Assembly (NCBI RefSeq): GCF_004341165.1
Contig: NZ_SLZR01000018.1
Coordinates: 1-60,143, forward strand
Reading direction: 5' to 3'
Origin: Reinekea marinisedimentorum
GTDB taxonomy: Bacteria > Pseudomonadota > Gammaproteobacteria > Pseudomonadales > Natronospirillaceae
Length of the DNA: 60,143 bases
Below the pieces are notes generated by a model. It had not been told where the DNA came from and did no database searches. It saw only the letters and a list, made by a program, of their open reading frames with translations. Position numbers and translations under genes: made by a program. Below, piece after piece: positions 1 to 60,143 of the stretch; within the stretch, counting starts at the first letter, position 1, and each line of letters opens with the position of its first letter.

Positions 1-117
1 CTAGCATCTAGCATCTAGCATCTAGCATCTAGCATCTAGCATCTAGCATCTAGCATCTAGCATCTAGCATCTAGCATCTAGCATCTAGCATCTAGCATCT
101 AACATCTAACATCTAGC
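1..117. repeat. Heptanucleotide tandem array (CTAGCAT)n
   Basis: Fourteen perfect head-to-tail copies of CTAGCAT fill positions 1-98, followed by two variant copies CTAACAT (99-112) and a partial CTAGC. The array starts at the window edge, so the true copy number is unknown. It lies outside any gene, just beyond the terminator of the minus-strand EF-G gene. The 7-bp period is not a multiple of 3, so it would shift frame if translated. It is a simple-sequence repeat likely to vary in copy number by slippage. No function is evident. Confidence 0.95.
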
Positions 118-130
118 GCCTTTCTACAGG

Positions 131-166
131 CAATAAAAAACCCGAGGGCTTTCGCACTCGGGTTTC
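131..166 (-). terminator. Rho-independent terminator of fusA2
   Basis: Read on the minus strand, a 9-bp stem (AAACCCGAG pairing with CTCGGGTTT) is followed by TTTTTTATTG. It lies about 20 bp past the stop codon of the EF-G gene. Confidence 0.9.
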
Positions 167-185
167 TAAAACGTGAACTGGCTAA

Positions 186-2276
186 TTACTTAGCAGCAGC
201 TTTACGCTCTTTAACTTCTGCAATTACAGCTTCTGCCACTGTGTTAGGGCAAGGCATGTAGTGGCTGAATTCCATAGAGAATTGACCACGGCCAGAAGTG
301 ATTGTACGCAGGTGACCGATGTAGCCGAACATTTCAGACAGAGGTACGTCTGCTTTGATTCGCACGCCAGTTGGGCCAGCTTCCTGGTCTTTGATCATGC
401 CGCGACGACGGTTAAGGTCACCGATAACATCACCAACATTATCTTCTGGGCTGAACACGTCTACTTTCATGATCGGCTCAAGCAGTTGTGGCTTGGCTTT
501 AGGAATAGACTGACGGAAAGCGCCTTTAGCTGCGATTTCATAAGCGATCGCAGAGGAGTCAACTGCGTGGTAGCTACCATCGTACAGTTCTACTTCCATA
601 TCCAGCATAGGGAAGCCGGCCAGTACGCCTTCTTCCATCATGCTAGCAAAGCCTTTCTCTACTGCAGGCCAGAATTCCTTAGGAACGTTACCGCCAACAA
701 CGGTTGACTGGAATTTGAAGCCTGAGCCTGGCTCACCAGGACGGATACGGTAGTCGATCTTACCGAACTGACCAGAACCACCAGACTGTTTCTTATGGGT
801 ATAAGAATCTTCAACAGCAGCTGTGATCGTTTCACGGTAAGCAACCTGTGGCTGACCAACTTCCAGTTCAACGCCGTAAGTACGCTTCAGGATGTCGACT
901 TTAATGTCCAGGTGCAGCTCACCCATACCTTTCAGGATCGTTTCACCGGAATCTTCGTCGGTTTCAACCTGGAACGATGGGTCTTCAGCAACCAGTTTAC
1001 CGATCGCAACACCCATTTTCTCAGAGCCGCCTTTGTCTTTAGGCTTAACGGCAATAGAAATTACCGGCTCAGGGAAGATCATTGGTTCCAGAGTACAAGG
1101 GTTCTTCGGATCACACAGGGTGTGACCAGTCTGTACGTTCTTCATACCAACAACGGCCAGAATGTCGCCTGCCTGAGCAGAAGACAGTTCGGTACGGTCG
1201 TTTGCGTGCATCTCAACCATACGGCCGATACGCTCGGTTTTACCGGTTGCTGAGTTCAGGATGGTGTCACCCTTGTTCAGAACACCCGAGTAGATACGGA
1301 TAAAGGTCAGAGCACCGAAGCGGTCGTCCATGATTTTGAACGCCAGCGCGCGGAACGGCTCGTCAGTAGAAACGGTTGCAACTTTGCCTGTTGGTTCACC
1401 GGTTTCTTCGTCAGTCAGATCTTGTGGATCAACTTCAGTTGGCGCAGGCAGGTAATCAACAACAGCGTCCAGTACCAGCTGAACACCTTTGTTCTTAAAT
1501 GCAGAACCACAGAACGTCGGGAAGAAGGTTAGATCACGGGTACCCTTACGGATACAGGTTTTGATCTGCTCAACAGAAGGTACTTCACCTTCCATGTAGG
1601 CCATCATCAGGTCATCGTCAACTTCAACCGCTGTTTCGATCAGTTGCTCGTGGTACATGTCAACGTCGTCAACCATGTCCGCTGGTACGTCCTGAACTTC
1701 AAAGTTTTCAGGCAGGCCGGTATCGTCCCATACGTAGGCTTTCTTGGTCAGTACGTCTACAACACCTACGAAGTCATCTTCAATACCGATAGGCAGGGTC
1801 ATAACCAGTGGGTTTGCGCCCAGAACCTTACGTACCTGCTCTACAACGCGGTAGAAATCGGCACCCATACGGTCCAGCTTGTTCACGAAAATGATACGTG
1901 CAACTTCAGATTCGTTCGCATAACGCCAGTTGGTTTCTGACTGAGGCTCAACACCGCCAGAACCACAGAATACGCCAACACCACCATCCAATACTTTCAG
2001 AGAACGATATACTTCTACAGTGAAGTCAACGTGTCCTGGAGTATCGATGATGTTCAGGCGGTGGTCTTTCCAGAAACAGGTCGTAGCAGCAGACTGAATA
2101 GTAATACCGCGCTCTGCTTCCTGCTCCATGAAGTCCGTAGTGGATTCACCATCATGTACTTCACCGGTCTTATGAATTTTACCAGTCAGCTTAAGGATAC
2201 GCTCGGTAGTTGTAGTTTTACCGGCATCAACGTGTGCGAAGATACCGATGTTTCTGTAGTGAGATAAATCTGCCAT
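186..2276 (-). CDS. fusA2: Elongation factor G, second paralogue (EF-G 2 type)
   Basis: A ribosomal translocase GTPase of 696 residues, a normal length for EF-G. The G1 motif [11 protein letters not shown] is at about residues 14-24; G3 DTPGHVDF and G4 NKLDR follow, then domains II to V ending in the EF-G signature around [17 protein letters not shown]. The start is ATG 2276, because GAGAG lies 7 bp upstream and the protein then begins [11 protein letters not shown] like the Vibrio EF-G 2 subgroup; an in-frame TTG four codons earlier is unlikely. A different EF-G sits in the str operon at 20041-22137, so this is a paralogue and not the operon copy. Codons are strongly of the highly expressed type (CGT, CTG, GGT), which suggests high expression. 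Transcription diverges from birA. EF-G identity is certain; the division of labour between the two copies is unknown. Confidence 0.95.
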
Positions 2277-2315
2277 GTTTGCTCTCAAAAATTAGTCAGG
2301 AGAAAATCGAGCGGT

Positions 2316-2388
2316 ACTATACAGGAATGTGAGAAAATTTTTAGCTTATCTTGCAAACTTGTTTAAAAGTTCGGCAATTTTTTGTCAA
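2316..2388 (-). promoter_or_regulatory. Candidate promoter region of fusA2
   Basis: On the minus strand TTGACA (2388-2383) is followed at 17 bp by TAAACA (2365-2360). A separate TATAGT (2321-2316) with a GC-rich stretch after it lies nearer the gene. Either could be the promoter; neither is a perfect pair. Confidence 0.35.
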
Positions 2389-2473
2389 TAAACAGTTAAG
2401 ATCAGGGATTGCGCTCCATTTTGGGTAATAAAACTCACCAGTTCACCATGTTGTGTGACTTAAGGCAGTCAGA

Positions 2474-3448
2474 TTGGAACAAAAAATAAAGCTTTTACAT
2501 GCCCTTTCAGACCACAAAATTTGGTCTGGTGAGGCGTTGGCCTCGAAGTTGGGGGTTACCCGGGCTACGGTTTCGCAATGGATCAAGCTGCTTGAGAAAA
2601 GCGGGATGGAGTTCAATAAGGTAAAAGGCCGTGGCTACCGGCTTTTGTCTCCGGTTCAGATGTTGGACTACAAAGAGCTACTGGCCGGCCTGTCACCCGA
2701 GGTTCGAAACCGCCTGTCTCAGGTGGATATCTCGGTTCAATCCCCGTCTACAAATGACACGGCTATTAAAGCAAATTACGAACCAGGTAAGTGGAAATTG
2801 TTCACGACCGAGCACCAAACGCAGGGGCGTGGCCGAAGAGGACGCAGCTGGGAAAACCCTCCGTGTTCGAATCTCGCGTTCAGCCTCGGCTACAAGGGGC
2901 ATATCCCGATGCCTCAGCTGTATATGTCGAGCCTGTTGGTGGGCTACGCTATTGCTGCGGAATTGACTGAATCCTTTGAGGTGGAGGCAAAGATTAAGTG
3001 GCCGAACGATATCTATGTCAACGACTGCAAGATTGCCGGCATATTGTGTGAGCTTCAGGGCTCTCCACCGGATGACGTCCTGCTGGTCATTGGCGTGGGT
3101 ATGAATGTTTTCAGTGAGCCGGAATTGACCACTCAGAGCGCAGCAGGAATCACCTCATTGGCTCAGGTTTGCGGTAAGGCGTTTTCCAGAACTGAACTCC
3201 TGGCTCGGCTGGTCGACCGCATTGTTTCCAGTTTCTACGAATTTGAACAGCAGGGTACGAGTTGGCTGTTGGATCGATGGTCCGAGATGGATCTGCTACA
3301 GGGCCGGCCTATTAAGGTAATAAAGGGTGATCAGGAAATTCTCGGTACCGGGGCCGGCGTGGATGAGAGCGGTCAGTTGAGGTTGCTGGATGACAACGGA
3401 AGCATTGTTTTATTTAACGGCGGTGAGGTATCGGTAAGGTGGAGCTAG
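2474..3448 (+). CDS. birA: Bifunctional biotin ligase / biotin operon repressor BirA
   Basis: Joins biotin to the biotin carboxyl carrier protein through biotinyl-AMP and, in the long form seen here, represses biotin genes. The 324 residues comprise an N-terminal winged-helix domain (about 1-65, with LGVTRATVSQWIK as recognition helix), a central ligase domain with the GRGRRGRSW adenylate loop (about 118-126) and KWPNDIYV, and a C-terminal SH3-like domain. The start is a TTG at 2474 preceded by AAGG; no ATG fits the family N-terminus. Its 3' end overlaps coaX by 10 bp, so the two are probably translationally coupled. This order is also found in Pseudomonas. Confidence 0.95.
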   Translation: MEQKIKLLHALSDHKIWSGEALASKLGVTRATVSQWIKLLEKSGMEFNKVKGRGYRLLSPVQMLDYKELLAGLSPEVRNRLSQVDISVQSPSTNDTAIKANYEPGKWKLFTTEHQTQGRGRRGRSWENPPCSNLAFSLGYKGHIPMPQLYMSSLLVGYAIAAELTESFEVEAKIKWPNDIYVNDCKIAGILCELQGSPPDDVLLVIGVGMNVFSEPELTTQSAAGITSLAQVCGKAFSRTELLARLVDRIVSSFYEFEQQGTSWLLDRWSEMDLLQGRPIKVIKGDQEILGTGAGVDESGQLRLLDDNGSIVLFNGGEVSVRWS

Positions 3449-4167
3449 AAAACACGCTTTATCTTGATTGTGGAAATACCCGGGCCAAGTATCGCTACCA
3501 GGGTGAATACGGGGTGTTGCCTTATGCTGAAGTGCAGCGGTTCTTTACTGACAACCAGCCAGCCTCCGTGGTCTATTCTTCCGTTGCCGGTGCCAGGCAG
3601 GAAATAACCACAGCTGCCGATAGTCTGGAAATTGCCGTGGCTCGTTGTACCGTAGAGCAGGGCTTTGGTGATCTGACCCTGGCCTACGAGGATGTGTCCC
3701 GTTTAGGGGTCGACAGGTGGCTGGCTATGCTGCAGGCACGGGCGTTATTTTCCGATGATTATCACCGCCTGTTGATTGCCGATGCCGGAACAGCGCTAAC
3801 CATGGATATCTTAAATAGCCCGAATCAGCATGCCGGAGGATTGATTGCTCCGGGCCTGAGAATGAGCGCCAGTTCACTGTTCAAAAATACGGTGGATTTA
3901 CCGGAGGTGCTTTTAGAGGATGCGCCGGGCTTGGGGATAGATACCCGGTCCTGTATTAACTATGGTGTGGTTCATAGCGCGGTCGCTCTGATTGAATCCA
4001 CTGTGGTAAGGTTTGGCAGTAATGAAAGTCAGCTGATTATTACCGGAGGGGATGCTGGCCTGATTTCACGGCACCTTTCCATGCCCTTTCTGTACCAGCC
4101 TAATCTGGTGGTCGATGGACTGTATTTATATTGGAAGTTAAAAATTCTGGGTGAGACAACAACATGA
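3439..4167 (+). CDS. coaX: Type III pantothenate kinase
   Basis: Phosphorylates pantothenate, the first step of coenzyme A synthesis. The protein has 242 residues with the ASKHA-fold motifs of CoaX: DCGNTRAKYR near the N-terminus (phosphate 1), the VDRWLAML segment, and ADAGTALTMDIL followed by GGLIAPGLRM (phosphate 2). The start is GTG 3439, inside the end of birA, and the stop overlaps the next gene by ATGA, so birA, coaX and the SPOR gene form one coupled unit. No coaA is seen in the window. Confidence 0.93.
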   Translation: MELENTLYLDCGNTRAKYRYQGEYGVLPYAEVQRFFTDNQPASVVYSSVAGARQEITTAADSLEIAVARCTVEQGFGDLTLAYEDVSRLGVDRWLAMLQARALFSDDYHRLLIADAGTALTMDILNSPNQHAGGLIAPGLRMSASSLFKNTVDLPEVLLEDAPGLGIDTRSCINYGVVHSAVALIESTVVRFGSNESQLIITGGDAGLISRHLSMPFLYQPNLVVDGLYLYWKLKILGETTT

Positions 4168-4823
4168 AATGGATCTTGATCGCGCTGGTATCTTTAAATC
4201 TGGCACTGTTTGGCTTTCAGTACTGGAGCTCCACGCAAGAAGACGGCGGCACAGAAGAAACGCTGAGTGCAACGTTAAATAACCTCGAATTAACGGCTTC
4301 ACAGCAGGCGCGGTTCGAGCAGGTAGGTAAGTCGACTCCAAAGAAAGAGCCGGAGAAGGTTCTGCAGTGCATCCGTATTACCGGGCTTAAGGAAGGGGAC
4401 AGCTACTCAGTCGTTGAGTCTAGGCTGGCGGCTCTGGAGGTTTCTTCGGAGAAGCGTGTTGTTAAGCAGTTAAGTAATACCGACTATCAGGTTTTGCTGG
4501 GGCCTTTTGTATCGCAGGAGGAGGCCCGTACCAAACTCGAGGAAGTGAAAGCATCCGGGGTTGAAAGTTATGTAATAACGTCAGGCCAGCATGCTAATTC
4601 GCTGTCGCTTGGGGTTTTCTCGAGCCTTGAGAATGCAAATCGACGGCGTGATGAATTATTTACAATGGATATCTCGGCAACTGTCTATGAGAACAAGCGC
4701 TACATAGATGCGGCAATTCTTGAAATTGATGCTCAATCAGCCGCGTTAATTTCAGATGAATCGATCTCCGGAATGCTCTCTGAGTTTGATGGCGCTAAAT
4801 TTATTCGCTTTAACTGCAATTAG
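4164..4823 (+). CDS. SPOR-like inner-membrane protein
   Basis: A 219-residue protein with one N-terminal membrane segment (about residues 3-20, ILIALVSLNLALFGFQYW) and a periplasmic part. Residues about 70-165 look like SPOR-type repeats, with phrases such as YQVLLGPFVSQEEARTKLEEV and SLSLGVFSSLENANRRRDEL. SPOR domains bind peptidoglycan, often at septa. A similar gene follows coaX in Pseudomonas, so the position is conserved. It overlaps coaX by 4 bp. The exact role is unknown. Confidence 0.75.
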   Translation: MKWILIALVSLNLALFGFQYWSSTQEDGGTEETLSATLNNLELTASQQARFEQVGKSTPKKEPEKVLQCIRITGLKEGDSYSVVESRLAALEVSSEKRVVKQLSNTDYQVLLGPFVSQEEARTKLEEVKASGVESYVITSGQHANSLSLGVFSSLENANRRRDELFTMDISATVYENKRYIDAAILEIDAQSAALISDESISGMLSEFDGAKFIRFNCN

Positions 4824-4942
4824 GCTTGCATTTGAAAAACTATGACACTAATATGCCGCCTCTCTCGCAATGCGAGGTGATGGGCAAAGTTGAGATTTGA
4901 TGCCTAAGTGCTTGTTCTAATTGAAAAACTTCATATTTGAGG

Positions 4943-4971
4943 TTGACATAGAAAAAGCAGTGAGGCAGACT
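4943..4971 (+). promoter_or_regulatory. Probable promoter of the tRNA-tuf operon
   Basis: A perfect TTGACA (4943-4948) is spaced 17 bp from a weak -10, CAGACT (4966-4971), followed by the GC-rich stretch GCGCCCG just before tRNA-Tyr. A GC-rich discriminator is typical of stringently controlled stable-RNA promoters. The weak -10 lowers confidence. Confidence 0.5.
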
Positions 4972-4983
4972 TTGCGCCCGTTT

Positions 4984-5067
<84 letters not shown>

Positions 5068-5092
5068 CTCCTTCCTTGGGAAGGGGTTGTAA

Positions 5093-5166
<74 letters not shown>

Positions 5167-5179
5167 TTATAGGTGTTTT

Positions 5180-5254
5180 GCTCGCGTAGCTCAGTGGTAG
5201 AGCACTCCATTGGTAATGGAGAGGTCATGAGTTCAAATCTCATCGTGAGCACCA
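5180..5254 (+). tRNA. tRNA-Thr (GGT)
   Basis: Acceptor GCTCGCG pairs with CGTGAGC, the anticodon GGT is at 5212-5214, TTCAAAT is in the T-loop, and CCA is encoded. Tyr-Gly-Thr directly before tuf matches the classical tRNA-tufB arrangement. Confidence 0.97.
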
Positions 5255-5345
5255 TATTGAAATTTTTTAAGGCAGGCACTAAAGTGACTGCCTTTTTGGC
5301 ATTATACGATTTAGTTAATTTAGTTAACCCTGAAAGGCGATTGAT

Positions 5346-6569
5346 ATGGCGAAGGCTACTTTTGAGCGTACTAAGCCCCATGTAAACGTGGGCACAATTG
5401 GTCACGTTGACCACGGTAAAACTACTCTGACTGCTGCGTTAACTCGTGTGTGTTCAGAGGTTTGGGGCGGCGAAGCGATCGACTTTGCTGGTATCGATAA
5501 TGCCCCTGAAGAGCGTGAGCGCGGTATTACTATTGCGACTTCACACGTAGAATACGATTCTCCGACTCGTCACTACGCACATGTTGACTGTCCTGGACAC
5601 GCCGACTATGTGAAAAACATGATTACTGGTGCTGCTCAGATGGACGGCGCTATTCTGGTTTGTGGTGCGACTGACGGCCCAATGCCTCAGACTCGTGAGC
5701 ACATCCTGCTGTCTGGTCAGGTAGGTGTTCCTTACATCGTAGTATTCCTGAACAAAGCTGATCTGCTGGCTGAAGACTGTGGTGGCGTTGATTCTGAAGA
5801 ATACGCTGAGATGCTTGAGCTGGTAGAGATGGAAATCCGTGATCTGCTGTCTCAGTATGACTTCCCAGGTGATGATGCTCCAATCATTGCAGGTTCTGCT
5901 CTGATGGCTCTGGAAGGTAAAGACGACAACGGTCTGGGTACTACTGCTGTTAAAGCCTTGGTTGAAGCTCTGGATTCTTACATCCCTGAGCCAGAGCGTG
6001 CGATTGATATGCCGTTCCTGATGCCAATCGAAGATGTATTCTCAATTTCTGGTCGTGGTACAGTTGTGACTGGTCGTGTTGAGCGCGGTATCGTTAATAC
6101 TGGTGACGAAGTTGAAATCGTTGGTATTAAAGAAACAACTAAGACTACCGTAACAGGTGTTGAAATGTTCCGTAAGCTGCTTGACGAAGGTCGTGCGGGT
6201 GAGAACATTGGTGCGCTGCTGCGTGGTACTAAGCGTGAAGAAGTTGAACGTGGTCAGGTACTGGCTAAGCCAGGCTCTATCACTCCTCACACTAAGTTCG
6301 AGTCTGAAGTTTACGTACTGAGCAAAGATGAAGGTGGTCGTCACACTCCATTCTTCAAAGGTTACCGTCCACAGTTCTACTTCCGTACAACTGACGTAAC
6401 GGGTGCTTGTGAGCTTCCAGAAGGCGTAGAAATGGTTATGCCAGGTGACAACATCAAGATGGTTGTTACTCTGATTGCTCCTATCGCTATGGATGAAGGT
6501 CTGCGTTTCGCGATCCGTGAAGGCGGCCGTACTGTTGGTGCAGGCGTTGTAGCTAAGATTATCGACTAA
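5346..6569 (+). CDS. tuf: Elongation factor Tu, tRNA-linked copy (long form)
   Basis: The GTPase that delivers aminoacyl-tRNA to the ribosome. It has 407 residues, with G1 [10 protein letters not shown]3 DCPGHADY, G4 NKAD and the beta-barrel domains complete. It carries about 10 extra residues just after G4 ([18 protein letters not shown]) compared with the str-operon copy at 22190. Codons are strongly biased to highly expressed forms (CGT, GGT, CTG), so this is probably the main EF-Tu gene. It is transcribed behind three tRNAs and ends at a clear terminator. The ATG start has AAAGGCG about 8 bp upstream. Confidence 0.97.
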
Positions 6570-6595
6570 TTCCTTTAGTTGAATATCTACATTGA

Positions 6596-6616
6596 GGGTG
6601 CTTCGGCACCCTTTTT
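6596..6616 (+). terminator. Terminator of the tRNA-tuf operon
   Basis: GGGTGC-TTCG-GCACCC hairpin followed by five T, 27 bp after the tuf stop codon. Confidence 0.92.
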
Positions 6617-6793
6617 GGTAGGTGCTGTTAATGCTTGGCGTGGCCAGGCGGTTATTTCTCTGAAAGTGCCTTCAAGTTAAAGTATTTTCTTAGAAAGGGT
6701 GGAAAATCTCATTGAATTTCAATAAGATGCGCATCCTCGAAAGCAGGCATTACTTTAGATTGCTATAGAATAGTCAAGAGTTCTGCTAAGTGC

Positions 6794-6822
6794 TTGTAAA
6801 GCACCGTTGGTTGGCGTAAAAT
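6794..6822 (+). promoter_or_regulatory. Promoter of tRNA-Trp-secE-nusG
   Basis: TTGTAA (6794-6799), 17-bp spacer, TAAAAT (6817-6822), then the GC-rich CCGCCGCCC, as at stable-RNA promoters. It lies 20 bp before tRNA-Trp. The roughly 180 bp between the tuf terminator and this site shows no other feature. Confidence 0.75.
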
Positions 6823-6842
6823 CCGCCGCCCAAATTAAACAT

Positions 6843-6918
6843 AGGCCAGTAGTTCAATTGGTAGAGCGTCGGTCTCCAAAACCGAAAGTTGGGGGTTCGA
6901 GTCCCTCCTGGCCTGCCA
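6843..6918 (+). tRNA. tRNA-Trp (CCA)
   Basis: Acceptor AGGCCAG pairs with CTGGCCT, the anticodon CCA is at 6876-6878, TTCGAGT is in the T-loop, and the CCA end is encoded. tRNA-Trp before secE is the usual gammaproteobacterial order. Confidence 0.97.
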
Positions 6919-6950
6919 CATTATTATCGACAGCACAGGTGTCTTGCTGA

Positions 6951-7319
6951 ATGAATGCACAGGTTAATTCCTCAAACAAAGCGTTGGACTTATTGAAGTG
7001 GTTTGTTGTCGTCGCGTTAGTTGTTGTAGCTATCGGCGGTAACTACTATTTTTCTGCAGAGTCTCTGATTTTGCGCGTTGTGGGTGTGTTGGTTTTGCTT
7101 GCCGCTGCTGTTGGTGTTGCCCTGACCACTGAAAAGGGTAAGACGGTTGCTCGTCTGCGCAAAGAAGCGTGGGTCGAGGTTCGTAAGGTTGTATGGCCTA
7201 CCCGTCAGGAAACAATTCAGACGACCGGTATTGTGGTTGTTTTTGTTGCAGTGGTCGCCTTAGTGCTTTGGCTGGTCGATATGCTTCTGGGCTGGGGCGT
7301 ATCTTTCATAATCGGTTAA
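6951..7319 (+). CDS. secE: Preprotein translocase subunit SecE
   Basis: An inner-membrane component of the SecYEG channel. It has 122 residues with three predicted membrane segments (about 13-33, 38-58, 92-117) as in the long E. coli-type SecE. The conserved cytoplasmic amphipathic helix, with the key stretch EVRKVVWPTRQET, precedes the last membrane segment. It lies 12 bp before nusG in the same operon. Confidence 0.95.
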   Translation: MNAQVNSSNKALDLLKWFVVVALVVVAIGGNYYFSAESLILRVVGVLVLLAAAVGVALTTEKGKTVARLRKEAWVEVRKVVWPTRQETIQTTGIVVVFVAVVALVLWLVDMLLGWGVSFIIG

Positions 7320-7331
7320 AGAGGGGGCTGT

Positions 7332-7865
7332 ATGTCTAAGCGTTGGTATGTGGTTCATGCCTATTCGGGCTATGAGAAGCGTGTAGCTGGCTCTTTAAAA
7401 GAGCAGGTTGAGCTGCAGGGTATGCAGGATTTGTTTGGTGAGATCCTGGTGCCTACTGAATCTGTCGTTGAAATGCGTGACGGCAAGAAGCGCAAGAGTG
7501 AGCGTAAGTTCTATCCGGGCTATGTCCTGGTTGAAATGGATATGAATGATGAGACCTGGCACCTGGTTAAAGATACTCCTCGGGTGATGGGTTTTATCGG
7601 CGGTACTGCAGAAAAGCCTGCGCCGCTGACAACTAAAGAAGCGGATGCGATTCTTCAGCGCGTTAAAGATGGTGCTGATTCGCCAACTCAGAAAACGATT
7701 TATGAGCCAGGTGAAGTTGTCCGTGTTATCGATGGTCCGTTTGCAGACTTTAACGGTACCGTTGAGAAAGTTAACTATGAGAAGAGTCGCCTTCAGGTGT
7801 CTGTCTCTATTTTTGGTCGGGCAACCCCGGTCGAACTGGAATTCTCGCAGGTCGAAAAGACCTGA
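7332..7865 (+). CDS. nusG: Transcription termination/antitermination factor NusG
   Basis: Binds RNA polymerase and couples it to Rho or to the ribosome. It has 177 residues, with the NGN domain starting [16 protein letters not shown] and containing the [10 protein letters not shown] core, and the C-terminal KOW domain with [27 protein letters not shown] before the ATG is a strong ribosome site. Confidence 0.97.
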
Positions 7866-7882
7866 AGTTAAGGTGTGTGCAT

Positions 7883-7906
7883 AAGCCCGGTCAGTTGATC
7901 GGGCTT
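7883..7906 (+). terminator. Hairpin between nusG and rplK (possible partial terminator)
   Basis: A 10-bp stem AAGCCCGGTC/GATCGGGCTT with loop AGTT. It is followed by TGTCG rather than a T-run, so termination would be partial at most. It separates the secE-nusG unit from the ribosomal protein unit. Confidence 0.5.
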
Positions 7907-7970
7907 TGTCGTATCTATTTGTTTAACAGGGGAGCAGTAATGCGTTTGTACCCGAATATAGGAAGCTATC

Positions 7971-8405
7971 ATGGCTAAGAAAGTAGAAGCTTATATTAAG
8001 CTGCAAGTTAAGGCCGGTCAGGCCAACCCAAGTCCACCAGTTGGTCCTGCTCTGGGTCAGCACGGTGTGAACATTATGGAATTCTGTAAAGCATTCAACG
8101 CCGAAACTCAAAAGCTTGAGCCAGGCCTGCCAGTGCCAGTTGTTATTACTGTGTATGCAGACCGAAGCTTTACGTTTGTTACCAAGACGCCTCCAGCTGC
8201 GATTCTGCTGAAGAAGGCTGCTGGTATTCAAAGCGGTTCCGGTCGACCAAACACCGAGAAAGTAGGTACGGTTAGCCGTGCTCAGCTGGAAGAAATCGCA
8301 ACTGCAAAAGATCCTGACCTGACAGCTGCCGATATGGACGCTGCGGTTCGTACAATTGCAGGTACTGCACGAAGCATGGGTTTGAATGTAGAGGGTGTTG
8401 AGTAA
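7971..8405 (+). CDS. rplK: 50S ribosomal protein L11
   Basis: Part of the GTPase-associated centre of the large subunit; needed for RelA activation. It has 144 residues, beginning [20 protein letters not shown] with the [20 protein letters not shown] signature. Its TAA overlaps the rplA ATG by one base, so the two are coupled. Codon use is of the highly expressed type. Confidence 0.97.
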
Positions 8406-9100
8406 TGGCTAAGTTAACTAAACGCGCTCAATTAGCGAAAGAAAAAGTAAATCCTACTCAGTCTTACGGCTTCGAAGAAGCTGTAGCGATTCTGAAAGAG
8501 CTGGGCACTGCCAAGTTCAAAGAGTCTGTAGATATCTCTGTTAACCTGGGTATCGATGCGCGTAAATCTGACCAGAACGTACGTGGTTCCACCGTACTGC
8601 CGAATGGTACGGGTAAAGACGTTCGCGTTGCTGTGTTCACTCAGGGTGCAAACGCTGAAGCCGCTAAAGAAGCCGGTGCTGACGTAGTTGGCATGGAAGA
8701 TCTTGCTGAAGCAATGAAAGGCGGCGATCTGAACTTCGGTGTTGTTATCGCTTCTCCAGATGCAATGCGCGTTGTAGGTCAGCTGGGTCAGCTGTTGGGT
8801 CCTCGTGGCCTGATGCCTAACCCGAAGGTTGGTACTGTGACTGCAGATGTTGCAACAGCTGTGAAGAATGCTAAAGCGGGTCAGGCGCGTTTCCGTACTG
8901 ACAAGAACGGCATTATCCACGCTTGCATCGGTAAGATTGATTTCGACGCAAAAGCAATCCAGGAAAACGCAGAAGCGCTTATCGCAGACCTGAAAAAACT
9001 GAAGCCAGCTTCAGCTAAAGGTGTCTACCTTAAGAAGATTTCTCTTTCCAGCACAATGGGCCCTGGCGTAACTATCGACCAGAGCTCTTTGAGCGTCTAA
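8405..9100 (+). CDS. rplA: 50S ribosomal protein L1
   Basis: Builds the L1 stalk and in relatives represses translation of its own rplKA mRNA. It has 231 residues with the L1 core [10 protein letters not shown] in the conserved place (about residues 138-147). It starts inside the stop codon of rplK. Confidence 0.97.
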
Positions 9101-9106
9101 GAACTT

Positions 9107-9340
9107 TGGGGCGCAGCTTCCAGGCTGCGCAGTCAAAGACCGTAGGTGAACCATGGTTCTTAATTTCCTACGCAGACGGTAACCCGAGCACATATTTAAG
9201 ATGTGCCTGATGAAGGGGCTTTCGACAGGGTCGTCAGTCACCGGCATCTAAGCGCATCAATGAGCTTACTCTGTTGCCGTTAAAAACAGGTCAACTCTTC
9301 GGAGTTGAAAATAGGTTGACCCTTTCGGGGGTTGTTAACA
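9107..9340 (+). promoter_or_regulatory. L10 (rplJ) leader region
   Basis: A 250-bp untranslated stretch before rplJ with the L10-leader hallmark: AAGACCGTAGGTG (about 9136-9148) and the complementary CCTACGCAGACGGT (about 9167-9180). In enteric bacteria the L10-L12 complex binds this structure and represses rplJL translation. A second hairpin (9296-9329, CTCTTCGGAG followed by ACCCTTTCGGGGGT) lies close to the rplJ start. The element is recognised by pattern; the function is inferred from the family. Confidence 0.75.
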
Positions 9341-9352
9341 GGAGATTTTTCA

Positions 9353-9847
9353 GTGGCACTGAATCTCGAAGGCAAAAAAGCAATTGTTGCAGAAGTAGCC
9401 GAGCAAGCGCAAAGCGCGCAGTCAGTTGTAATTGCTGACTCACGTGGCGTAGCAGTGAATGATATGACTGCTTTGCGTGCAACTGCTCGCGAAAATGGCG
9501 TATGGCTGAAAGTCGTACGTAACACACTTGCTCGCCGTGCAGTTCAAGGGACCGCATTTGAAGGTCTGGCTGACGCTTTTGTTGGTCCTACGTTGATCGC
9601 TTTCTCTATGGATCACCCAGGCGCCGGTGCGCGTATTCTGGGCGATTTCGCTAAAGCGAATGACAAGCTTGAACTTAAGACTGCTATGTTCGAAGGCGAA
9701 GTAACGCCTGTAGCAGTATTGGCGAGTCTGCCGACTTACGACGAAGCTATTGCGAAGCTGATGATGACTTTGAAAGAAGCATCTGCTGGCAAGCTGGTAC
9801 GTACTTTGGCTGCATTGCGCGATCAAAAAGAACAGGAAGCTGCTTAA
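9353..9847 (+). CDS. rplJ: 50S ribosomal protein L10
   Basis: Base of the L12 stalk. It has 164 residues, starting at GTG 9353 ([15 protein letters not shown]), preceded by AGGAG; the in-frame ATG seven codons earlier lies inside the leader and is rejected. It contains the conserved [15 protein letters not shown] and NTLARRAV stretches and a C-terminal helix that binds L12. It is cotranscribed with rplL. Confidence 0.96.
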
Positions 9848-9917
9848 GCCTCATTGCTTAAGAAAGCTAATTAACGGTTAAATGAGGCAAAGCCTCAACA
9901 GATTAGGAATTAAAGTC

Positions 9918-10289
9918 ATGTCTCTGACTAAAGACGATATCATCAATGCAGTAGCTGAAATGTCTGTAAAAGACGTTGTTGAACTGATTGAAGCTATGGA
10001 AGAAAAATTCGGTGTATCTGCTGCTGCTGCAGTTGTTGCTGGCGGCGCTGCTGCTGGTGGCGAAGCTGCTGCTGAGCAAACTGAATTCGACGTAATCCTG
10101 GCAGGTGCTGGTGACAAGAAAGTTAACGTCATCAAAGCAGTACGTGAAATCACTGGCCTGGGCTTGAAAGAAGCTAAAGGCGTAGTTGATGGTGCTCCTG
10201 CTCCTGTTAAGGAAGGCGTATCTAAAGATGAAGCTGAAGAAATCAAAGGCAAGCTGGAAGCAGCTGGCGCAAGCGTAGAAGTTAAGTAA
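9918..10289 (+). CDS. rplL: 50S ribosomal protein L7/L12
   Basis: The multimeric acidic stalk protein that recruits translation GTPases. It has 123 residues: an N-terminal dimerisation helix ([15 protein letters not shown]), an Ala/Gly-rich hinge at about 38-56, and a C-terminal factor-binding domain ending [12 protein letters not shown]. The start ATG 9918 gives the family N-terminus; an upstream in-frame ATG at 9882 is rejected. Confidence 0.97.
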
Positions 10290-10329
10290 TCTACGCTATT
10301 GAATGGGCAAGCCCCGTTCAATACCTGAT

Positions 10330-10360
10330 GGCTGGTAGCGAAAACGTTACCGGCCTTTTC
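10330..10360 (+). terminator. rplL-rpoB attenuator hairpin
   Basis: An 11-bp stem with loop AAAA (GGCTGGTAGCG / CGTTACCGGCC) followed by TTTTCCTGTCTT, 40 bp after rplL. In E. coli a partial terminator here lowers rpoBC transcription relative to the ribosomal protein genes; the same role is inferred. The remaining 200 bp before rpoB hold no gene. Confidence 0.75.
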
Positions 10361-10562
10361 CTGTCTTACGGGAACAAGTTTTTAGCTGGTGCTTTTTGCC
10401 AGTTTGGACATTGCGAAAGCAAAGGGGCTCCTAGAAGATGGAGCGCACAGGAAGTGAAAGTCGGAGTTATTAGATATGTCTGCTGATAACTGCTTTCCGA
10501 CATGCCGCAAAGGCGGATCAACCACACAGACACACCGTTGGTGAACAAGCTGGGGATTGCTG

Positions 10563-13500
10563 ATGGCATACTCTTACACCGAAAAAAAGCGAATTCGCAA
10601 GAATTTCGGCAAACTAGAGCCAGTTATGGATATTCCATATCTTCTGGCAATACAGTTGGACTCCTACCGGAGTTTTTTACAGTCTGAAGCAGCTGCTGCA
10701 GAGCGACAGGATACTGGTCTGCATGCTGCGTTTAAATCCGTATTTCCTATTGTCAGTTATTCCGGAAATGCAGCTCTTGAATATGTTAGCTATGGCTTAG
10801 GAAAGCCTGCATTTGACGTGAAAGAATGTCAATTGCGTGGTGTTACCTATGCTGCTCCTTTGCGCGTCAAGGTGCGTCTGATCATCTACGACAAAGATTC
10901 ACCAAGCAAAGCAATTAAAGATATCAAAGAGCAAGAAGTCTATATGGGTGAAATCCCTCTGATGACTGATAACGGTACTTTCATCGTTAACGGCACAGAG
11001 CGAGTTGTTGTATCCCAGCTTCACCGTTCTCCTGGTGTGTTTTTCGATCACGATAAAGGCAAGACTCACAGCTCCGGTAAGTTGCTGCATTCTGCCCGTG
11101 TTATTCCTTACCGTGGTTCCTGGCTTGATTTCGAATTTGATCCGAAGGATCAGGTGTTTGTTCGTATCGACCGTCGCCGTAAATTGCCGGCTACTATCTT
11201 GCTGCGTGCACTTGAGTACACAAATCAGGAAATCCTCGATATGTTCTTCGAACGGGTTGAGTTCAACCTGACCGAAGAAACGATCGAGATGAAAGTGATC
11301 GCCGATCGCCTGCGTGGTGAAACAGCGGCTTTCGAAATTAAAGATAAAGAAGGCAACGTCATCGTTGAGGAAGGTCGCCGCATCAATGCTAAGCATCTGC
11401 GCGCCTTCGATAAAGCCGGTTTAGACTCAGTCGTCGTTCCGGATACATGGTTGTTTGGCCGTTCTCTGGCAACCGATGTGATCAACACTGAAACCGGTGA
11501 GATCATCGCTAATTGTAACGATGAAATTACGGTTGAAGTGCTGGAAGCATTGCGCGTCGCTAAGATCGAGAAGTTCGAAACACTCTACACCAACGATCTC
11601 GATTGTGGTCCGTTTGTATCCGATACTCTGCGATCAGACCCAACCAATACACCACTGGAAGCTCTGGTAGAAATCTACCGTATGATGCGTCCGGGTGAGC
11701 CGCCAACGAAAGAATCAGCTGAAACTCTGTTCCAGAACCTGTTCTTCTCGACTGACCGTTATGACCTGTCGGCTGTAGGCCGCATGAAGTTCAACCGTCG
11801 TCTGGGTCGTGATGTAGACACCGGCGAAGGTATCCTGAGCCGTGAAGACATTGTTGAAGTGCTGCGTACGCTGATCGATATTCGTAACGGTAAAGGTCAG
11901 GTGGACGATATCGATCACCTGGGTAACCGTCGTGTTCGTTCTGTTGGTGAAATGGCTGAGAACCAATTCCGTGTGGGTCTGGTTCGTGTTGAACGTGCCG
12001 TTCGTGAGCGTCTGTCCATGGCAGAAAGCGAAGGCCTGATGCCGCAGGATCTGGTTAACGCCAAGCCCGTTGCTGCAGCGATTAAAGAGTTCTTTGGCTC
12101 TTCACAGCTGTCTCAGTTTATGGATCAGAACAACCCGCTTTCCGGTATTACCAACAAGCGTCGTGTTTCTGCGTTAGGCCCAGGTGGTCTGACCCGTGAG
12201 CGTGCCGGCTTTGAGGTTCGTGACGTACACTCCACGCATTATGGTCGTGTTTGTCCTATTGAAACGCCTGAAGGTCCAAACATTGGTCTGATCAATACCT
12301 TATCCACCTATGCGCGTACCAACAGCTACGGCTTCCTGGAAACGCCTTACCGTAAAGTGGAAAACGGTAAAGTCAGTGATGAGATCGTCTATCTGTCTGC
12401 TATCGACGAAGCCAAGCACACCATTGCTCAGGCAAACGTTCCGGTAAATGCAGAAGGTATGATCGAAGGCGAATTCGTACAGGTTCGTCACCAGGGTGAA
12501 TTCACCATGGCTCCGCTGGAAAAAGTGGACATGATGGACGTTTCCCCGCGCCAGGTTGTATCGGTAGCAGCATCGCTGATTCCGTTCCTTGAGCACGACG
12601 ATGCTAACCGAGCATTGATGGGATCGAACATGCAACGTCAGGCTGTTCCGACGCTGAAATCCGACAAGCCTCTGGTAGGTACCGGTATTGAGCGCAACGT
12701 AGCTGTCGACTCCGGTGTTTGTGTGGTTGCAAACCGTGGTGGTATCGTTGAGTACGTTGATGCTTCTCGTATTGTTGTGAAGGTTTCTGAAGATGAAATC
12801 AGCGAAGATGATGCGGGCGTTGATATCTACAACCTGACCAAATACACCCGTTCTAACCAGAATACCTGTATTAACCAGCGCACCATTGTGCGTCAGGGCG
12901 ATGTTATTGCCCGTGGTGATGTTCTGGCGGATGGTCCTTCTGTAGATATGGGTGAGCTGGCTCTGGGTCAGAACATGCGTATCGCGTTCATGCCTTGGAA
13001 CGGTTACAACTTCGAAGACTCGATTCTTGTTTCTGAGAAGGTTTCCCAGGAAGACCGCTTTACCTCGATCCATATTCAGGAACTGACCTGTATCGCTCGT
13101 GATACTAAGTTGGGCCCTGAAGAGATCACTGCGGATATTCCAAACGTGGGTGAAGCGGCACTGAGCAAGCTGGATGAGTCCGGTATTGTTTACATTGGCG
13201 CAGAAGTGGGTGCCGGTGACATTCTGGTTGGCAAGGTAACGCCGAAGAGCGAAACCCAGCTGACTCCGGAAGAAAAACTGTTGCGTGCGATCTTCGGTGA
13301 GAAGGCTTCAGACGTTAAAGATACGTCGCTTCGCGTTAAGGGTGGTATGCGCGGTACGGTTATTGACGTGCAGGTATTTACCCGTGACGGTGTTGAGCGC
13401 GATCAGCGTTCTAAAGACATCGAACGTCAGGCGCTGGAAGAGTTCCGTAAGGATCTGAACGCAGAATACCGCATTGTTGAAGACACCATCTTTGAGCGTC

Positions 13501-14645
13501 TGACCAATGCACTGGTCGGCTCTACTGTTTCCGGTGGTCCGGGTCTGGCTAAAGGTGATCAGCTGTCTGAATCTTACCTGGCTGATCTGCCACGTTCTGA
13601 CTGGTTCAAACTGCGTCTGCAGGATGAAACACTGGCCGCTCAGCTGGAAGCAGCTGAAAACCAGCTGAAAGAGCGTAAAGAAGATCAGGAAGCCCGTTTT
13701 GATGACAAGAAGCGTAAGCTTCAGTCCGGCGATGACCTGCAACCGGGTGTCCTGAAGGTTGTTAAGGTTTATCTGGCGGTTAAACGTCGCATCCAACCGG
13801 GTGACAAGATGGCCGGTCGTCACGGTAACAAGGGTGTTATCTCCGTAATCATGCCTGTTGAAGATATGCCTTACGACGAGAAGGGTAATCCGGTCGACGT
13901 GGTTCTTAACCCGTTGGGTGTACCTTCGCGTATGAACGTAGGTCAGATTCTGGAAACTCACCTTGGCGCCGCTGCCAAAGGTTTGGGTGACCGTATCAAC
14001 GACATGATCGAAGAAGAGCGCAGCACGGCAGAGGTTCGTGAGTTCCTCGACCGCGTTTATAACCAGACGGGTGCTGGCTACCGTAACGAAACTCTGGATG
14101 ACTTCAGCGATGAAGAAGTTGTAGAGCTGGCGCACAACCTGCGCGGCGGTGTGCCTATTGCAACGCCGGTATTCGACGGTGCCAAAGAAGAAGAAGTGAA
14201 AGACCTTCTGCGTCTGGCAGGTACTTCGGATACAGGTCAGATCCAGTTGTGGGATGGCCGTACCGGTGATGCCTTCGAAAACAAAACGACCGTTGGTTAC
14301 ATGTACATGCTGAAGTTGAACCACTTGGTGGACGACAAGATGCATGCTCGTTCAACCGGTTCTTACAGCCTGGTAACTCAGCAGCCGCTGGGTGGTAAGG
14401 CGCAGTTCGGTGGTCAGCGATTCGGTGAGATGGAAGTGTGGGCACTGGAAGCATACGGTGCTGCCTATACTCTGCAGGAAATGCTCACAGTTAAGTCGGA
14501 TGACGTAGCTGGCCGAACCAAGATGTATAAAAACATCGTTGATGGCGACCATCGTATGGAGCCTGGCATGCCGGAATCTTTCAACGTACTGGTGAAAGAA
14601 ATCCGCTCGCTTGGTATCGACATCGAGCTGGAAAACGAAGAGTGA
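10563..14645 (+). CDS. rpoB: RNA polymerase subunit beta
   Basis: The beta subunit of the core enzyme, 1360 residues, full length for gammaproteobacteria. The start ATG 10563 gives [17 protein letters not shown], with GGGGA upstream. The rifampicin pocket reads [20 protein letters not shown]: the residue equal to E. coli His526 is Asn (codon AAC at 12153-12155, residue 531), while Asp516, Arg529 and Ser531 equivalents are kept. The active-site region with RHGNKGVIS and the C-terminal clamp are intact. It is cotranscribed with rpoC, 57 bp downstream. Confidence 0.98.
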
Positions 14646-14702
14646 TTGAACGGTGGGCAGCCTGATGGCTGCCCTGTTGCCAACTCCCCTCGGAGCTGAA
14701 AC

Positions 14703-17700
14703 ATGAAAGATTTATTAAACCTGCTTAAAACACAAGGTCAGGCGGAAGAATTCGACTCCATTCGAATCGGCCTGGCATCACCGGACATGATTCGTTCATG
14801 GTCTTTCGGTGAAGTTAAAAAGCCGGAAACGATTAACTATCGTACCTTTAAGCCAGAGCGTGACGGTCTGTTCTGCGCCCGTATCTTTGGCCCAATCAAA
14901 GACTACGAATGCCTGTGCGGTAAGTACAAGCGCTTAAAGCATCGCGGTGTTATCTGTGAAAAATGTGGCGTTGAAGTCACTCAGGCGAAGGTTCGTCGTG
15001 AGCGCATGGGTCACATTGAACTGGCTGCGCCGGTTGCGCACATCTGGTTTCTGAAATCACTGCCATCCCGTATCGGTTTGATGCTGGATATGACGCTGCG
15101 TGACATTGAACGCATTCTTTATTACGAGAGCTTCGTTGTTATCGATCCGGGCTTAACGAGCCTGGAAAAAGGTCAGTTGCTGACCGATGAAGAGTACTAC
15201 GAGTCGATCGAAGAGTTCGGTGATGACTTCGATGCCCGCATGGGTGCCGAAGCGGTTCAGAAGCTGCTGGAATTCATCAACCTTGAAGGTGAAATTGCTC
15301 AGCTGCGTGAAGAAATTCCTGCAACCAACTCAGAAACCAAGATCAAGAAGCTGTCTAAGCGCCTGAAGCTGCTGGAAGCCTTCTACAAGTCTGGTAACAA
15401 CCCGGAATGGATGGTCATGACCGTTCTTCCTGTGCTGCCACCAGATCTGCGTCCTTTGGTTCCTCTGGATGGTGGTCGTTTTGCAACGTCCGACCTGAAC
15501 GATCTGTACCGTCGTGTTATCAACCGTAACAACCGACTGAAGCGTCTGTTAGAGCTGTCTGCTCCGGACATCATCGTACGCAACGAAAAGCGTATGCTTC
15601 AGGAATCTGTTGATGCGCTGCTGGATAACGGCCGTCGCGGTCGGGCCATTACTGGCTCTAACCGTCGTCCGCTGAAATCTCTGGCTGACATGATTAAGGG
15701 TAAACAGGGTCGTTTCCGTCAGAACCTGTTGGGTAAACGTGTGGATTACTCCGGTCGTTCCGTGATCGTGGTAGGCCCGACGCTGCGTTTGCATCAGTGT
15801 GGTCTGCCTAAGAAGATGGCTCTGGAGCTGTTCAAGCCGTTTATCTTCTCTAAGCTGGAGCACCGTGGTTTAGCGACGACGATCAAAGCTGCCAAGAAGA
15901 TGGTCGAGCGTGAAGAAGCCGTTGTTTGGGATATTCTGGATGAAGTGATCCGCGAGCACCCGGTTATGCTTAACCGTGCACCAACACTTCACCGTTTGGG
16001 TATTCAGGCATTTGAACCGGTACTGATCGAAGGTAAAGCGATTAACCTGCACCCATTGGTGTGTGCGGCTTATAACGCTGACTTCGACGGTGACCAGATG
16101 GCTGTTCACATTCCGCTGACCATTGAAGCTCAGCTGGAAGCGCGTGCGCTGATGATGTCGACCAACAACATTCTGTCGCCAGCATCCGGTGAGCCTATTA
16201 TCGTTCCTTCGCAGGACGTTGTACTGGGTCTGTACTACATGACCCGTGCGCGTATCAATGCGAAAGGCGAAGGTATGGTGTTCTCTAACATCGAAGAAGT
16301 TCAGCGTGCTTATGGCGCAGGTCAGGCCGCACTTCAGGCGATTGTTAAAGTACGTATCCGTCAGATGCTGCGCAATGAAGAAGGCGAGCTGGTTGAGAAG
16401 ATCTCGGTTGAAGAAACCACCGTGGGTCGTGCCATCCTGTTCTCTATCGCACCAGACGGCATGCCATTCGACATGGTTAACCAGCCGATGAAGAAGAAGG
16501 CGATTTCTGGTCTATTGAACGAGTGTTACCGTTCAGTGGGTCTGAAAGAGACTGTGGTCTTTGCTGACCAGGTTATGTACATGGGCTTCAGCTATGCAAC
16601 TAAGTCCGGTTCTTCTATTGGTGTGAACGACTTCGTTATTCCACAAGCCAAGTACGACCTGCTGGCCAAAGCCGAAGCAGAAGTACAGGAAGTTGAAGAG
16701 CAGTTCATCCAGGGTCTGATTACTCAGGGCGAGAAGTACAACAAAGTTGTTGACCTTTGGTCCCGTGCTAACGACCAGATCGCAAAAGCGATGATGGAAG
16801 GTATTTCCAAAGAGCAGGTTGTTGACCGTGACGGTAATGAAGTTGAGCAGGACTCCTTCAACGCCGTATTTATGATGGCCGACTCCGGTGCTCGTGGTAG
16901 TGCAACCCAGATTCGTCAGCTGGCCGGTATGCGTGGTCTGATGGCGAAGCCGGATGGCTCCATTATTGAGAACCCGATTAAAGCAAACTTCCGTGAAGGT
17001 CTGTCGGTTGGTGAATACTTCATCTCAACCCACGGTGCTCGTAAAGGTTTGGCCGATACAGCATTGAAGACAGCATCATCCGGTTACCTGACACGTCGTC
17101 TGGTCGACGTTTCTCAGGATGTTGTAGTGACAGAAGAAGACTGTGGCACCTCTGAAGGTATCACGCTGGAGCCTGTGATCGACGGCGGCGACGTTGTTGT
17201 ACCACTAAGCCAGCAGGTACTGGGTCGTGTTCCGGCTGAAGATGTCATTGACCCGGCAACGGATGAAGTTGTTATCCCAGCCGGCACCATGATTGACGAG
17301 ACGGTGGTAGAGATCATCGATGACCTGGGTGTTGATAGCATCAAGGTTCGTTCATCTATTACCTGTGAAACCCGCTTCGGTATCTGTGCTAATTGTTACG
17401 GCCGTGACTTGGCTCGTGGTCACCGAATCAACATTGGTGAAGCGGTGGGTATTATCGCTGCTCAGTCGATCGGTGAGCCGGGTACACAGCTGACGATGCG
17501 TACGTTCCACATTGGTGGTGCGGCATCCAGCTCGTCTGCTGTCGATAACGTACAGGTTCGTCAGGCCGGTACTGCGCACCTGCATAACGTTAAAACCGTT
17601 ACCCGTGAAGATGGTCACCTGGTTGTTGTCAGCCGTTCCGGTCTGTTGGCCATTGCCGACGAACACGGTCGTGAGCGTGAGCGTTACAAGCTGCCGTACG

Positions 17701-18899
17701 GTTCTGAAATTTCCGTTAAAGACGGTGCCAAGGTTGATGCCGGTGACATCATTGTTCGCTGGGATCCGCACACGCACCCAATCGTATCGGAAGTGTCAGG
17801 TACTGTTCAGTTTATCGGTATGGAAGAAGGTCAGACCATTAACCGTAAGGTTGACGAACTGACCGGTGTGAGCACGACCGAGGTTATTCCTCAGGCACAG
17901 CGTAATGCCGCGGGTAAAGAGATTCGTCCGCTGATTAAACTGGTTGATGCCAACGGTGCAGACATCCTGATCGGTAACACCAATCAGCCTGTTCAGTACT
18001 TCCTGCCAGATGGCGCTCTGTTGAGCCTGTCTAACAGTGCAGAAGTGAAAGTCGGTGACGTACTGGCCCGTATTCCTCAGGAATCCGGCGGTAACAAAGA
18101 CATCACCGGTGGTCTGCCACGAGTGGCCGACCTGTTCGAAGCGCGTAAGCCAAAAGAATCTGCGATTCTGGCGGAGATCTCCGGTACCTTCACCTTCGGT
18201 AAAGAAACCAAGGGTAAGAAGCGTATTGTGATCACACCGACTGACGGTTCTGAGGGTTACGAAGAGCTGATTCCTAAGTGGCGTCAGATGAACGTATTCG
18301 AAGGTGAGCAGGTCGAGAAGGGTGAAGTCCTGTCTGATGGCCCAATGAACCCGCACGATATTCTGCGTGTTCTGGGTGTTGAAGCTCTGGCGAAGTATAT
18401 CGTTAAAGAGATTCAGGAAGTTTACCGATTACAGGGCGTAATCATTAACGACAAGCACATCGAGGTTATTTGCCGTCAGATGCTGCGTAAGGCATTGATT
18501 ACTGACAGTGGCGAGACTGAGTTCATTAAAGGTGACCAGGTCGAGTACATGAACCTGCTCGAAGGCAACGACAAAGCTGAAGCTGAAAGCAAGCAAACGG
18601 CGAAGTACGAGCGTGTTCTTCTGGGTATTACCAAGGCATCGCTGGCGACAGAATCGTTTATTTCTGCGGCATCGTTCCAGGAAACAACCCGCGTACTGAC
18701 CGAAGGTGCGGTAACAGGTAAGCGTGATTACCTGCGTGGCCTGAAGGAAAACGTGGTTGTGGGTCGACTGATTCCAGCCGGTACCGGTCTTGCTTACCAT
18801 GCAGAGCGCAAGCGCAAGCGTTTGGAGCGCACTGGTGAGAAGCCGACGATCAGTGCTTCAGAAGTCGAAGCAGCTCTGAGTCAGGCTCTGAACAAGTAG
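14703..18899 (+). CDS. rpoC: RNA polymerase subunit beta'
   Basis: The catalytic subunit, 1398 residues. The N-terminal zinc site has the CLCGKYK...CEKCGVEV cysteines, and the Mg2+ site is [12 protein letters not shown]. The trigger-loop/bridge-helix region is intact, with the second zinc site near [15 protein letters not shown]. The ATG follows GGAGCTGAAAC. No frameshift or truncation is seen. Confidence 0.98.
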
Positions 18900-18989
18900 T
18901 CAACGGTTCTGGCTGAACCACTGTTTTCAGTAAGGTTTCAGCCAGCTATTGACTAAGAAATGTGCGATAACGTAAAATCGCGCACCCTT

Positions 18990-19022
18990 CAGTACCTGAG
19001 TGGCTTTGCTACTCGGGTACTG
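18990..19022 (+). promoter_or_regulatory. Long hairpin between rpoC and rpsL
   Basis: CAGTACCTGAGT pairs with ACTCGGGTACTG around a GGCTTTGCT loop, with no T-run after it. A weaker hairpin (GGCTGAA/TTTCAGCC) precedes it at about 18910-18949. It could be an RNA-processing site or a weak terminator between the rpoBC and str operons. Confidence 0.5.
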
Positions 19023-19057
19023 TTCGTAATGAGAAGTGAAAAAGAGAGAGAAGCTTA

Positions 19058-19432
19058 ATGGCTACTATTAACCAGCTAGTCCGCAAGCCGCGTAAGCGCA
19101 CTGTGGAAGCAAGCGCTGTAAGGGCATTAGAAGCATGTCCACAGCGTCGTGGTGTTTGTACTCGCGTATACACAACCACTCCTAAAAAACCTAACTCAGC
19201 ACTGCGTAAAGTATGTCGTGTACGTTTGACCAACGGTTATGAAGTTTCTTCATACATCGGTGGTGAAGGTCACAACCTGCAAGAGCACAGCGTTGTTTTG
19301 ATCCGTGGCGGTCGTGTTAAAGACTTACCAGGTGTTCGTTACCACACAGTTCGTGGTGCTCTGGATACTTCGGGTGTTAACGATCGTAAGAACGGCCGTT
19401 CTAAATACGGTACTAAACGACCTAAGGGTTAA
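19058..19432 (+). CDS. rpsL: 30S ribosomal protein S12
   Basis: The decoding-centre protein, 124 residues. It contains [15 protein letters not shown] and [14 protein letters not shown]; the lysines altered in streptomycin-resistant mutants (E. coli Lys42/43 and Lys87/88) are wild type. First gene of the str operon. GAGAGAGAAGC lies before the ATG. Confidence 0.97.
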
Positions 19433-19521
19433 TTTCAGTTTTAGTCTCAGAATAAGCAGTAAGGCTGAGTGGTTAATTGCTTTTTAAGGTAGTAATTAAC
19501 AGCCATCTCAGATCTGCCTGA

Positions 19522-20016
<495 letters not shown>

Positions 20017-20040
20017 TTAAACTAAAACGGAGACAGGTTT

Positions 20041-22137
20041 GTGGCTCGTAAAACGCCTTTAGCTCGCTATCGTAATATTGGAATTGTGGCTCACGTTGAC
20101 GCTGGTAAAACAACGACAACCGAGCGCATCCTTTTCTACACGGGTCTTTCTCATAAGATCGGTGAAGTTCACGATGGTGCCGCAACGATGGACTGGATGG
20201 AGCAAGAGCAGGAGCGTGGTATTACCATCACTTCTGCGGCAACAACCTGTTTCTGGGCCGGTATGGCACAGCAGTATGATCAGCACCGCATCAACATCAT
20301 TGATACGCCGGGGCACGTTGACTTCACGATTGAAGTTGAGCGTTCCCTGCGTGTACTGGATGGTGCGGTTGTTGTTCTTTGTGCCTCTTCCGGTGTTCAG
20401 CCTCAGACCGAAACTGTCTGGCGTCAGGCGAACAAATACCAGGTGCCTCGCATGGTTTTCGTCAATAAGATGGACCGTGCAGGTGCCGACTTCTTACGCG
20501 TAGTAAGCCAGTTAAAAGAGCGATTGGGTGCTAACCCAGTCCCTGTGCAGCTGCCAATTGGCGCCGAGGACGAATTCGTCGGTGTCATTGACCTTCTAAA
20601 AATGAAAGCCATCTTCTGGAACGAAGCCGATCAGGGCATGACGTTCAACTACGAAGATATTCCTGCAGATATGCTGGATCAGGCAGAAGAGTATCGACTC
20701 AACATGATTGAAGCTGCGGCTGAAGCCAATGATGAGTTGATGGAAAAATACATGGAGACCGACACCCTGGCTGAAGAAGACATCAAAGCCGGTCTGCGTG
20801 CTCGTACTCTGGCCGGTGAGATCGTTCTGACTCACTGTGGTTCTGCCTTCAAAAATAAAGGTGTTCAGGCGGTTCTCGATAGCGTTATCGAATACATGCC
20901 GTCACCCACCGAAGTTAAAGCCATTGATGGTGTGTTGGACGACGAAACGCCAACGACCGTTGAAGTGCGCGATGATGCGCCATTCGCCGCTCTGGCATTT
21001 AAGATCGCAACCGACCCGTTTGTCGGTACGCTGACCTTCGTCCGCGTGTATGGCGGTGTGCTTAAATCCGGCGATGCGGTCTATAACTCGGTTCGCGGTA
21101 AGAAAGAGCGTGTTGGCCGTATGGTTCAGATGCACTCCAACAACCGTGAAGAGATCAAAGAGCTGCTGGCCGGCGATATCGGCGCACTGATCGGCATGAA
21201 AGACGTCACCACCGGTGATACCTTCTGCTCGCCGGATCATATCGTCACGCTGGAGCGCATGGACTTCCCGGAACCGGTTATCTCGGTTGCTGTGGAGCCA
21301 CGCTCTAAAGCAGACCAGGAAAAAATGGGTGTTGCGCTGGGTAAACTGGCTCAGGAAGACCCGTCCTTCAAGGTTCACACCGATGAAGAGACTGGCCAGA
21401 CCATCATTGGTGGTCAGGGCGAGCTGCACCTCGATATCATCGTTGACCGCATGAAGCGTGAATTCAACGTTGAAGCCAACGTTGGTGCGCCGCAGGTGGC
21501 GTACCGTGAGCGTATTCGCAGCGCCGCTGAAGTTGATTCCAAGTTTGCCCGTCAATCGGGTGGACGTGGTCAATACGGCCATGTTGTGGTTCGTTTCGAG
21601 CCGGCTGAAGACACCAACTCTGAGAAGCTGGAATTCGTGAACGAAATCGTTGGTGGTGTAGTACCGAAAGAATTCATCCCGGCTGTTGAAAAGGGTATCG
21701 CCGAGCAAATGCAAAACGGTGTTCTGGCCGGTTATCCGCTGCTGGGTCTGAAAGCTACGCTGATCGATGGTTCTTACCACGATGTCGATTCCTCCGAAAT
21801 GGCGTTTAAAGTTGCAGCCTCCATGGCGGTAAGAAAGCTGGCCGACCAAGCCAACCCGGCATTGCTTGAGCCTGTCATGAAGGTTGAAGTGGTTACACCT
21901 GAAGATTACATGGGTGACGTGATGGGTGACCTGAACCGTCGTCGTGGCATGGTACAGGGCATGGAAGACAGTCCGATGGGTAAAGTCATCGATGCTGAGG
22001 TGCCATTATCAGAAATGTTTGGTTATGCAACGTCTCTTAGATCTATGTCACAAGGTCGTGCATCTTATACGATGGAATTCAGTGCATATGCTGAAGCACC
22101 GACTAATATTGTTGATGAGATCATTAAAAGAGCGTAA
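20041..22137 (+). CDS. fusA: Elongation factor G, str-operon copy
   Basis: Canonical EF-G of 698 residues with a GTG start after CGGAGACAG. G1 [14 protein letters not shown]3 DTPGHVDF and G4 NKMDR are intact, and it ends in the [20 protein letters not shown] signature. It resembles Pseudomonas FusA1 more than the paralogue at 186-2276. Codon use is less biased than in that paralogue (for example CTA near 20597 and CGA-CTC near 20694), suggesting weaker selection for expression. It is followed after 52 bp by the second tuf. Confidence 0.96.
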
Positions 22138-22148
22138 GTAAGCGCCTG

Positions 22149-22183
22149 CCTCCGCGAGCGCGCTGGCGCTCGTATGCTGGAGG
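22149..22183 (+). promoter_or_regulatory. Hairpin that buries the tuf Shine-Dalgarno
   Basis: CCTCC (22149-22153) is perfectly complementary to the tuf ribosome site GGAGG (22179-22183). Between them CGAGCGC (22155-22161) pairs with GCGCTCG (22166-22172) around a GCTG loop. The whole RNA would fold with the ribosome site closed. It sits exactly between the fusA stop and the tuf start. Translational control or coupling is inferred. Confidence 0.75.
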
Positions 22184-22189
22184 ATGCTC

Positions 22190-23383
22190 ATGGCTAAGGC
22201 GACTTTTGAACGGAATAAGCCCCACGTCAACGTGGGCACTATTGGTCATGTCGACCACGGAAAAACCACTCTAACGGCAGCGTTAACCCGCGTCTGTTCT
22301 GAAGTATGGGGCGGTAGTGCAGTTGCCTTCGATGGCATTGATAACGCGCCTGAAGAACGCGAACGCGGTATCACCATTGCCACTTCCCATGTTGAATACG
22401 AATCTCCCACCCGGCATTACGCGCACGTTGATTGCCCGGGGCATGCCGATTACGTGAAAAACATGATTACCGGCGCAGCGCAGATGGACGGTGCCATATT
22501 GGTCTGTTCAGCTGCAGACGGCCCCATGCCGCAAACCCGCGAGCACATACTGTTATCGCGTCAGGTTGGTGTCCCCTATATTGTTGTGTTCCTCAATAAG
22601 GCCGACATGGTCGACGATGACGAGCTGCTTGAACTGGTTGAAATGGAGGTTCGGGATCTGCTGTCGCAATACGAATTCCCTGGTGACGATACTCCGATCA
22701 TTACCGGCTCGGCACTGATGGCGCTCGAGGGCAAAGACGACAATGGCATGGGCACCACAGCTGTCAAAAAACTGGTCGAAACCCTTGATCACTACATTCC
22801 GGAGCCCGAACGCATGGTTGATAAGCCATTCCTGATGCCGATTGAAGACGTGTTCTCGATTTCCGGTCGTGGCACCGTCGCCACCGGTCGGGTGGAGCGG
22901 GGCATTGTTCACACTGGCGATGAAGTCGAGATCGTTGGCATTCGGGAAACCGGCAGAACCACCGTTACCGGCGTTGAAATGTTCCGTAAGCTGCTTGATG
23001 AAGGTCGGGCCGGCGAAAACATCGGCGCGCTGCTGCGTGGCACCAAGCGTGAAGATATTGAGCGTGGCCAGGTACTCGCTAAGCCGGGCTCAATTACTCC
23101 CCACACCTTCTTTGAAGCCGAAGTGTATGTGCTCAGCAAGGACGAGGGTGGTCGTCATACGCCATTCTTCAACGGCTACCGGCCTCAGTTTTACTTCCGC
23201 ACGACCGATGTAACCGGTGCCTGTGAGCTACCCAGTGGTGTCGAAATGGTGATGCCCGGAGACAACATCAAGATGACGGTGAACCTGATCTCCGCCATTG
23301 CCATGGATGAAGGCCTTAGGTTCGCCATCCGCGAGGGTGGCAGAACGGTAGGTGCCGGCGTCGTATCGAAGATCCTTGAATAG
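22190..23383 (+). CDS. tuf: Elongation factor Tu, str-operon copy (short form)
   Basis: An EF-Tu of 397 residues with all GTPase motifs intact. Start ATG 22190 lies 6 bp after GGAGG; the ATG at 22184 overlaps that site and is rejected. Many residues differ from the copy at 5346 (for example Asn9 for Thr, SAVAFDG for [19 protein letters not shown] for the 10-residue-longer loop), whereas duplicate tuf genes are usually almost identical. Codons such as CGG, CCC and GTC are common here but rare in the other copy. It probably works as an EF-Tu, made at lower level or under other conditions. A terminator, not rpsJ, follows. Confidence 0.95.
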
Positions 23384-23414
23384 GCGCAGACCCGTGTTTT
23401 CGCTAAGTTGAAGA

Positions 23415-23440
23415 AAAGGCCGATTATTCGGCCTTTTTTT
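23415..23440 (+). terminator. Terminator of the str operon
   Basis: GGCCGA-TTAT-TCGGCC hairpin flanked by AAAA and followed by seven T. It closes the str operon, so the S10 operon is not attached here. Confidence 0.93.
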
Positions 23441-23585
23441 ATCGCGCCCGGTTTAAGGGCCCGCGCTTTTGTGGAGCCGTTCCTGCTATATAATTTACTC
23501 GGGCTATTACTAAAGGTGGCCTTGAAATTCTCTGCTTTGTGCTCCAATTTACTCTCAGGTTTAAACTCAATGAATGGGAATTAAA

Positions 23586-24452
23586 ATGTTCAGAACAATG
23601 CTGTTCTTAGCAACAAACTTTGCAATTGTTATCGTGCTTGGCGTTTTCCTTAATGTCATTTTGCCGATGTTTGGTATACCGATGGGTAACACAACCGGTT
23701 TACTGGTTATGGCACTGGCGTTCGGCATGGGTGGCAGTTTCATCTCACTGGCGCTGTCTAAATGGATGGCTAAGCGCAGCACCGGTGCGCAGGTCATCGA
23801 GCAACCCAGAACGCCAATGGAGCGCTGGTTGGTCGAGACTGTTAAGCAGCAGTCAGCAAAAGCCGGTATTCCGATGCCGGAGGTTGCGATCTTCCCAAGC
23901 AATTCAATTAACGCCTTTGCAACAGGCGCGAGTAAGAAAAATTCGCTGGTGGCGGTTTCTTCCGGCCTATTGCAGCAGATGTCGCAGGAAGAGCAGGAGG
24001 CGGTGATTGCGCACGAAATATCTCACATCGCTAATGGCGATATGGTAACCATGGCGCTGGTGCAGGGCGTATTGAACACCTTTGTTATCTTTTTGGCGCG
24101 CGTTCTTGCTCAGGCTATTTCAGCAGCATTGGCACGCGGCAGCGATTCTGGCCGCGGCTTGGGAGGATTAGCTTATTTCGGCATCGTTATCGTACTTGAA
24201 ATGGTGTTGGGTGTACTGGCGAGTATTATCGCTATGTGGTTTTCGCGTCAGCGCGAATACCGGGCCGATAAAGGCTCTGCGGACCTGGTTGGCAGCGGTA
24301 AGATGATTGCGGCCCTGCAACGCCTGAAGTCCAGCTCTGAGCCGGAACTGGACGGTCAGCTCGTAGCCTTTGGTATTAATGGTAAACGCTCTGAAATGTT
24401 TGCCTCTCATCCCAGCCTGGAGAAGCGCATCGAGGCGCTAAAGAGCCTGTAA
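23586..24452 (+). CDS. htpX: Membrane zinc metalloprotease HtpX
   Basis: A heat- and envelope-stress protease (M48B) that degrades damaged membrane proteins. It has 288 residues: two N-terminal membrane segments (about 5-25, 35-57), the zinc motif HEISH (about 138-142), two further hydrophobic stretches, and the third-ligand region [14 protein letters not shown]. Start ATG 23586 is chosen over ATG 23574 because GGGAA lies at the right distance and [15 protein letters not shown] matches the family N-terminus. It is monocistronic between two hairpins. Confidence 0.93.
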
Positions 24453-24461
24453 ATCACCGTT

Positions 24462-24485
24462 GGCTGCCCGTTTGGGCAGCCTGTT
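24462..24485 (+). terminator. Hairpin after htpX
   Basis: GGCTGCCC-GTTT-GGGCAGCC, a perfect 8-bp stem, then TGTTCTC. It is a likely but imperfect terminator because the T-run is weak. Confidence 0.6.
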
Positions 24486-24795
24486 CTCAGGTCAATCTTT
24501 GCCGGTATTTCAGTGTGCCGGTGAATTTGACTGCTGATATCCCAGCCTTTATCGATTAGCATGTCAAATTAACAGGCTTAATCCAAACGTACTAATTATA
24601 AGAGCTTTCCCGAAATAGACCTTGTTTTACCAAGCTGGCTGATTCTTAATCTAGACTCTGTATGACAGGTTCAATTAGGTCATGTTGGTTAGGAATAGAT
24701 ATAGTAAAAGGATGACTATAAAAGTCATTTCTTAGAAATAAATTAGTCAGCGCCTAGAATTATAAGAACAACCTTTTTGGAGGACTCGACGTCCA
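24486..24795 (+). other. Intergenic region upstream of glgB
   Basis: About 310 bp, AT-rich, without a gene. It should hold the glgB promoter, but no convincing -35/-10 pair was found. A short inverted repeat ATGACT-ATAAA-AGTCAT is at about 24711-24727. TTTTTGGAGGA just before the ATG is the glgB ribosome site. Confidence 0.5.
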
Positions 24796-26952
24796 ATGAC
24801 AATTGCAGAACAGTTAAATAGCGTGCTTGAAGCAAAACCATTCGAATTTCTTGGCATCTTTGAGCAGGAGAACGGCTGGTTTATCCGTGTATTTGTTCCC
24901 CATGCCGACACCGTCACTCTACTTTCATTAGACGGTGAAACTGAAATCGGCACCATGACAATGGTCGATCCTTCTGGCTTGTTTGAATTATCCATTGAGG
25001 CTGCTGAAAAGCCTTATTATCAATTGCAGGTCCAGAAGGCTGGTCACAGCTGGCGCGTCGCCGACGCCTACCAGTTTAAAGAAAGGGCCTGGGAAGACTT
25101 CGCCTGTGATTCGGAAACCCTCTATAAAACGATGGGTGCCCAGGTGTGCGAAGTCGATGCCGGCGGCGTTCCTGTTAAGGGCGTCCGCTTTGCCGTTTAT
25201 GCGCCTAACGCCCGCACAGTCAGCGTGATTGGTCAGTTTAACGATTGGGACGGCCGCCGCCACCCGATGCAGAGTAACGCAGATGGTATCTGGCGGATCT
25301 TCATCCCCGGTGTCATTGCCGGTGATGAGTACAAGTTCGAGCTGAAAGATGCCAACGAACATATGCTGCCGCACAAGGCTGACCCTTATAACTTCAGCTG
25401 TACGCAGTACCCGGATTTCAACTCGGTGGTTCACGACCATTCCAGCTATGAATGGGGTGACAAAGACTGGCAAGCGCGTGAGGCGAAGCCGGTAACCCGT
25501 CAGCCTATGACCATCTATGAGGTCCACGCCGGTTCCTGGAAGCATAAGGACGGCAAGGCGATGAACTTCCGGGATTTGGCCAATGAGTTAATTCCGTACC
25601 TGAAGGAAATGCACTTCACTCATATCGAGTTTATCCCCGTCAGCGAGCATCCGTATGATGGCAGCTGGGGCTATCAGCCACTGGGACTGTTTGCTCCGAC
25701 CAGCCGTTTTGGCAGCCCGGACGACTTTAAATACTTTGTTGACCAGTGCCACCAAAACAACATCGGCGTCATCGTCGACTGGGTTCCTGCACACTTTCCG
25801 TCCGATTCGCACGGTTTGGCACAATTTGATGGCACGGCGCTTTACGAGTATGAAGATCCGCGCCGTGGCTGGCACCCCGACTGGAACTCCTATATTTACG
25901 ATTTCGGTCGCTACACAGTGTGCGATTTCCTGATCTCCTCGGCCATTGTCTGGCTCGACTACTTCCATGTCGATGGCATCCGTGTTGATGCCGTGGCGTC
26001 GATGCTGTATCTCGATTACTCACGGGAAGAAGACGAATGGTTGCCGAATGTTGACGGCGGTAACCACAACTATGAGGCCATTGAGTTTATTAAACGCTTT
26101 AACCAGGCGGTGTACGGCAAGTTCCCGAAATCCATCACCATTGCGGAAGAGTCGACCGCATACGATGGCGTAACCCGCCCGGTGTTCGCCGGTGGTCTGG
26201 GTTTTGGCTTCAAGTGGAACATGGGCTGGATGCACGATTCGCTGGAATATATGTCCCGCGATCCCATTCACCGTAAGTATCACCACAATGAAATGACCTT
26301 CTCTATGGTTTACAGCTATAACGAGAACTTTGTTCTGCCACTATCGCATGATGAGGTCGTTCACGGTAAAGGGTCTATATTGGATCGTATGCCGGGTGAT
26401 GAATGGCAGAAAACCGCTAACCTGCGTGCTTACTATGGCTTCATGTTTGCGCACCCCGGTAAAAAACTGAACTTTATGGGCAATGAAATTGCCCAGAGCG
26501 TAGAGTGGAATTATAAATCGCAGTTGGACTGGTATTTGCTGCAGTTTGAACGGCATCAGGGCGTGCAGAATCTGTTTAAAGACCTGAACCGGGTCTATTG
26601 TGAAGAAAAGGCACTCTATGAATTAGATTGCGAACCGGCTGGTTTCCGCTGGATTAATCACGATGACGCTGAAACCAGTGTTTACAGTTTTGTGCGTTAT
26701 TCTGATTCCGGTGAGGTGATCGTGGTGGTCAGCAATATGACGCCAGAGCCGATCGATGAATACCGCATTGGTGTGCCATCGGCCGGGCAGTATGACGTTA
26801 TTCTGAATACCGACTCAATTCACTACGGTGGCAGCAATTACGAGTCAGATGACCGGTACGAAGCGTTAGAAGAGGGTGCTAATAATCTGCCCTATTCGAT
26901 GGACATTTGTGTGCCGCCAATGGCAACGGTTTATTTGAAGCTGAAGGCCTGA
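24796..26952 (+). CDS. glgB: 1,4-alpha-glucan branching enzyme
   Basis: Makes the alpha-1,6 branches of glycogen (GH13). The 718 residues comprise an N-terminal beta-sandwich (about 1-105), a CBM48 module (about 115-215, FAVYAPNARTVSVIGQFNDW), the catalytic barrel with HVDGIRVDAVASMLYLD (nucleophile Asp), AEES (acid/base Glu) and LSHDEVVHGKGS, and a C-terminal all-beta domain. It is 51 bp before glgX, likely one operon. No glgA, glgC or glgP is in the window. Confidence 0.95.
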   Translation: MTIAEQLNSVLEAKPFEFLGIFEQENGWFIRVFVPHADTVTLLSLDGETEIGTMTMVDPSGLFELSIEAAEKPYYQLQVQKAGHSWRVADAYQFKERAWEDFACDSETLYKTMGAQVCEVDAGGVPVKGVRFAVYAPNARTVSVIGQFNDWDGRRHPMQSNADGIWRIFIPGVIAGDEYKFELKDANEHMLPHKADPYNFSCTQYPDFNSVVHDHSSYEWGDKDWQAREAKPVTRQPMTIYEVHAGSWKHKDGKAMNFRDLANELIPYLKEMHFTHIEFIPVSEHPYDGSWGYQPLGLFAPTSRFGSPDDFKYFVDQCHQNNIGVIVDWVPAHFPSDSHGLAQFDGTALYEYEDPRRGWHPDWNSYIYDFGRYTVCDFLISSAIVWLDYFHVDGIRVDAVASMLYLDYSREEDEWLPNVDGGNHNYEAIEFIKRFNQAVYGKFPKSITIAEESTAYDGVTRPVFAGGLGFGFKWNMGWMHDSLEYMSRDPIHRKYHHNEMTFSMVYSYNENFVLPLSHDEVVHGKGSILDRMPGDEWQKTANLRAYYGFMFAHPGKKLNFMGNEIAQSVEWNYKSQLDWYLLQFERHQGVQNLFKDLNRVYCEEKALYELDCEPAGFRWINHDDAETSVYSFVRYSDSGEVIVVVSNMTPEPIDEYRIGVPSAGQYDVILNTDSIHYGGSNYESDDRYEALEEGANNLPYSMDICVPPMATVYLKLKA

Positions 26953-27003
26953 CAAGCATTACCGGGCCTTCAGGTCAGCTAACATTTAAGGATTGAGTTC
27001 GAC

Positions 27004-29127
27004 ATGATAACTCGCTTGGGTCCTGAGCAGGGTGTAGAAGCAGGACGTTCGTTTCCATTAGGAATTGATGTCACCCGCAAAGGCGTCAACTTTGCCGTGT
27101 ACAGCCCGGATGCTCACGGCATAGAAGTCTGCTTCTTTGATGAGCTCGATAACGAAATCAGCCGTGCCCGGCTGCCGGCTCGTACCGGTGATACCTGGCA
27201 TGGCTTTATTCCTGATGTTGCTGCCGGTCAGCGTTATGGCTTCCGGGTGCACGGCCCTTTCAATCCGCTGCAGGGGCTTTGGTTCAACCCTAATAAGGTT
27301 ATTCTCGACCCTTACGCTCAGGAAATCACCGCACCCATCATGCCGAACATGCATATGTTCGCGCACGATACCAAGGTGCAGGGCACCATCGTCATGGACG
27401 AGCAGGACAACGCCCGTCATATTCCCAAGGCGCGTATCCCGAAGGACAACTATTTCGAATGGACCTCCGAACGGCCGCATCTGAGCTGGCGCGAAATTAT
27501 CCTCTACGAGATGCATCCAAAGGGCTTCTCCATGAGAAACATGGATATCCCGGAGGATATTCGTGGCACTTACCTTGGCATTGCTCACCCGGCCAGTATT
27601 GATCACCTGAAGCGCCTGGGCATTACCACCGTCGAGCTGATGCCCTGTTTTGCCTTTATGTCCGAGCACCGCATCAGCGAGCTTGGGCTTTGCAACTACT
27701 GGGGTTACAACCCGGCGCTCTTCTTTGCTCCGGAACCACGTTACGCCAAGGAAGATGCAGTCGGTGAATTCAAAACCATGGTCAATGCGCTGCATGAAGC
27801 GGGCATCGAGGTGGTGCTGGATGTGGTTTACAACCATACCGCCGAAGGCGGCATGCTGGGCCCGACGCTCTCCAACAAGGGGTTGCACGCCCGCGCGTTC
27901 TACCGCTATCTGGACGGTGATTTTACGCACTACATCGATAACTCAGGCTGCGGTAACTCTGTTAACAGCCATAACCCCTATACGCTGAAACTGATTCTGG
28001 ACAGCATGCGCCACTGGATGACAGAGTTTCATGTCGATGGCTTCCGTTTTGATCTGGCGGCCAGCATGGGCCGTGAACGCTGGGATTTCAGCCCCGACTC
28101 CACCTTCTTCAAGGCGATTATGCAAGACCCGGTGCTGTCAACCGCGCGGCTGATTGCCGAGCCTTGGGATATCGGCCGTCATGGCTATCAGCTGGGGAAC
28201 TTCCCGGAAAACTGGTACGAGTGTAACGATAAATTCCGCGATACCGTTCGGCGCTTCTGGAAGGGCGATTACGGTGTCATCAGTGATTTCGCGACCCGCC
28301 TGATGGGCTCCAGCGATGTATTTCATAAGGGTTCCACCCGCTATTCCGCCAGTGTGAACTATGTGACCTACCACGATGGCTTTACCCTGCATGACCTGGT
28401 TTCTTATAACAACCGTCATAATGAAGCCAATATGGAGCACAACCTGGATGGTCATGGCCATAACCTAAGCCGTAACTATGGCGTAGAGGGGCCAACGACC
28501 GACAAGCGGATAGTGAAGTTGCGGGATCAGCAAAAGCGTAACCTGATTGCCACCATGATGATGTCTCAGGGTGCAGTGCATTTTCTCGGCGGTGATGAAA
28601 TGGGCCGTACGCAGAACGGTAACAACAACGCCTACTGCCAGGATAACGACATCAGCTGGATACAGTGGGCCGATCGAGACCGTAAGCTGGAGCTGTTTAC
28701 CCAGCAGATTATTGCTTTACGCAAGAGCAGCCCGCTGTTTAACAACCTGGTGCTGAAAGATCAGCAAAGCTACCAGTCGCCATTTTCATCCGATGAGGTG
28801 CACTGGTATCGTCAGGATGGCTATGCCATGGAGATTAAAGACTGGCATAACCCGGAGTTTCAGGTGTTTGGTATGCTGTTATCGACTGACATCAAGAACC
28901 CGGCCGTCAACCTGCACCTGTGTGATGAGTATTATCTGGTGTTGTTTAATGCCAGCGAGAAGGATGTCAGCTTTACTCTGCCGGCTAACCCGGTCAGTGG
29001 CTGGGTCAGCCTGTGCGATACCGCCCGCAACGATGGCTTACTGACGGAAGAGCCGGTGTTCAGCCGTGGCACCTATGAGTTGCTGGCGCAATCGCTGGTT
29101 GTTCTGGGCAAGGCGCATAAATCTTAA
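27004..29127 (+). CDS. glgX: Glycogen debranching enzyme GlgX
   Basis: Hydrolyses alpha-1,6 branches left after phosphorylase action (GH13_11, isoamylase type). It has 707 residues: N-terminal CBM48 (GVNFAVYSPDAHGIEVCFFD), and the barrel with DVVYNHTAEG, VDGFRFDLAASMGR (nucleophile), AEPWDIG (acid/base) and VTYHDGFTLHDLV. TTAAGGATTG precedes the ATG. With glgB it forms a two-gene glycogen-remodelling unit closed by a terminator. Confidence 0.95.
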   Translation: MITRLGPEQGVEAGRSFPLGIDVTRKGVNFAVYSPDAHGIEVCFFDELDNEISRARLPARTGDTWHGFIPDVAAGQRYGFRVHGPFNPLQGLWFNPNKVILDPYAQEITAPIMPNMHMFAHDTKVQGTIVMDEQDNARHIPKARIPKDNYFEWTSERPHLSWREIILYEMHPKGFSMRNMDIPEDIRGTYLGIAHPASIDHLKRLGITTVELMPCFAFMSEHRISELGLCNYWGYNPALFFAPEPRYAKEDAVGEFKTMVNALHEAGIEVVLDVVYNHTAEGGMLGPTLSNKGLHARAFYRYLDGDFTHYIDNSGCGNSVNSHNPYTLKLILDSMRHWMTEFHVDGFRFDLAASMGRERWDFSPDSTFFKAIMQDPVLSTARLIAEPWDIGRHGYQLGNFPENWYECNDKFRDTVRRFWKGDYGVISDFATRLMGSSDVFHKGSTRYSASVNYVTYHDGFTLHDLVSYNNRHNEANMEHNLDGHGHNLSRNYGVEGPTTDKRIVKLRDQQKRNLIATMMMSQGAVHFLGGDEMGRTQNGNNNAYCQDNDISWIQWADRDRKLELFTQQIIALRKSSPLFNNLVLKDQQSYQSPFSSDEVHWYRQDGYAMEIKDWHNPEFQVFGMLLSTDIKNPAVNLHLCDEYYLVLFNASEKDVSFTLPANPVSGWVSLCDTARNDGLLTEEPVFSRGTYELLAQSLVVLGKAHKS

Positions 29128-29150
29128 CGCTTTGCCTGGGCGTCAAAATA

Positions 29151-29179
29151 AAAAAAGCAGCTCCTGGGCTGCTTTTTTT
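29151..29179 (+). terminator. Terminator after glgX
   Basis: GCAGC-TCCTGG-GCTGC stem flanked by six A and seven T; works in either direction, so it may also end the minus-strand gene at 29201. Confidence 0.92.
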
Positions 29180-29200
29180 GTGGCCGTTTACCGGTTGATT

Positions 29201-29482
29201 TCAGACTGACATCAGCCAATCCTGCCCCGGTTTGGTTTCGCGCTCAAAGGCCTGATCGAACAGTGAGGCCTGTTGCTGGTTCATCGGTGTCCAACGGGCG
29301 TCCGGCCAGCTGGAAAGCATATTATTCAGCTCTGGTACCCAGGTTTCACCGGAGCTCGCATGGATGGCTCCCCAGGCAAGCATGGTTTTTTCTTTGCTGG
29401 TACTAGAGATGATACCAAGAGATGCGCGAAAACCCTGATGCCGGCACACGTATTTGAATACCTGATGGATCGAATTGGTCAC
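29201..29482 (-). CDS. Small hypothetical protein
   Basis: 93 residues, soluble, with no recognised domain and no signal peptide. The GTG start (29482) follows TTAGGAGATAAAG, a strong ribosome site, which is why this strand is preferred over an overlapping plus-strand frame. It is rich in Trp (AWGAIHASSGETW, SSWPDARW, DWLMSV). It lies 150 bp downstream of the GAF/ATPase gene on the same strand and may be cotranscribed with it. Confidence 0.6.
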   Translation of the reverse strand: MTNSIHQVFKYVCRHQGFRASLGIISSTSKEKTMLAWGAIHASSGETWVPELNNMLSSWPDARWTPMNQQQASLFDQAFERETKPGQDWLMSV

Positions 29483-29634
29483 CTTTATCTCCTAAATGCA
29501 GCGCTCAGCAACGCCCACTATAGGAGTCGAAAAAATGCAGCAAAACCGCAACCTACGAAGTGGCATATATTGCTACTTTTGGTTTCTTTTTAGTCGTCAG
29601 GCTGAGTTATTTCAGATCAAAGGTGAGATTAAGG

Positions 29635-30885
29635 CTACTGTTGGGTCGGTATGGTCAGGGTGCAGCGCAGCCCGCCCAGCGGAGACTTATCCAGCGTCAG
29701 CTGGCCGTTGAGCCAGCGTTCGACATAATTCCGGGTGACGTTTAAACCCGAGCCCAGCAATTCATTCGGCTTCGACGTGACAAACAGCTTCAGGGCATCG
29801 GTGTAGTTGCACTCATCAAGGCCCCAGCCACTGTCTTCCACGATGACCATGGTGCTTTCAGCAGCCGATTTCAGCTGAATGCTGACTTCCCCCGCCTCCG
29901 AGTTTTCCAGCCCGTGTAACAGCGCGTTAGACACCAGCTCTTTCAGCATTAACGTCAGCAGCACCATCGGCAGGGTGATGGTTTCGGATTCGCATTCGAT
30001 GTGGACATTAAGCTTGTGCGGCGTTTCGCTGAAGTACTCACTAAACAGGTCCTTCCAGTAGTGCTTGACCATCAGTGAGGGCATGGTTTGGCTATCGTTG
30101 TCGGTTGCCTGATGAATCTTGTCGTCGAAATGGCGGAAGATTCGCGCCAGCCGGTTAGCAGACTTACGTGCAGACTCCAGCATTGGCCGGTCGGTTTCAT
30201 GAAACTGTTCCGGAGACAGCAGCGACATGAAGTTCAAAACGTTGCCGACAGAGCGCGAGCTTATAGGAATCAACCCAATCATCTGCTCGGCCAGCGAGGC
30301 CATCTTCTGGCTGCCGGTCAGCTTGGCTTGCAGCTGTTGGATCTGGTGATTGGCTATCTCGGTTTCGGTTTTATGGCATTCCAGGCTGTTCAGCGCCTTG
30401 TTCAGCAGTTGCTCCGCCTTGTTGCGGGCAATCAGCTGGGAGAAGACATTGCTGAATATGCGGATCTGGTTCAGCTCGCTGTCGGTCAGCGGCCGGTGGT
30501 GGGTGAGGTTATCGATGTACAGCCAGCCGAGGATCTGATCATTGGAGGTAACGGCCGATTGTATATGCCAGCCAATGCCAACTACCTCGCCCAGGTCGTG
30601 CAGTGATGCCGGTTCGGTGAGCAGGATCGGGTCTTTTTCGCAGATATCGGTATGCCGGGCTTTGACTGCATCGCTAAAGCCATGTTCGTCGCGCAGCGCA
30701 CCGGAGGCGTCGGTTCCCCAGGTGCCAAGCTGGCGCTTCGCCTTCTCGTCGAACTCAAGATAAGCCGCGCGGTCGAAGCCGAGGTCGTACCGCAGGGCCA
30801 GAATTGACTGCTTAATGAGCTCATCAAGGTTGTTCGCGGTGCCTATCCGGTCGAAGGCTCTGTTCAGTCGCTGCAAATTAGGCAT
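29635..30885 (-). CDS. GAF domain protein with histidine-kinase ATPase domain, lacking the acceptor His
   Basis: 416 residues with no membrane segment, so cytosolic. A GAF-like sensory domain spans about 5-155, a coiled helix about 155-195, a DHp-like helical pair about 193-255, and an HATPase_c domain about 300-414 with N box ELVSNALLHG, G1 EDSGWGLDE and G2 LGSGLNVTRNYVE. In related kinases the first helix reads SLGEMVAGIAHE; here it is SLAEQMIGLIPI, so the phospho-acceptor His is replaced by Pro207. The ATP site looks usable, but autophosphorylation at the usual place is impossible. It is divergent from the cheW gene. The partner is unknown. Confidence 0.8.
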   Translation of the reverse strand: MPNLQRLNRAFDRIGTANNLDELIKQSILALRYDLGFDRAAYLEFDEKAKRQLGTWGTDASGALRDEHGFSDAVKARHTDICEKDPILLTEPASLHDLGEVVGIGWHIQSAVTSNDQILGWLYIDNLTHHRPLTDSELNQIRIFSNVFSQLIARNKAEQLLNKALNSLECHKTETEIANHQIQQLQAKLTGSQKMASLAEQMIGLIPISSRSVGNVLNFMSLLSPEQFHETDRPMLESARKSANRLARIFRHFDDKIHQATDNDSQTMPSLMVKHYWKDLFSEYFSETPHKLNVHIECESETITLPMVLLTLMLKELVSNALLHGLENSEAGEVSIQLKSAAESTMVIVEDSGWGLDECNYTDALKLFVTSKPNELLGSGLNVTRNYVERWLNGQLTLDKSPLGGLRCTLTIPTQQ

Positions 30886-31036
30886 AAATTAATGTCAGGT
30901 CCCGCCGATTAATATAGAAATAATTCACCTGAATCAGTCTAGCAGTTAATTCTGCCAATAGTCGTGCGGTTGTTTGCGCGAATATGGGATGCACACTAGT
31001 CTGATACAACGGTTAACGAGGATGGCGGAGGCTGCG

Positions 31037-31483
31037 ATGGCAACGACCGAAATGTGGGTAGTGGTTCAACTCAACGGAGAGCCTCTGGCGTTTCCTGCAA
31101 CGCTGATTAAAGAGGTGGTGCCCTGGCAGCCACTGAACCCGATTCCCAGTCATGCCACCGGTGTGATCGGTCTGATCAGCTTGCGGGGCGAAACACTGGC
31201 GGTCATGGATGTATTACAGATGAATGGTCTGGGCCAGGTTGAAAACCCCAGCTTTATGCTGGTGTTGGATTTCCCGGAAAGCCGCGTCGGTCTGGCGGTG
31301 GATAAGGTTGAAGGGGTGCAGTATTTCAATATCGACGAGCTCGATACCAATATGGCCGGTGGCTACGTTCAGGGTACACTGACCCGTGAAGACCGCCTGT
31401 ATCAGATGATTAACCCGCAGGCGCTGGAGCAGCTGATGGCCCAGTTTACCGACATTGGCCAATTGGGCCAGATGGAGCCTTAA
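31037..31483 (+). CDS. CheW-like chemotaxis coupling protein
   Basis: A 148-residue single CheW domain: FPATLIKEVVPWQPLNPIPS, then GLISLRGETLAVMDV, the usual CheW core. Start ATG 31037 is 5 bp after GGAGG; earlier in-frame starts at 31022 and 30974 are less well placed. CheW links receptors to CheA, but no cheA or receptor gene is nearby; a CheV-like gene lies 5 kb away. It may serve a dispersed chemotaxis system or another signalling complex. Confidence 0.85.
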   Translation: MATTEMWVVVQLNGEPLAFPATLIKEVVPWQPLNPIPSHATGVIGLISLRGETLAVMDVLQMNGLGQVENPSFMLVLDFPESRVGLAVDKVEGVQYFNIDELDTNMAGGYVQGTLTREDRLYQMINPQALEQLMAQFTDIGQLGQMEP

Positions 31484-31598
31484 ACCTGCGGTGAAATCCG
31501 AATAATCCGTTAAAAAGACCATGCAGACATTAGCGTTTGCATGTTCCTTCCACATTTGGTCATTATGCTTACTGAAGGATGTTTCAGAAAGCAGGCTT

Positions 31599-33005
31599 AT
31601 GTTCATTTCTATTCGTACTAAATTATTTGCGTTGTTGATTCTGGCGAATGCACTGATGGTTGTGCTGCTGCTTGGTTTTAATGCGTTTACCTTTAACCGC
31701 AGCTTTTCCAGCTATATCGAGCAGCGCGAAGCCCGGCGTATGTCGGTGCTGATAGAGAACCTTGCGGATGTTTATGAAGATCGCGGCAGCTGGCATTGGT
31801 TGCGTAATGATCCGGCAACGGTGGCATCGATTGTTCGTGAAAGCCTGAACAACTTTGATTTTAGGGGACAGGATAAAAGCAACAGCAAAGGGGTGCGCAT
31901 CACCTACTTTGAGCAGTTGAGAATATCTGATCCGGACGGCCAGATTGTGTTTGGCCGCGCGCTCAATGAACGAAAGATTACCTGGCTGTCTATCAATAAC
32001 GATGACGGCAAGCTGATCGGCAAGCTCGGCGTTGAACTGAATAACCGGCTGGATGCGCAGGTGGATGAGCTGTTTATCAGTCGCCTCAAGCTGCAGCTGT
32101 ATCTGGTTGGGGTTGCGGCCTTCATTATTGCCGGCGCACTGGCGATTCCCTTCTCTGGTTGGCTGGTGAAGCCCATTCAGCGCATTACTCAGGCCATGCG
32201 TAAGATGAGTGAAGGGGATTTCTCTGTGTCTGTCGATGACGACCGTAAAGATGAGCTTGGCCGCCTGGCCGCCGATTTCAACCACATGGCAACCGTACTG
32301 CAGAAGGCGCAAAATGACCGGCAGCAGTGGGTGAGTGATATTGCCCATGAACTGCGCACGCCGGTGGCGGTGCTGCAGGGCGATATCGAAGCCGCGCAGG
32401 ATGGCATTCGCACCGTGGATGACCGCTGGCTGGCCAATATGTTTGCGCATTCGGAACGGCTTAACCGGCTGGTTAGCGATCTGCATCAGCTTTCGCAATC
32501 CGATGCCGGCACCCTGAGTTACCGCTTTGAAGAGCTGGACGTCAACAATCTGGCCAGCGAGGTGGTCGCGCAGTTCCGCACCAGCCTTGCCCAGCGCCAT
32601 ATCGAGGTAACATTCAAACCGGATGAAGAGCCAATGCTGGTGGATGGCGATGCTGAGCGCTTAGCCCAGCTGCTGACAAACCTGGCGCAGAACACCCTGC
32701 GTTATACGGATGGCAGTGCCGCGCAGCCCGGCAAATTGCAGGTTGAAATCAGCCGGACTGCCGAGACCATTCAGTTAATCTGGGAGGATTCTTCCCCCGG
32801 TGTCGCCGCCGAGCATATACCACGGCTGTTCGACCGCCTGTACCGGGTGGATGAATCGCGCAACCGCGAAACCGGAGGCTCGGGCCTTGGGCTTGCGATT
32901 GCGAAAAATATTGTTGAAGCCCATCAGGGGCACATTTCTGCTGCTCTGAGTAATTTAGGCGGACTGCGAATCTGTGTGCAGTTGCCACCGAAAAAGGAAA
33001 GTTAA
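31599..33005 (+). CDS. baeS: Sensor histidine kinase, BaeS-like
   Basis: 468 residues. Membrane segments are at about 8-30 and 165-190 with a periplasmic sensor loop between. A HAMP domain follows (KPIQRITQAMRKMSEGDF), then the H-box SDIAHELRTPVAVLQGDIE (His phosphorylated), N box QLLTNLAQNTLRYTDG, the BaeS-type G1 box EDSSPGV, and G2 GGSGLGLAIAKNIVEAHQG. Start ATG 31599 gives MFISIRTKLF. The gene ends 1 bp before its response regulator, the same order as baeS-baeR in E. coli, where the pair senses envelope stress. The stimulus here is unknown. Confidence 0.87.
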   Translation: MFISIRTKLFALLILANALMVVLLLGFNAFTFNRSFSSYIEQREARRMSVLIENLADVYEDRGSWHWLRNDPATVASIVRESLNNFDFRGQDKSNSKGVRITYFEQLRISDPDGQIVFGRALNERKITWLSINNDDGKLIGKLGVELNNRLDAQVDELFISRLKLQLYLVGVAAFIIAGALAIPFSGWLVKPIQRITQAMRKMSEGDFSVSVDDDRKDELGRLAADFNHMATVLQKAQNDRQQWVSDIAHELRTPVAVLQGDIEAAQDGIRTVDDRWLANMFAHSERLNRLVSDLHQLSQSDAGTLSYRFEELDVNNLASEVVAQFRTSLAQRHIEVTFKPDEEPMLVDGDAERLAQLLTNLAQNTLRYTDGSAAQPGKLQVEISRTAETIQLIWEDSSPGVAAEHIPRLFDRLYRVDESRNRETGGSGLGLAIAKNIVEAHQGHISAALSNLGGLRICVQLPPKKES

Positions 33006-33006
33006 C

Positions 33007-33693
33007 GTGAGTCATATTTTAATTGTTGAGGATGAAAGTCATCTGGCCGATCTTGAACGCGATTACCTGAAGCAGGCCGGCTTTGACGTCACAGTGATTA
33101 ACCGGGGCGATGAGGCAGCGCAATGGCTGCAGAAAAATGAGCCAGACCTGGTGGTGCTGGATTTAATGCTGCCGGGCAAGGATGGCCTCGATATCTGCCG
33201 CGATCTGCGTAAAAGCAGTGAGCTACCGGTCATCATGACCACTGCCAAGGTGGAAGAGGTCGATCGCCTGATCGGTCTGGAAATCGGTGCCGATGACTAC
33301 CTGTGTAAACCGTTCAGTCTGCGTGAGCTGGTGGCGCGCGTTAAGGCGGTACTGCGGCGCTACAGCAGCAGTGTCGAAGCCGAAAGCCAGCCTCAGTCGG
33401 GGCAGCTGGTTATTTCTGAAAACGATACTCGTGCCTGCTTTGGTAAAAGCTGCACTGAACTGACCATTGTAGAGGTGCGGCTGTTGATGTTGTTGCGCAA
33501 GCACCCTCGGCAAATATTTTCCCGCGATCAGATTATCGATGGTATCTACGATGACCGGCGCGTGGTTTCCGACAGAACCGTCGACAGCCACATTAAGAAG
33601 TTGCGTAAGAAACTGCAGGAAATTAACCCCGAGCACAATTACATTCAATCGGTGTATGGCGCTGGCTATCGTTACGATGCCGAAGAAATTTAA
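33007..33693 (+). CDS. baeR: Response regulator, BaeR-like (OmpR family)
   Basis: 228 residues. Receiver domain about 1-120: acidic pocket VEDE, phospho-acceptor Asp in VLDLMLPGKDG, Thr in MTTAKVEEVDRLIGLEIGADDY, and Lys in CKPF. Winged-helix DNA-binding domain about 130-226 (YDDRRVVSDRTVDSHIKKLRKKL). The start is GTG 33007 after AAGGAAAG. The close match to BaeR phrases and the four Spy-like genes just downstream suggest it controls them. Confidence 0.88.
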   Translation: MSHILIVEDESHLADLERDYLKQAGFDVTVINRGDEAAQWLQKNEPDLVVLDLMLPGKDGLDICRDLRKSSELPVIMTTAKVEEVDRLIGLEIGADDYLCKPFSLRELVARVKAVLRRYSSSVEAESQPQSGQLVISENDTRACFGKSCTELTIVEVRLLMLLRKHPRQIFSRDQIIDGIYDDRRVVSDRTVDSHIKKLRKKLQEINPEHNYIQSVYGAGYRYDAEEI

Positions 33694-33720
33694 TAGCACA
33701 CCAGTTCAGGCTCGCCAATA

Positions 33721-33749
33721 AAAAAACGGGGTAACAAACCCCGTTTTTT
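33721..33749 (+). terminator. Terminator after baeR
   Basis: ACGGGG-TAACAAA-CCCCGT stem with A-run before and TTTTTA after. Confidence 0.93.
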
Positions 33750-33782
33750 ATTCTCGAAACCGCTCATTAATCAGCCGATTGT

Positions 33783-33800
33783 TTTCTTTTTTCATCCTTA
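33783..33800 (+). promoter_or_regulatory. Candidate shared operator, first copy
   Basis: TTTCTTTTTTCATCCTTA recurs with one mismatch at 36156-36173, upstream of the related gene at 36246. It lies 90 bp before the start codon at 33890. It is a candidate site for the adjacent BaeR-like regulator. Confidence 0.4.
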
Positions 33801-33889
33801 GTTTGTGCACTATTTCATTCGATACTTTGTTTCGTGAAAGGCAAACAGCCTTTAACTAACAAACAGAATGAAAATATTGGAGAGAGACT

Positions 33890-34450
33890 ATGAACACATT
33901 AAAAAACAAATTCGTTGCCGGTGGTATTGTTGTTGTATTGAGCGCAACTGCAGCAGGTGCCTTCGCTAAAGGTGGCTGGGACAATTCTGAAAAAGCGGCT
34001 CAGCGTGGCACCAACCTGGATTACATCTTCACTGAATTATCGCTGAGCGAACAGCAACAGGCAGATGTGAACGACGTGCTGGAAGCTCATCGTGCGCAAA
34101 CCCGTGAACAACGCGATGCCATGCGCGAAGCGATGAGAAACGCTGAAGAAAAACCAAGCCGTGAAGATATGCAGGTGGCCCGTGAAGCGAACCGCAGCGC
34201 ACAGTTTCAGGCACTGACCGATGAGCTGAACACTGTCTTAGCTGCAGACGATGCAGCCGATCTGGTTGCCTACCTGGAAGCGCATCAGCCTGATCGCGGT
34301 GCTGACCATAAAGGTGGACGTGACGGTCGCGATGGTCGCATGGCCAAGGGTGAGCGTGGCGACAAAGATGGACGCTTTGGCAAGTACTACGATTCTGATG
34401 ACGACAGCTGGGAAGATGAGGAACATGACAGCGGCGACAACGATGCTTAA
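33890..34450 (+). CDS. Spy/CpxP-like periplasmic protein, charged type (A1)
   Basis: 186 residues. A signal peptide ends at about AGAFA, residues 22-26. The mature part has the line NLDYIFTELSLSEQQQADV, which resembles the LTxxQ motif of Spy/CpxP chaperones, then long charged helices (EAHRAQTREQRDAMREAM) and a second ALTDELNTVLAADDA segment. The C-terminal 50 residues are Gly/Asp/Lys-rich with an acidic end. GGAGAGAG precedes the ATG. It belongs with the paralogues at 34985, 35642 and 36246. A periplasmic chaperone or stress sensor role is inferred from the motif and the BaeSR-like neighbour. Confidence 0.75.
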   Translation: MNTLKNKFVAGGIVVVLSATAAGAFAKGGWDNSEKAAQRGTNLDYIFTELSLSEQQQADVNDVLEAHRAQTREQRDAMREAMRNAEEKPSREDMQVAREANRSAQFQALTDELNTVLAADDAADLVAYLEAHQPDRGADHKGGRDGRDGRMAKGERGDKDGRFGKYYDSDDDSWEDEEHDSGDNDA

Positions 34451-34532
34451 TGGTTTGAAGCCAAGCATTGTATGAAGGCTGGCCTGCACGCCAGCCGATG
34501 CAAAATATCCGCGCAGATTTTTCTGCCAACCG

Positions 34533-34556
34533 GCCACCCAATTAGGGTGGCTTTTT
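34533..34556 (+). terminator. Terminator after Spy-like gene A1
   Basis: GCCACCC-AATTA-GGGTGGC followed by five T. Confidence 0.92.
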
Positions 34557-34861
34557 CGTTTTTAGCCAAAGGTCATGCTTTTAAATAACAACTTTTGGCT
34601 CATCAGTTGTGCGCTTTTTTCCAGCACAATAGCCACAGTGATAGCTTTGCAATTCAATGGTGAAAGTGGGCTGGGTAATGTTGGTTACAGCCCGCCCGGA
34701 TAGCTGATTGAAGTTTGTACAGATCATGAACCCGGTAAGTTTAATGGTCGCAAGCCGCAGCAAACGCCCTTTGAATTGTTCTCCCTTTCACCACCGCACA
34801 GCGGTGGTTTTTTTATTGGGGGGGCAGTCACATCGAATGAGCAGCTCGATTTACAGGCCAC
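34557..34861 (+). other. Intergenic stretch ending in an orphan terminator
   Basis: About 300 bp without a convincing coding frame, between the A1 terminator and the first B gene. It contains a complete terminator (34791-34815: CCACCGC-ACA-GCGGTGG, then seven T) that ends no visible gene. A small RNA transcribed from within 34560-34790 would explain it; a decayed gene is the alternative. Confidence 0.5.
34791..34815 (+). terminator. Orphan Rho-independent terminator
   Basis: A perfect 7-bp stem CCACCGC/GCGGTGG with T7, not downstream of any recognised gene. Confidence 0.85.
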
Positions 34862-34984
34862 CTATACACAAGCCTGTTGCTTCCTCACATTTGCCTCATT
34901 TTTCTTACAAAGTGGTTTTACATAATGGTTGTCATTGAAGCAAAGCACAGCAATAAATTTTCAGAATTTAACAGGAGCAACACG

Positions 34985-35392
34985 ATGAAAAACATGAAAT
35001 CTAAATTAGCCGCCGCCGGATTAGCCTTGGTTATGTCGGCTTCTGCCGTCAGTTCTTTTGCTGGCACTAGCGATACGACTAGCCTGGAATACATCTACGG
35101 AGAACTGGGTCTGACCGCAGAGCAACAGCTTGCTGCAAGCGATGCAATCAGCGATCTGAAGCAAAACCAGACGTCCTGGGGTTCGCTGATCAGTGTAAAA
35201 CGTCACAGCGATAAGGCATCGACAGCACAGATGAAAACTATGACCCGCAGCTACCTGAATGCACAGGAAGCCGCACTGCAGGATAAGCTGGATGACGTCA
35301 TGAGCGACGATCAGGCAGAACAACTGGTTGCCTTCGTTGACATTAATATGCCTGCACCGGATTACTTCGCTTACCTGGATTCTGACGACTGA
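34985..35392 (+). CDS. Spy-like small periplasmic protein (B1)
   Basis: 135 residues. The signal peptide (MKNMKSKLAAAGLALVMSAS...) is cleaved after about SSFA, residue 26. The mature part begins near SLEYIYGELGLTAEQQLAA, the same motif as the A-type proteins, and continues in a helical region ending PAPDYFAYLDSDD. ATG 34985 follows AGGAG; upstream in-frame ATGs have no ribosome site. It is almost identical to its tandem copy at 35642. Family function is unknown beyond the Spy-like LTxxQ resemblance. Confidence 0.75.
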   Translation: MKNMKSKLAAAGLALVMSASAVSSFAGTSDTTSLEYIYGELGLTAEQQLAASDAISDLKQNQTSWGSLISVKRHSDKASTAQMKTMTRSYLNAQEAALQDKLDDVMSDDQAEQLVAFVDINMPAPDYFAYLDSDD

Positions 35393-35441
35393 TCCAAAGC
35401 TGAGCTTTAACGTTGTAATTTTTGAATCTCTTCTATTTATT

Positions 35442-35469
35442 TTAGCCACCCTTGCGGTGGCTTTTTTTT
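35442..35469 (+). terminator. Terminator after B1
   Basis: GCCACC-CTTGC-GGTGGC followed by eight T. Confidence 0.92.
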
Positions 35470-35641
35470 GCCGGACGAAAAGTTATGTGTTTAGTAAATA
35501 AGTATTGTCGTTAAGCATCTATACACAAGCCTACCGCTTTCTCACATTTGCCTCATTTTTCTTGCAAAGTGGTTCGACATAATGGCTTTCATTGAAGCAA
35601 AGCACAGAAATTTTTTTAAAGAATTTTACAGGAGTACCACC

Positions 35642-36049
35642 ATGAAAAATATGAAGACTAAATTAGCTGCAGCCGGATTAGCTCTGGTAATGTCAGCATC
35701 CGCCGTCAGCTCTTTTGCCGGTACAGACGATGCCAGTAGCCTGGATTACATTTACGGAGAACTGGGCCTGACCGCAGAGCAGCAGCTCGCTGCAAACGAT
35801 GCAATCAGCGATTTGAAGCAAAACCAGACGTCCTGGGGGTCACTGATCAGTGTAAAACGTCACAGCGATAAAGCGTCGACAGCCCAGATGCAAACTATGA
35901 CCCGCGCCTACCTGAACGCACAGGAAGCAGGACTGATGGATAAACTCGACGACGTCATGACCGATGGTCAGGCAGAGCAACTGGTTGCTTTCGTTGAAGT
36001 AAACATGCCGGCACCGGATTACTTCGCTTATTTGGATGCGGATGACTGA
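35642..36049 (+). CDS. Spy-like small periplasmic protein (B2)
   Basis: 135 residues, about 90% identical to B1, with the same signal peptide and the SLDYIYGELGLTAEQQLAA motif. ATG 35642 follows AGGAGTACCACC. Changes relative to B1 are mostly conservative (for example KTMTRSYL to QTMTRAYL), and the frame is intact in both copies, which suggests both are kept by selection. It has its own promoter region and terminator. Confidence 0.75.
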   Translation: MKNMKTKLAAAGLALVMSASAVSSFAGTDDASSLDYIYGELGLTAEQQLAANDAISDLKQNQTSWGSLISVKRHSDKASTAQMQTMTRAYLNAQEAGLMDKLDDVMTDGQAEQLVAFVEVNMPAPDYFAYLDADD

Positions 36050-36102
36050 TGTCCCAAGTTGAGTCGAAAGCAAACTTTTAGTGCCTTCCAGAATTTATCC
36101 TT

Positions 36103-36128
36103 TTAGCCACCCTCGCGGTGGCTTTTTT
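36103..36128 (+). terminator. Terminator after B2
   Basis: GCCACC-CTCGC-GGTGGC followed by six T. Confidence 0.92.
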
Positions 36129-36155
36129 GTGTTTGTCAGATTTTGGTGGCACAGC

Positions 36156-36173
36156 TTTCTTTTTTCTTCCTTA
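36156..36173 (+). promoter_or_regulatory. Candidate shared operator, second copy
   Basis: TTTCTTTTTTCTTCCTTA, one mismatch from 33783-33800, 73 bp before the start codon at 36246. Confidence 0.4.
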
Positions 36174-36245
36174 TTTCATGCATTTTTAGGCTGGATACTG
36201 GGAACCGTTGAAGGCATAAGCCTCGGAATCTTTTGGAGAAATACT

Positions 36246-36710
36246 ATGAGCACAATGAAGAAAAAAATTGCAGCCGGTGGTTTGGCATTGATTCTGGCAA
36301 CCGCTGCTGTAGGCGCCTTTGCCAAGGGTGGTCAGGAAAACGGCGACAAAGGCGAACGTCGTGGCAATGTCAACCTGGATTACATCTACACTGAGTTGGC
36401 ACTGAGCGAAGAGCAACAGGCCGATGTCAATGCCGTGCTGGAAGCGTTCCGTGATCAGACCCGCGAAGATATGAAAGCGGCCATGGAAGAATTCCGGGAT
36501 GCCGAAGAGCGTCCAAGCCGTGAAGAAATGGCTGAAATCCGTGAAGCCCACCGTGCCGAGCTGCTCGCCAGCCTGACGGATGAGCTGAACACCGTGTTAA
36601 CGGCAGATCAGGCGGAAGACCTGGTGACCTACATCGACGCCCACAGCCAGGGCGGCCCACGCGGCCCGCAGGGTGACCGCGCTAAAAACAGCTCTGATGA
36701 CGAGAGCTGA
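36246..36710 (+). CDS. Spy/CpxP-like periplasmic protein, charged type (A2)
   Basis: 154 residues. The signal peptide ends near VGAFA (about residue 24). The motif NLDYIYTELALSEEQQADV is followed by a helical charged region (FRDQTREDMKAAMEEF), then LTDELNTVLTADQAEDLV, as in A1. The tail is shorter than in A1. ATG 36246 follows TTGGAGAAA; a long upstream in-frame extension lacks a ribosome site and runs through the B2 terminator. It is the last gene of the four-member cluster. Confidence 0.75.
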   Translation: MSTMKKKIAAGGLALILATAAVGAFAKGGQENGDKGERRGNVNLDYIYTELALSEEQQADVNAVLEAFRDQTREDMKAAMEEFRDAEERPSREEMAEIREAHRAELLASLTDELNTVLTADQAEDLVTYIDAHSQGGPRGPQGDRAKNSSDDES

Positions 36711-36744
36711 TCGCCTACCACTGAAGGCGCTTTACCTCTGAATA

Positions 36745-36772
36745 AAAAGCCACCCTAACCCGGTGGCTTTTT
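36745..36772 (+). terminator. Terminator after A2
   Basis: GCCACC-CTAACCC-GGTGGC followed by five T. It is the fourth GCCACC/GGTGGC terminator in 2.3 kb. Confidence 0.9.
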
Positions 36773-36849
36773 GCGTTTGTGCAGCGCACGCCTTGCTATC
36801 TGAGCCTATAATGGGGCAGCGGCGGTTTTACTGAAAAACCGGTTTATGA

Positions 36850-37806
36850 ATGAACCTTTCGGCCGATAAACTACCTGTATCCGCGTCACTCGCAGAGGAA
36901 AACATCTTGTCGTCTAAAGCTCACCACTCTCAGGGCCTTTTGTTGTTCACACTGCACAACAGGCAGCGCTTTGCCATTGGCACCCTGAAGGTTCGGGAAC
37001 TGGTGCCGTATCAGCCGATAACACCCATGCATCATCAGCAGCCCGGCATCGCCGGCGCGGTTACCATTCGCGGCACGACCATCCCAGTGATCGATATGGC
37101 AGCGGTCATTGGTGCCGGTGCGATCCCGAAGGATGAACTGAGCAAGGCCTATATAGTGGTTACCGATTGTCAGCGCCGGGTGGCCGGCTTTCTGGTCAGC
37201 GGTATTGAGCGCATCATAGAAACCAACTGGCGCGAGATTAAGCCGCCAGAGCCGGCACTGGGGAAGGGGGTTTTCATTACCGGCACCGTCGAGCTGGAGG
37301 GTAAACTGGTTCAGCTGATGGATGTGGAACTGCTGTTCGCCCGTTTGGATGCCTCCGACACAAAAGCGGCGCTGGTTTCGGTGACCGATGTTGACCGCGA
37401 ACTGCTGCGCATGATGAATATTCTGGTGGTCGATGATTCCCGCACCGCCCGTAAGCAGCTGACCGACGTGCTCAGCGAGCTCAATGTCCCGTTTGAGGTG
37501 ACCGATAACGGCGCTCATGCTCTGGAAATCATGCACCAGAAGGCCGCCCGCGGTGAGGCCATTGATATTCTGGTCAGTGATATTGAAATGCCCGGCCTGG
37601 ATGGCTACGAACTGGCCTTTGAGGTGCGCAGTGCTGAAGCGCTTGCTCACGCTTACATTATTCTGCATACCTCGCTTTCCAGCGAGATCAGCGTCAGCCA
37701 GGCGCATCAGGTGGGGGCCAATGAGGCGTTAACCAAGTTTGATGCGAAAGAACTGGCGCGCTCGATGCTCAACGGAGCCCGCCAGCTAATGGAGAAGAAG
37801 GACTGA
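36850..37806 (+). CDS. cheV: CheV-type chemotaxis protein (CheW plus receiver)
   Basis: 318 residues. An N-terminal CheW-like domain (about 25-170: FAIGTLKVRELVPYQPITPM, AVTIRGTTIPVIDMAA) is followed by a receiver domain (about 190-315) with ILVVDDSR, phospho-acceptor Asp in VSDIEMPGLDGYELA, and the Lys in LTKFDAKEL. CheV couples receptors to CheA and is tuned by phosphorylation. The ribosome site of ATG 36850 is weak; a downstream start is possible. No cheA is present here. Confidence 0.88.
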   Translation: MNLSADKLPVSASLAEENILSSKAHHSQGLLLFTLHNRQRFAIGTLKVRELVPYQPITPMHHQQPGIAGAVTIRGTTIPVIDMAAVIGAGAIPKDELSKAYIVVTDCQRRVAGFLVSGIERIIETNWREIKPPEPALGKGVFITGTVELEGKLVQLMDVELLFARLDASDTKAALVSVTDVDRELLRMMNILVVDDSRTARKQLTDVLSELNVPFEVTDNGAHALEIMHQKAARGEAIDILVSDIEMPGLDGYELAFEVRSAEALAHAYIILHTSLSSEISVSQAHQVGANEALTKFDAKELARSMLNGARQLMEKKD

Positions 37807-37813
37807 CCGACGG

Positions 37814-38305
37814 TCAGTCTTTGCGGTTGGTGAACTGTAAATCCTGATCAATCTGCTTTTCTTCGCGCAACATAGCGATCACGCTCTGCAGGTCGTCGCG
37901 CTTCTTACCTTCAACGCGAACTTTCTCGCCCTGAATGTTGGCCTTGACCTTCAGTTTCTTTTCTTTAATCAGCTTTACAATCAGCTTGGCCGTTGACTGC
38001 TCCAGACCATTTTTAAACTTCATGTTCAGGGTAAAGGTTTTGCCGGTGTGGATCGGGGTGTCTTCCACCTCGGCATAGGCCGCGCTGATGCCGCGCTTTA
38101 CACAGTTGCTGGCAGCAATGTCCTGCAGCTGTCGCACCTGAAAGTCAGACTCACACTTCAGCACAATCGTGTCTTCGCCGCTCAGCTCAATGCTGGCCTG
38201 CACGCCACGGAAGTCGAAGCGGGTGGCAAGCTCGCGGGTGGCATTGTCTACCGCGTTTTTCAGTTCGTTTTTGTCGGTCTCAGAAACAATATCAAAAGAA
38301 GGCAT
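37814..38305 (-). CDS. yajQ: YajQ family nucleotide-binding protein
   Basis: 163 residues, beginning MPSFDIVSETDKNELKNAVD, the family N-terminus. The protein continues with ATRFDFRGVQASIEL and ends VIAMLREEKQIDQDLQFTNRKD. In relatives it binds nucleotides, in Xanthomonas cyclic di-GMP. Start ATG 38305 is chosen over an upstream in-frame start five codons earlier. Monocistronic, convergent with cheV with a 7-bp gap. Confidence 0.92.
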   Translation of the reverse strand: MPSFDIVSETDKNELKNAVDNATRELATRFDFRGVQASIELSGEDTIVLKCESDFQVRQLQDIAASNCVKRGISAAYAEVEDTPIHTGKTFTLNMKFKNGLEQSTAKLIVKLIKEKKLKVKANIQGEKVRVEGKKRDDLQSVIAMLREEKQIDQDLQFTNRKD

Positions 38306-38493
38306 TGGCGTTATCCACAATGAATTTCGCTGCAGTATAACAAACCTGCCGCCGTGGTTTGATGCCTGCAGGTCACAGTAAGCTTGCGCTGGGTCGGTAT
38401 TATTAAATTTGATTTAGGCGTTACAATAGGGCTACGGTTAAGGAGCAGGTCACTTAAGCCTGCAAATCACAAGCATCGGCGAGGATTTTAAGC

Positions 38494-39342
38494 ATGACTA
38501 TTCAGAAGGTTGGGGTTTTAGGTGCAGGTACCATGGGCGTTGGGATCGCACAGGTGTTTGTACAGAGTGGATTTGACGTTCAGTTGGTGGATAACCAGCC
38601 CAGCCATTTACAGCGTGCCTTTACCGAAATTCAAATTAGCCTGGAGCAGGCCATTGCTTCCGGCAGGCTCACCAAAGAGCAGGCAGAAGCCGCGATTGGC
38701 CGTCTGCGTACCTCCCCGCAACTGGAGGTGTTCAAAGAATGCGACTTAATCTTAGAAGCCGTCACAGAAGAAGAGCCTACCAAGATTGCGCTGTTCCAGA
38801 GCGTTGACCGTATCTGCCCGGAGCATACTATTCTGGCCTCGAACACCAGCGCGATTGCCATTACCCGCATGGCAGCAGCCACCAAACGTCCGGATCGCTT
38901 CATGGGCATGCACTTCATGAAGCCTGCCCTGGAGCGCGATGTGGTTGAGCTGATTCGTGGCCTGCAGACCAGCGATGAAACCTACAATGCACTGTTTGAA
39001 CTGAGTGCCCAGCTGAATAAAACAGCGGTCTCGGTCAAAGATTACCCGGGCTTCGTTTCTAACCGGCTGTTAATTCCAATGATTAACGAAGCGATTTACG
39101 CGCTGTATGAAGGCGTTGCAACGGTTGAAGACATCGATACCGTTATGGAGCTGGGTCGCGGCCACCAGAAGGGGCCACTGAAGCTGGCCGATGGCATTGG
39201 TCTGGATATCTGCCTGTCGGTGATGAAGGTACTGCACCACGGCTTCAACGACGACAAATACCGCCCTTGTCCGCTGCTGCAGCAAATGGTGGATGCCGGC
39301 TACCTGGGTGAGAAATCCGGGCGCGGCTTTTACACCTACTGA
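38494..39342 (+). CDS. 3-hydroxyacyl-CoA (3-hydroxybutyryl-CoA) dehydrogenase family
   Basis: 282 residues. N-terminal Rossmann fold with GVLGAGTMGVGIAQVF; the catalytic His lies in GMHFMKP and the Glu in VELIRG. The C-terminal helical domain ends KSGRGFYTY. Two usually conserved stretches differ: the common HFMNPVPVM reads HFMKPALER, and the NHPMGPL segment reads GHQKGPL, so the conserved Asn is Gly. The enzyme would oxidise or reduce a 3-hydroxyacyl-CoA with NAD(P); the altered pocket may mean another substrate. Confidence 0.85.
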   Translation: MTIQKVGVLGAGTMGVGIAQVFVQSGFDVQLVDNQPSHLQRAFTEIQISLEQAIASGRLTKEQAEAAIGRLRTSPQLEVFKECDLILEAVTEEEPTKIALFQSVDRICPEHTILASNTSAIAITRMAAATKRPDRFMGMHFMKPALERDVVELIRGLQTSDETYNALFELSAQLNKTAVSVKDYPGFVSNRLLIPMINEAIYALYEGVATVEDIDTVMELGRGHQKGPLKLADGIGLDICLSVMKVLHHGFNDDKYRPCPLLQQMVDAGYLGEKSGRGFYTY

Positions 39343-39360
39343 TCGCTTGCAAGCAAAGAA

Positions 39361-39387
39361 AAAAAACCGGGGCTTCCCGGTTTTTTT
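39361..39387. terminator. Bidirectional terminator
   Basis: AACCGGG-GCTT-CCCGGTT with an A-run before and a T-run after, between two convergent genes. Confidence 0.92.
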
Positions 39388-39404
39388 GGTTTTACAGCGG
39401 CGGC

Positions 39405-41636
39405 TCAGTCCGCTTCCATGGGGTTGCCCGGCATCGGCCGTACCGGAACCGGTTGCCATTTCTGCAGCCGGTGACTGTGCAGTAGCAGTGCCAGGCTGAT
39501 GGCCACAGCCAGAACGCCGGCGGGTACCGGGCTGATATAGCCGAGTGCGGCCAGTGGAATGGCGATGCTGTTGTAGCTAACAGAGATCAGCACGTTTCTG
39601 CGAATGACCCTGTGCGTCCTGCGGGCGATCTGAATGGCCTCATAAACCAGGCTGATATCCTGACGCATCAGGTTGATTCCGCCTCGGCCAATGGCGGCAT
39701 TTTCTTTGCGGCCCAGCACGATGCTGGCACCGGCAGACTCCAGCAGTTCATCGCTGTCGCGCAGACCATTGCCGATAAAGACGTTCTTGCTGTCGGCACT
39801 GACCGCATCATCGCTGAGGTTGTTTTCGACATTACGGATGCCCAATGAACTGGCAATGGCCTTGCTGGCTCCGGTTAGTCCGCTCTTAAACAGCGAAAAC
39901 TCAAAGCCCTGCTGACGCAGCGTATCAATGGTTTCGTGGGCCATATCGCGAATGCGGTCTTTCAGGTCGAAGCGCGCAATAATGCTGCCGTTGGCGACGA
40001 CCCACAGCCGGCCCTGATCCGGCTCGGAATTGCGAAGGTGAACAGGCTTGATGGGAATGTTTTGATCAATCAGCAGATCATCGCTGCCGATAATAAAGCT
40101 GACGCTGTTGCGTCTGGCGAGCGTACCCATTGCGCCCTGATTCACCCAATTGAAGTCGAGCTTTATCGGTTCCACCTTGTTCAGATAGGCCAGCGCCGCT
40201 TCCGCAATGGGGTGCCTGCTCTGTTGCATCACCTTTTTGGCTGCCGCCTGCCACTGCTCGTTTTTAGTCCACTGCTCCAGCTTAACTACCTGATGCTGGC
40301 CGGTGGTCAGTGTGCCGGAATTGCTGAACACCAGCTTGTCAGCTTTGGCTAACCCCTGCAGCTGGCGAAGGTTACGGAACAGCACCCCACGCTGAACGCC
40401 AAGGTTACTGGCAATCACAAAGGCGTAGGGGGCGGCAATGCTCAAAGCGCACGGGCAGGCGATCAGCAGCACCGCCATCACCGCTGTCAGTGCCGTCTGT
40501 ACATCTGCCACATACCCGTGGTAGCCATAGCTGGCTGCTGCGGCAACGGTGACCAGCAGCATGTAGATCAGCGATGTCTTATCGAATTGCTTCTGTGTTT
40601 TCGGGTGGTGAGCCTGAGCGTCTATCAGGTAGCGGGTGGTCTGGTGCAACTGAAAATCTTCGGCGCGCTTGGTCACCCGAATGCGCAGCCCATCGTTCAG
40701 GTTTCGGCTGCCGGCCAGTACATAGTCGCTGTGCTGTTTTGGCGTGGCACCCTGCAGGCCGGTGAGCAGGCTTTCATCGACACTGCTGACCCCGGCAACA
40801 ACATAGCCGTCGGCCGCAATCAGCTCGCCGGCGTGTGCCTCAATCTCGTCACCGGGGTTCAACCGGTTCACGGCGATGGTGATCAGTTTATCTTCCAGCC
40901 ACTTATGAGCCACCGGCACGGTCAGGTTCAGTAATGGCTCCAGCTTACTGGCCGCGTGATACATCGCCTGATGCTTGGTCCATTTGCTGAACAGTGCCAG
41001 GGTGATCATCAGCGTGTTGATGTGGAAGTAGAGTTCATCGCTGCCGGTAACCAGCCACAGGTACAGGCTGTAGAAGTAAGCCAGGCTGGTGGCCAGTGCG
41101 GTGGTGAGGTCGATATTGGCGTGGCCGGTGGTCACCGACCAGAGTGCGCCGCGGTAAAGCCGGGCACCCAGATAAAACTGGCAGATAGTGGCGAGCAGGC
41201 ACAGTGTTTCAACAGGTATCTGGATATCGACAGTCAGCCAGTTCAGCACCAGAGGCAGCCAGCACAGCACCGAGAGCACAGCCGAAAGCACGAGTTTTCT
41301 GCTGCGGCGTTGCTGAATCGAACTCTTCTTGTTGAAGCTGTCTTCAGTGGCCACCGGTGCGCCAATTTTGTTCAGTGCTGCTTCAATCTCTTTTTGCGTC
41401 AGTACGGCCGCGTCGTAGTGCAGATGCAGCTGCGATGTCGCCAGGTTGACATAGGCACTGGCCGTGCCGGCAAGGCCAAGCATGGCTTTTTCAATACGGG
41501 CAGCACTGGCTGAGCAATCGACCAGCTCCAGGCGCAGGGTGGCCTGTTGATAAGTGCTTTTTTTCGCTTCTGTGGCGCCACCGGCACCAGTAGGTTCACT
41601 GATGGCTGCCAGTCCTTCTGAATTCGTGTGAGTCAT
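39405..41636 (-). CDS. Degenerate P1B-type (CcoI/FixI-like) ATPase, probable pseudoenzyme
   Basis: 743 residues from ATG 41636 (a TTG 11 codons earlier is less likely). An HMA-like N-terminal domain lacks the CxxC pair (LVDCSASAARIE). About eight membrane segments are present, with the metal site ACPCALS intact (Cys394-Pro-Cys396). Every catalytic motif is altered. DKTGT is SNSGT, so the phosphorylated Asp is Ser438 (codon 40323-40325). TGE is TGL (Leu294). The TGD motif reads SGL. GDGxND is GNGLRD (Asn623). The nucleotide-domain HP (SRHPIAEA) remains. The frame is intact over 2.2 kb. ATP-driven transport is not expected. A role as metal-binding scaffold, regulator or passive path is inference. 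No cco genes are adjacent. Confidence 0.85.
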   Translation of the reverse strand: MTHTNSEGLAAISEPTGAGGATEAKKSTYQQATLRLELVDCSASAARIEKAMLGLAGTASAYVNLATSQLHLHYDAAVLTQKEIEAALNKIGAPVATEDSFNKKSSIQQRRSRKLVLSAVLSVLCWLPLVLNWLTVDIQIPVETLCLLATICQFYLGARLYRGALWSVTTGHANIDLTTALATSLAYFYSLYLWLVTGSDELYFHINTLMITLALFSKWTKHQAMYHAASKLEPLLNLTVPVAHKWLEDKLITIAVNRLNPGDEIEAHAGELIAADGYVVAGVSSVDESLLTGLQGATPKQHSDYVLAGSRNLNDGLRIRVTKRAEDFQLHQTTRYLIDAQAHHPKTQKQFDKTSLIYMLLVTVAAAASYGYHGYVADVQTALTAVMAVLLIACPCALSIAAPYAFVIASNLGVQRGVLFRNLRQLQGLAKADKLVFSNSGTLTTGQHQVVKLEQWTKNEQWQAAAKKVMQQSRHPIAEAALAYLNKVEPIKLDFNWVNQGAMGTLARRNSVSFIIGSDDLLIDQNIPIKPVHLRNSEPDQGRLWVVANGSIIARFDLKDRIRDMAHETIDTLRQQGFEFSLFKSGLTGASKAIASSLGIRNVENNLSDDAVSADSKNVFIGNGLRDSDELLESAGASIVLGRKENAAIGRGGINLMRQDISLVYEAIQIARRTHRVIRRNVLISVSYNSIAIPLAALGYISPVPAGVLAVAISLALLLHSHRLQKWQPVPVRPMPGNPMEAD

Positions 41637-41834
41637 TTTACTGCCTGTGGCTCTGACGATTTGCTTCAACTACGAGGGCTGTGATGGGGCATTCTGCCGT
41701 TTAGAGCCGGTTTAGAGTCAATACCCCTTTGGGATGTGCGGCAATTTTAACAGGACGAAAGGTCAAGAAAGTGTAAGCTCGCCAACATGGTCAGTTGCTA
41801 CTAGGCTATAGCAAAAGGGCATCGGGAATCGTTA

Positions 41835-42044
41835 ATGGCCCCAACTGCAAAATCGTTTAAAGCCTATGGTCGCGCCTACGCCGGGTATGTCATGGTGAAA
41901 TGGCTGACGATCAGCATCAGCTTTTTTCTGCTGTCGCGCTTCGAAGGTTTTACTCTGCTGTGGATGCTCTGGTGGCCCATGTTTGGCGCGCCGGTGCTGA
42001 TCAGTATTAACGTCTTTCTTCTGCGCCGAAAACGCCTGTTGTAA
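41835..42044 (+). CDS. Small membrane protein, unknown
   Basis: 69 residues with two predicted membrane segments (about 19-36 and 40-62) and a basic C-terminus (RRKRLL). The start ATG follows TCGGGAATCGTTA, a moderate ribosome site. It is divergent from the ATPase pseudoenzyme and shares its upstream region. No family was recognised. Confidence 0.55.
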   Translation: MAPTAKSFKAYGRAYAGYVMVKWLTISISFFLLSRFEGFTLLWMLWWPMFGAPVLISINVFLLRRKRLL

Positions 42045-42139
42045 GCCGGCCGCTTCGCGTTAAATCTTCCTCAGTACTTTTCACTTCCGTCTTCGCAGAG
42101 TATTTTGAGCAGCGTTTTTCTTAATAAGGAGCAGGCTGA

Positions 42140-42634
42140 ATGAAGCACTGTATGGAATGCGGCAGCAAACTGGAACTGAAACCACTCCGCGATGAAGGGC
42201 TGATCCCTTACTGTTCATCGTGCCAGGCGTTTCGTTTTCCGGTATTTAATACCGCCGTCAGCATGGTGGTGTTAAATGAAAGTGCAGATAAGATTCTGCT
42301 GATCCAACAGTATAATATTGAGGGCTTCATTCTGGTCGCCGGCTATGTCAGCAAGGGTGAAAGCGCCGAGCAAACGGTAGCGCGTGAGCTGAAGGAAGAA
42401 ACCGGGCTCGATGTGATCGACATGCAGTTCAATAAAAGCGAATACTTTGAAAAGAGTAACACCCTGATGCTGAATTTTGCCTGCCGGGTGAGCAACGATG
42501 AGCGCATGCAAACCAACCACGAAATCGATCACGCCCAGTGGTTCAGCATTGAACAGGCGCGGGAAAACATCCGCCCCGGCAGCTTGGCGCAGCGTTTTCT
42601 GGAAGGCTGGTACGCCAACACCCGTCTGCGCTGA
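42140..42634 (+). CDS. NUDIX hydrolase with N-terminal zinc ribbon
   Basis: 164 residues. A zinc ribbon at about 4-33 (CMECG...YCSSC) is followed by a NUDIX domain with the box GYVSKGE-x7-RELKEETGL (about residues 70-92), all Mg2+-binding glutamates present. This layout recalls NADH pyrophosphatases (NudC type) but the protein is shorter. It would cleave a nucleoside diphosphate linked to another group; the substrate cannot be told. AAGGAG precedes the ATG. Confidence 0.87.
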   Translation: MKHCMECGSKLELKPLRDEGLIPYCSSCQAFRFPVFNTAVSMVVLNESADKILLIQQYNIEGFILVAGYVSKGESAEQTVARELKEETGLDVIDMQFNKSEYFEKSNTLMLNFACRVSNDERMQTNHEIDHAQWFSIEQARENIRPGSLAQRFLEGWYANTRLR

Positions 42635-42660
42635 CGGCATTCTTTGAGTTGCCATCGCGG

Positions 42661-43635
42661 TTATTCCTGCTGAACGTCACTCTTACGCTGTTGAATCAGC
42701 GGCTTCTTGCAGTGCGGGCACTGGCGCAGCTTGGCCTGATACTTCTTCAGGTACTCGTGGGTCAGTTCTTCCACATCATCGTACGTTAAACCCAGCCGTT
42801 CGCGCAGCTCATCCAGATGCAGCTGCTCGGTATGGGTAATGACGCCGTCACCGAAAACCTGCTCCAGCTGATCCTCATAGCGTGAGCGGCGGCGGTGAAT
42901 CTGGTCGGCAAAGCCGGAAGCCAGAATACCGGCGGGCAGGGCGATCATGCCCATACCGATAATGGTGATAATGCCACCAAAAATCTTCCCCATCGGCGTG
43001 ACCGGCACGGCATCGCCATAGCCGACGGTGGTCAGCGTCGCCATTGCCCACCACATGGCATCAGGAATGCTGCCAAAGGTTTCCGGTTGAATGTCGTGCT
43101 CAATCAGGTAGATACCGCTGGACGCCAGCACCAGCAGCGTCATCAGCACAACAAAGGAGGCCAGAAAGGCGTTGGCCTCTTCTTTGAACACACTCAGCAC
43201 CAGGTTCATGGCACCGGAATAGCGGGTGAGCTTGAACACGCGCAGCAGGCGCACAACCCGCAGGAAACGCAAGTCGAGCACGAAGAAGAAGCTTAGGTAG
43301 AACGGCGCAATGGCCAGCAGATCGATCACCGCCAGCGGTGTCATCATGTACTTCAGCCGGGCCTTGGTGGGGGAGTCGTTATGGTAGCCGGCCAGTTCCA
43401 CGCTCGACCACACCCGCAACAGGTACTCCACAGTAAACACCGCCACGGAAAAGACATCAAACCAGTGCAGCTGTGAGCGGTACTGTTGTTGAAAACTGGG
43501 CACCGATTCCAGAATAATGGCGGCCACGTTCAGGCAAATCAGGCTGATCAGTATAATATCGACAATACGGCTGAGGCGGTGTTTGCCATCCACACTCAGA
43601 ATGCGGGCAATGGTTTTACGACGAGTGTTTGTCAC
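42661..43635 (-). CDS. Voltage-gated-type potassium channel
   Basis: 324 residues with six membrane segments in the Kv layout. S4 carries spaced arginines (LRFLRVVRLLRVFKL, about 122-136). The pore helix and filter are MATLTTVGYGDAVP (about 198-211), followed by S6. The C-terminal soluble region ends in a CPHCKK knuckle (about 308-313), an unusual addition that may bind metal. GTG start (43635). It is convergent with the NUDIX gene. Confidence 0.9.
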   Translation of the reverse strand: MTNTRRKTIARILSVDGKHRLSRIVDIILISLICLNVAAIILESVPSFQQQYRSQLHWFDVFSVAVFTVEYLLRVWSSVELAGYHNDSPTKARLKYMMTPLAVIDLLAIAPFYLSFFFVLDLRFLRVVRLLRVFKLTRYSGAMNLVLSVFKEEANAFLASFVVLMTLLVLASSGIYLIEHDIQPETFGSIPDAMWWAMATLTTVGYGDAVPVTPMGKIFGGIITIIGMGMIALPAGILASGFADQIHRRRSRYEDQLEQVFGDGVITHTEQLHLDELRERLGLTYDDVEELTHEYLKKYQAKLRQCPHCKKPLIQQRKSDVQQE

Positions 43636-43702
43636 GTGCCAGGTCTCTTTTATTGTTGTATTTCAGCACTTAGGGCGGCAGCGGGTCGTTACCGCCTAAA
43701 AA

Positions 43703-45172
43703 CTAAAGCGCTTCTTTTAATGCCTTCACCAGCGTTTTCACAACCTCGACACGGGCGTACTTTTTATCCTGCGCCGGAATGATGGTCCACGGCGCTTTCT
43801 TACTGCTGGTTTTTTCCAGCATGTCATGAATGGCTTCACGGTACTGCGGCCATTTTTCGCGGTTGCGGTAATCTTCGTCGGTAATCTTATGCATCTTGTG
43901 CGGTGTAATCTCGCGCGCTTTGAAGCGCGCCATCTGCTCATCCTGATCGATGTGCAGCCAGAACTTCACCACGATGATGCCGTGTATGGTCAGCTGTTCT
44001 TCAAAGTCGTTGATTTCATCGTAGGCACGCATCCATTGCTCTGGTGTTGCCAGTTCCTCCACGCGCTCTACCAGCACCCGGCCATACCAGCTGCGGTCGA
44101 AGATGGTCATCATGCCGTTAGCCGGAATGTGCCGCCAGAAGCGCCATAAATAGTGGTGTGCGTATTCTTCATCGGTCGGCTTGGCGACCGGAACAATGCG
44201 GTAAATGCCGGCGTCGATGGCCGAGGCCACCCGGCGGATGGCGCCGCCTTTACCGGCCGCATCAACCCCCTCGAACACACAGACGACGGCCTGACCCTGC
44301 TCATGGGCCTGATCCATCAGCTGGTGCAGCTGCTCACGGTATTTTTTCAGTGAGCTGTCGTATTCCTCTTTATTGATCTCCGGGCTGAGATCGATGCTGT
44401 CGAGCAGGTTCGGGTCGGCCGGTGGCGGGGCCTCGTACTCTTCCGCTGCCGCAACCGCAACCGGCGCCCGTGCCAGCCACTTCTGCATGGCCTGCAGAAT
44501 CGTCTGGCCAGCATGAATGTTCCGGCTGGTGGGGTCTTCACCGCTGATCACATGCCAGGGGGTGTCTTTGCTATGGGTTTCACACAGGACGTGATCGATG
44601 GTTTCGATGGCCTTATCAAAGTTCTTCAGGGCCAGCTCGTCTTTGGGGTCAAAAAAGCTGGTATCGCGAATCTCATCCACGCGTTCCTGGTGGGCGTCCT
44701 TGGACAGGTGCAGCCATATCTTCACCACCAGAGCGCCATCATCGTGCAGGCTTTTCTCAAACTGCCGAATGTAGGCCAGTCGTCGCTTCAGCTTTTTGCC
44801 GGAGATATCGTCATTCAGGTACTGCACAACCGAGGTGCTGGTCCAGGCACGCATGTAAATGCCGATGTGGCCGCCGGCAGGAATATCCCGCCAGTAGCGC
44901 CAGAAGAACGGCTTCTGCTCATCGAGCTTTTCGGCCGGGCCATAGGCGTTCACGCGGATAAAGCGCGGGTCCAGCCAGCCCATCAGGGTGTTGATGGTTT
45001 CGTGGCGTCCGGCACGGTCGTCGCCGGCTATCACGAGAATGACCGGTTTATCCTGCTTGGCAACCTGAAACTGCAATTGCAGCAACTGCAGCCGCAACCC
45101 CTTGATGAGGGCCTTGGCGGTATCTTTTTCGTACACCGGCATATCTTTGTAGAGCTGTAATAACTTGGTCAT
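43703..45172 (-). CDS. pap: Two-domain PPK2 kinase (polyphosphate:AMP phosphotransferase type)
   Basis: 489 residues made of two PPK2 domains. The C-terminal domain (about 255-489) has a Walker A GVDAAGKGGAIRR and Walker B-like IFDRSWYGRVLVERVE. The N-terminal domain (about 5-225) keeps the fold but has GDDRAGRHETI in place of the Walker A, so it is probably inactive. Class II two-domain PPK2 enzymes phosphorylate AMP to ADP with polyphosphate. The start ATG follows GGAGAATG. It is monocistronic. Confidence 0.9.
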   Translation of the reverse strand: MTKLLQLYKDMPVYEKDTAKALIKGLRLQLLQLQFQVAKQDKPVILVIAGDDRAGRHETINTLMGWLDPRFIRVNAYGPAEKLDEQKPFFWRYWRDIPAGGHIGIYMRAWTSTSVVQYLNDDISGKKLKRRLAYIRQFEKSLHDDGALVVKIWLHLSKDAHQERVDEIRDTSFFDPKDELALKNFDKAIETIDHVLCETHSKDTPWHVISGEDPTSRNIHAGQTILQAMQKWLARAPVAVAAAEEYEAPPPADPNLLDSIDLSPEINKEEYDSSLKKYREQLHQLMDQAHEQGQAVVCVFEGVDAAGKGGAIRRVASAIDAGIYRIVPVAKPTDEEYAHHYLWRFWRHIPANGMMTIFDRSWYGRVLVERVEELATPEQWMRAYDEINDFEEQLTIHGIIVVKFWLHIDQDEQMARFKAREITPHKMHKITDEDYRNREKWPQYREAIHDMLEKTSSKKAPWTIIPAQDKKYARVEVVKTLVKALKEAL

Positions 45173-45376
45173 TCCATTCTCCGCCGCGGGTCGGTTGCGC
45201 TCTGGCTTTCCATAACCTTAGCAAAAAAGTGAGCCGGCATCGCAGCACCGACGTAAGTACCAGAGCGTGAAACACCCTGTTCAGGGGGCTTTAAAGGTAG
45301 CTAAAAAATAACCTATTGATTTATTGAGAACAGTTCTTAAATTCAAAGCAGCGATGATTGCTGAAGGGAGCAACGG

Positions 45377-46201
45377 GTGATGAAACTTAAACAAATGTTG
45401 GCCGCAGGGTTGCTGGGGTTGTCGGCACTGGCCGGTGCCTCGCCGTTTATGGAACTGGTGGATACGCACATTCACTACAGTCACGATGCCTGGGAACGTA
45501 CACCGCCGCCGGAGGCCATTCGCTTGCTGCGCCTGGCCGGTTTACAGAAGGCCTTTGTTTCCAGCTCCAGCGATCAGGGCACGCAAATGCTCTACGCCGA
45601 AGCGCCGGATCTGATCGTGCCGGTACTGCGCCCGTACCGCAAGCGCGGTGAAATCAGCACCTGGTTCCGCGATGAAACGGTCATCCCCATGCTCGAAGAC
45701 CTGCTGGAAAAGAACACCTACGCTGGCATCGGCGAGTTTCACATCTATGGTGATGACGCCAACATGCCGGTCATTCGCCGGGTGGTGGAGCTGGCGCAGC
45801 AATACCACTGCTTCCTGCACTTGCATGGCGATGCTGAAGCGGTCGAAAACGTCTTTAAGCAAGACCCGAACGCCACCATCCTGTGGGCGCACTCCGGTTT
45901 TGAAGGCCCGGCGGTGGTATCACAAATGCTGGCACGCTTCCCGAACCTGAAGGCCGATCTCGCCTTCCGTAACGACCATGCCTTTCAAGGCAAGGTGGAT
46001 GCCCAGTGGCGCGAGCTGTTCCTGAAATACCCGGATCGGATCATGGTCGGCACCGATACTTTCGCACCGGAGCGCTGGCACTACATTATGGATCACGCCG
46101 ACTGGACGCGTGAATGGCTGAAGGATTTACCCGAATCTGTGGCGCAGAAGATCGGCTATCAGAACGGCTTGGATTTAGCCGCGTGGGCGCTGAATAAATG
46201 A
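45377..46201 (+). CDS. Secreted amidohydrolase-family protein
   Basis: 274 residues with a signal peptide (about 1-21, ending ALAGAS). TIM-barrel amidohydrolase ligands appear in order: VDTHIHYS (HxH), GEFHIYG, FLHLHGDA, WAHSGFEG and the Asp in MVGTDTFAP. These would bind one or two metals in the periplasm. It is the first of three genes joined by 4-bp ATGA overlaps with a YtkA-like protein and a di-haem peroxidase, so the three probably work together. The substrate is unknown. Confidence 0.8.
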   Translation: MMKLKQMLAAGLLGLSALAGASPFMELVDTHIHYSHDAWERTPPPEAIRLLRLAGLQKAFVSSSSDQGTQMLYAEAPDLIVPVLRPYRKRGEISTWFRDETVIPMLEDLLEKNTYAGIGEFHIYGDDANMPVIRRVVELAQQYHCFLHLHGDAEAVENVFKQDPNATILWAHSGFEGPAVVSQMLARFPNLKADLAFRNDHAFQGKVDAQWRELFLKYPDRIMVGTDTFAPERWHYIMDHADWTREWLKDLPESVAQKIGYQNGLDLAAWALNK

Positions 46202-46596
46202 CGATCAAGCGCTTACTGCTGCCACTGTTCAGCCTGACCCTGGCCGGTCAGGCCTTGGCCGACTGCCAGCTCAGTGGCGATTACAGCGGCCATGCGCAGA
46301 GCCTGAGTGTCGGCTTTTCAACCCTGCCTGCGCCGGTGGCCATCGGCGAAGCCTTCTCCCTGATGCTGACCGCCTGCCATGACGACGGCACGCCCTTTAC
46401 CGGCCAGATTACCGCCTCGGCGGTAATGCCCGCGCATCAGCACGGCATGAACTATCAGCCCACGGTGCAGCGCCTTGCGCCGGGGCACTACCGGCTGGAT
46501 GGTTATCTGTTCCATATGCCGGGCGACTGGCAGTTTCAGTTCCGCATGGCATCCGGCGGCCGCTATGAAACGGTCACCGTTGATTACCCGCAATGA
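46198..46596 (+). CDS. Small periplasmic YtkA-like protein with MPxHxHGM motif
   Basis: 132 residues with a signal peptide (about 1-21, QALA). The mature part is an all-beta, FixH/YtkA-like domain with VMPAHQHGMNYQP and GYLFHMPGDWQFQF. The His/Met-rich MPAHQHGM loop resembles metal-binding, possibly copper, sites. It overlaps both neighbours by ATGA. The function is inferred only from motif and context. Confidence 0.7.
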   Translation: MTIKRLLLPLFSLTLAGQALADCQLSGDYSGHAQSLSVGFSTLPAPVAIGEAFSLMLTACHDDGTPFTGQITASAVMPAHQHGMNYQPTVQRLAPGHYRLDGYLFHMPGDWQFQFRMASGGRYETVTVDYPQ

Positions 46597-47756
46597 TGCG
46601 CCTGCTGATCAGCCTGTTGTTCACTTGTGGCCTGGCCGCTGCCAGCGACTGGAGCGCCACCGAGCGGGCCTTTGTTCAATCGCTCGGGCCCTGGCCGCAA
46701 GCCGCAGTGGCCGATGCCAGCAACCGCTTATCCGGTGACGTTCGCGCCATCGAGCTGGGCCGGCAGCTGTTTTTCGACCGCCGGCTCTCTGCTAATAACG
46801 CCCTGGCCTGCGCAGACTGTCACCGGCCGGATGCACAGTTTGCCGATGGCATTGCGCTCAACCGCGGCTTTGGCGCTCTTGCGCGTCATACGCCGGCGTT
46901 GCTTAACCTCAGCCAGCGCTACTGGTTTGGCTGGGGGGGCGAAAACGACAACCTGTGGGCGCAGTCGATGCGGCCCATCCTCACCCCGGAAGAAATGAAT
47001 GCCAGCCTGACGCAGGTGTCAGAAACCCTGCGCCAGGACGATGCCTTCGCCTGCCGCTTTCAGGCCACGACCGGGCTTGCGCTGCAAACGCTGGATGAAC
47101 AGACGCAGCTGGTTTGGATAGGCAAGCTGTTGGCCGCCTATCAGGAGACCATCGTCACCGGGCGAACCGCCTTTGATACCTTTCGTGATCAGCTGCTTCA
47201 GGGCCAGCCGCTAACGGCGTTGAATGCCTCTGAACAGGCCGGTCTGAAGCTGTTCATCGGCGAAGGCCGCTGCGTGTTCTGTCATTCCGGTGCCGGTTTT
47301 AGCAATGGCGAGTTCGGCGATATCGGCGTCAGCTTCTTTACCGCCAGCGGTGTCGATAAGGGCCGCTATGCCGGTATTCAGTCGGTGACCCGCTCGCCTT
47401 TCAACCGGCTGGGCGCGTTCAGTGATTCCATCGCCAGTGGCAGCCGTACGCAGCATATTCAGCTGCTGCACCGTAACTGGGGCGAGTTCCGCGTCCCGTC
47501 ATTGCGTAATGTGGCCGATACCGCGCCCTACATGCACAACGGCAGCGTTGAAACGCTGGCCGAGGTCGTCGATTTTTATTCAGAGCTGGATGAAGAACGG
47601 CTGCATACCGACGGCGAGAAAATACTGCGGCCACTGCATCTTTCTGCACCGGAAAAACAAAATCTGATCGCCTTTCTGCAAAGTCTGTCGGCACCGGTCA
47701 GCGCGGCCACTGACCAGCCTGACCTGTTTCAGAACTGCCCACAGGCCGCCGGTTGA
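46593..47756 (+). CDS. Di-haem cytochrome c peroxidase / MauG family protein
   Basis: 387 residues with a signal peptide (about 1-17). Two c-type haem sites are present, CADCH (about residues 74-78) and CVFCH (about 227-231), with the family phrases LGRQLFFDRRLSANN and RVPSLRNVADTAPYMHNGS. It either reduces H2O2 or, like MauG/MbnH, oxidises a partner protein. Coupling to the small MPAHQHGM protein makes that protein a candidate partner. It is the last gene of the three-gene operon. Confidence 0.88.
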   Translation: MMRLLISLLFTCGLAAASDWSATERAFVQSLGPWPQAAVADASNRLSGDVRAIELGRQLFFDRRLSANNALACADCHRPDAQFADGIALNRGFGALARHTPALLNLSQRYWFGWGGENDNLWAQSMRPILTPEEMNASLTQVSETLRQDDAFACRFQATTGLALQTLDEQTQLVWIGKLLAAYQETIVTGRTAFDTFRDQLLQGQPLTALNASEQAGLKLFIGEGRCVFCHSGAGFSNGEFGDIGVSFFTASGVDKGRYAGIQSVTRSPFNRLGAFSDSIASGSRTQHIQLLHRNWGEFRVPSLRNVADTAPYMHNGSVETLAEVVDFYSELDEERLHTDGEKILRPLHLSAPEKQNLIAFLQSLSAPVSAATDQPDLFQNCPQAAG

Positions 47757-47955
47757 AGCAACAGTTTCAGCCTTATGTTTTAACTTTGTGATGAACTGAT
47801 GGAGGCGGTTTAATTCGTGAACTGGCGGCGTCCAAACACCGCCATTTGGACGCTAAATACCTGTTGTTTACTTAATCTGCGCCGGTGTCGAACTGCACGT
47901 GAGCCTCACGGCTGCTGTCTTGCAACGACTACCTTCAAACAACAGGAGAAATCAA

Positions 47956-49494
47956 ATGAAGGCCTTTCCCAGCGCCGCAATTTTCAGTGCATGCTTACTC
48001 AGCGTTGCGTTAACCGGCTGTAATTCCAGCGATGACGACGACAGCACGAGCGAATCAACAGAAACGACTACGACGTCATCGTCTTCAACGACGACTACGA
48101 CCACCACATCCACGGAATATGGTACCTACAGCATTGCCGACTCCGAACAGGAAAGCTGCTACGACAATACCCTTGAAATGACCTGCTCAACCGATACCAG
48201 CTACTTTTATGGACAGGATGCGCAGAACATCGGCAGCGTGAACGCGCAGTCTTACACCGATAACGGGGATGATACCGTCACCGATAACATCACCGGCATT
48301 ATGTGGACACAAAGCCCGGATTTAGACGGCATCGGTAACGACGATGGCTACATTACATCGGACGACAAGCTCTCGTCCGATAACGCCTATACCGCCTGTG
48401 AAGACCTGGAGCTGGCCGGCTATACCGACTGGCAGCTACCCAATATTAAACAGCTGTACTCGCTGATGAACTTCAAAGGCATGGACCCGGAAAACTCCGG
48501 TGATGTCACCACTTATCTGGTGCCGTTTATTGATGCAACCGTCTATGACCCTAGCACCGGTGCCATTAACACCCAGGGCGAGTACGCGGCCTTCCACTTT
48601 GCCTATGGCACCACGGACGATGAACGTATTATCGACTCGCAATACGCCACCACGTCTAAGTACTACAACGACGAAGGCACTGAGATGATGTTCGGTGTGA
48701 ACTTCGCCGATGGGCGCATTAAAGGCTATACCGAAGAGTTCCTGCCGGGTCAGGATAAAACCTACTTCGTCATGTGTATGCGCAACAACACCAGTTACGC
48801 GACCAACGATTTTGAACTGACCGATGATGAAACCACCGTCACCGACAATGCCACCGGCCTAATGTGGGCGCGCGATGACAGCGGTGAAGATTACAGCACC
48901 GGCTTTGATTACACCGCGCTGGACTGGACCGACAGCGACGACAACGGCCTGTTGGTGAGCGATGAAAGCGATGATGACGAAATGCGCGGTGCCATGAGCT
49001 GGCAGGCCGCACTGGATTACGCTCAGGAAATGAACGAAGCCGAATACTTAGGCTATAGCGACTGGCGTTTACCGACCATTAAAGAGCTGCACTCCATTAC
49101 CGAGTATTCAGAATCGTACGTTGGCGCAGCCATCGATACCGACTACTTCTATGCCACGCCAATCACCAACGAAAACGGTGACGAAGACTATGCCTTCTAC
49201 TGGAGCAGCACCACGCACGCCACCGATGGTGCTATTTATGGCTCAGACAATGTTTACGGCGGCCAGACGGATGACTACGGCGATGCCGGCTCTTACGTTG
49301 CCTTTGGCCGGGCGCTGGGTTACGACAGTGACGGTGCCAGCGACGAAAACGATTGGGTCGATGTTCACGGTGCAGGCGCTCAGCGCAGTGAAATGAAAGA
49401 ATGGGATGGCGAAGACTATTCGGGTGGTTCCGGCCCGCAGTACGATGCCGTGCGTTTCTATCACTATGTGCGTTTGGTGCGTGACGCTGAGTAA
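47956..49494 (+). CDS. Lipoprotein with two DUF1566 (Lcl-type) domains
   Basis: 512 residues. The lipobox LTGC makes Cys22 the lipidated residue. A Ser/Thr-rich linker (about 25-55, long TTTT and SSSS runs) follows, then two DUF1566-like units: NITGIMWTQSPD...DWQLPNIKQLYSL and NATGLMWARDDSG...DWRLPTIKELHSI. It is very acidic (many DD/DE runs), as in exported proteins of marine bacteria. Start ATG 47956 follows AGGAG. A surface-exposed adhesive or binding role is possible but not shown. Confidence 0.82.
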   Translation: MKAFPSAAIFSACLLSVALTGCNSSDDDDSTSESTETTTTSSSSTTTTTTTSTEYGTYSIADSEQESCYDNTLEMTCSTDTSYFYGQDAQNIGSVNAQSYTDNGDDTVTDNITGIMWTQSPDLDGIGNDDGYITSDDKLSSDNAYTACEDLELAGYTDWQLPNIKQLYSLMNFKGMDPENSGDVTTYLVPFIDATVYDPSTGAINTQGEYAAFHFAYGTTDDERIIDSQYATTSKYYNDEGTEMMFGVNFADGRIKGYTEEFLPGQDKTYFVMCMRNNTSYATNDFELTDDETTVTDNATGLMWARDDSGEDYSTGFDYTALDWTDSDDNGLLVSDESDDDEMRGAMSWQAALDYAQEMNEAEYLGYSDWRLPTIKELHSITEYSESYVGAAIDTDYFYATPITNENGDEDYAFYWSSTTHATDGAIYGSDNVYGGQTDDYGDAGSYVAFGRALGYDSDGASDENDWVDVHGAGAQRSEMKEWDGEDYSGGSGPQYDAVRFYHYVRLVRDAE

Positions 49495-49518
49495 TCAGTC
49501 TTTGTAAGCCAAAAGCTA

Positions 49519-49545
49519 AAAAGCCAGCATTTTTGTTGCTGGCTT
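49519..49545 (+). terminator. Terminator after the lipoprotein gene
   Basis: AAAGCCAGCA-TTTTTG-TTGCTGGCTTT hairpin, T-rich 3' arm. Confidence 0.85.
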
Positions 49546-49573
49546 TCCAGGTTGCCGGTAAACCCCGCCGCCG

Positions 49574-49668
49574 AAAAGGTATCACTTAAATGGACCGCTG
49601 CAAGTATCGTCCTGATACGCTCGACGAAAACATCCATGTTTTCGACGTCCATTTAAGTGATACCTTTT
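49574..49668. repeat. 95-bp palindromic element with cloverleaf-like fold
   Basis: A perfect 22-bp inverted repeat (49574-49595 with 49647-49668, beginning AAAAGGTATCAC) encloses two smaller hairpins: GTATC/GATAC (49604-49618) and CGAAAACAT/ATGTTTTCG (49625-49644). The predicted fold is a long stem with a three-way junction. It lies between two convergent transcription units, flanked by two similar terminators. It is too elaborate for a terminator and may be a small mobile (MITE/REP-like) element. Confidence 0.85.
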
Positions 49669-49707
49669 CACCGTCTCGAAGGCTGTAGCAGCTTTGTCAT
49701 CAGCCTG

Positions 49708-49734
49708 AAAAGCCAGCACTTTCGTGCTGGCTTT
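49708..49734. terminator. Bidirectional terminator for the GST gene
   Basis: AAAGCCAGCAC-TTTC-GTGCTGGCTTT, an 11-bp stem; on the minus strand it ends the GST gene. Its sequence resembles the terminator at 49519-49545. Confidence 0.9.
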
Positions 49735-49743
49735 CTTATGTAC

Positions 49744-50367
49744 TTACGCCGCCTCGATCTGTGCCCGGCGTTGATAGCTCGGCATGGCCTCAATGCGTTC
49801 TTTGTGGGCCAGGATGGCCGGGTAATCATCCAGCGGGAAGCCGCCCCGTTGCGCGCGCGAATAGCACCAGTGCAGGTAGGTATCGACAATGGCCCATTGC
49901 TCGCCATACCACCAGTCAGATTCTTGCAGGCGCTTTTCAATGGCTTGCAGATGAACCGTTAGTGCGATCTTACCGCGGGCAACCACATCGTCTTTATCTT
50001 CCGCGACCGTATAGTAGGCCGGCACGCACACATGGCGCACCGACGGGTGCACAGTGCTGGAACACCACATTAAATCGGAATAATACAGCGAGCGCTGAAA
50101 GGCATCGTCGGTTTCGGGTATCAGCTTCGAGCCTTCAACCAGCGAGTTCAGATAAATAAGAATGGCCGGATTTTCGGTCAGCAGTTTGCCATCGGCAACC
50201 AGCGCCGGCACCTTGCCGTGCGGGTTAATGCTCAGATAGCGTTCTGTTTTGTGCTCACCAGAAGAAAGATCCACCCGGATAAATTCACAGTCCAGCCCCA
50301 GTTCTTTAATGGCGTTAATGGTGATGCCAGAGCAGGCACCAGGCGAGTAGTACAGCGTTAATGACAT
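49744..50367 (-). CDS. Glutathione S-transferase
   Basis: 207 residues. N-terminal thioredoxin-like domain (MSLTLYYSPGACSGITINAIKE... with NPHGKVPALV and the glutathione-binding ENPAILIYL), then an all-helical C-terminal domain (about 90-205). Start ATG 50367 follows AGGGAA. The SPGACS phrase is typical of bacterial beta-type GSTs. The substrate is unknown. Confidence 0.88.
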   Translation of the reverse strand: MSLTLYYSPGACSGITINAIKELGLDCEFIRVDLSSGEHKTERYLSINPHGKVPALVADGKLLTENPAILIYLNSLVEGSKLIPETDDAFQRSLYYSDLMWCSSTVHPSVRHVCVPAYYTVAEDKDDVVARGKIALTVHLQAIEKRLQESDWWYGEQWAIVDTYLHWCYSRAQRGGFPLDDYPAILAHKERIEAMPSYQRRAQIEAA

Positions 50368-50472
50368 TGCATTCCCTATGAATGGTTTGCTCGGCCCACA
50401 GTAAAACATGCAGGCGCGGGTGCTCCAATATGCATTCCGTGTAAAGGTGGCAATGCCGGAAAAAAGTGCGGC

Positions 50473-50853
50473 TCAGTTTTGCGAATGCAGGCCAATCATA
50501 TTGCCTTCGGTATCGATAACCAGAGCAATAAAGCCGTACTCACCTATGGAAAATTTGGGCTTAAAGACCTTACCGCCAGCGCCTTCAATGCGGCTCTGCT
50601 CCTGAGCGCAATCCTCGCAGCCAAAGTACACCATGGTGCTGTTACCGCCGGCCGGTACGCCTTCCATCTGTACCAGTGCGCCAGAGGCACCATATTTAGT
50701 CATCTCGGAGGGGAAGCCCATCATGATCATGCTCTGATCGCTTGGGTCGCCTAAAGGCTCCAGCCGGCTGTTAAACACCTGCTGATAAAAGTGGGCTGCT
50801 CGGTTGATGTCATCGACATAAATTTCAAACCAGGTTACCGGGTTAAATTCCAT
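50473..50853 (-). CDS. VOC-family (glyoxalase/bleomycin-resistance fold) protein
   Basis: 126 residues, with two beta-alpha-beta-beta-beta units: WFEIYVDDINRAAHFYQQVF at the start and YFGCEDCAQEQSRIEGAGGKV in the second half. The His/Glu ligand set cannot be assigned with certainty. GAGGAGC precedes the ATG. It may be a dioxygenase, lyase or binding protein. Confidence 0.83.
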   Translation of the reverse strand: MEFNPVTWFEIYVDDINRAAHFYQQVFNSRLEPLGDPSDQSMIMMGFPSEMTKYGASGALVQMEGVPAGGNSTMVYFGCEDCAQEQSRIEGAGGKVFKPKFSIGEYGFIALVIDTEGNMIGLHSQN

Positions 50854-50988
50854 CTTCTTGCTCCTCGTATTCTGCGTTGGCAGGCCGAAAGAAAATCATA
50901 ACGGTGGCCGATAGGGGTGCAGCCAAACTGCACCGCATCAATATAGCAGAGCGGGGTAAATGCGAAGGAAAGAATAGCGCCGGTGTCG

Positions 50989-51585
50989 TCAGCTTTTCAT
51001 CTTTGCAAACATCTCGAACGGCAGCTCAAACAGCTTTACCAGATCATCAGAAGACTCTTTGCGGTTGCGTTCCAGCCAGGTGTGCAGAGTGGTGCTAATA
51101 CTCAGCTGTATCGAGTTATGGAAGTAGACGTACTGAACTTCATTAAGACCAAAGCGCTCCAGCTTCTCTTGCATCTTGATTTGCGAAGCTGCGAAGAACA
51201 TTTCGCCAAATATTTGCCAGCGGTGGGCTTTATATAGCGCGTTGAGCAGATCGCCACGGGCTACCCAGAAGTCGAAGAAGATTTTTATCTCTGCACTGGT
51301 ATCAATGTCAGGAGCCATGTTGCAGGTAGCTTCATGAAGCTGTTCAAAGTGTTGGTTCGTGGCAAAGCGTAGAATGTCATCTACATAGTCGAAATTACGA
51401 TAAAAGGTAGCGCGGCCAATTCCGGCTTTCTCACATACCTCTTTAATGCCAATTTTATCGAATTCTTTTTCGTCCATTAGCTCTAAAACCGCGTTATAGA
51501 GCGCCTCCGCCGAATGTATGACACGTTTGTCTGTGCTGTTTCGATACATATGTCTAACTTTTGTCTCGTTGCTAAGTTTTACCAT
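50989..51585 (-). CDS. TetR-family transcriptional regulator
   Basis: About 198 residues. The N-terminal helix-turn-helix reads IGIKEVCEKAGIGRATFYRNFDYVDDILR (about 45-73), followed by a variable helical ligand-binding domain. The start is uncertain: ATG 51585 or ATG 51549; neither has a strong ribosome site. It is divergent from the RND efflux genes and very likely represses them and itself. Two ATACATATGT sites lie at 51544-51555 and 51627-51638. Confidence 0.85.
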   Translation of the reverse strand: MVKLSNETKVRHMYRNSTDKRVIHSAEALYNAVLELMDEKEFDKIGIKEVCEKAGIGRATFYRNFDYVDDILRFATNQHFEQLHEATCNMAPDIDTSAEIKIFFDFWVARGDLLNALYKAHRWQIFGEMFFAASQIKMQEKLERFGLNEVQYVYFHNSIQLSISTTLHTWLERNRKESSDDLVKLFELPFEMFAKMKS

Positions 51586-51638
51586 TGAAAGCAATTTTAG
51601 TAAGCCCTATATTCGCCGCAATTACAATACATATGTTT
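51544..51638. promoter_or_regulatory. Twin candidate operators for the TetR regulator
   Basis: ATACATATGTCT at 51544-51555 and ATACATATGTTT at 51627-51638, centred on the palindrome ACATATGT, 83 bp apart. They lie in and upstream of the TetR start and before the efflux operon. Confidence 0.5.
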
Positions 51639-51686
51639 CATAAGTCAATCACAAAGCGTTTTTTATAAAACGGGAGATTTTTCAAA

Positions 51687-52751
51687 ATGGGTTATCGAAT
51701 CGGCGGCAGCGTCGTCATTCTTATCGGTATTGCTTTGTTCCTGGTATTACAGGGCGCAACCAATGCATCTCAGATTCAAACGTCACTGAGCACGGTTAAG
51801 GTACTGCAGGTGACCAGTGCCGATCAGGTACAGCAGCGTAACTTTCCCGCGAAGGTCGTGGCTTCGTCTTCGGCTAACCTGGCGACCAAAGTGGGCGGCC
51901 AGGTAAAAATTATCTATGTAGAGCCGGGCGATCTGGTGAAGAAAGGCGATACCCTGCTGGAAATTGACCCCGTCGACTATCAACTGGGCTACGAGCAGGC
52001 GGAAGCTAACCTGACTCTGGCGCAGGCAACCTACAATCGCATCTACGCTTCTTTTCAGAAGGGCGTTTCCACGCAATCAGATCTGGATAACGTTAAAGCT
52101 CAGCTCGATCTGGCACAGATCGCCCTGAAGCAGGCCCGTAACAGCCTGACCGATACTAAGCTGATTGCGCCCTACGATGCCATTGTGGTGCGCGTAGACC
52201 CGGAAGAGCACGAATTCGTTTCGCCACAAACACCGCTGGTTTTTATTCAATCCCGCGAGGCCATCCTGGTTGAGTTTCAGGTGCCAAGCGACATCATCGC
52301 CACCGTGGGTGATGTAAATAACCTGCCGCCAGCGACTGTGCGTTTCGATGCCATGCCAAAGCAATCTTACCCGGCCACCATTAAAGAGTTCTCTATTGAA
52401 TCAGACGCCTCAACACGCGCCTACGATGTCACCCTGCAGATTCCGTTAAACGGCGCGAACAATATTCGCCTGTTGCCGGGTATGGAAGCCACCGTAGAAC
52501 TGAAAGTTGATCGCCCGGAATCGACCGGCAGCGTTGTGGTGCCAAGCCATGCCGTGTTCATGAATGGTGATCAGGCGAGCGTATGGGTAGTAAATGAAGA
52601 TCACGTTGTGCGCACCAATGTCGAGTTAGGCTCGTTGCGTAACAACGGCATTGAAGTGAATGCAGGCCTGAATGCCGGTGATGTCATTGTTGTGGCAGGG
52701 GTTTACCAGCTGACCGACAACCAGATGATTAATGTTTGGGCAGGCGAATAA
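51687..52751 (+). CDS. RND efflux periplasmic adaptor (membrane fusion protein)
   Basis: 354 residues. N-terminal membrane anchor (about 8-24). The barrel-sandwich hybrid halves (VGGQVKIIYVEPGDLVKKGDTLLEIDP and LIAPYDAIVVRVDPEEHEFVSPQTPLV) flank an alpha-hairpin (about 85-145), then a beta-barrel and a membrane-proximal domain. It joins an inner-membrane RND pump to an outer-membrane channel. It is 3 bp before the pump gene, one operon. No TolC-like gene is present nearby. Confidence 0.93.
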   Translation: MGYRIGGSVVILIGIALFLVLQGATNASQIQTSLSTVKVLQVTSADQVQQRNFPAKVVASSSANLATKVGGQVKIIYVEPGDLVKKGDTLLEIDPVDYQLGYEQAEANLTLAQATYNRIYASFQKGVSTQSDLDNVKAQLDLAQIALKQARNSLTDTKLIAPYDAIVVRVDPEEHEFVSPQTPLVFIQSREAILVEFQVPSDIIATVGDVNNLPPATVRFDAMPKQSYPATIKEFSIESDASTRAYDVTLQIPLNGANNIRLLPGMEATVELKVDRPESTGSVVVPSHAVFMNGDQASVWVVNEDHVVRTNVELGSLRNNGIEVNAGLNAGDVIVVAGVYQLTDNQMINVWAGE

Positions 52752-52754
52752 TTC

Positions 52755-55700
52755 ATGGTCGATGTAGCGAAGTATTTTATCGAAAAACGCGTTACCAGCT
52801 GGATGATTACTTTCATTCTGCTGGTGGGCGGCGCGGTTGCGTTTACCAACTTAGGCCGCTTGGAAGACCCGGAGTTTTCGATCAAGCAGGTGAACATTTT
52901 CACCAGCTACCCGGGCGCCACGCCAGAGCAGGTTGAAGACGAAGTGACCTACCTGTTGGAAGCAGAAATGCAAAACCTGCCGTATGTCGATCAGATTACC
53001 TCAACCAGTACCGCAGGTATGTCGGAGCTGAACGTAGAGCTGAAAGACACCATACCAGGCGACAGTCTGGGCCAAATTTGGGATGAAGTTCGTAAGAAGA
53101 TCAGTGACTTGGAGCCTTACTTCCCGCCGGGTGTGGGTTCACCGTTGGTTGTTGATGACTTCAGCGATGTATACGGCATTCTGCTGGCCTTCACCGCGAC
53201 CGAAGAAGGCGGCTACAGCTATGCCGAACTCGATAGCATTGTCACCGATCTTAGCAAAGAGCTGGCACTGGTAGAGGGCGTTTCCAAAGTGGCCGTGGGC
53301 GGTGATCAGACTGAAGAGATCCGCATTGAAGTGCCCACTAAAAACCTGGTCTCGATGGGTATTCCGATTGAAACCATCGCCGCTGTTTTAAGTTCACAAA
53401 ACACGGTCTCCAGTTCGGGTTCGATTACCGTTGGCCAGGAATACATCCGTTTATCGCCCACCGGTGAGTTCCAGTCGGTCGATGAACTGGGCCTGTTGAC
53501 CATTACCAGCGAAAACGGCAACACCGTAAAGCTGCGAGATATCGCCACCATTGAACGCACCTACAGCGAACCTGCCACGCACATCATTCAGTTCGATGGT
53601 AAACCGGCCATTACCCTGGGCGTTTCCTTCCTGCCCGGTGTAAACGTGGTGGAAGTGGGTGAGTTGGTGCGTGCCGAGCTGGAATCGCTGTCGTCCATGA
53701 TTCCTCTGGGTGTTGAGTACAACCCTATTTACTTCCAGAGCGATGAAGTGGCCAACGCCGTTTCCGGCTTCCTGATGAGCCTGGTACAGGCCGTGGGCAT
53801 TGTTATTGTGGTGCTGCTGGTCTTTATGGGCCTGCGTTCCGGTATTTTGATTGGCCTGATTCTGGTGATCACCATTTTCGGTACCTTCATCATTATGGAT
53901 ATGGCCGGAATATCGTTACAGCGCATCTCACTAGGCGGCTTAATTGTCTCGCTCGGTATGCTGGTGGATAACGCCATTGTGGTGGTTGAAGGCGTGCTCA
54001 TTGGCATGAAGAAGGGTAAGACCAAGCTTCAGGCCGCAAGTGATGTGGTTAAGCAAACCAAATGGCCCTTGCTGGGTGCCACTGTGGTCGCCATTACCGC
54101 ATTCGGCCCTATTGGTCTTTCGCCGGATTCCATCGGTGAGTTCGTCGGTTCGCTGTTCTGGGTGCTGTTAATCAGCCTTTTAATCAGTTGGTTCACCGCC
54201 GTTGCCTTAACGCCATTCTTCTGCGACCTGATGTTTAAAGAGGGTGCCGCTGTGGTCAGCGACGAAGAAGAAAACGACCCGTATAAAGGTTTCATCTTCA
54301 CCATTTATAAAAAGCTGTTGTCTGCCGCCATGGCACACCGCTGGGTTTCTATCGTTGTGCTGGTGGGCATGTTGTTCGGCGCGTTGTGGTCATTCCAGTT
54401 TGTGAAGCAGGCATTCTTCCCGGCTTCGGCAACGCCCATGTTTTATGTTGAGCTGCGCTACCCGGAAGGTACCAGCATGGAAACAACCACGGCAAAAGCA
54501 GCCGAACTGGGCAGCTTCTTAAGTGAAGACGAGCGCGTCGAGTTTGTGGCCTCAACCATTAACTACGGCTTCTCCCGCTTTATGCTGACCTACCAGTCGG
54601 TGGAATACGGCGAGAACAATGCGCAGCTGGTGGTGCGCACCCACAACCGTGATGAAATTCCTGCGCTGCTGAACGATATCGACAGCTATCTTTCTTACGA
54701 GCAGCCGGAAGTATTCTTCATGACCCGCAGAATACAACTTGGGCCTGCCAGTGGCTCTAAACTAGAGGTTCGCTTCCAGGGTAAAGATGCAACCGTACTG
54801 CGTGAGCTGGCTGAAGAAGTTAAAGATATTTATCGCAGCAACGAATACCTTTCCGGCGTTCGTGACGATTGGAAACAGCCGGTGAAAGTACTGCAACCTG
54901 TATTCGATGTAGAAAAGGGTGCAGAGCTGGGCATTACCAAGTCAGATTTCGAAACCGCACTGCTAACGTTTGCCGAAGGGCAAACGGTAGGTGTGTATCG
55001 CGACGGAACCGACCTGCTGCCGATTAAACTGACGCTGCCAGAAACGGAACGCGATGGTGTTGATCAGCTGCAGAATATTCAGCTGTACTCCAACGGCCGT
55101 TACATCAACATTACCGAAGTGACCGATGGCTTTAATGTGGTTTGGGAAAACCCAACCATTGAACACCGCGACCGCGAGCGAACCATTACCGCCATGGCAG
55201 ACCCGGCGCTGGATAGCCCGTACATTGCCGACGAGCTGTTCTTCCAGGTGAAAGATGCCATCGACGCCATTGAACTGCCAGAGGGCTATACCCTAACCCA
55301 CGGCGGTGAGTACGAAAGCTCTGCAGAAGCACGCGGCAACATGGCACGCCTGGCACCGATGGGTTACATGTTTATGCTCATCATCACCATACTGCTGTTT
55401 AACTCGTTTAAAGAAGCCGCCGTCGTGTGGTTGTGTGTACCGCTGATGCTGGTGGGTATTGTGACCGGCCTGCTGGTACTGAACATACCGTTCGGCTTCA
55501 TGGGCTTCATCGGCCTGCTCAGCTTAACCGGCATGGTGGTGAAAAACGGCATTGTCTTGATAGACCAGGTGAACGTTGAAATAAACGACGGCAAAGACCA
55601 TTACCGCGCCATGTACGATGCCGCCATCAGCCGTTTACGACCGGTGATGATGGCCGCCGTAACCACCATTCTGGGCTTACTGCCACTGCTGGCTGACCCG

Positions 55701-55817
55701 TTCTTCCAGGATATGGCCGTGGTGATCAGCTTTGGTTTGGGCTTTGCCACGCTGTTGACGTTGGTCGCCGTACCGGTGTTTTACGTGACCTTCTTTAAAG
55801 CGAAACGTACGGTATAA
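52755..55817 (+). CDS. RND efflux pump permease
   Basis: 1020 residues, AcrB-like: twelve membrane segments and two large periplasmic loops, beginning FIEKRVTSWMITFILLVGG. Segment 4 reads GMLVDNAIVVVEG, so of the two adjacent proton-relay aspartates of AcrB (407/408) the second is Asn. Segment 10 keeps the Lys (GMVVKNGIVLIDQ, AcrB Lys940). A proton-driven exporter; substrates are unknown. It is controlled most likely by the divergent TetR gene and closed by a strong terminator. Confidence 0.93.
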   Translation: MVDVAKYFIEKRVTSWMITFILLVGGAVAFTNLGRLEDPEFSIKQVNIFTSYPGATPEQVEDEVTYLLEAEMQNLPYVDQITSTSTAGMSELNVELKDTIPGDSLGQIWDEVRKKISDLEPYFPPGVGSPLVVDDFSDVYGILLAFTATEEGGYSYAELDSIVTDLSKELALVEGVSKVAVGGDQTEEIRIEVPTKNLVSMGIPIETIAAVLSSQNTVSSSGSITVGQEYIRLSPTGEFQSVDELGLLTITSENGNTVKLRDIATIERTYSEPATHIIQFDGKPAITLGVSFLPGVNVVEVGELVRAELESLSSMIPLGVEYNPIYFQSDEVANAVSGFLMSLVQAVGIVIVVLLVFMGLRSGILIGLILVITIFGTFIIMDMAGISLQRISLGGLIVSLGMLVDNAIVVVEGVLIGMKKGKTKLQAASDVVKQTKWPLLGATVVAITAFGPIGLSPDSIGEFVGSLFWVLLISLLISWFTAVALTPFFCDLMFKEGAAVVSDEEENDPYKGFIFTIYKKLLSAAMAHRWVSIVVLVGMLFGALWSFQFVKQAFFPASATPMFYVELRYPEGTSMETTTAKAAELGSFLSEDERVEFVASTINYGFSRFMLTYQSVEYGENNAQLVVRTHNRDEIPALLNDIDSYLSYEQPEVFFMTRRIQLGPASGSKLEVRFQGKDATVLRELAEEVKDIYRSNEYLSGVRDDWKQPVKVLQPVFDVEKGAELGITKSDFETALLTFAEGQTVGVYRDGTDLLPIKLTLPETERDGVDQLQNIQLYSNGRYINITEVTDGFNVVWENPTIEHRDRERTITAMADPALDSPYIADELFFQVKDAIDAIELPEGYTLTHGGEYESSAEARGNMARLAPMGYMFMLIITILLFNSFKEAAVVWLCVPLMLVGIVTGLLVLNIPFGFMGFIGLLSLTGMVVKNGIVLIDQVNVEINDGKDHYRAMYDAAISRLRPVMMAAVTTILGLLPLLADPFFQDMAVVISFGLGFATLLTLVAVPVFYVTFFKAKRTV

Positions 55818-55874
55818 CTTGAAAGTTTTAACAGTTCTAAGATGACTACGCGATAAATGACTGCGTAATTTTAT

Positions 55875-55899
55875 AAGCACCTTCGGGTGCTTTTTTTTG
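55875..55899 (+). terminator. Terminator of the RND operon
   Basis: AAGCACC-TTCG-GGTGCTT followed by T-run. Confidence 0.94.
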
Positions 55900-56350
55900 G
55901 CTGAAAGAAAGTGCTAATAACAATAAATCGTTAAGAAATTTGGCCTCAAAAAATCTGTCAGAGCTGCCGAGTTAGTACATTAGGCGGGTTCGCAGCTGTC
56001 GCTTTTTATCGGAAATTTCGTGGTTATACGACAGCTGTCGCAATTGCTGGAAATTACAAGAAATCCAAAGATTACAAGCATTAAATCATCGTTTTAAATG
56101 CGGGCTGTAATCTATTGATTTTATTGGTTTTTTATGGTTTTCGCGTATCTCCGAACATTGCGACACTTGTCGCTTTTTATGGAATATTGACATTGACAGA
56201 AAATGCCGAGGTGCTCAATATTGCTGGCCTGTAGCGGTGTTTTATTTGTCGCGTTAATTTGAAGACTACGACACGGAAGAAAGCGACGGATATCTAAGCG
56301 TTATGGCCCCTAAGTTCACCCAATAATATCAATCAATTCTAGGAGTAGTT
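55900..56350 (+). promoter_or_regulatory. AT-rich region with TGTCGC palindromes before the restriction gene
   Basis: 450 bp without a gene. Related elements recur: CGCAGCTGTCGC (55991-56002), the perfect palindrome CGACAGCTGTCG (56029-56040), GCGACACTTGTCGC (56160-56173) and TTGTCGCG (about 56247). Two of them continue as CGCTTTTTAT. They could be operators for control of the restriction-modification genes or mark the border of acquired DNA. Confidence 0.5.
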
Positions 56351-57019
56351 GTGGTAGGTAATTTTCAAGACGATGACCGTGAAGAAGCAATGCGTGTTCT
56401 GTTCGAGTTATATAAAGACGATAGCGAAGGACGAGATGGTGTTGACGCACATATGGAAATTGATGGGATGGTTGTACCTTTTGAACTTAAGACAACTTCA
56501 ACGGGGGCAGTGACCACAGTTAGGGATTTTGGTCCTGATCACATTCAAAAATGGAAAGACAAACATTGGCTCATTGGCTTTTTTATTAAAGGCCGAGAAT
56601 TTTACCATTATGGCTCTCCCGACATGATGCAAGACTGGATTAAAAGCAAAGAGCAATATATTAAACCTGATTTCATGTTGGCAGATTTAGCATCTAGTAA
56701 GCTTTCGATTGAGGATCTGTATCAGGTAGTGGAAGAAAAACCACTCTATACATATGAGGATGCAAAGGGACTACAAAAAAAGCAGTACAAGAAGAGCAAA
56801 TATATTGAGCTGCAGGATGTCCCTGGAGGCTATAGCCCAGAGAGGATGTTAGAAATTATTAAAGATAGAGCCAAATATCTTGTACAGAGAGGTAGTACTC
56901 TAAATAACCCACACATTCCTTTTACATACTTTAATGGGTGGGTTGAAATTACAGAAAATCATGCTGAAACATTACGGAGATTCGTCAGAGCATACTACGC
57001 TCAAATTCATCCTAACTGA
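56351..57019 (+). CDS. Type II restriction endonuclease (PD-(D/E)XK type)
   Basis: 222 residues. A nuclease core is suggested by GRDGVDAHMEIDG...VPFELKTTS (about residues 28-52: Asp, then E-x-K). The start is GTG 56351, 5 bp after AGGAG. It converges with, and overlaps by 8 bp, the cytosine methyltransferase gene, which is the main reason for the call. Codon use is AT-rich compared with the efflux genes, which points to horizontal transfer. The recognition site cannot be told. Confidence 0.75.
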   Translation: MVGNFQDDDREEAMRVLFELYKDDSEGRDGVDAHMEIDGMVVPFELKTTSTGAVTTVRDFGPDHIQKWKDKHWLIGFFIKGREFYHYGSPDMMQDWIKSKEQYIKPDFMLADLASSKLSIEDLYQVVEEKPLYTYEDAKGLQKKQYKKSKYIELQDVPGGYSPERMLEIIKDRAKYLVQRGSTLNNPHIPFTYFNGWVEITENHAETLRRFVRAYYAQIHPN

Positions 57020-58202
57020 GCGCAATAGCAACATTTTTTGCAACCTGATAGGCAACAGGCGGGGCAACAGAGTTTCCGATTTGCCCCAAAGCCTGATAAA
57101 CGGCCCCTGAGAGCTTCCAGCTTTCTGGAAATCCTTGCAATAAGCCAACATCCGAAACACTTAATCTAAAATGATCGTGCTTAGCGGGAAACCCTGAAGC
57201 TTTTTCTCTGTCAGCTTGAACGCCATTTGGCCATATCAGCATATCGCCCCAAGCCTTTTGGCCTGCAGAGCTATTTAATACAGAAGTTGTATTTCTCTTA
57301 CCTGTAAAAGCAGAGCGAATTGTTGGGGCTAAGCTATCAAAGCCGATATCTGGTAGTCCAAGTGCTTCCCGAACGCCCATAGTTTTTGGCTTTTCGGTAG
57401 CGAATAAGTCCTGAACATTTCTGTTTTTAGGGTTATCTAATGAGCTTTTGTCATGGGTCGGCTCTGGAATAGTAAATTTGGAAAAAGCTTTCTTTGTTTT
57501 AAAGCCAACAAAGAAAACTCGCCTTCTAATTTGCGGTACGCCATAGTCAGCTGCATGCATTTCAAATCTTACTATGTGGTAGTCGTTGAGCTGCTCCAAG
57601 ATATACTTCTGGACAAACCCTTCGAACTTTGGGTTCATTAGCCCTAATACATTTTCTGCAACAAACGCTTTTGGCTTAATGGTGTTTACCGCTCTATTGA
57701 ACTCGCCCCACATATTTCTTTCGTCATCTAAACCCCTTTGCTCTCCAGCGATGGAAAAGGGCTGGCAAGGAGGCCCGCCTTGGATTAGGTCAACTTTCCC
57801 CTTATATGCTTTCCAGTCGATAAGGGTTACATCTCCCTCGTCTGGGCCGCCATAAACCGCCCAACTAGGTCTATTGGCTTTGAGAGTGTCTTTGCAAATC
57901 GGTATCAGTTCGTAAGATGCAACATGCGTATAGCCCGCACGATCAAATCCGAGATCAAGACCTCCTCCTCCTGCAAATAGGCTTAGCGCTCTAATCCCGT
58001 TGGTTTCCAGTTGGGGCATTAGATCGTTTGGGTCTAATTTTGGGGTGTTAACTTCGTGAATAGCGTCATGTAGCCCCTGCTCTGCAGCGAGCTTAGCGAG
58101 TCGAGCCTCTTGCGAAATTCGTCTATATTCGGCTCTTTTTTCGTCAGTAATATCATATTCTTTTCTAGCTGAATTCTTGTATACGGACTGTTTTGCTGGC
58201 AC
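57012..58202 (-). CDS. DNA (cytosine-5) methyltransferase
   Basis: 396 residues. The C5-methyltransferase motifs in order: I LSLFAGGGGLDLGF, IV GGPPCQPFS (catalytic Cys), VI AENVLGL, VIII QIRRRVFFVG, and X GNSVAPPVAYQVA; the target-recognition region is about 240-340. An N-terminal charged extension of about 70 residues precedes motif I. The start is GTG 58202. It protects DNA from the adjacent endonuclease; the arrangement is convergent. Base composition is AT-rich like its partner. Confidence 0.92.
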   Translation of the reverse strand: MPAKQSVYKNSARKEYDITDEKRAEYRRISQEARLAKLAAEQGLHDAIHEVNTPKLDPNDLMPQLETNGIRALSLFAGGGGLDLGFDRAGYTHVASYELIPICKDTLKANRPSWAVYGGPDEGDVTLIDWKAYKGKVDLIQGGPPCQPFSIAGEQRGLDDERNMWGEFNRAVNTIKPKAFVAENVLGLMNPKFEGFVQKYILEQLNDYHIVRFEMHAADYGVPQIRRRVFFVGFKTKKAFSKFTIPEPTHDKSSLDNPKNRNVQDLFATEKPKTMGVREALGLPDIGFDSLAPTIRSAFTGKRNTTSVLNSSAGQKAWGDMLIWPNGVQADREKASGFPAKHDHFRLSVSDVGLLQGFPESWKLSGAVYQALGQIGNSVAPPVAYQVAKNVAIALS

Positions 58203-58288
58203 GGGCCTACCCCAAAGCTATTCTTTTAAAATATACTGTACATAATATCAGTCAAGCTTGGAAAAGTCAGCTGTTTTTTTGAAAAGAG

Positions 58289-58855
58289 TTAACAAGACAC
58301 CCACCCTAAATCATAGAGCCTTTTCCTTGCCTGATGAGGAGCTTGCGCTGCTTCAGCAGTCAAGCGAACGGCCAGAATTAATTTGATTTGACCCAAAACC
58401 GCCGATTTCAGGCACACTAAAACTTCAGCGCGGCTGAATTTCTCAATATTGTTTGAAAGAGTGTCTAAGTCAGCAGTGCACCAAGAAATTAACAAGACAT
58501 CCACTCTAAATCATAGAGCCTTCTCCTTGCCTGATGAGGAGCTTGCGCTGCTTCAGCAGTCAAGCGAACGGCCAGAATTAATTTGATTTCACCTAAAACC
58601 GCCGATTTCAGGCACACTAAAACTTCAGCGCGGCTGAATTTCTCAATATTGTTTGAATAGTTAACAAGACACCCATCCTAAATCATAGAGCATTCTCCTT
58701 GCTTGATGAGGAGCTTGTGCTGCCTCAGCTATCAAAAAACGGCCAGAATAAATGTTGAGGAACCCAAAATCGCCGATTTCAGCCACACTAAAACTTCAGC
58801 GCGGCTGAATTTCTCAATATTGTTTGAAAGAGTGTCTAAGTCAGCAGCACACCAA
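58289..58855. repeat. Three direct repeats derived from the transposon 3' end
   Basis: Copies begin TTAACAAGACA at 58289, 58489 and 58661 (periods 200 and 172; the middle copy lacks about 29 bp). Each holds GATGAGGAGCTTG, CTTCAGC-type hairpins and a perfect TTCAGC-GCG-GCTGAA stem-loop (58424-58438, 58624-58638, 58795-58809). Copies 1 and 3 end with GTGTCTAAGTCAGCAG; in copy 3 this contains the stop codon of the transposase. Confidence 0.93.
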
Positions 58856-59898
58856 CGTTTGGTATTCGCTGATAGCCCAGATCAGGTAATTTCTGCTTCA
58901 GCGAATCCAACTTTCCGGCAAAGCCTTTAAAGCTTTTTTCAAAGTGCTGGGCGCTGTAAAGCCAGTTTTTAGGTTCAATGTTTAGGCGTTTTAAGATGGG
59001 CGGCAGGTTGGCGGGTATTGCGCCTCGTTTGTCTTCACGCAGGCAGCGGCCTGTCCAATCCAGCAGTTGCAAGTAATCTTCAAGTTTGAATGGCAGGCCT
59101 TCGGGCATGGGCTGGCGTGGGTTGCCAACGAATGGGAAGAGCGTTTTTGGTTGGTGGGCTTCGGTACCGTTAGTGGGTGTTGTTTTGGTTTTTTGGATGC
59201 GTTTTTGTGCAGAGGTAAATTCGGATTGTTCCGGGGTTTCGGCCATGCTGGCACGAATGGGGTTTAGATCGACATACGCCATGCAGGCCGCGAGGGCTTG
59301 TTCATCGAGCAGTGCCTGAGATTTAAAGCGCCCTTCCCAGAATCGGCCGGTGCATTGATCTTCAGTGTTGGCTTCGCGCGCGATGCCTTCGTTTAATACG
59401 CGCATGAACAAGCTGATGTCCATTAACCGGGAACGCCAGGTATCGGTGAGTTCGTTGACGACGGTCATTTCTGCATCAGTCATGGGCTCATCCCGCAAAA
59501 ACCGAGCAGACAGATGATTGCCTTTGAACAGGCTTTGCCAGCGGGCATGAACCGCTTTATTGGAAAGTTGTTCGGCCTGCTGAGTGTTAATGTGCAAAAC
59601 CACATGGTAGTGGTTCGACATCACGGCATAGGCGCAGACATCGATGCAGAAGACTTGGCCTAATTTGAGCATTTTCTGCTCAACCCAGCCCCGTCTGTGT
59701 TCATAACTGACTCCGGTCTGAACATCAATTCCGCATAGAAATGCACGCCGCACACAGCGTGAAATGCAGTGATAGTAGGGGGTTGCGTCGATGGATACCT
59801 GAGCACTCCTTGGCTTTGGCATAATCAATCCCTGGATAAATACAGTATGTATATGCAACCAGTTGAGTGGGCTTGAGTCAAGCCTTACGGTGGGTGTC
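58296..59898 (-). mobile_element. RAYT/IS200-like element with short inverted ends
   Basis: GACACCCACC (58296-58305) and its inverse GGTGGGTGTC (59889-59898) bound a unit of about 1.6 kb holding one transposase gene and three 3' repeats. The boundaries are inferred from these matching ends; an alternative is that the real right end is any one of the three repeats. Confidence 0.65.
58836..59822 (-). CDS. REP-associated tyrosine transposase (IS200/Y1-like)
   Basis: 328 residues, beginning MPKPRSAQVSIDATPYYHCISRCVRRAFLCG, with the HUH nuclease motif in AVMSNHYHVVLHI and the family phrase GRFWEGRFKSQALLDEQALAACMAYVDLNPIRA. Single-strand transposases of this group act on short hairpins. Start ATG 59822 follows CCAGGGATT; a start 12 codons upstream is less likely. 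The frame is intact to its stop, which lies inside the last 3' repeat. Confidence 0.9.
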   Translation of the reverse strand: MPKPRSAQVSIDATPYYHCISRCVRRAFLCGIDVQTGVSYEHRRGWVEQKMLKLGQVFCIDVCAYAVMSNHYHVVLHINTQQAEQLSNKAVHARWQSLFKGNHLSARFLRDEPMTDAEMTVVNELTDTWRSRLMDISLFMRVLNEGIAREANTEDQCTGRFWEGRFKSQALLDEQALAACMAYVDLNPIRASMAETPEQSEFTSAQKRIQKTKTTPTNGTEAHQPKTLFPFVGNPRQPMPEGLPFKLEDYLQLLDWTGRCLREDKRGAIPANLPPILKRLNIEPKNWLYSAQHFEKSFKGFAGKLDSLKQKLPDLGYQRIPNVGVLLT

Positions 59899-60143
59899 TC
59901 CTTACTTCGCCTATATTTATTTTAATGCTGTAGTTGAAGAGCACAGAGCGTTAGCTGGTCAGTGTTTTATGCGCTACTAGATCAGCTGCAGATTCAGCAT
60001 TAGATTGGTCTTAATTTAGCGAGAATATTGGGTATCAGATTAAGGGGAGTCAGAGTCATTGATATTTGGCTGATATCATGAATCTGAAAGAGAGATAATA
60101 TCAAATGAAGACTACCCGTTTGACAACTGAAATTTAAATATCC
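59899..60143. other. Intergenic sequence to the window end
   Basis: 245 bp, AT-rich, without a recognised gene. A ten-codon frame at 60104 with an AGAGAG site before it is too short to call. Confidence 0.5.

Follow-up and report, generated by a model that had tools for sequence, protein, structure and literature searches.

The 60,143-nucleotide stretch of Reinekea marinisedimentorum DNA analysed here (the window) encodes what may be read as a maintained, transport-dead paralogue of CopA, preceded by a copA-type promoter and possibly acting as a Cu(I) sink, sensor or brake; the probability of this reading as a whole is put at about 45%. The parts of the reading, which differ in strength, are taken up below with the evidence for each.

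Gene and domains

The gene is a P1B-type coding sequence of 743 codons (39405..41636; this and the other features of the gene described below lie on the reverse strand), identified from its open reading frame, its Pfam domains and its place in the CopA clade. It starts with ATG at 41636, stops at 39405 and contains no internal stop codon, so that the coordinates, length and intact frame given in the preliminary description, which was made from the sequence alone, are correct; an alternative TTG start at 41669, 33 bases upstream, would extend it to 754 codons. Directly on its 3′ side is a terminator-like stem of 12 pairs with a T run (39360..39387), from a scan that performed at chance level (2 terminator-like sites found versus 3.1 expected in shuffled sequences).

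The protein, referred to here as the pseudo-ATPase, matches the Pfam families E1-E2_ATPase (7.1e-35), HMA (3.8e-07) and Hydrolase (2.6e-06), all above their cut-offs, and passes TIGR01494 (108.7, cut-off 62.3), but it falls below the curated heavy-metal and copper pump cut-offs of TIGR01525 (307 versus 346.25) and TIGR01511 (272.9 versus 397), both of which are passed by the CopA of the same genome (575.8 and 552.8, respectively). Its domains, its similarity to other proteins and its fold model indicate that it is, by descent, a P-type ATPase of the P1B group. The HMA domain occupies residues 32-95 (41352..41543) according to the translation, Pfam and the alignment, and its CxxC motif has become C41-A-S-S44, while the CopA proteins of Reinekea have two CxxC motifs each. 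The N-terminal CxxC was previously thought to be gone; the second cysteine has indeed been replaced by Ser44, but the domain itself is present and Cys41 is kept (CxxS).

Loss of the catalytic residues

The catalytic motifs were recounted in an alignment of 28 P1B proteins, comprising the pseudo-ATPase and 27 others. The phosphorylation motif DKTGT, present in all 27 of the others, is SNSGT in the pseudo-ATPase (residues 438-442; 40311..40325). The actuator motif TGE is TGL (residues 292-294; 40755..40763), at a place where every other protein has xGE (TGE in 24, SGE in two, NGE in one), and the magnesium-site motif GDGIND is GNGLRD (residues 622-627; 39756..39773), against GDGxND in 27 of 27. 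These three replacements had been read correctly in the preliminary description, together with an intact CPC motif, and all are borne out by the translation. Its fourth replacement, TGD to SGL, holds in that the aspartate is lost, but the ungapped alignment places KSG (584-586) and not SGL (585-587) at this position, within a KSGL segment (residues 584-587; 39876..39887) that corresponds to TGDx or SGDx in the other pumps. The list of lost residues was also incomplete: between residues 612 and 613 (39798..39803), an in-frame deletion of eight residues, accompanied by loss of the P-domain lysine, removes most of a P-domain helix, which spans residues 650-663 in the model of CopA and residues 609-612 in that of the pseudo-ATPase.

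In a broader comparison with 32 other P1B proteins from the same genome and from relatives, the pseudo-ATPase keeps 60 and loses 33 of the 93 columns that are at least 90% conserved. The losses fall on eight of ten side chains of the ATPase cycle and on 25 of the 83 other conserved columns (Fisher p 0.003), where the ten were chosen by the author as cycle residues after the alignment had been inspected. None of the residues by which an active P-type ATPase is recognised, namely the aspartate of DKTGT, the glutamate of TGE, the aspartate of TGD and the aspartate and asparagine of GDGxND, is present. With the residues for phosphorylation, magnesium binding and dephosphorylation lost, ATP-driven copper pumping should be impossible, and the pseudo-ATPase is almost certainly not an active pump. 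The sequence thus sustains the earlier view of the protein as a pseudoenzyme in which the residues of the P-type cycle are gone.

Copper path and predicted structure

The transmembrane CPC motif (residues 394-396; 40449..40457), found in all 27 of the other P1B proteins, is intact in translation and alignment, and so is Tyr688-Asn689 of the transmembrane copper site (39570..39575). The metal-site segment MxxSS of M6, by contrast with these, aligns with AVAIS (residues 710-714; 39495..39509): the methionine, which is present in 27 of 27 others, is replaced by Ala710, the first serine is lost, and the second (Ser714) is kept. Of the P1B-1 copper-site motifs, CPC and YN are therefore present and MxxSS retains its last serine only.

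In LpCopA, the copper entrance and chaperone platform are made up of Met148, Glu205 and Asp337 (PMC7558416). Two of these three copper-entry residues are lost in the pseudo-ATPase, where the equivalents of Met148 and Glu205, M and E in all 27 of the other proteins, are Ile175 and Lys221. LpCopA Glu189 maps to His205 and Met717 to Ala710; Asp337, Tyr688, Asn689, Ser721 and the two cysteines of CPC are unchanged. The statement that the CPC site and all membrane segments remain accordingly needs qualification: CPC is intact, but the M6 methionine and the equivalents of Met148 and Glu205 have been lost, which makes copper binding less sure. As far as the sequence can be interpreted, the energy cycle is dead and the copper path is changed in part.

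AlphaFold2 modelling with 27 homologues gave a pLDDT of 83.8 and a pTM of 0.81 for the pseudo-ATPase, compared with 85.2 and 0.77 for the CopA of the same genome, and all helices are predicted. The top Foldseek matches of the model are copper P1B-ATPases; its TMt is 0.81 to 7r0g and 0.54 to 4bbj. The E1-like conformation was considered as a peculiarity of the pseudo-ATPase and rejected, since the model of CopA is alike (0.88 to 7r0g, 0.55 to 4bbj). The pseudo-ATPase is predicted still to fold as a membrane P1B-ATPase, in a model that was guided by CopA relatives and is not proof of the fold.

Origin

The genome, of 4.23 Mb in 62 contigs and 99.95% complete, contains two other P1B genes, both encoding DKTGT: CopA (L002/L057) and a pump (L003) that is taken to be CcoI-like from its sequence features. 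Among the matches listed, the pseudo-ATPase is 34-37% identical to the CopA proteins of Reinekea, which are 57-65% identical to the CopA of this genome; over the whole length, the identity between the latter and the pseudo-ATPase is about 34% (35.1% or 34.0%). In trees the pseudo-ATPase lies inside the CopA clade of Saccharospirillaceae on a branch of 1.87 or 2.22 substitutions per site (two trees), other terminal branches measuring 0.02 to 1.2. Its position within the clade is poorly supported (0.41 and 43), but placements outside the clade are rejected by the AU test (0.0065 and 0.0004).

On this phylogenetic evidence the pseudo-ATPase is a paralogue of CopA and not of CcoI. The connection with CcoI drawn in the preliminary description does not hold, given the grouping with CopA of Saccharospirillaceae, and no cco genes were recognised among the window ORFs of 36-46 kb. 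The active CcoI that was to be sought elsewhere in the genome has a candidate in the separate CcoI-like pump with DKTGT (L003), which also speaks against a CcoI origin.

A direct recent copy of the copA gene of this genome was rejected (AU 0.028 for the sister placement). Placements that the AU test does not reject are that of sister to all Reinekea CopA proteins (0.516) and two deeper ones (0.63 and 0.67). The codon model fits the Reinekea-sister topology better by 7 log units (-18784.5 versus -18791.6), a preference that is a hint only.

Distribution

The pseudo-ATPase has been seen in one genome only. No orthologue was found among the matches listed from 95 other relatives (6 congeners included), in 21 other genomes of the family or in 389 other genomes of the order, sets that overlap with one another and with the contigs mentioned below. 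In the order search, which scored the best two candidates per genome, nine of 390 genomes including its own have a match at E ≤1e-85, and the other eight matches are 32-37% identical. A protein scan of genome contigs by exact 8-residue words, with its own genome excluded, which shows close relatives only, also revealed no orthologue. The search for orthologues sharing the SNSGT change, which the preliminary description had proposed, thus found none in the relatives, the family, the order and the contig scan.

In the congener G002 (L050), the flanking ORFs for a dehydrogenase, a Nudix protein and a potassium channel (matched to the window ORFs by similarity; names given from reading the sequence, and in the case of Nudix also from Pfam) are in conserved order, and the ATPase is replaced at 5259-7275 by two overlapping ORFs with weak matches to cache domains, below the Pfam cut-offs. 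No match to the pseudo-ATPase from G002 is among those listed, so that CopA seems to be absent from G002 as well.

Upstream operator and candidate regulators

Upstream of the pseudo-ATPase gene, pattern and matrix searches located a putative MerR-type promoter and operator, TTGACT-19 bp-CAGAAT with a right half-site CTCTAAA (41691..41721). Sites like TTGACC-TTAGAG...CTCTAAA with equal spacing precede copA in five congeners, two of which are near-identical; the right half-site of the window operator is as in these Reinekea copA promoters, and its left half-site is degraded. When a weight matrix was built from the five congener copA operators, excluding data from its own genome, the site came top among 120,226 window positions, scoring 22.4 bits versus 13.4 for the next, and the site of the genome's own copA scored 24.3. 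A genome-wide pattern search allowing at most two mismatches found two sites, the window operator and that of copA, and none with a reversed control, a result that shows rarity rather than an independent find, as both sites were already known when the pattern was defined. The pseudo-ATPase probably belongs to a copA-type regulon.

Elsewhere in the family, the CopA genes of other genera (L009-L012, L029) have boxes like CTTCCAG...CTGGAAGG, presumably of the CueR type, with matrix scores of 16.7-24.3. The Reinekea copA operators (L052, L055, L057, L058, L059, L060) are of the type CTTAGAG...CTCTAAG, unlike CTTCCAG...CTGGAAGG. The Reinekea form of the right half-site is a hint that either the duplication or the acquisition of the promoter took place in the Reinekea line. 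A sigma-70 scan with spacers of 16-18 bp found no promoter at the pseudo-ATPase; the 19-bp spacer falls outside that range. The CueR cut-off is passed by none of the genome's MerR proteins. Five MerR_1 matches were seen, and the sole metal-type MerR recognised is ZntR-like (L110) and present in seven of seven Reinekea genomes.

Possible role

A tentative account of the pseudo-ATPase is that an old CopA paralogue in Reinekea lost the residues for phosphorylation, magnesium binding and dephosphorylation and that, with a copA-type promoter, it is probably co-expressed with CopA as metal levels rise. As a static membrane protein without turnover, it might then hold Cu(I), or contact a copper chaperone or CopA, and so serve as a sink, sensor or brake instead of a pump. 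The simplest reading is that of such a static participant in the response to copper stress, a membrane Cu(I) sink or sensor or a modulator of CopA or its chaperone; it is ranked above decay with a luckily open frame and above a passive carrier. That its job is one of these, either Cu(I) sink or sensor or modulator of CopA, is conceivable at somewhat below even odds. The more specific designation as a pseudo-CopA within the copper regulon, which as a copper receptor or brake without pumping activity would hold or sense Cu(I) in the inner membrane or set the activity of CopA, is slightly more tentative.

One narrower alternative is that the pseudo-ATPase is a partner of the working CopA, whose activity it would set by competing for the chaperone or by forming mixed complexes. 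The operator type shared with copA and the retention of the HMA and soluble domains would suit such a partner, but the entry and chaperone platform (PMC7558416) is altered at two of its three residues, and an arrangement of this kind is rather unlikely.

Selection or decay

Identity to CopA is 0.46-0.51 at first, 0.54-0.60 at second and 0.30-0.38 at third codon positions; the second positions are conserved and the third are near saturation. Relaxation was tested with a codon model of two classes in which the branch of the pseudo-ATPase carries an exponent K (own script, limited iterations). K was 0.39 and 0.43 for two topologies, for which full neutrality (K=0) was rejected with 2dlnL of 63.7 and 86.2, and K=1 with 74.4 and 77.4. 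Among the controls, K was 1.04 for the genome's own CopA and 1.04 for L010, but 0.76 for L009 with 2dlnL of 7.0, which shows the test to be slightly liberal. A one-class codon model also rejected an omega of 1 (2dlnL 33.9), but it is uninformative because the branch of the pseudo-ATPase reached the branch-length bound and is inseparable from other branches.

The alternative to be weighed is a relic in decay, that is, a copA duplicate no longer needed, the frame of which is open by chance. The rapid evolution of the branch (1.87 and 2.22 substitutions per site) is in keeping with decay, as are the degradation of one operator half-site, the occurrence in a single genome and wear that extends beyond the catalytic columns to structural ones: where eight CopA proteins are invariant, 18 glycines are kept and 11 lost, and seven prolines are kept and nine lost. 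Raw regional counts of invariant columns kept, 12/15 in the N-domain and 16/36 in M5-M6, are given no weight. Against decay stands, besides the rejection of K=0, the state of the frame. Simulated neutral decay to the observed degree of loss, by substitutions without indels, introduced about 12 stop codons on average and left none of 6000 sequences free of stops, in agreement with the earlier argument that random decay would bring stops; an earlier set of 900 runs had minima of 2, 0 and 4 stops for its three starting genes and so reached zero at least once. The proportion of frames still open is 6% after 100 unconstrained substitutions and about 1% after 150, while the whole branch of the pseudo-ATPase corresponds to 5.2-6.0 neutral substitutions per codon, which limits a late neutral phase to a few per cent of its duration at most. 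At 0.179 per codon, the codon usage of the gene is within the range of its neighbours, and GC3 is also like theirs.

Decay of an unneeded duplicate is accordingly unlikely, and a little more so than the partnership with CopA. The picture is one of constraint that has weakened but persists, from which the catalytic sites have been freed, and the pseudo-ATPase is very probably a maintained protein. The preliminary description had favoured a maintained pseudoenzyme, now the most likely case in view of the rejection of neutrality, the neighbour-like codon usage and the copA-type operator upstream; the opposite outcome that it had envisaged, of normal motifs in relatives together with neutral evolution of this copy, is not what was found, since the CopA paralogues are normal but the pseudo-ATPase is not neutral.

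Other explanations

P-type ATPases are gated by their phosphorylation cycle, and with this cycle lost it is very improbable that the pseudo-ATPase lets Cu(I) through passively, as a carrier or a leak, even though CPC, Tyr688, Asn689 and Ser714 are kept and every helix is predicted; the entry residues, the equivalent of LpCopA Glu189 (His205) and the M6 methionine are also altered. An error of sequencing or assembly is hardly credible, and so is an active ATPase with altered chemistry, for although some rare DKTGT variants have been ascribed to sequencing errors (PMC3896382), here the nucleophile, the lysine, the magnesium site and TGE are changed together, and read errors cannot be the source of a protein with full-length identity of only some 34% to CopA and normal codon usage.

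Comparison with known systems

Pseudoenzymes are well known in other protein families, and the yeast proteins Snf3 and Rgt2 are transport-dead transporter paralogues that act as receptors. Like these two, the pseudo-ATPase would be a relative of a transporter that does not itself transport and has been retained for something else, but they belong to another superfamily, and its own task is a proposal. In domain order, predicted fold, CPC, YN and copA-type promoter it is like CopA (L002/L057 of the same genome; AfCopA, 7r0g; LpCopA, 3rfu and 4bbj), which differs in possessing DKTGT, TGE, TGD, GDGxND, the P-domain lysine and helix, the M6 methionine, the entry methionine and glutamate, a full CxxC and two HMA domains rather than one. 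With the CcoI/FixI-type pump of its own genome (L003) it shares the P1B architecture, but identity is 24%, L003 is in another clade, and the pseudo-ATPase has no N-terminal motif of the CFHC type.

A 2014 survey (PMC3896382) reports DKTGT in 99.77% of the P-type ATPases identified and, in 22 sequences, a single point change within this motif. These variants are like the pseudo-ATPase in having an altered phosphorylation motif; in the latter, three of the five DKTGT residues and other catalytic motifs have changed. PMC7858053 was considered as a precedent and rejected, as it argues for an active P4-ATPase domain. Within the accessible excerpts of open-licence literature, no described case of an inactive, degenerate or pseudoenzyme P-type ATPase was recognised, nor was one found with so many catalytic losses. 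If it is made and functional, the pseudo-ATPase would be a natural experiment that splits the copper-binding and folding parts of CopA from the ATP cycle, and would caution against counting each CopA-like match as an exporter.

Other features of the window

Divergent from the pseudo-ATPase is an ORF of 69 codons (41835-42044, forward strand), hydrophobic to the eye and without a Pfam match. A run of small secreted-looking ORFs (33890-36710), which comes after two ORFs at 31521-33693, includes two with LTXXQ/Metal_resist (Spy/CpxP-like) matches, one of them above the cut-off. At 45377-47756, ORFs for an amidohydrolase, a YtkA-like protein and a MauG-like di-haem peroxidase follow in a row with overlapping ends. 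The segment 56001-60000 has two ORFs without a Pfam match, a lower GC content (0.42-0.47) and an ORF for a C5 cytosine methylase (57012-58202) whose codon usage is atypical (-0.261 per codon); the segment is possibly foreign DNA.
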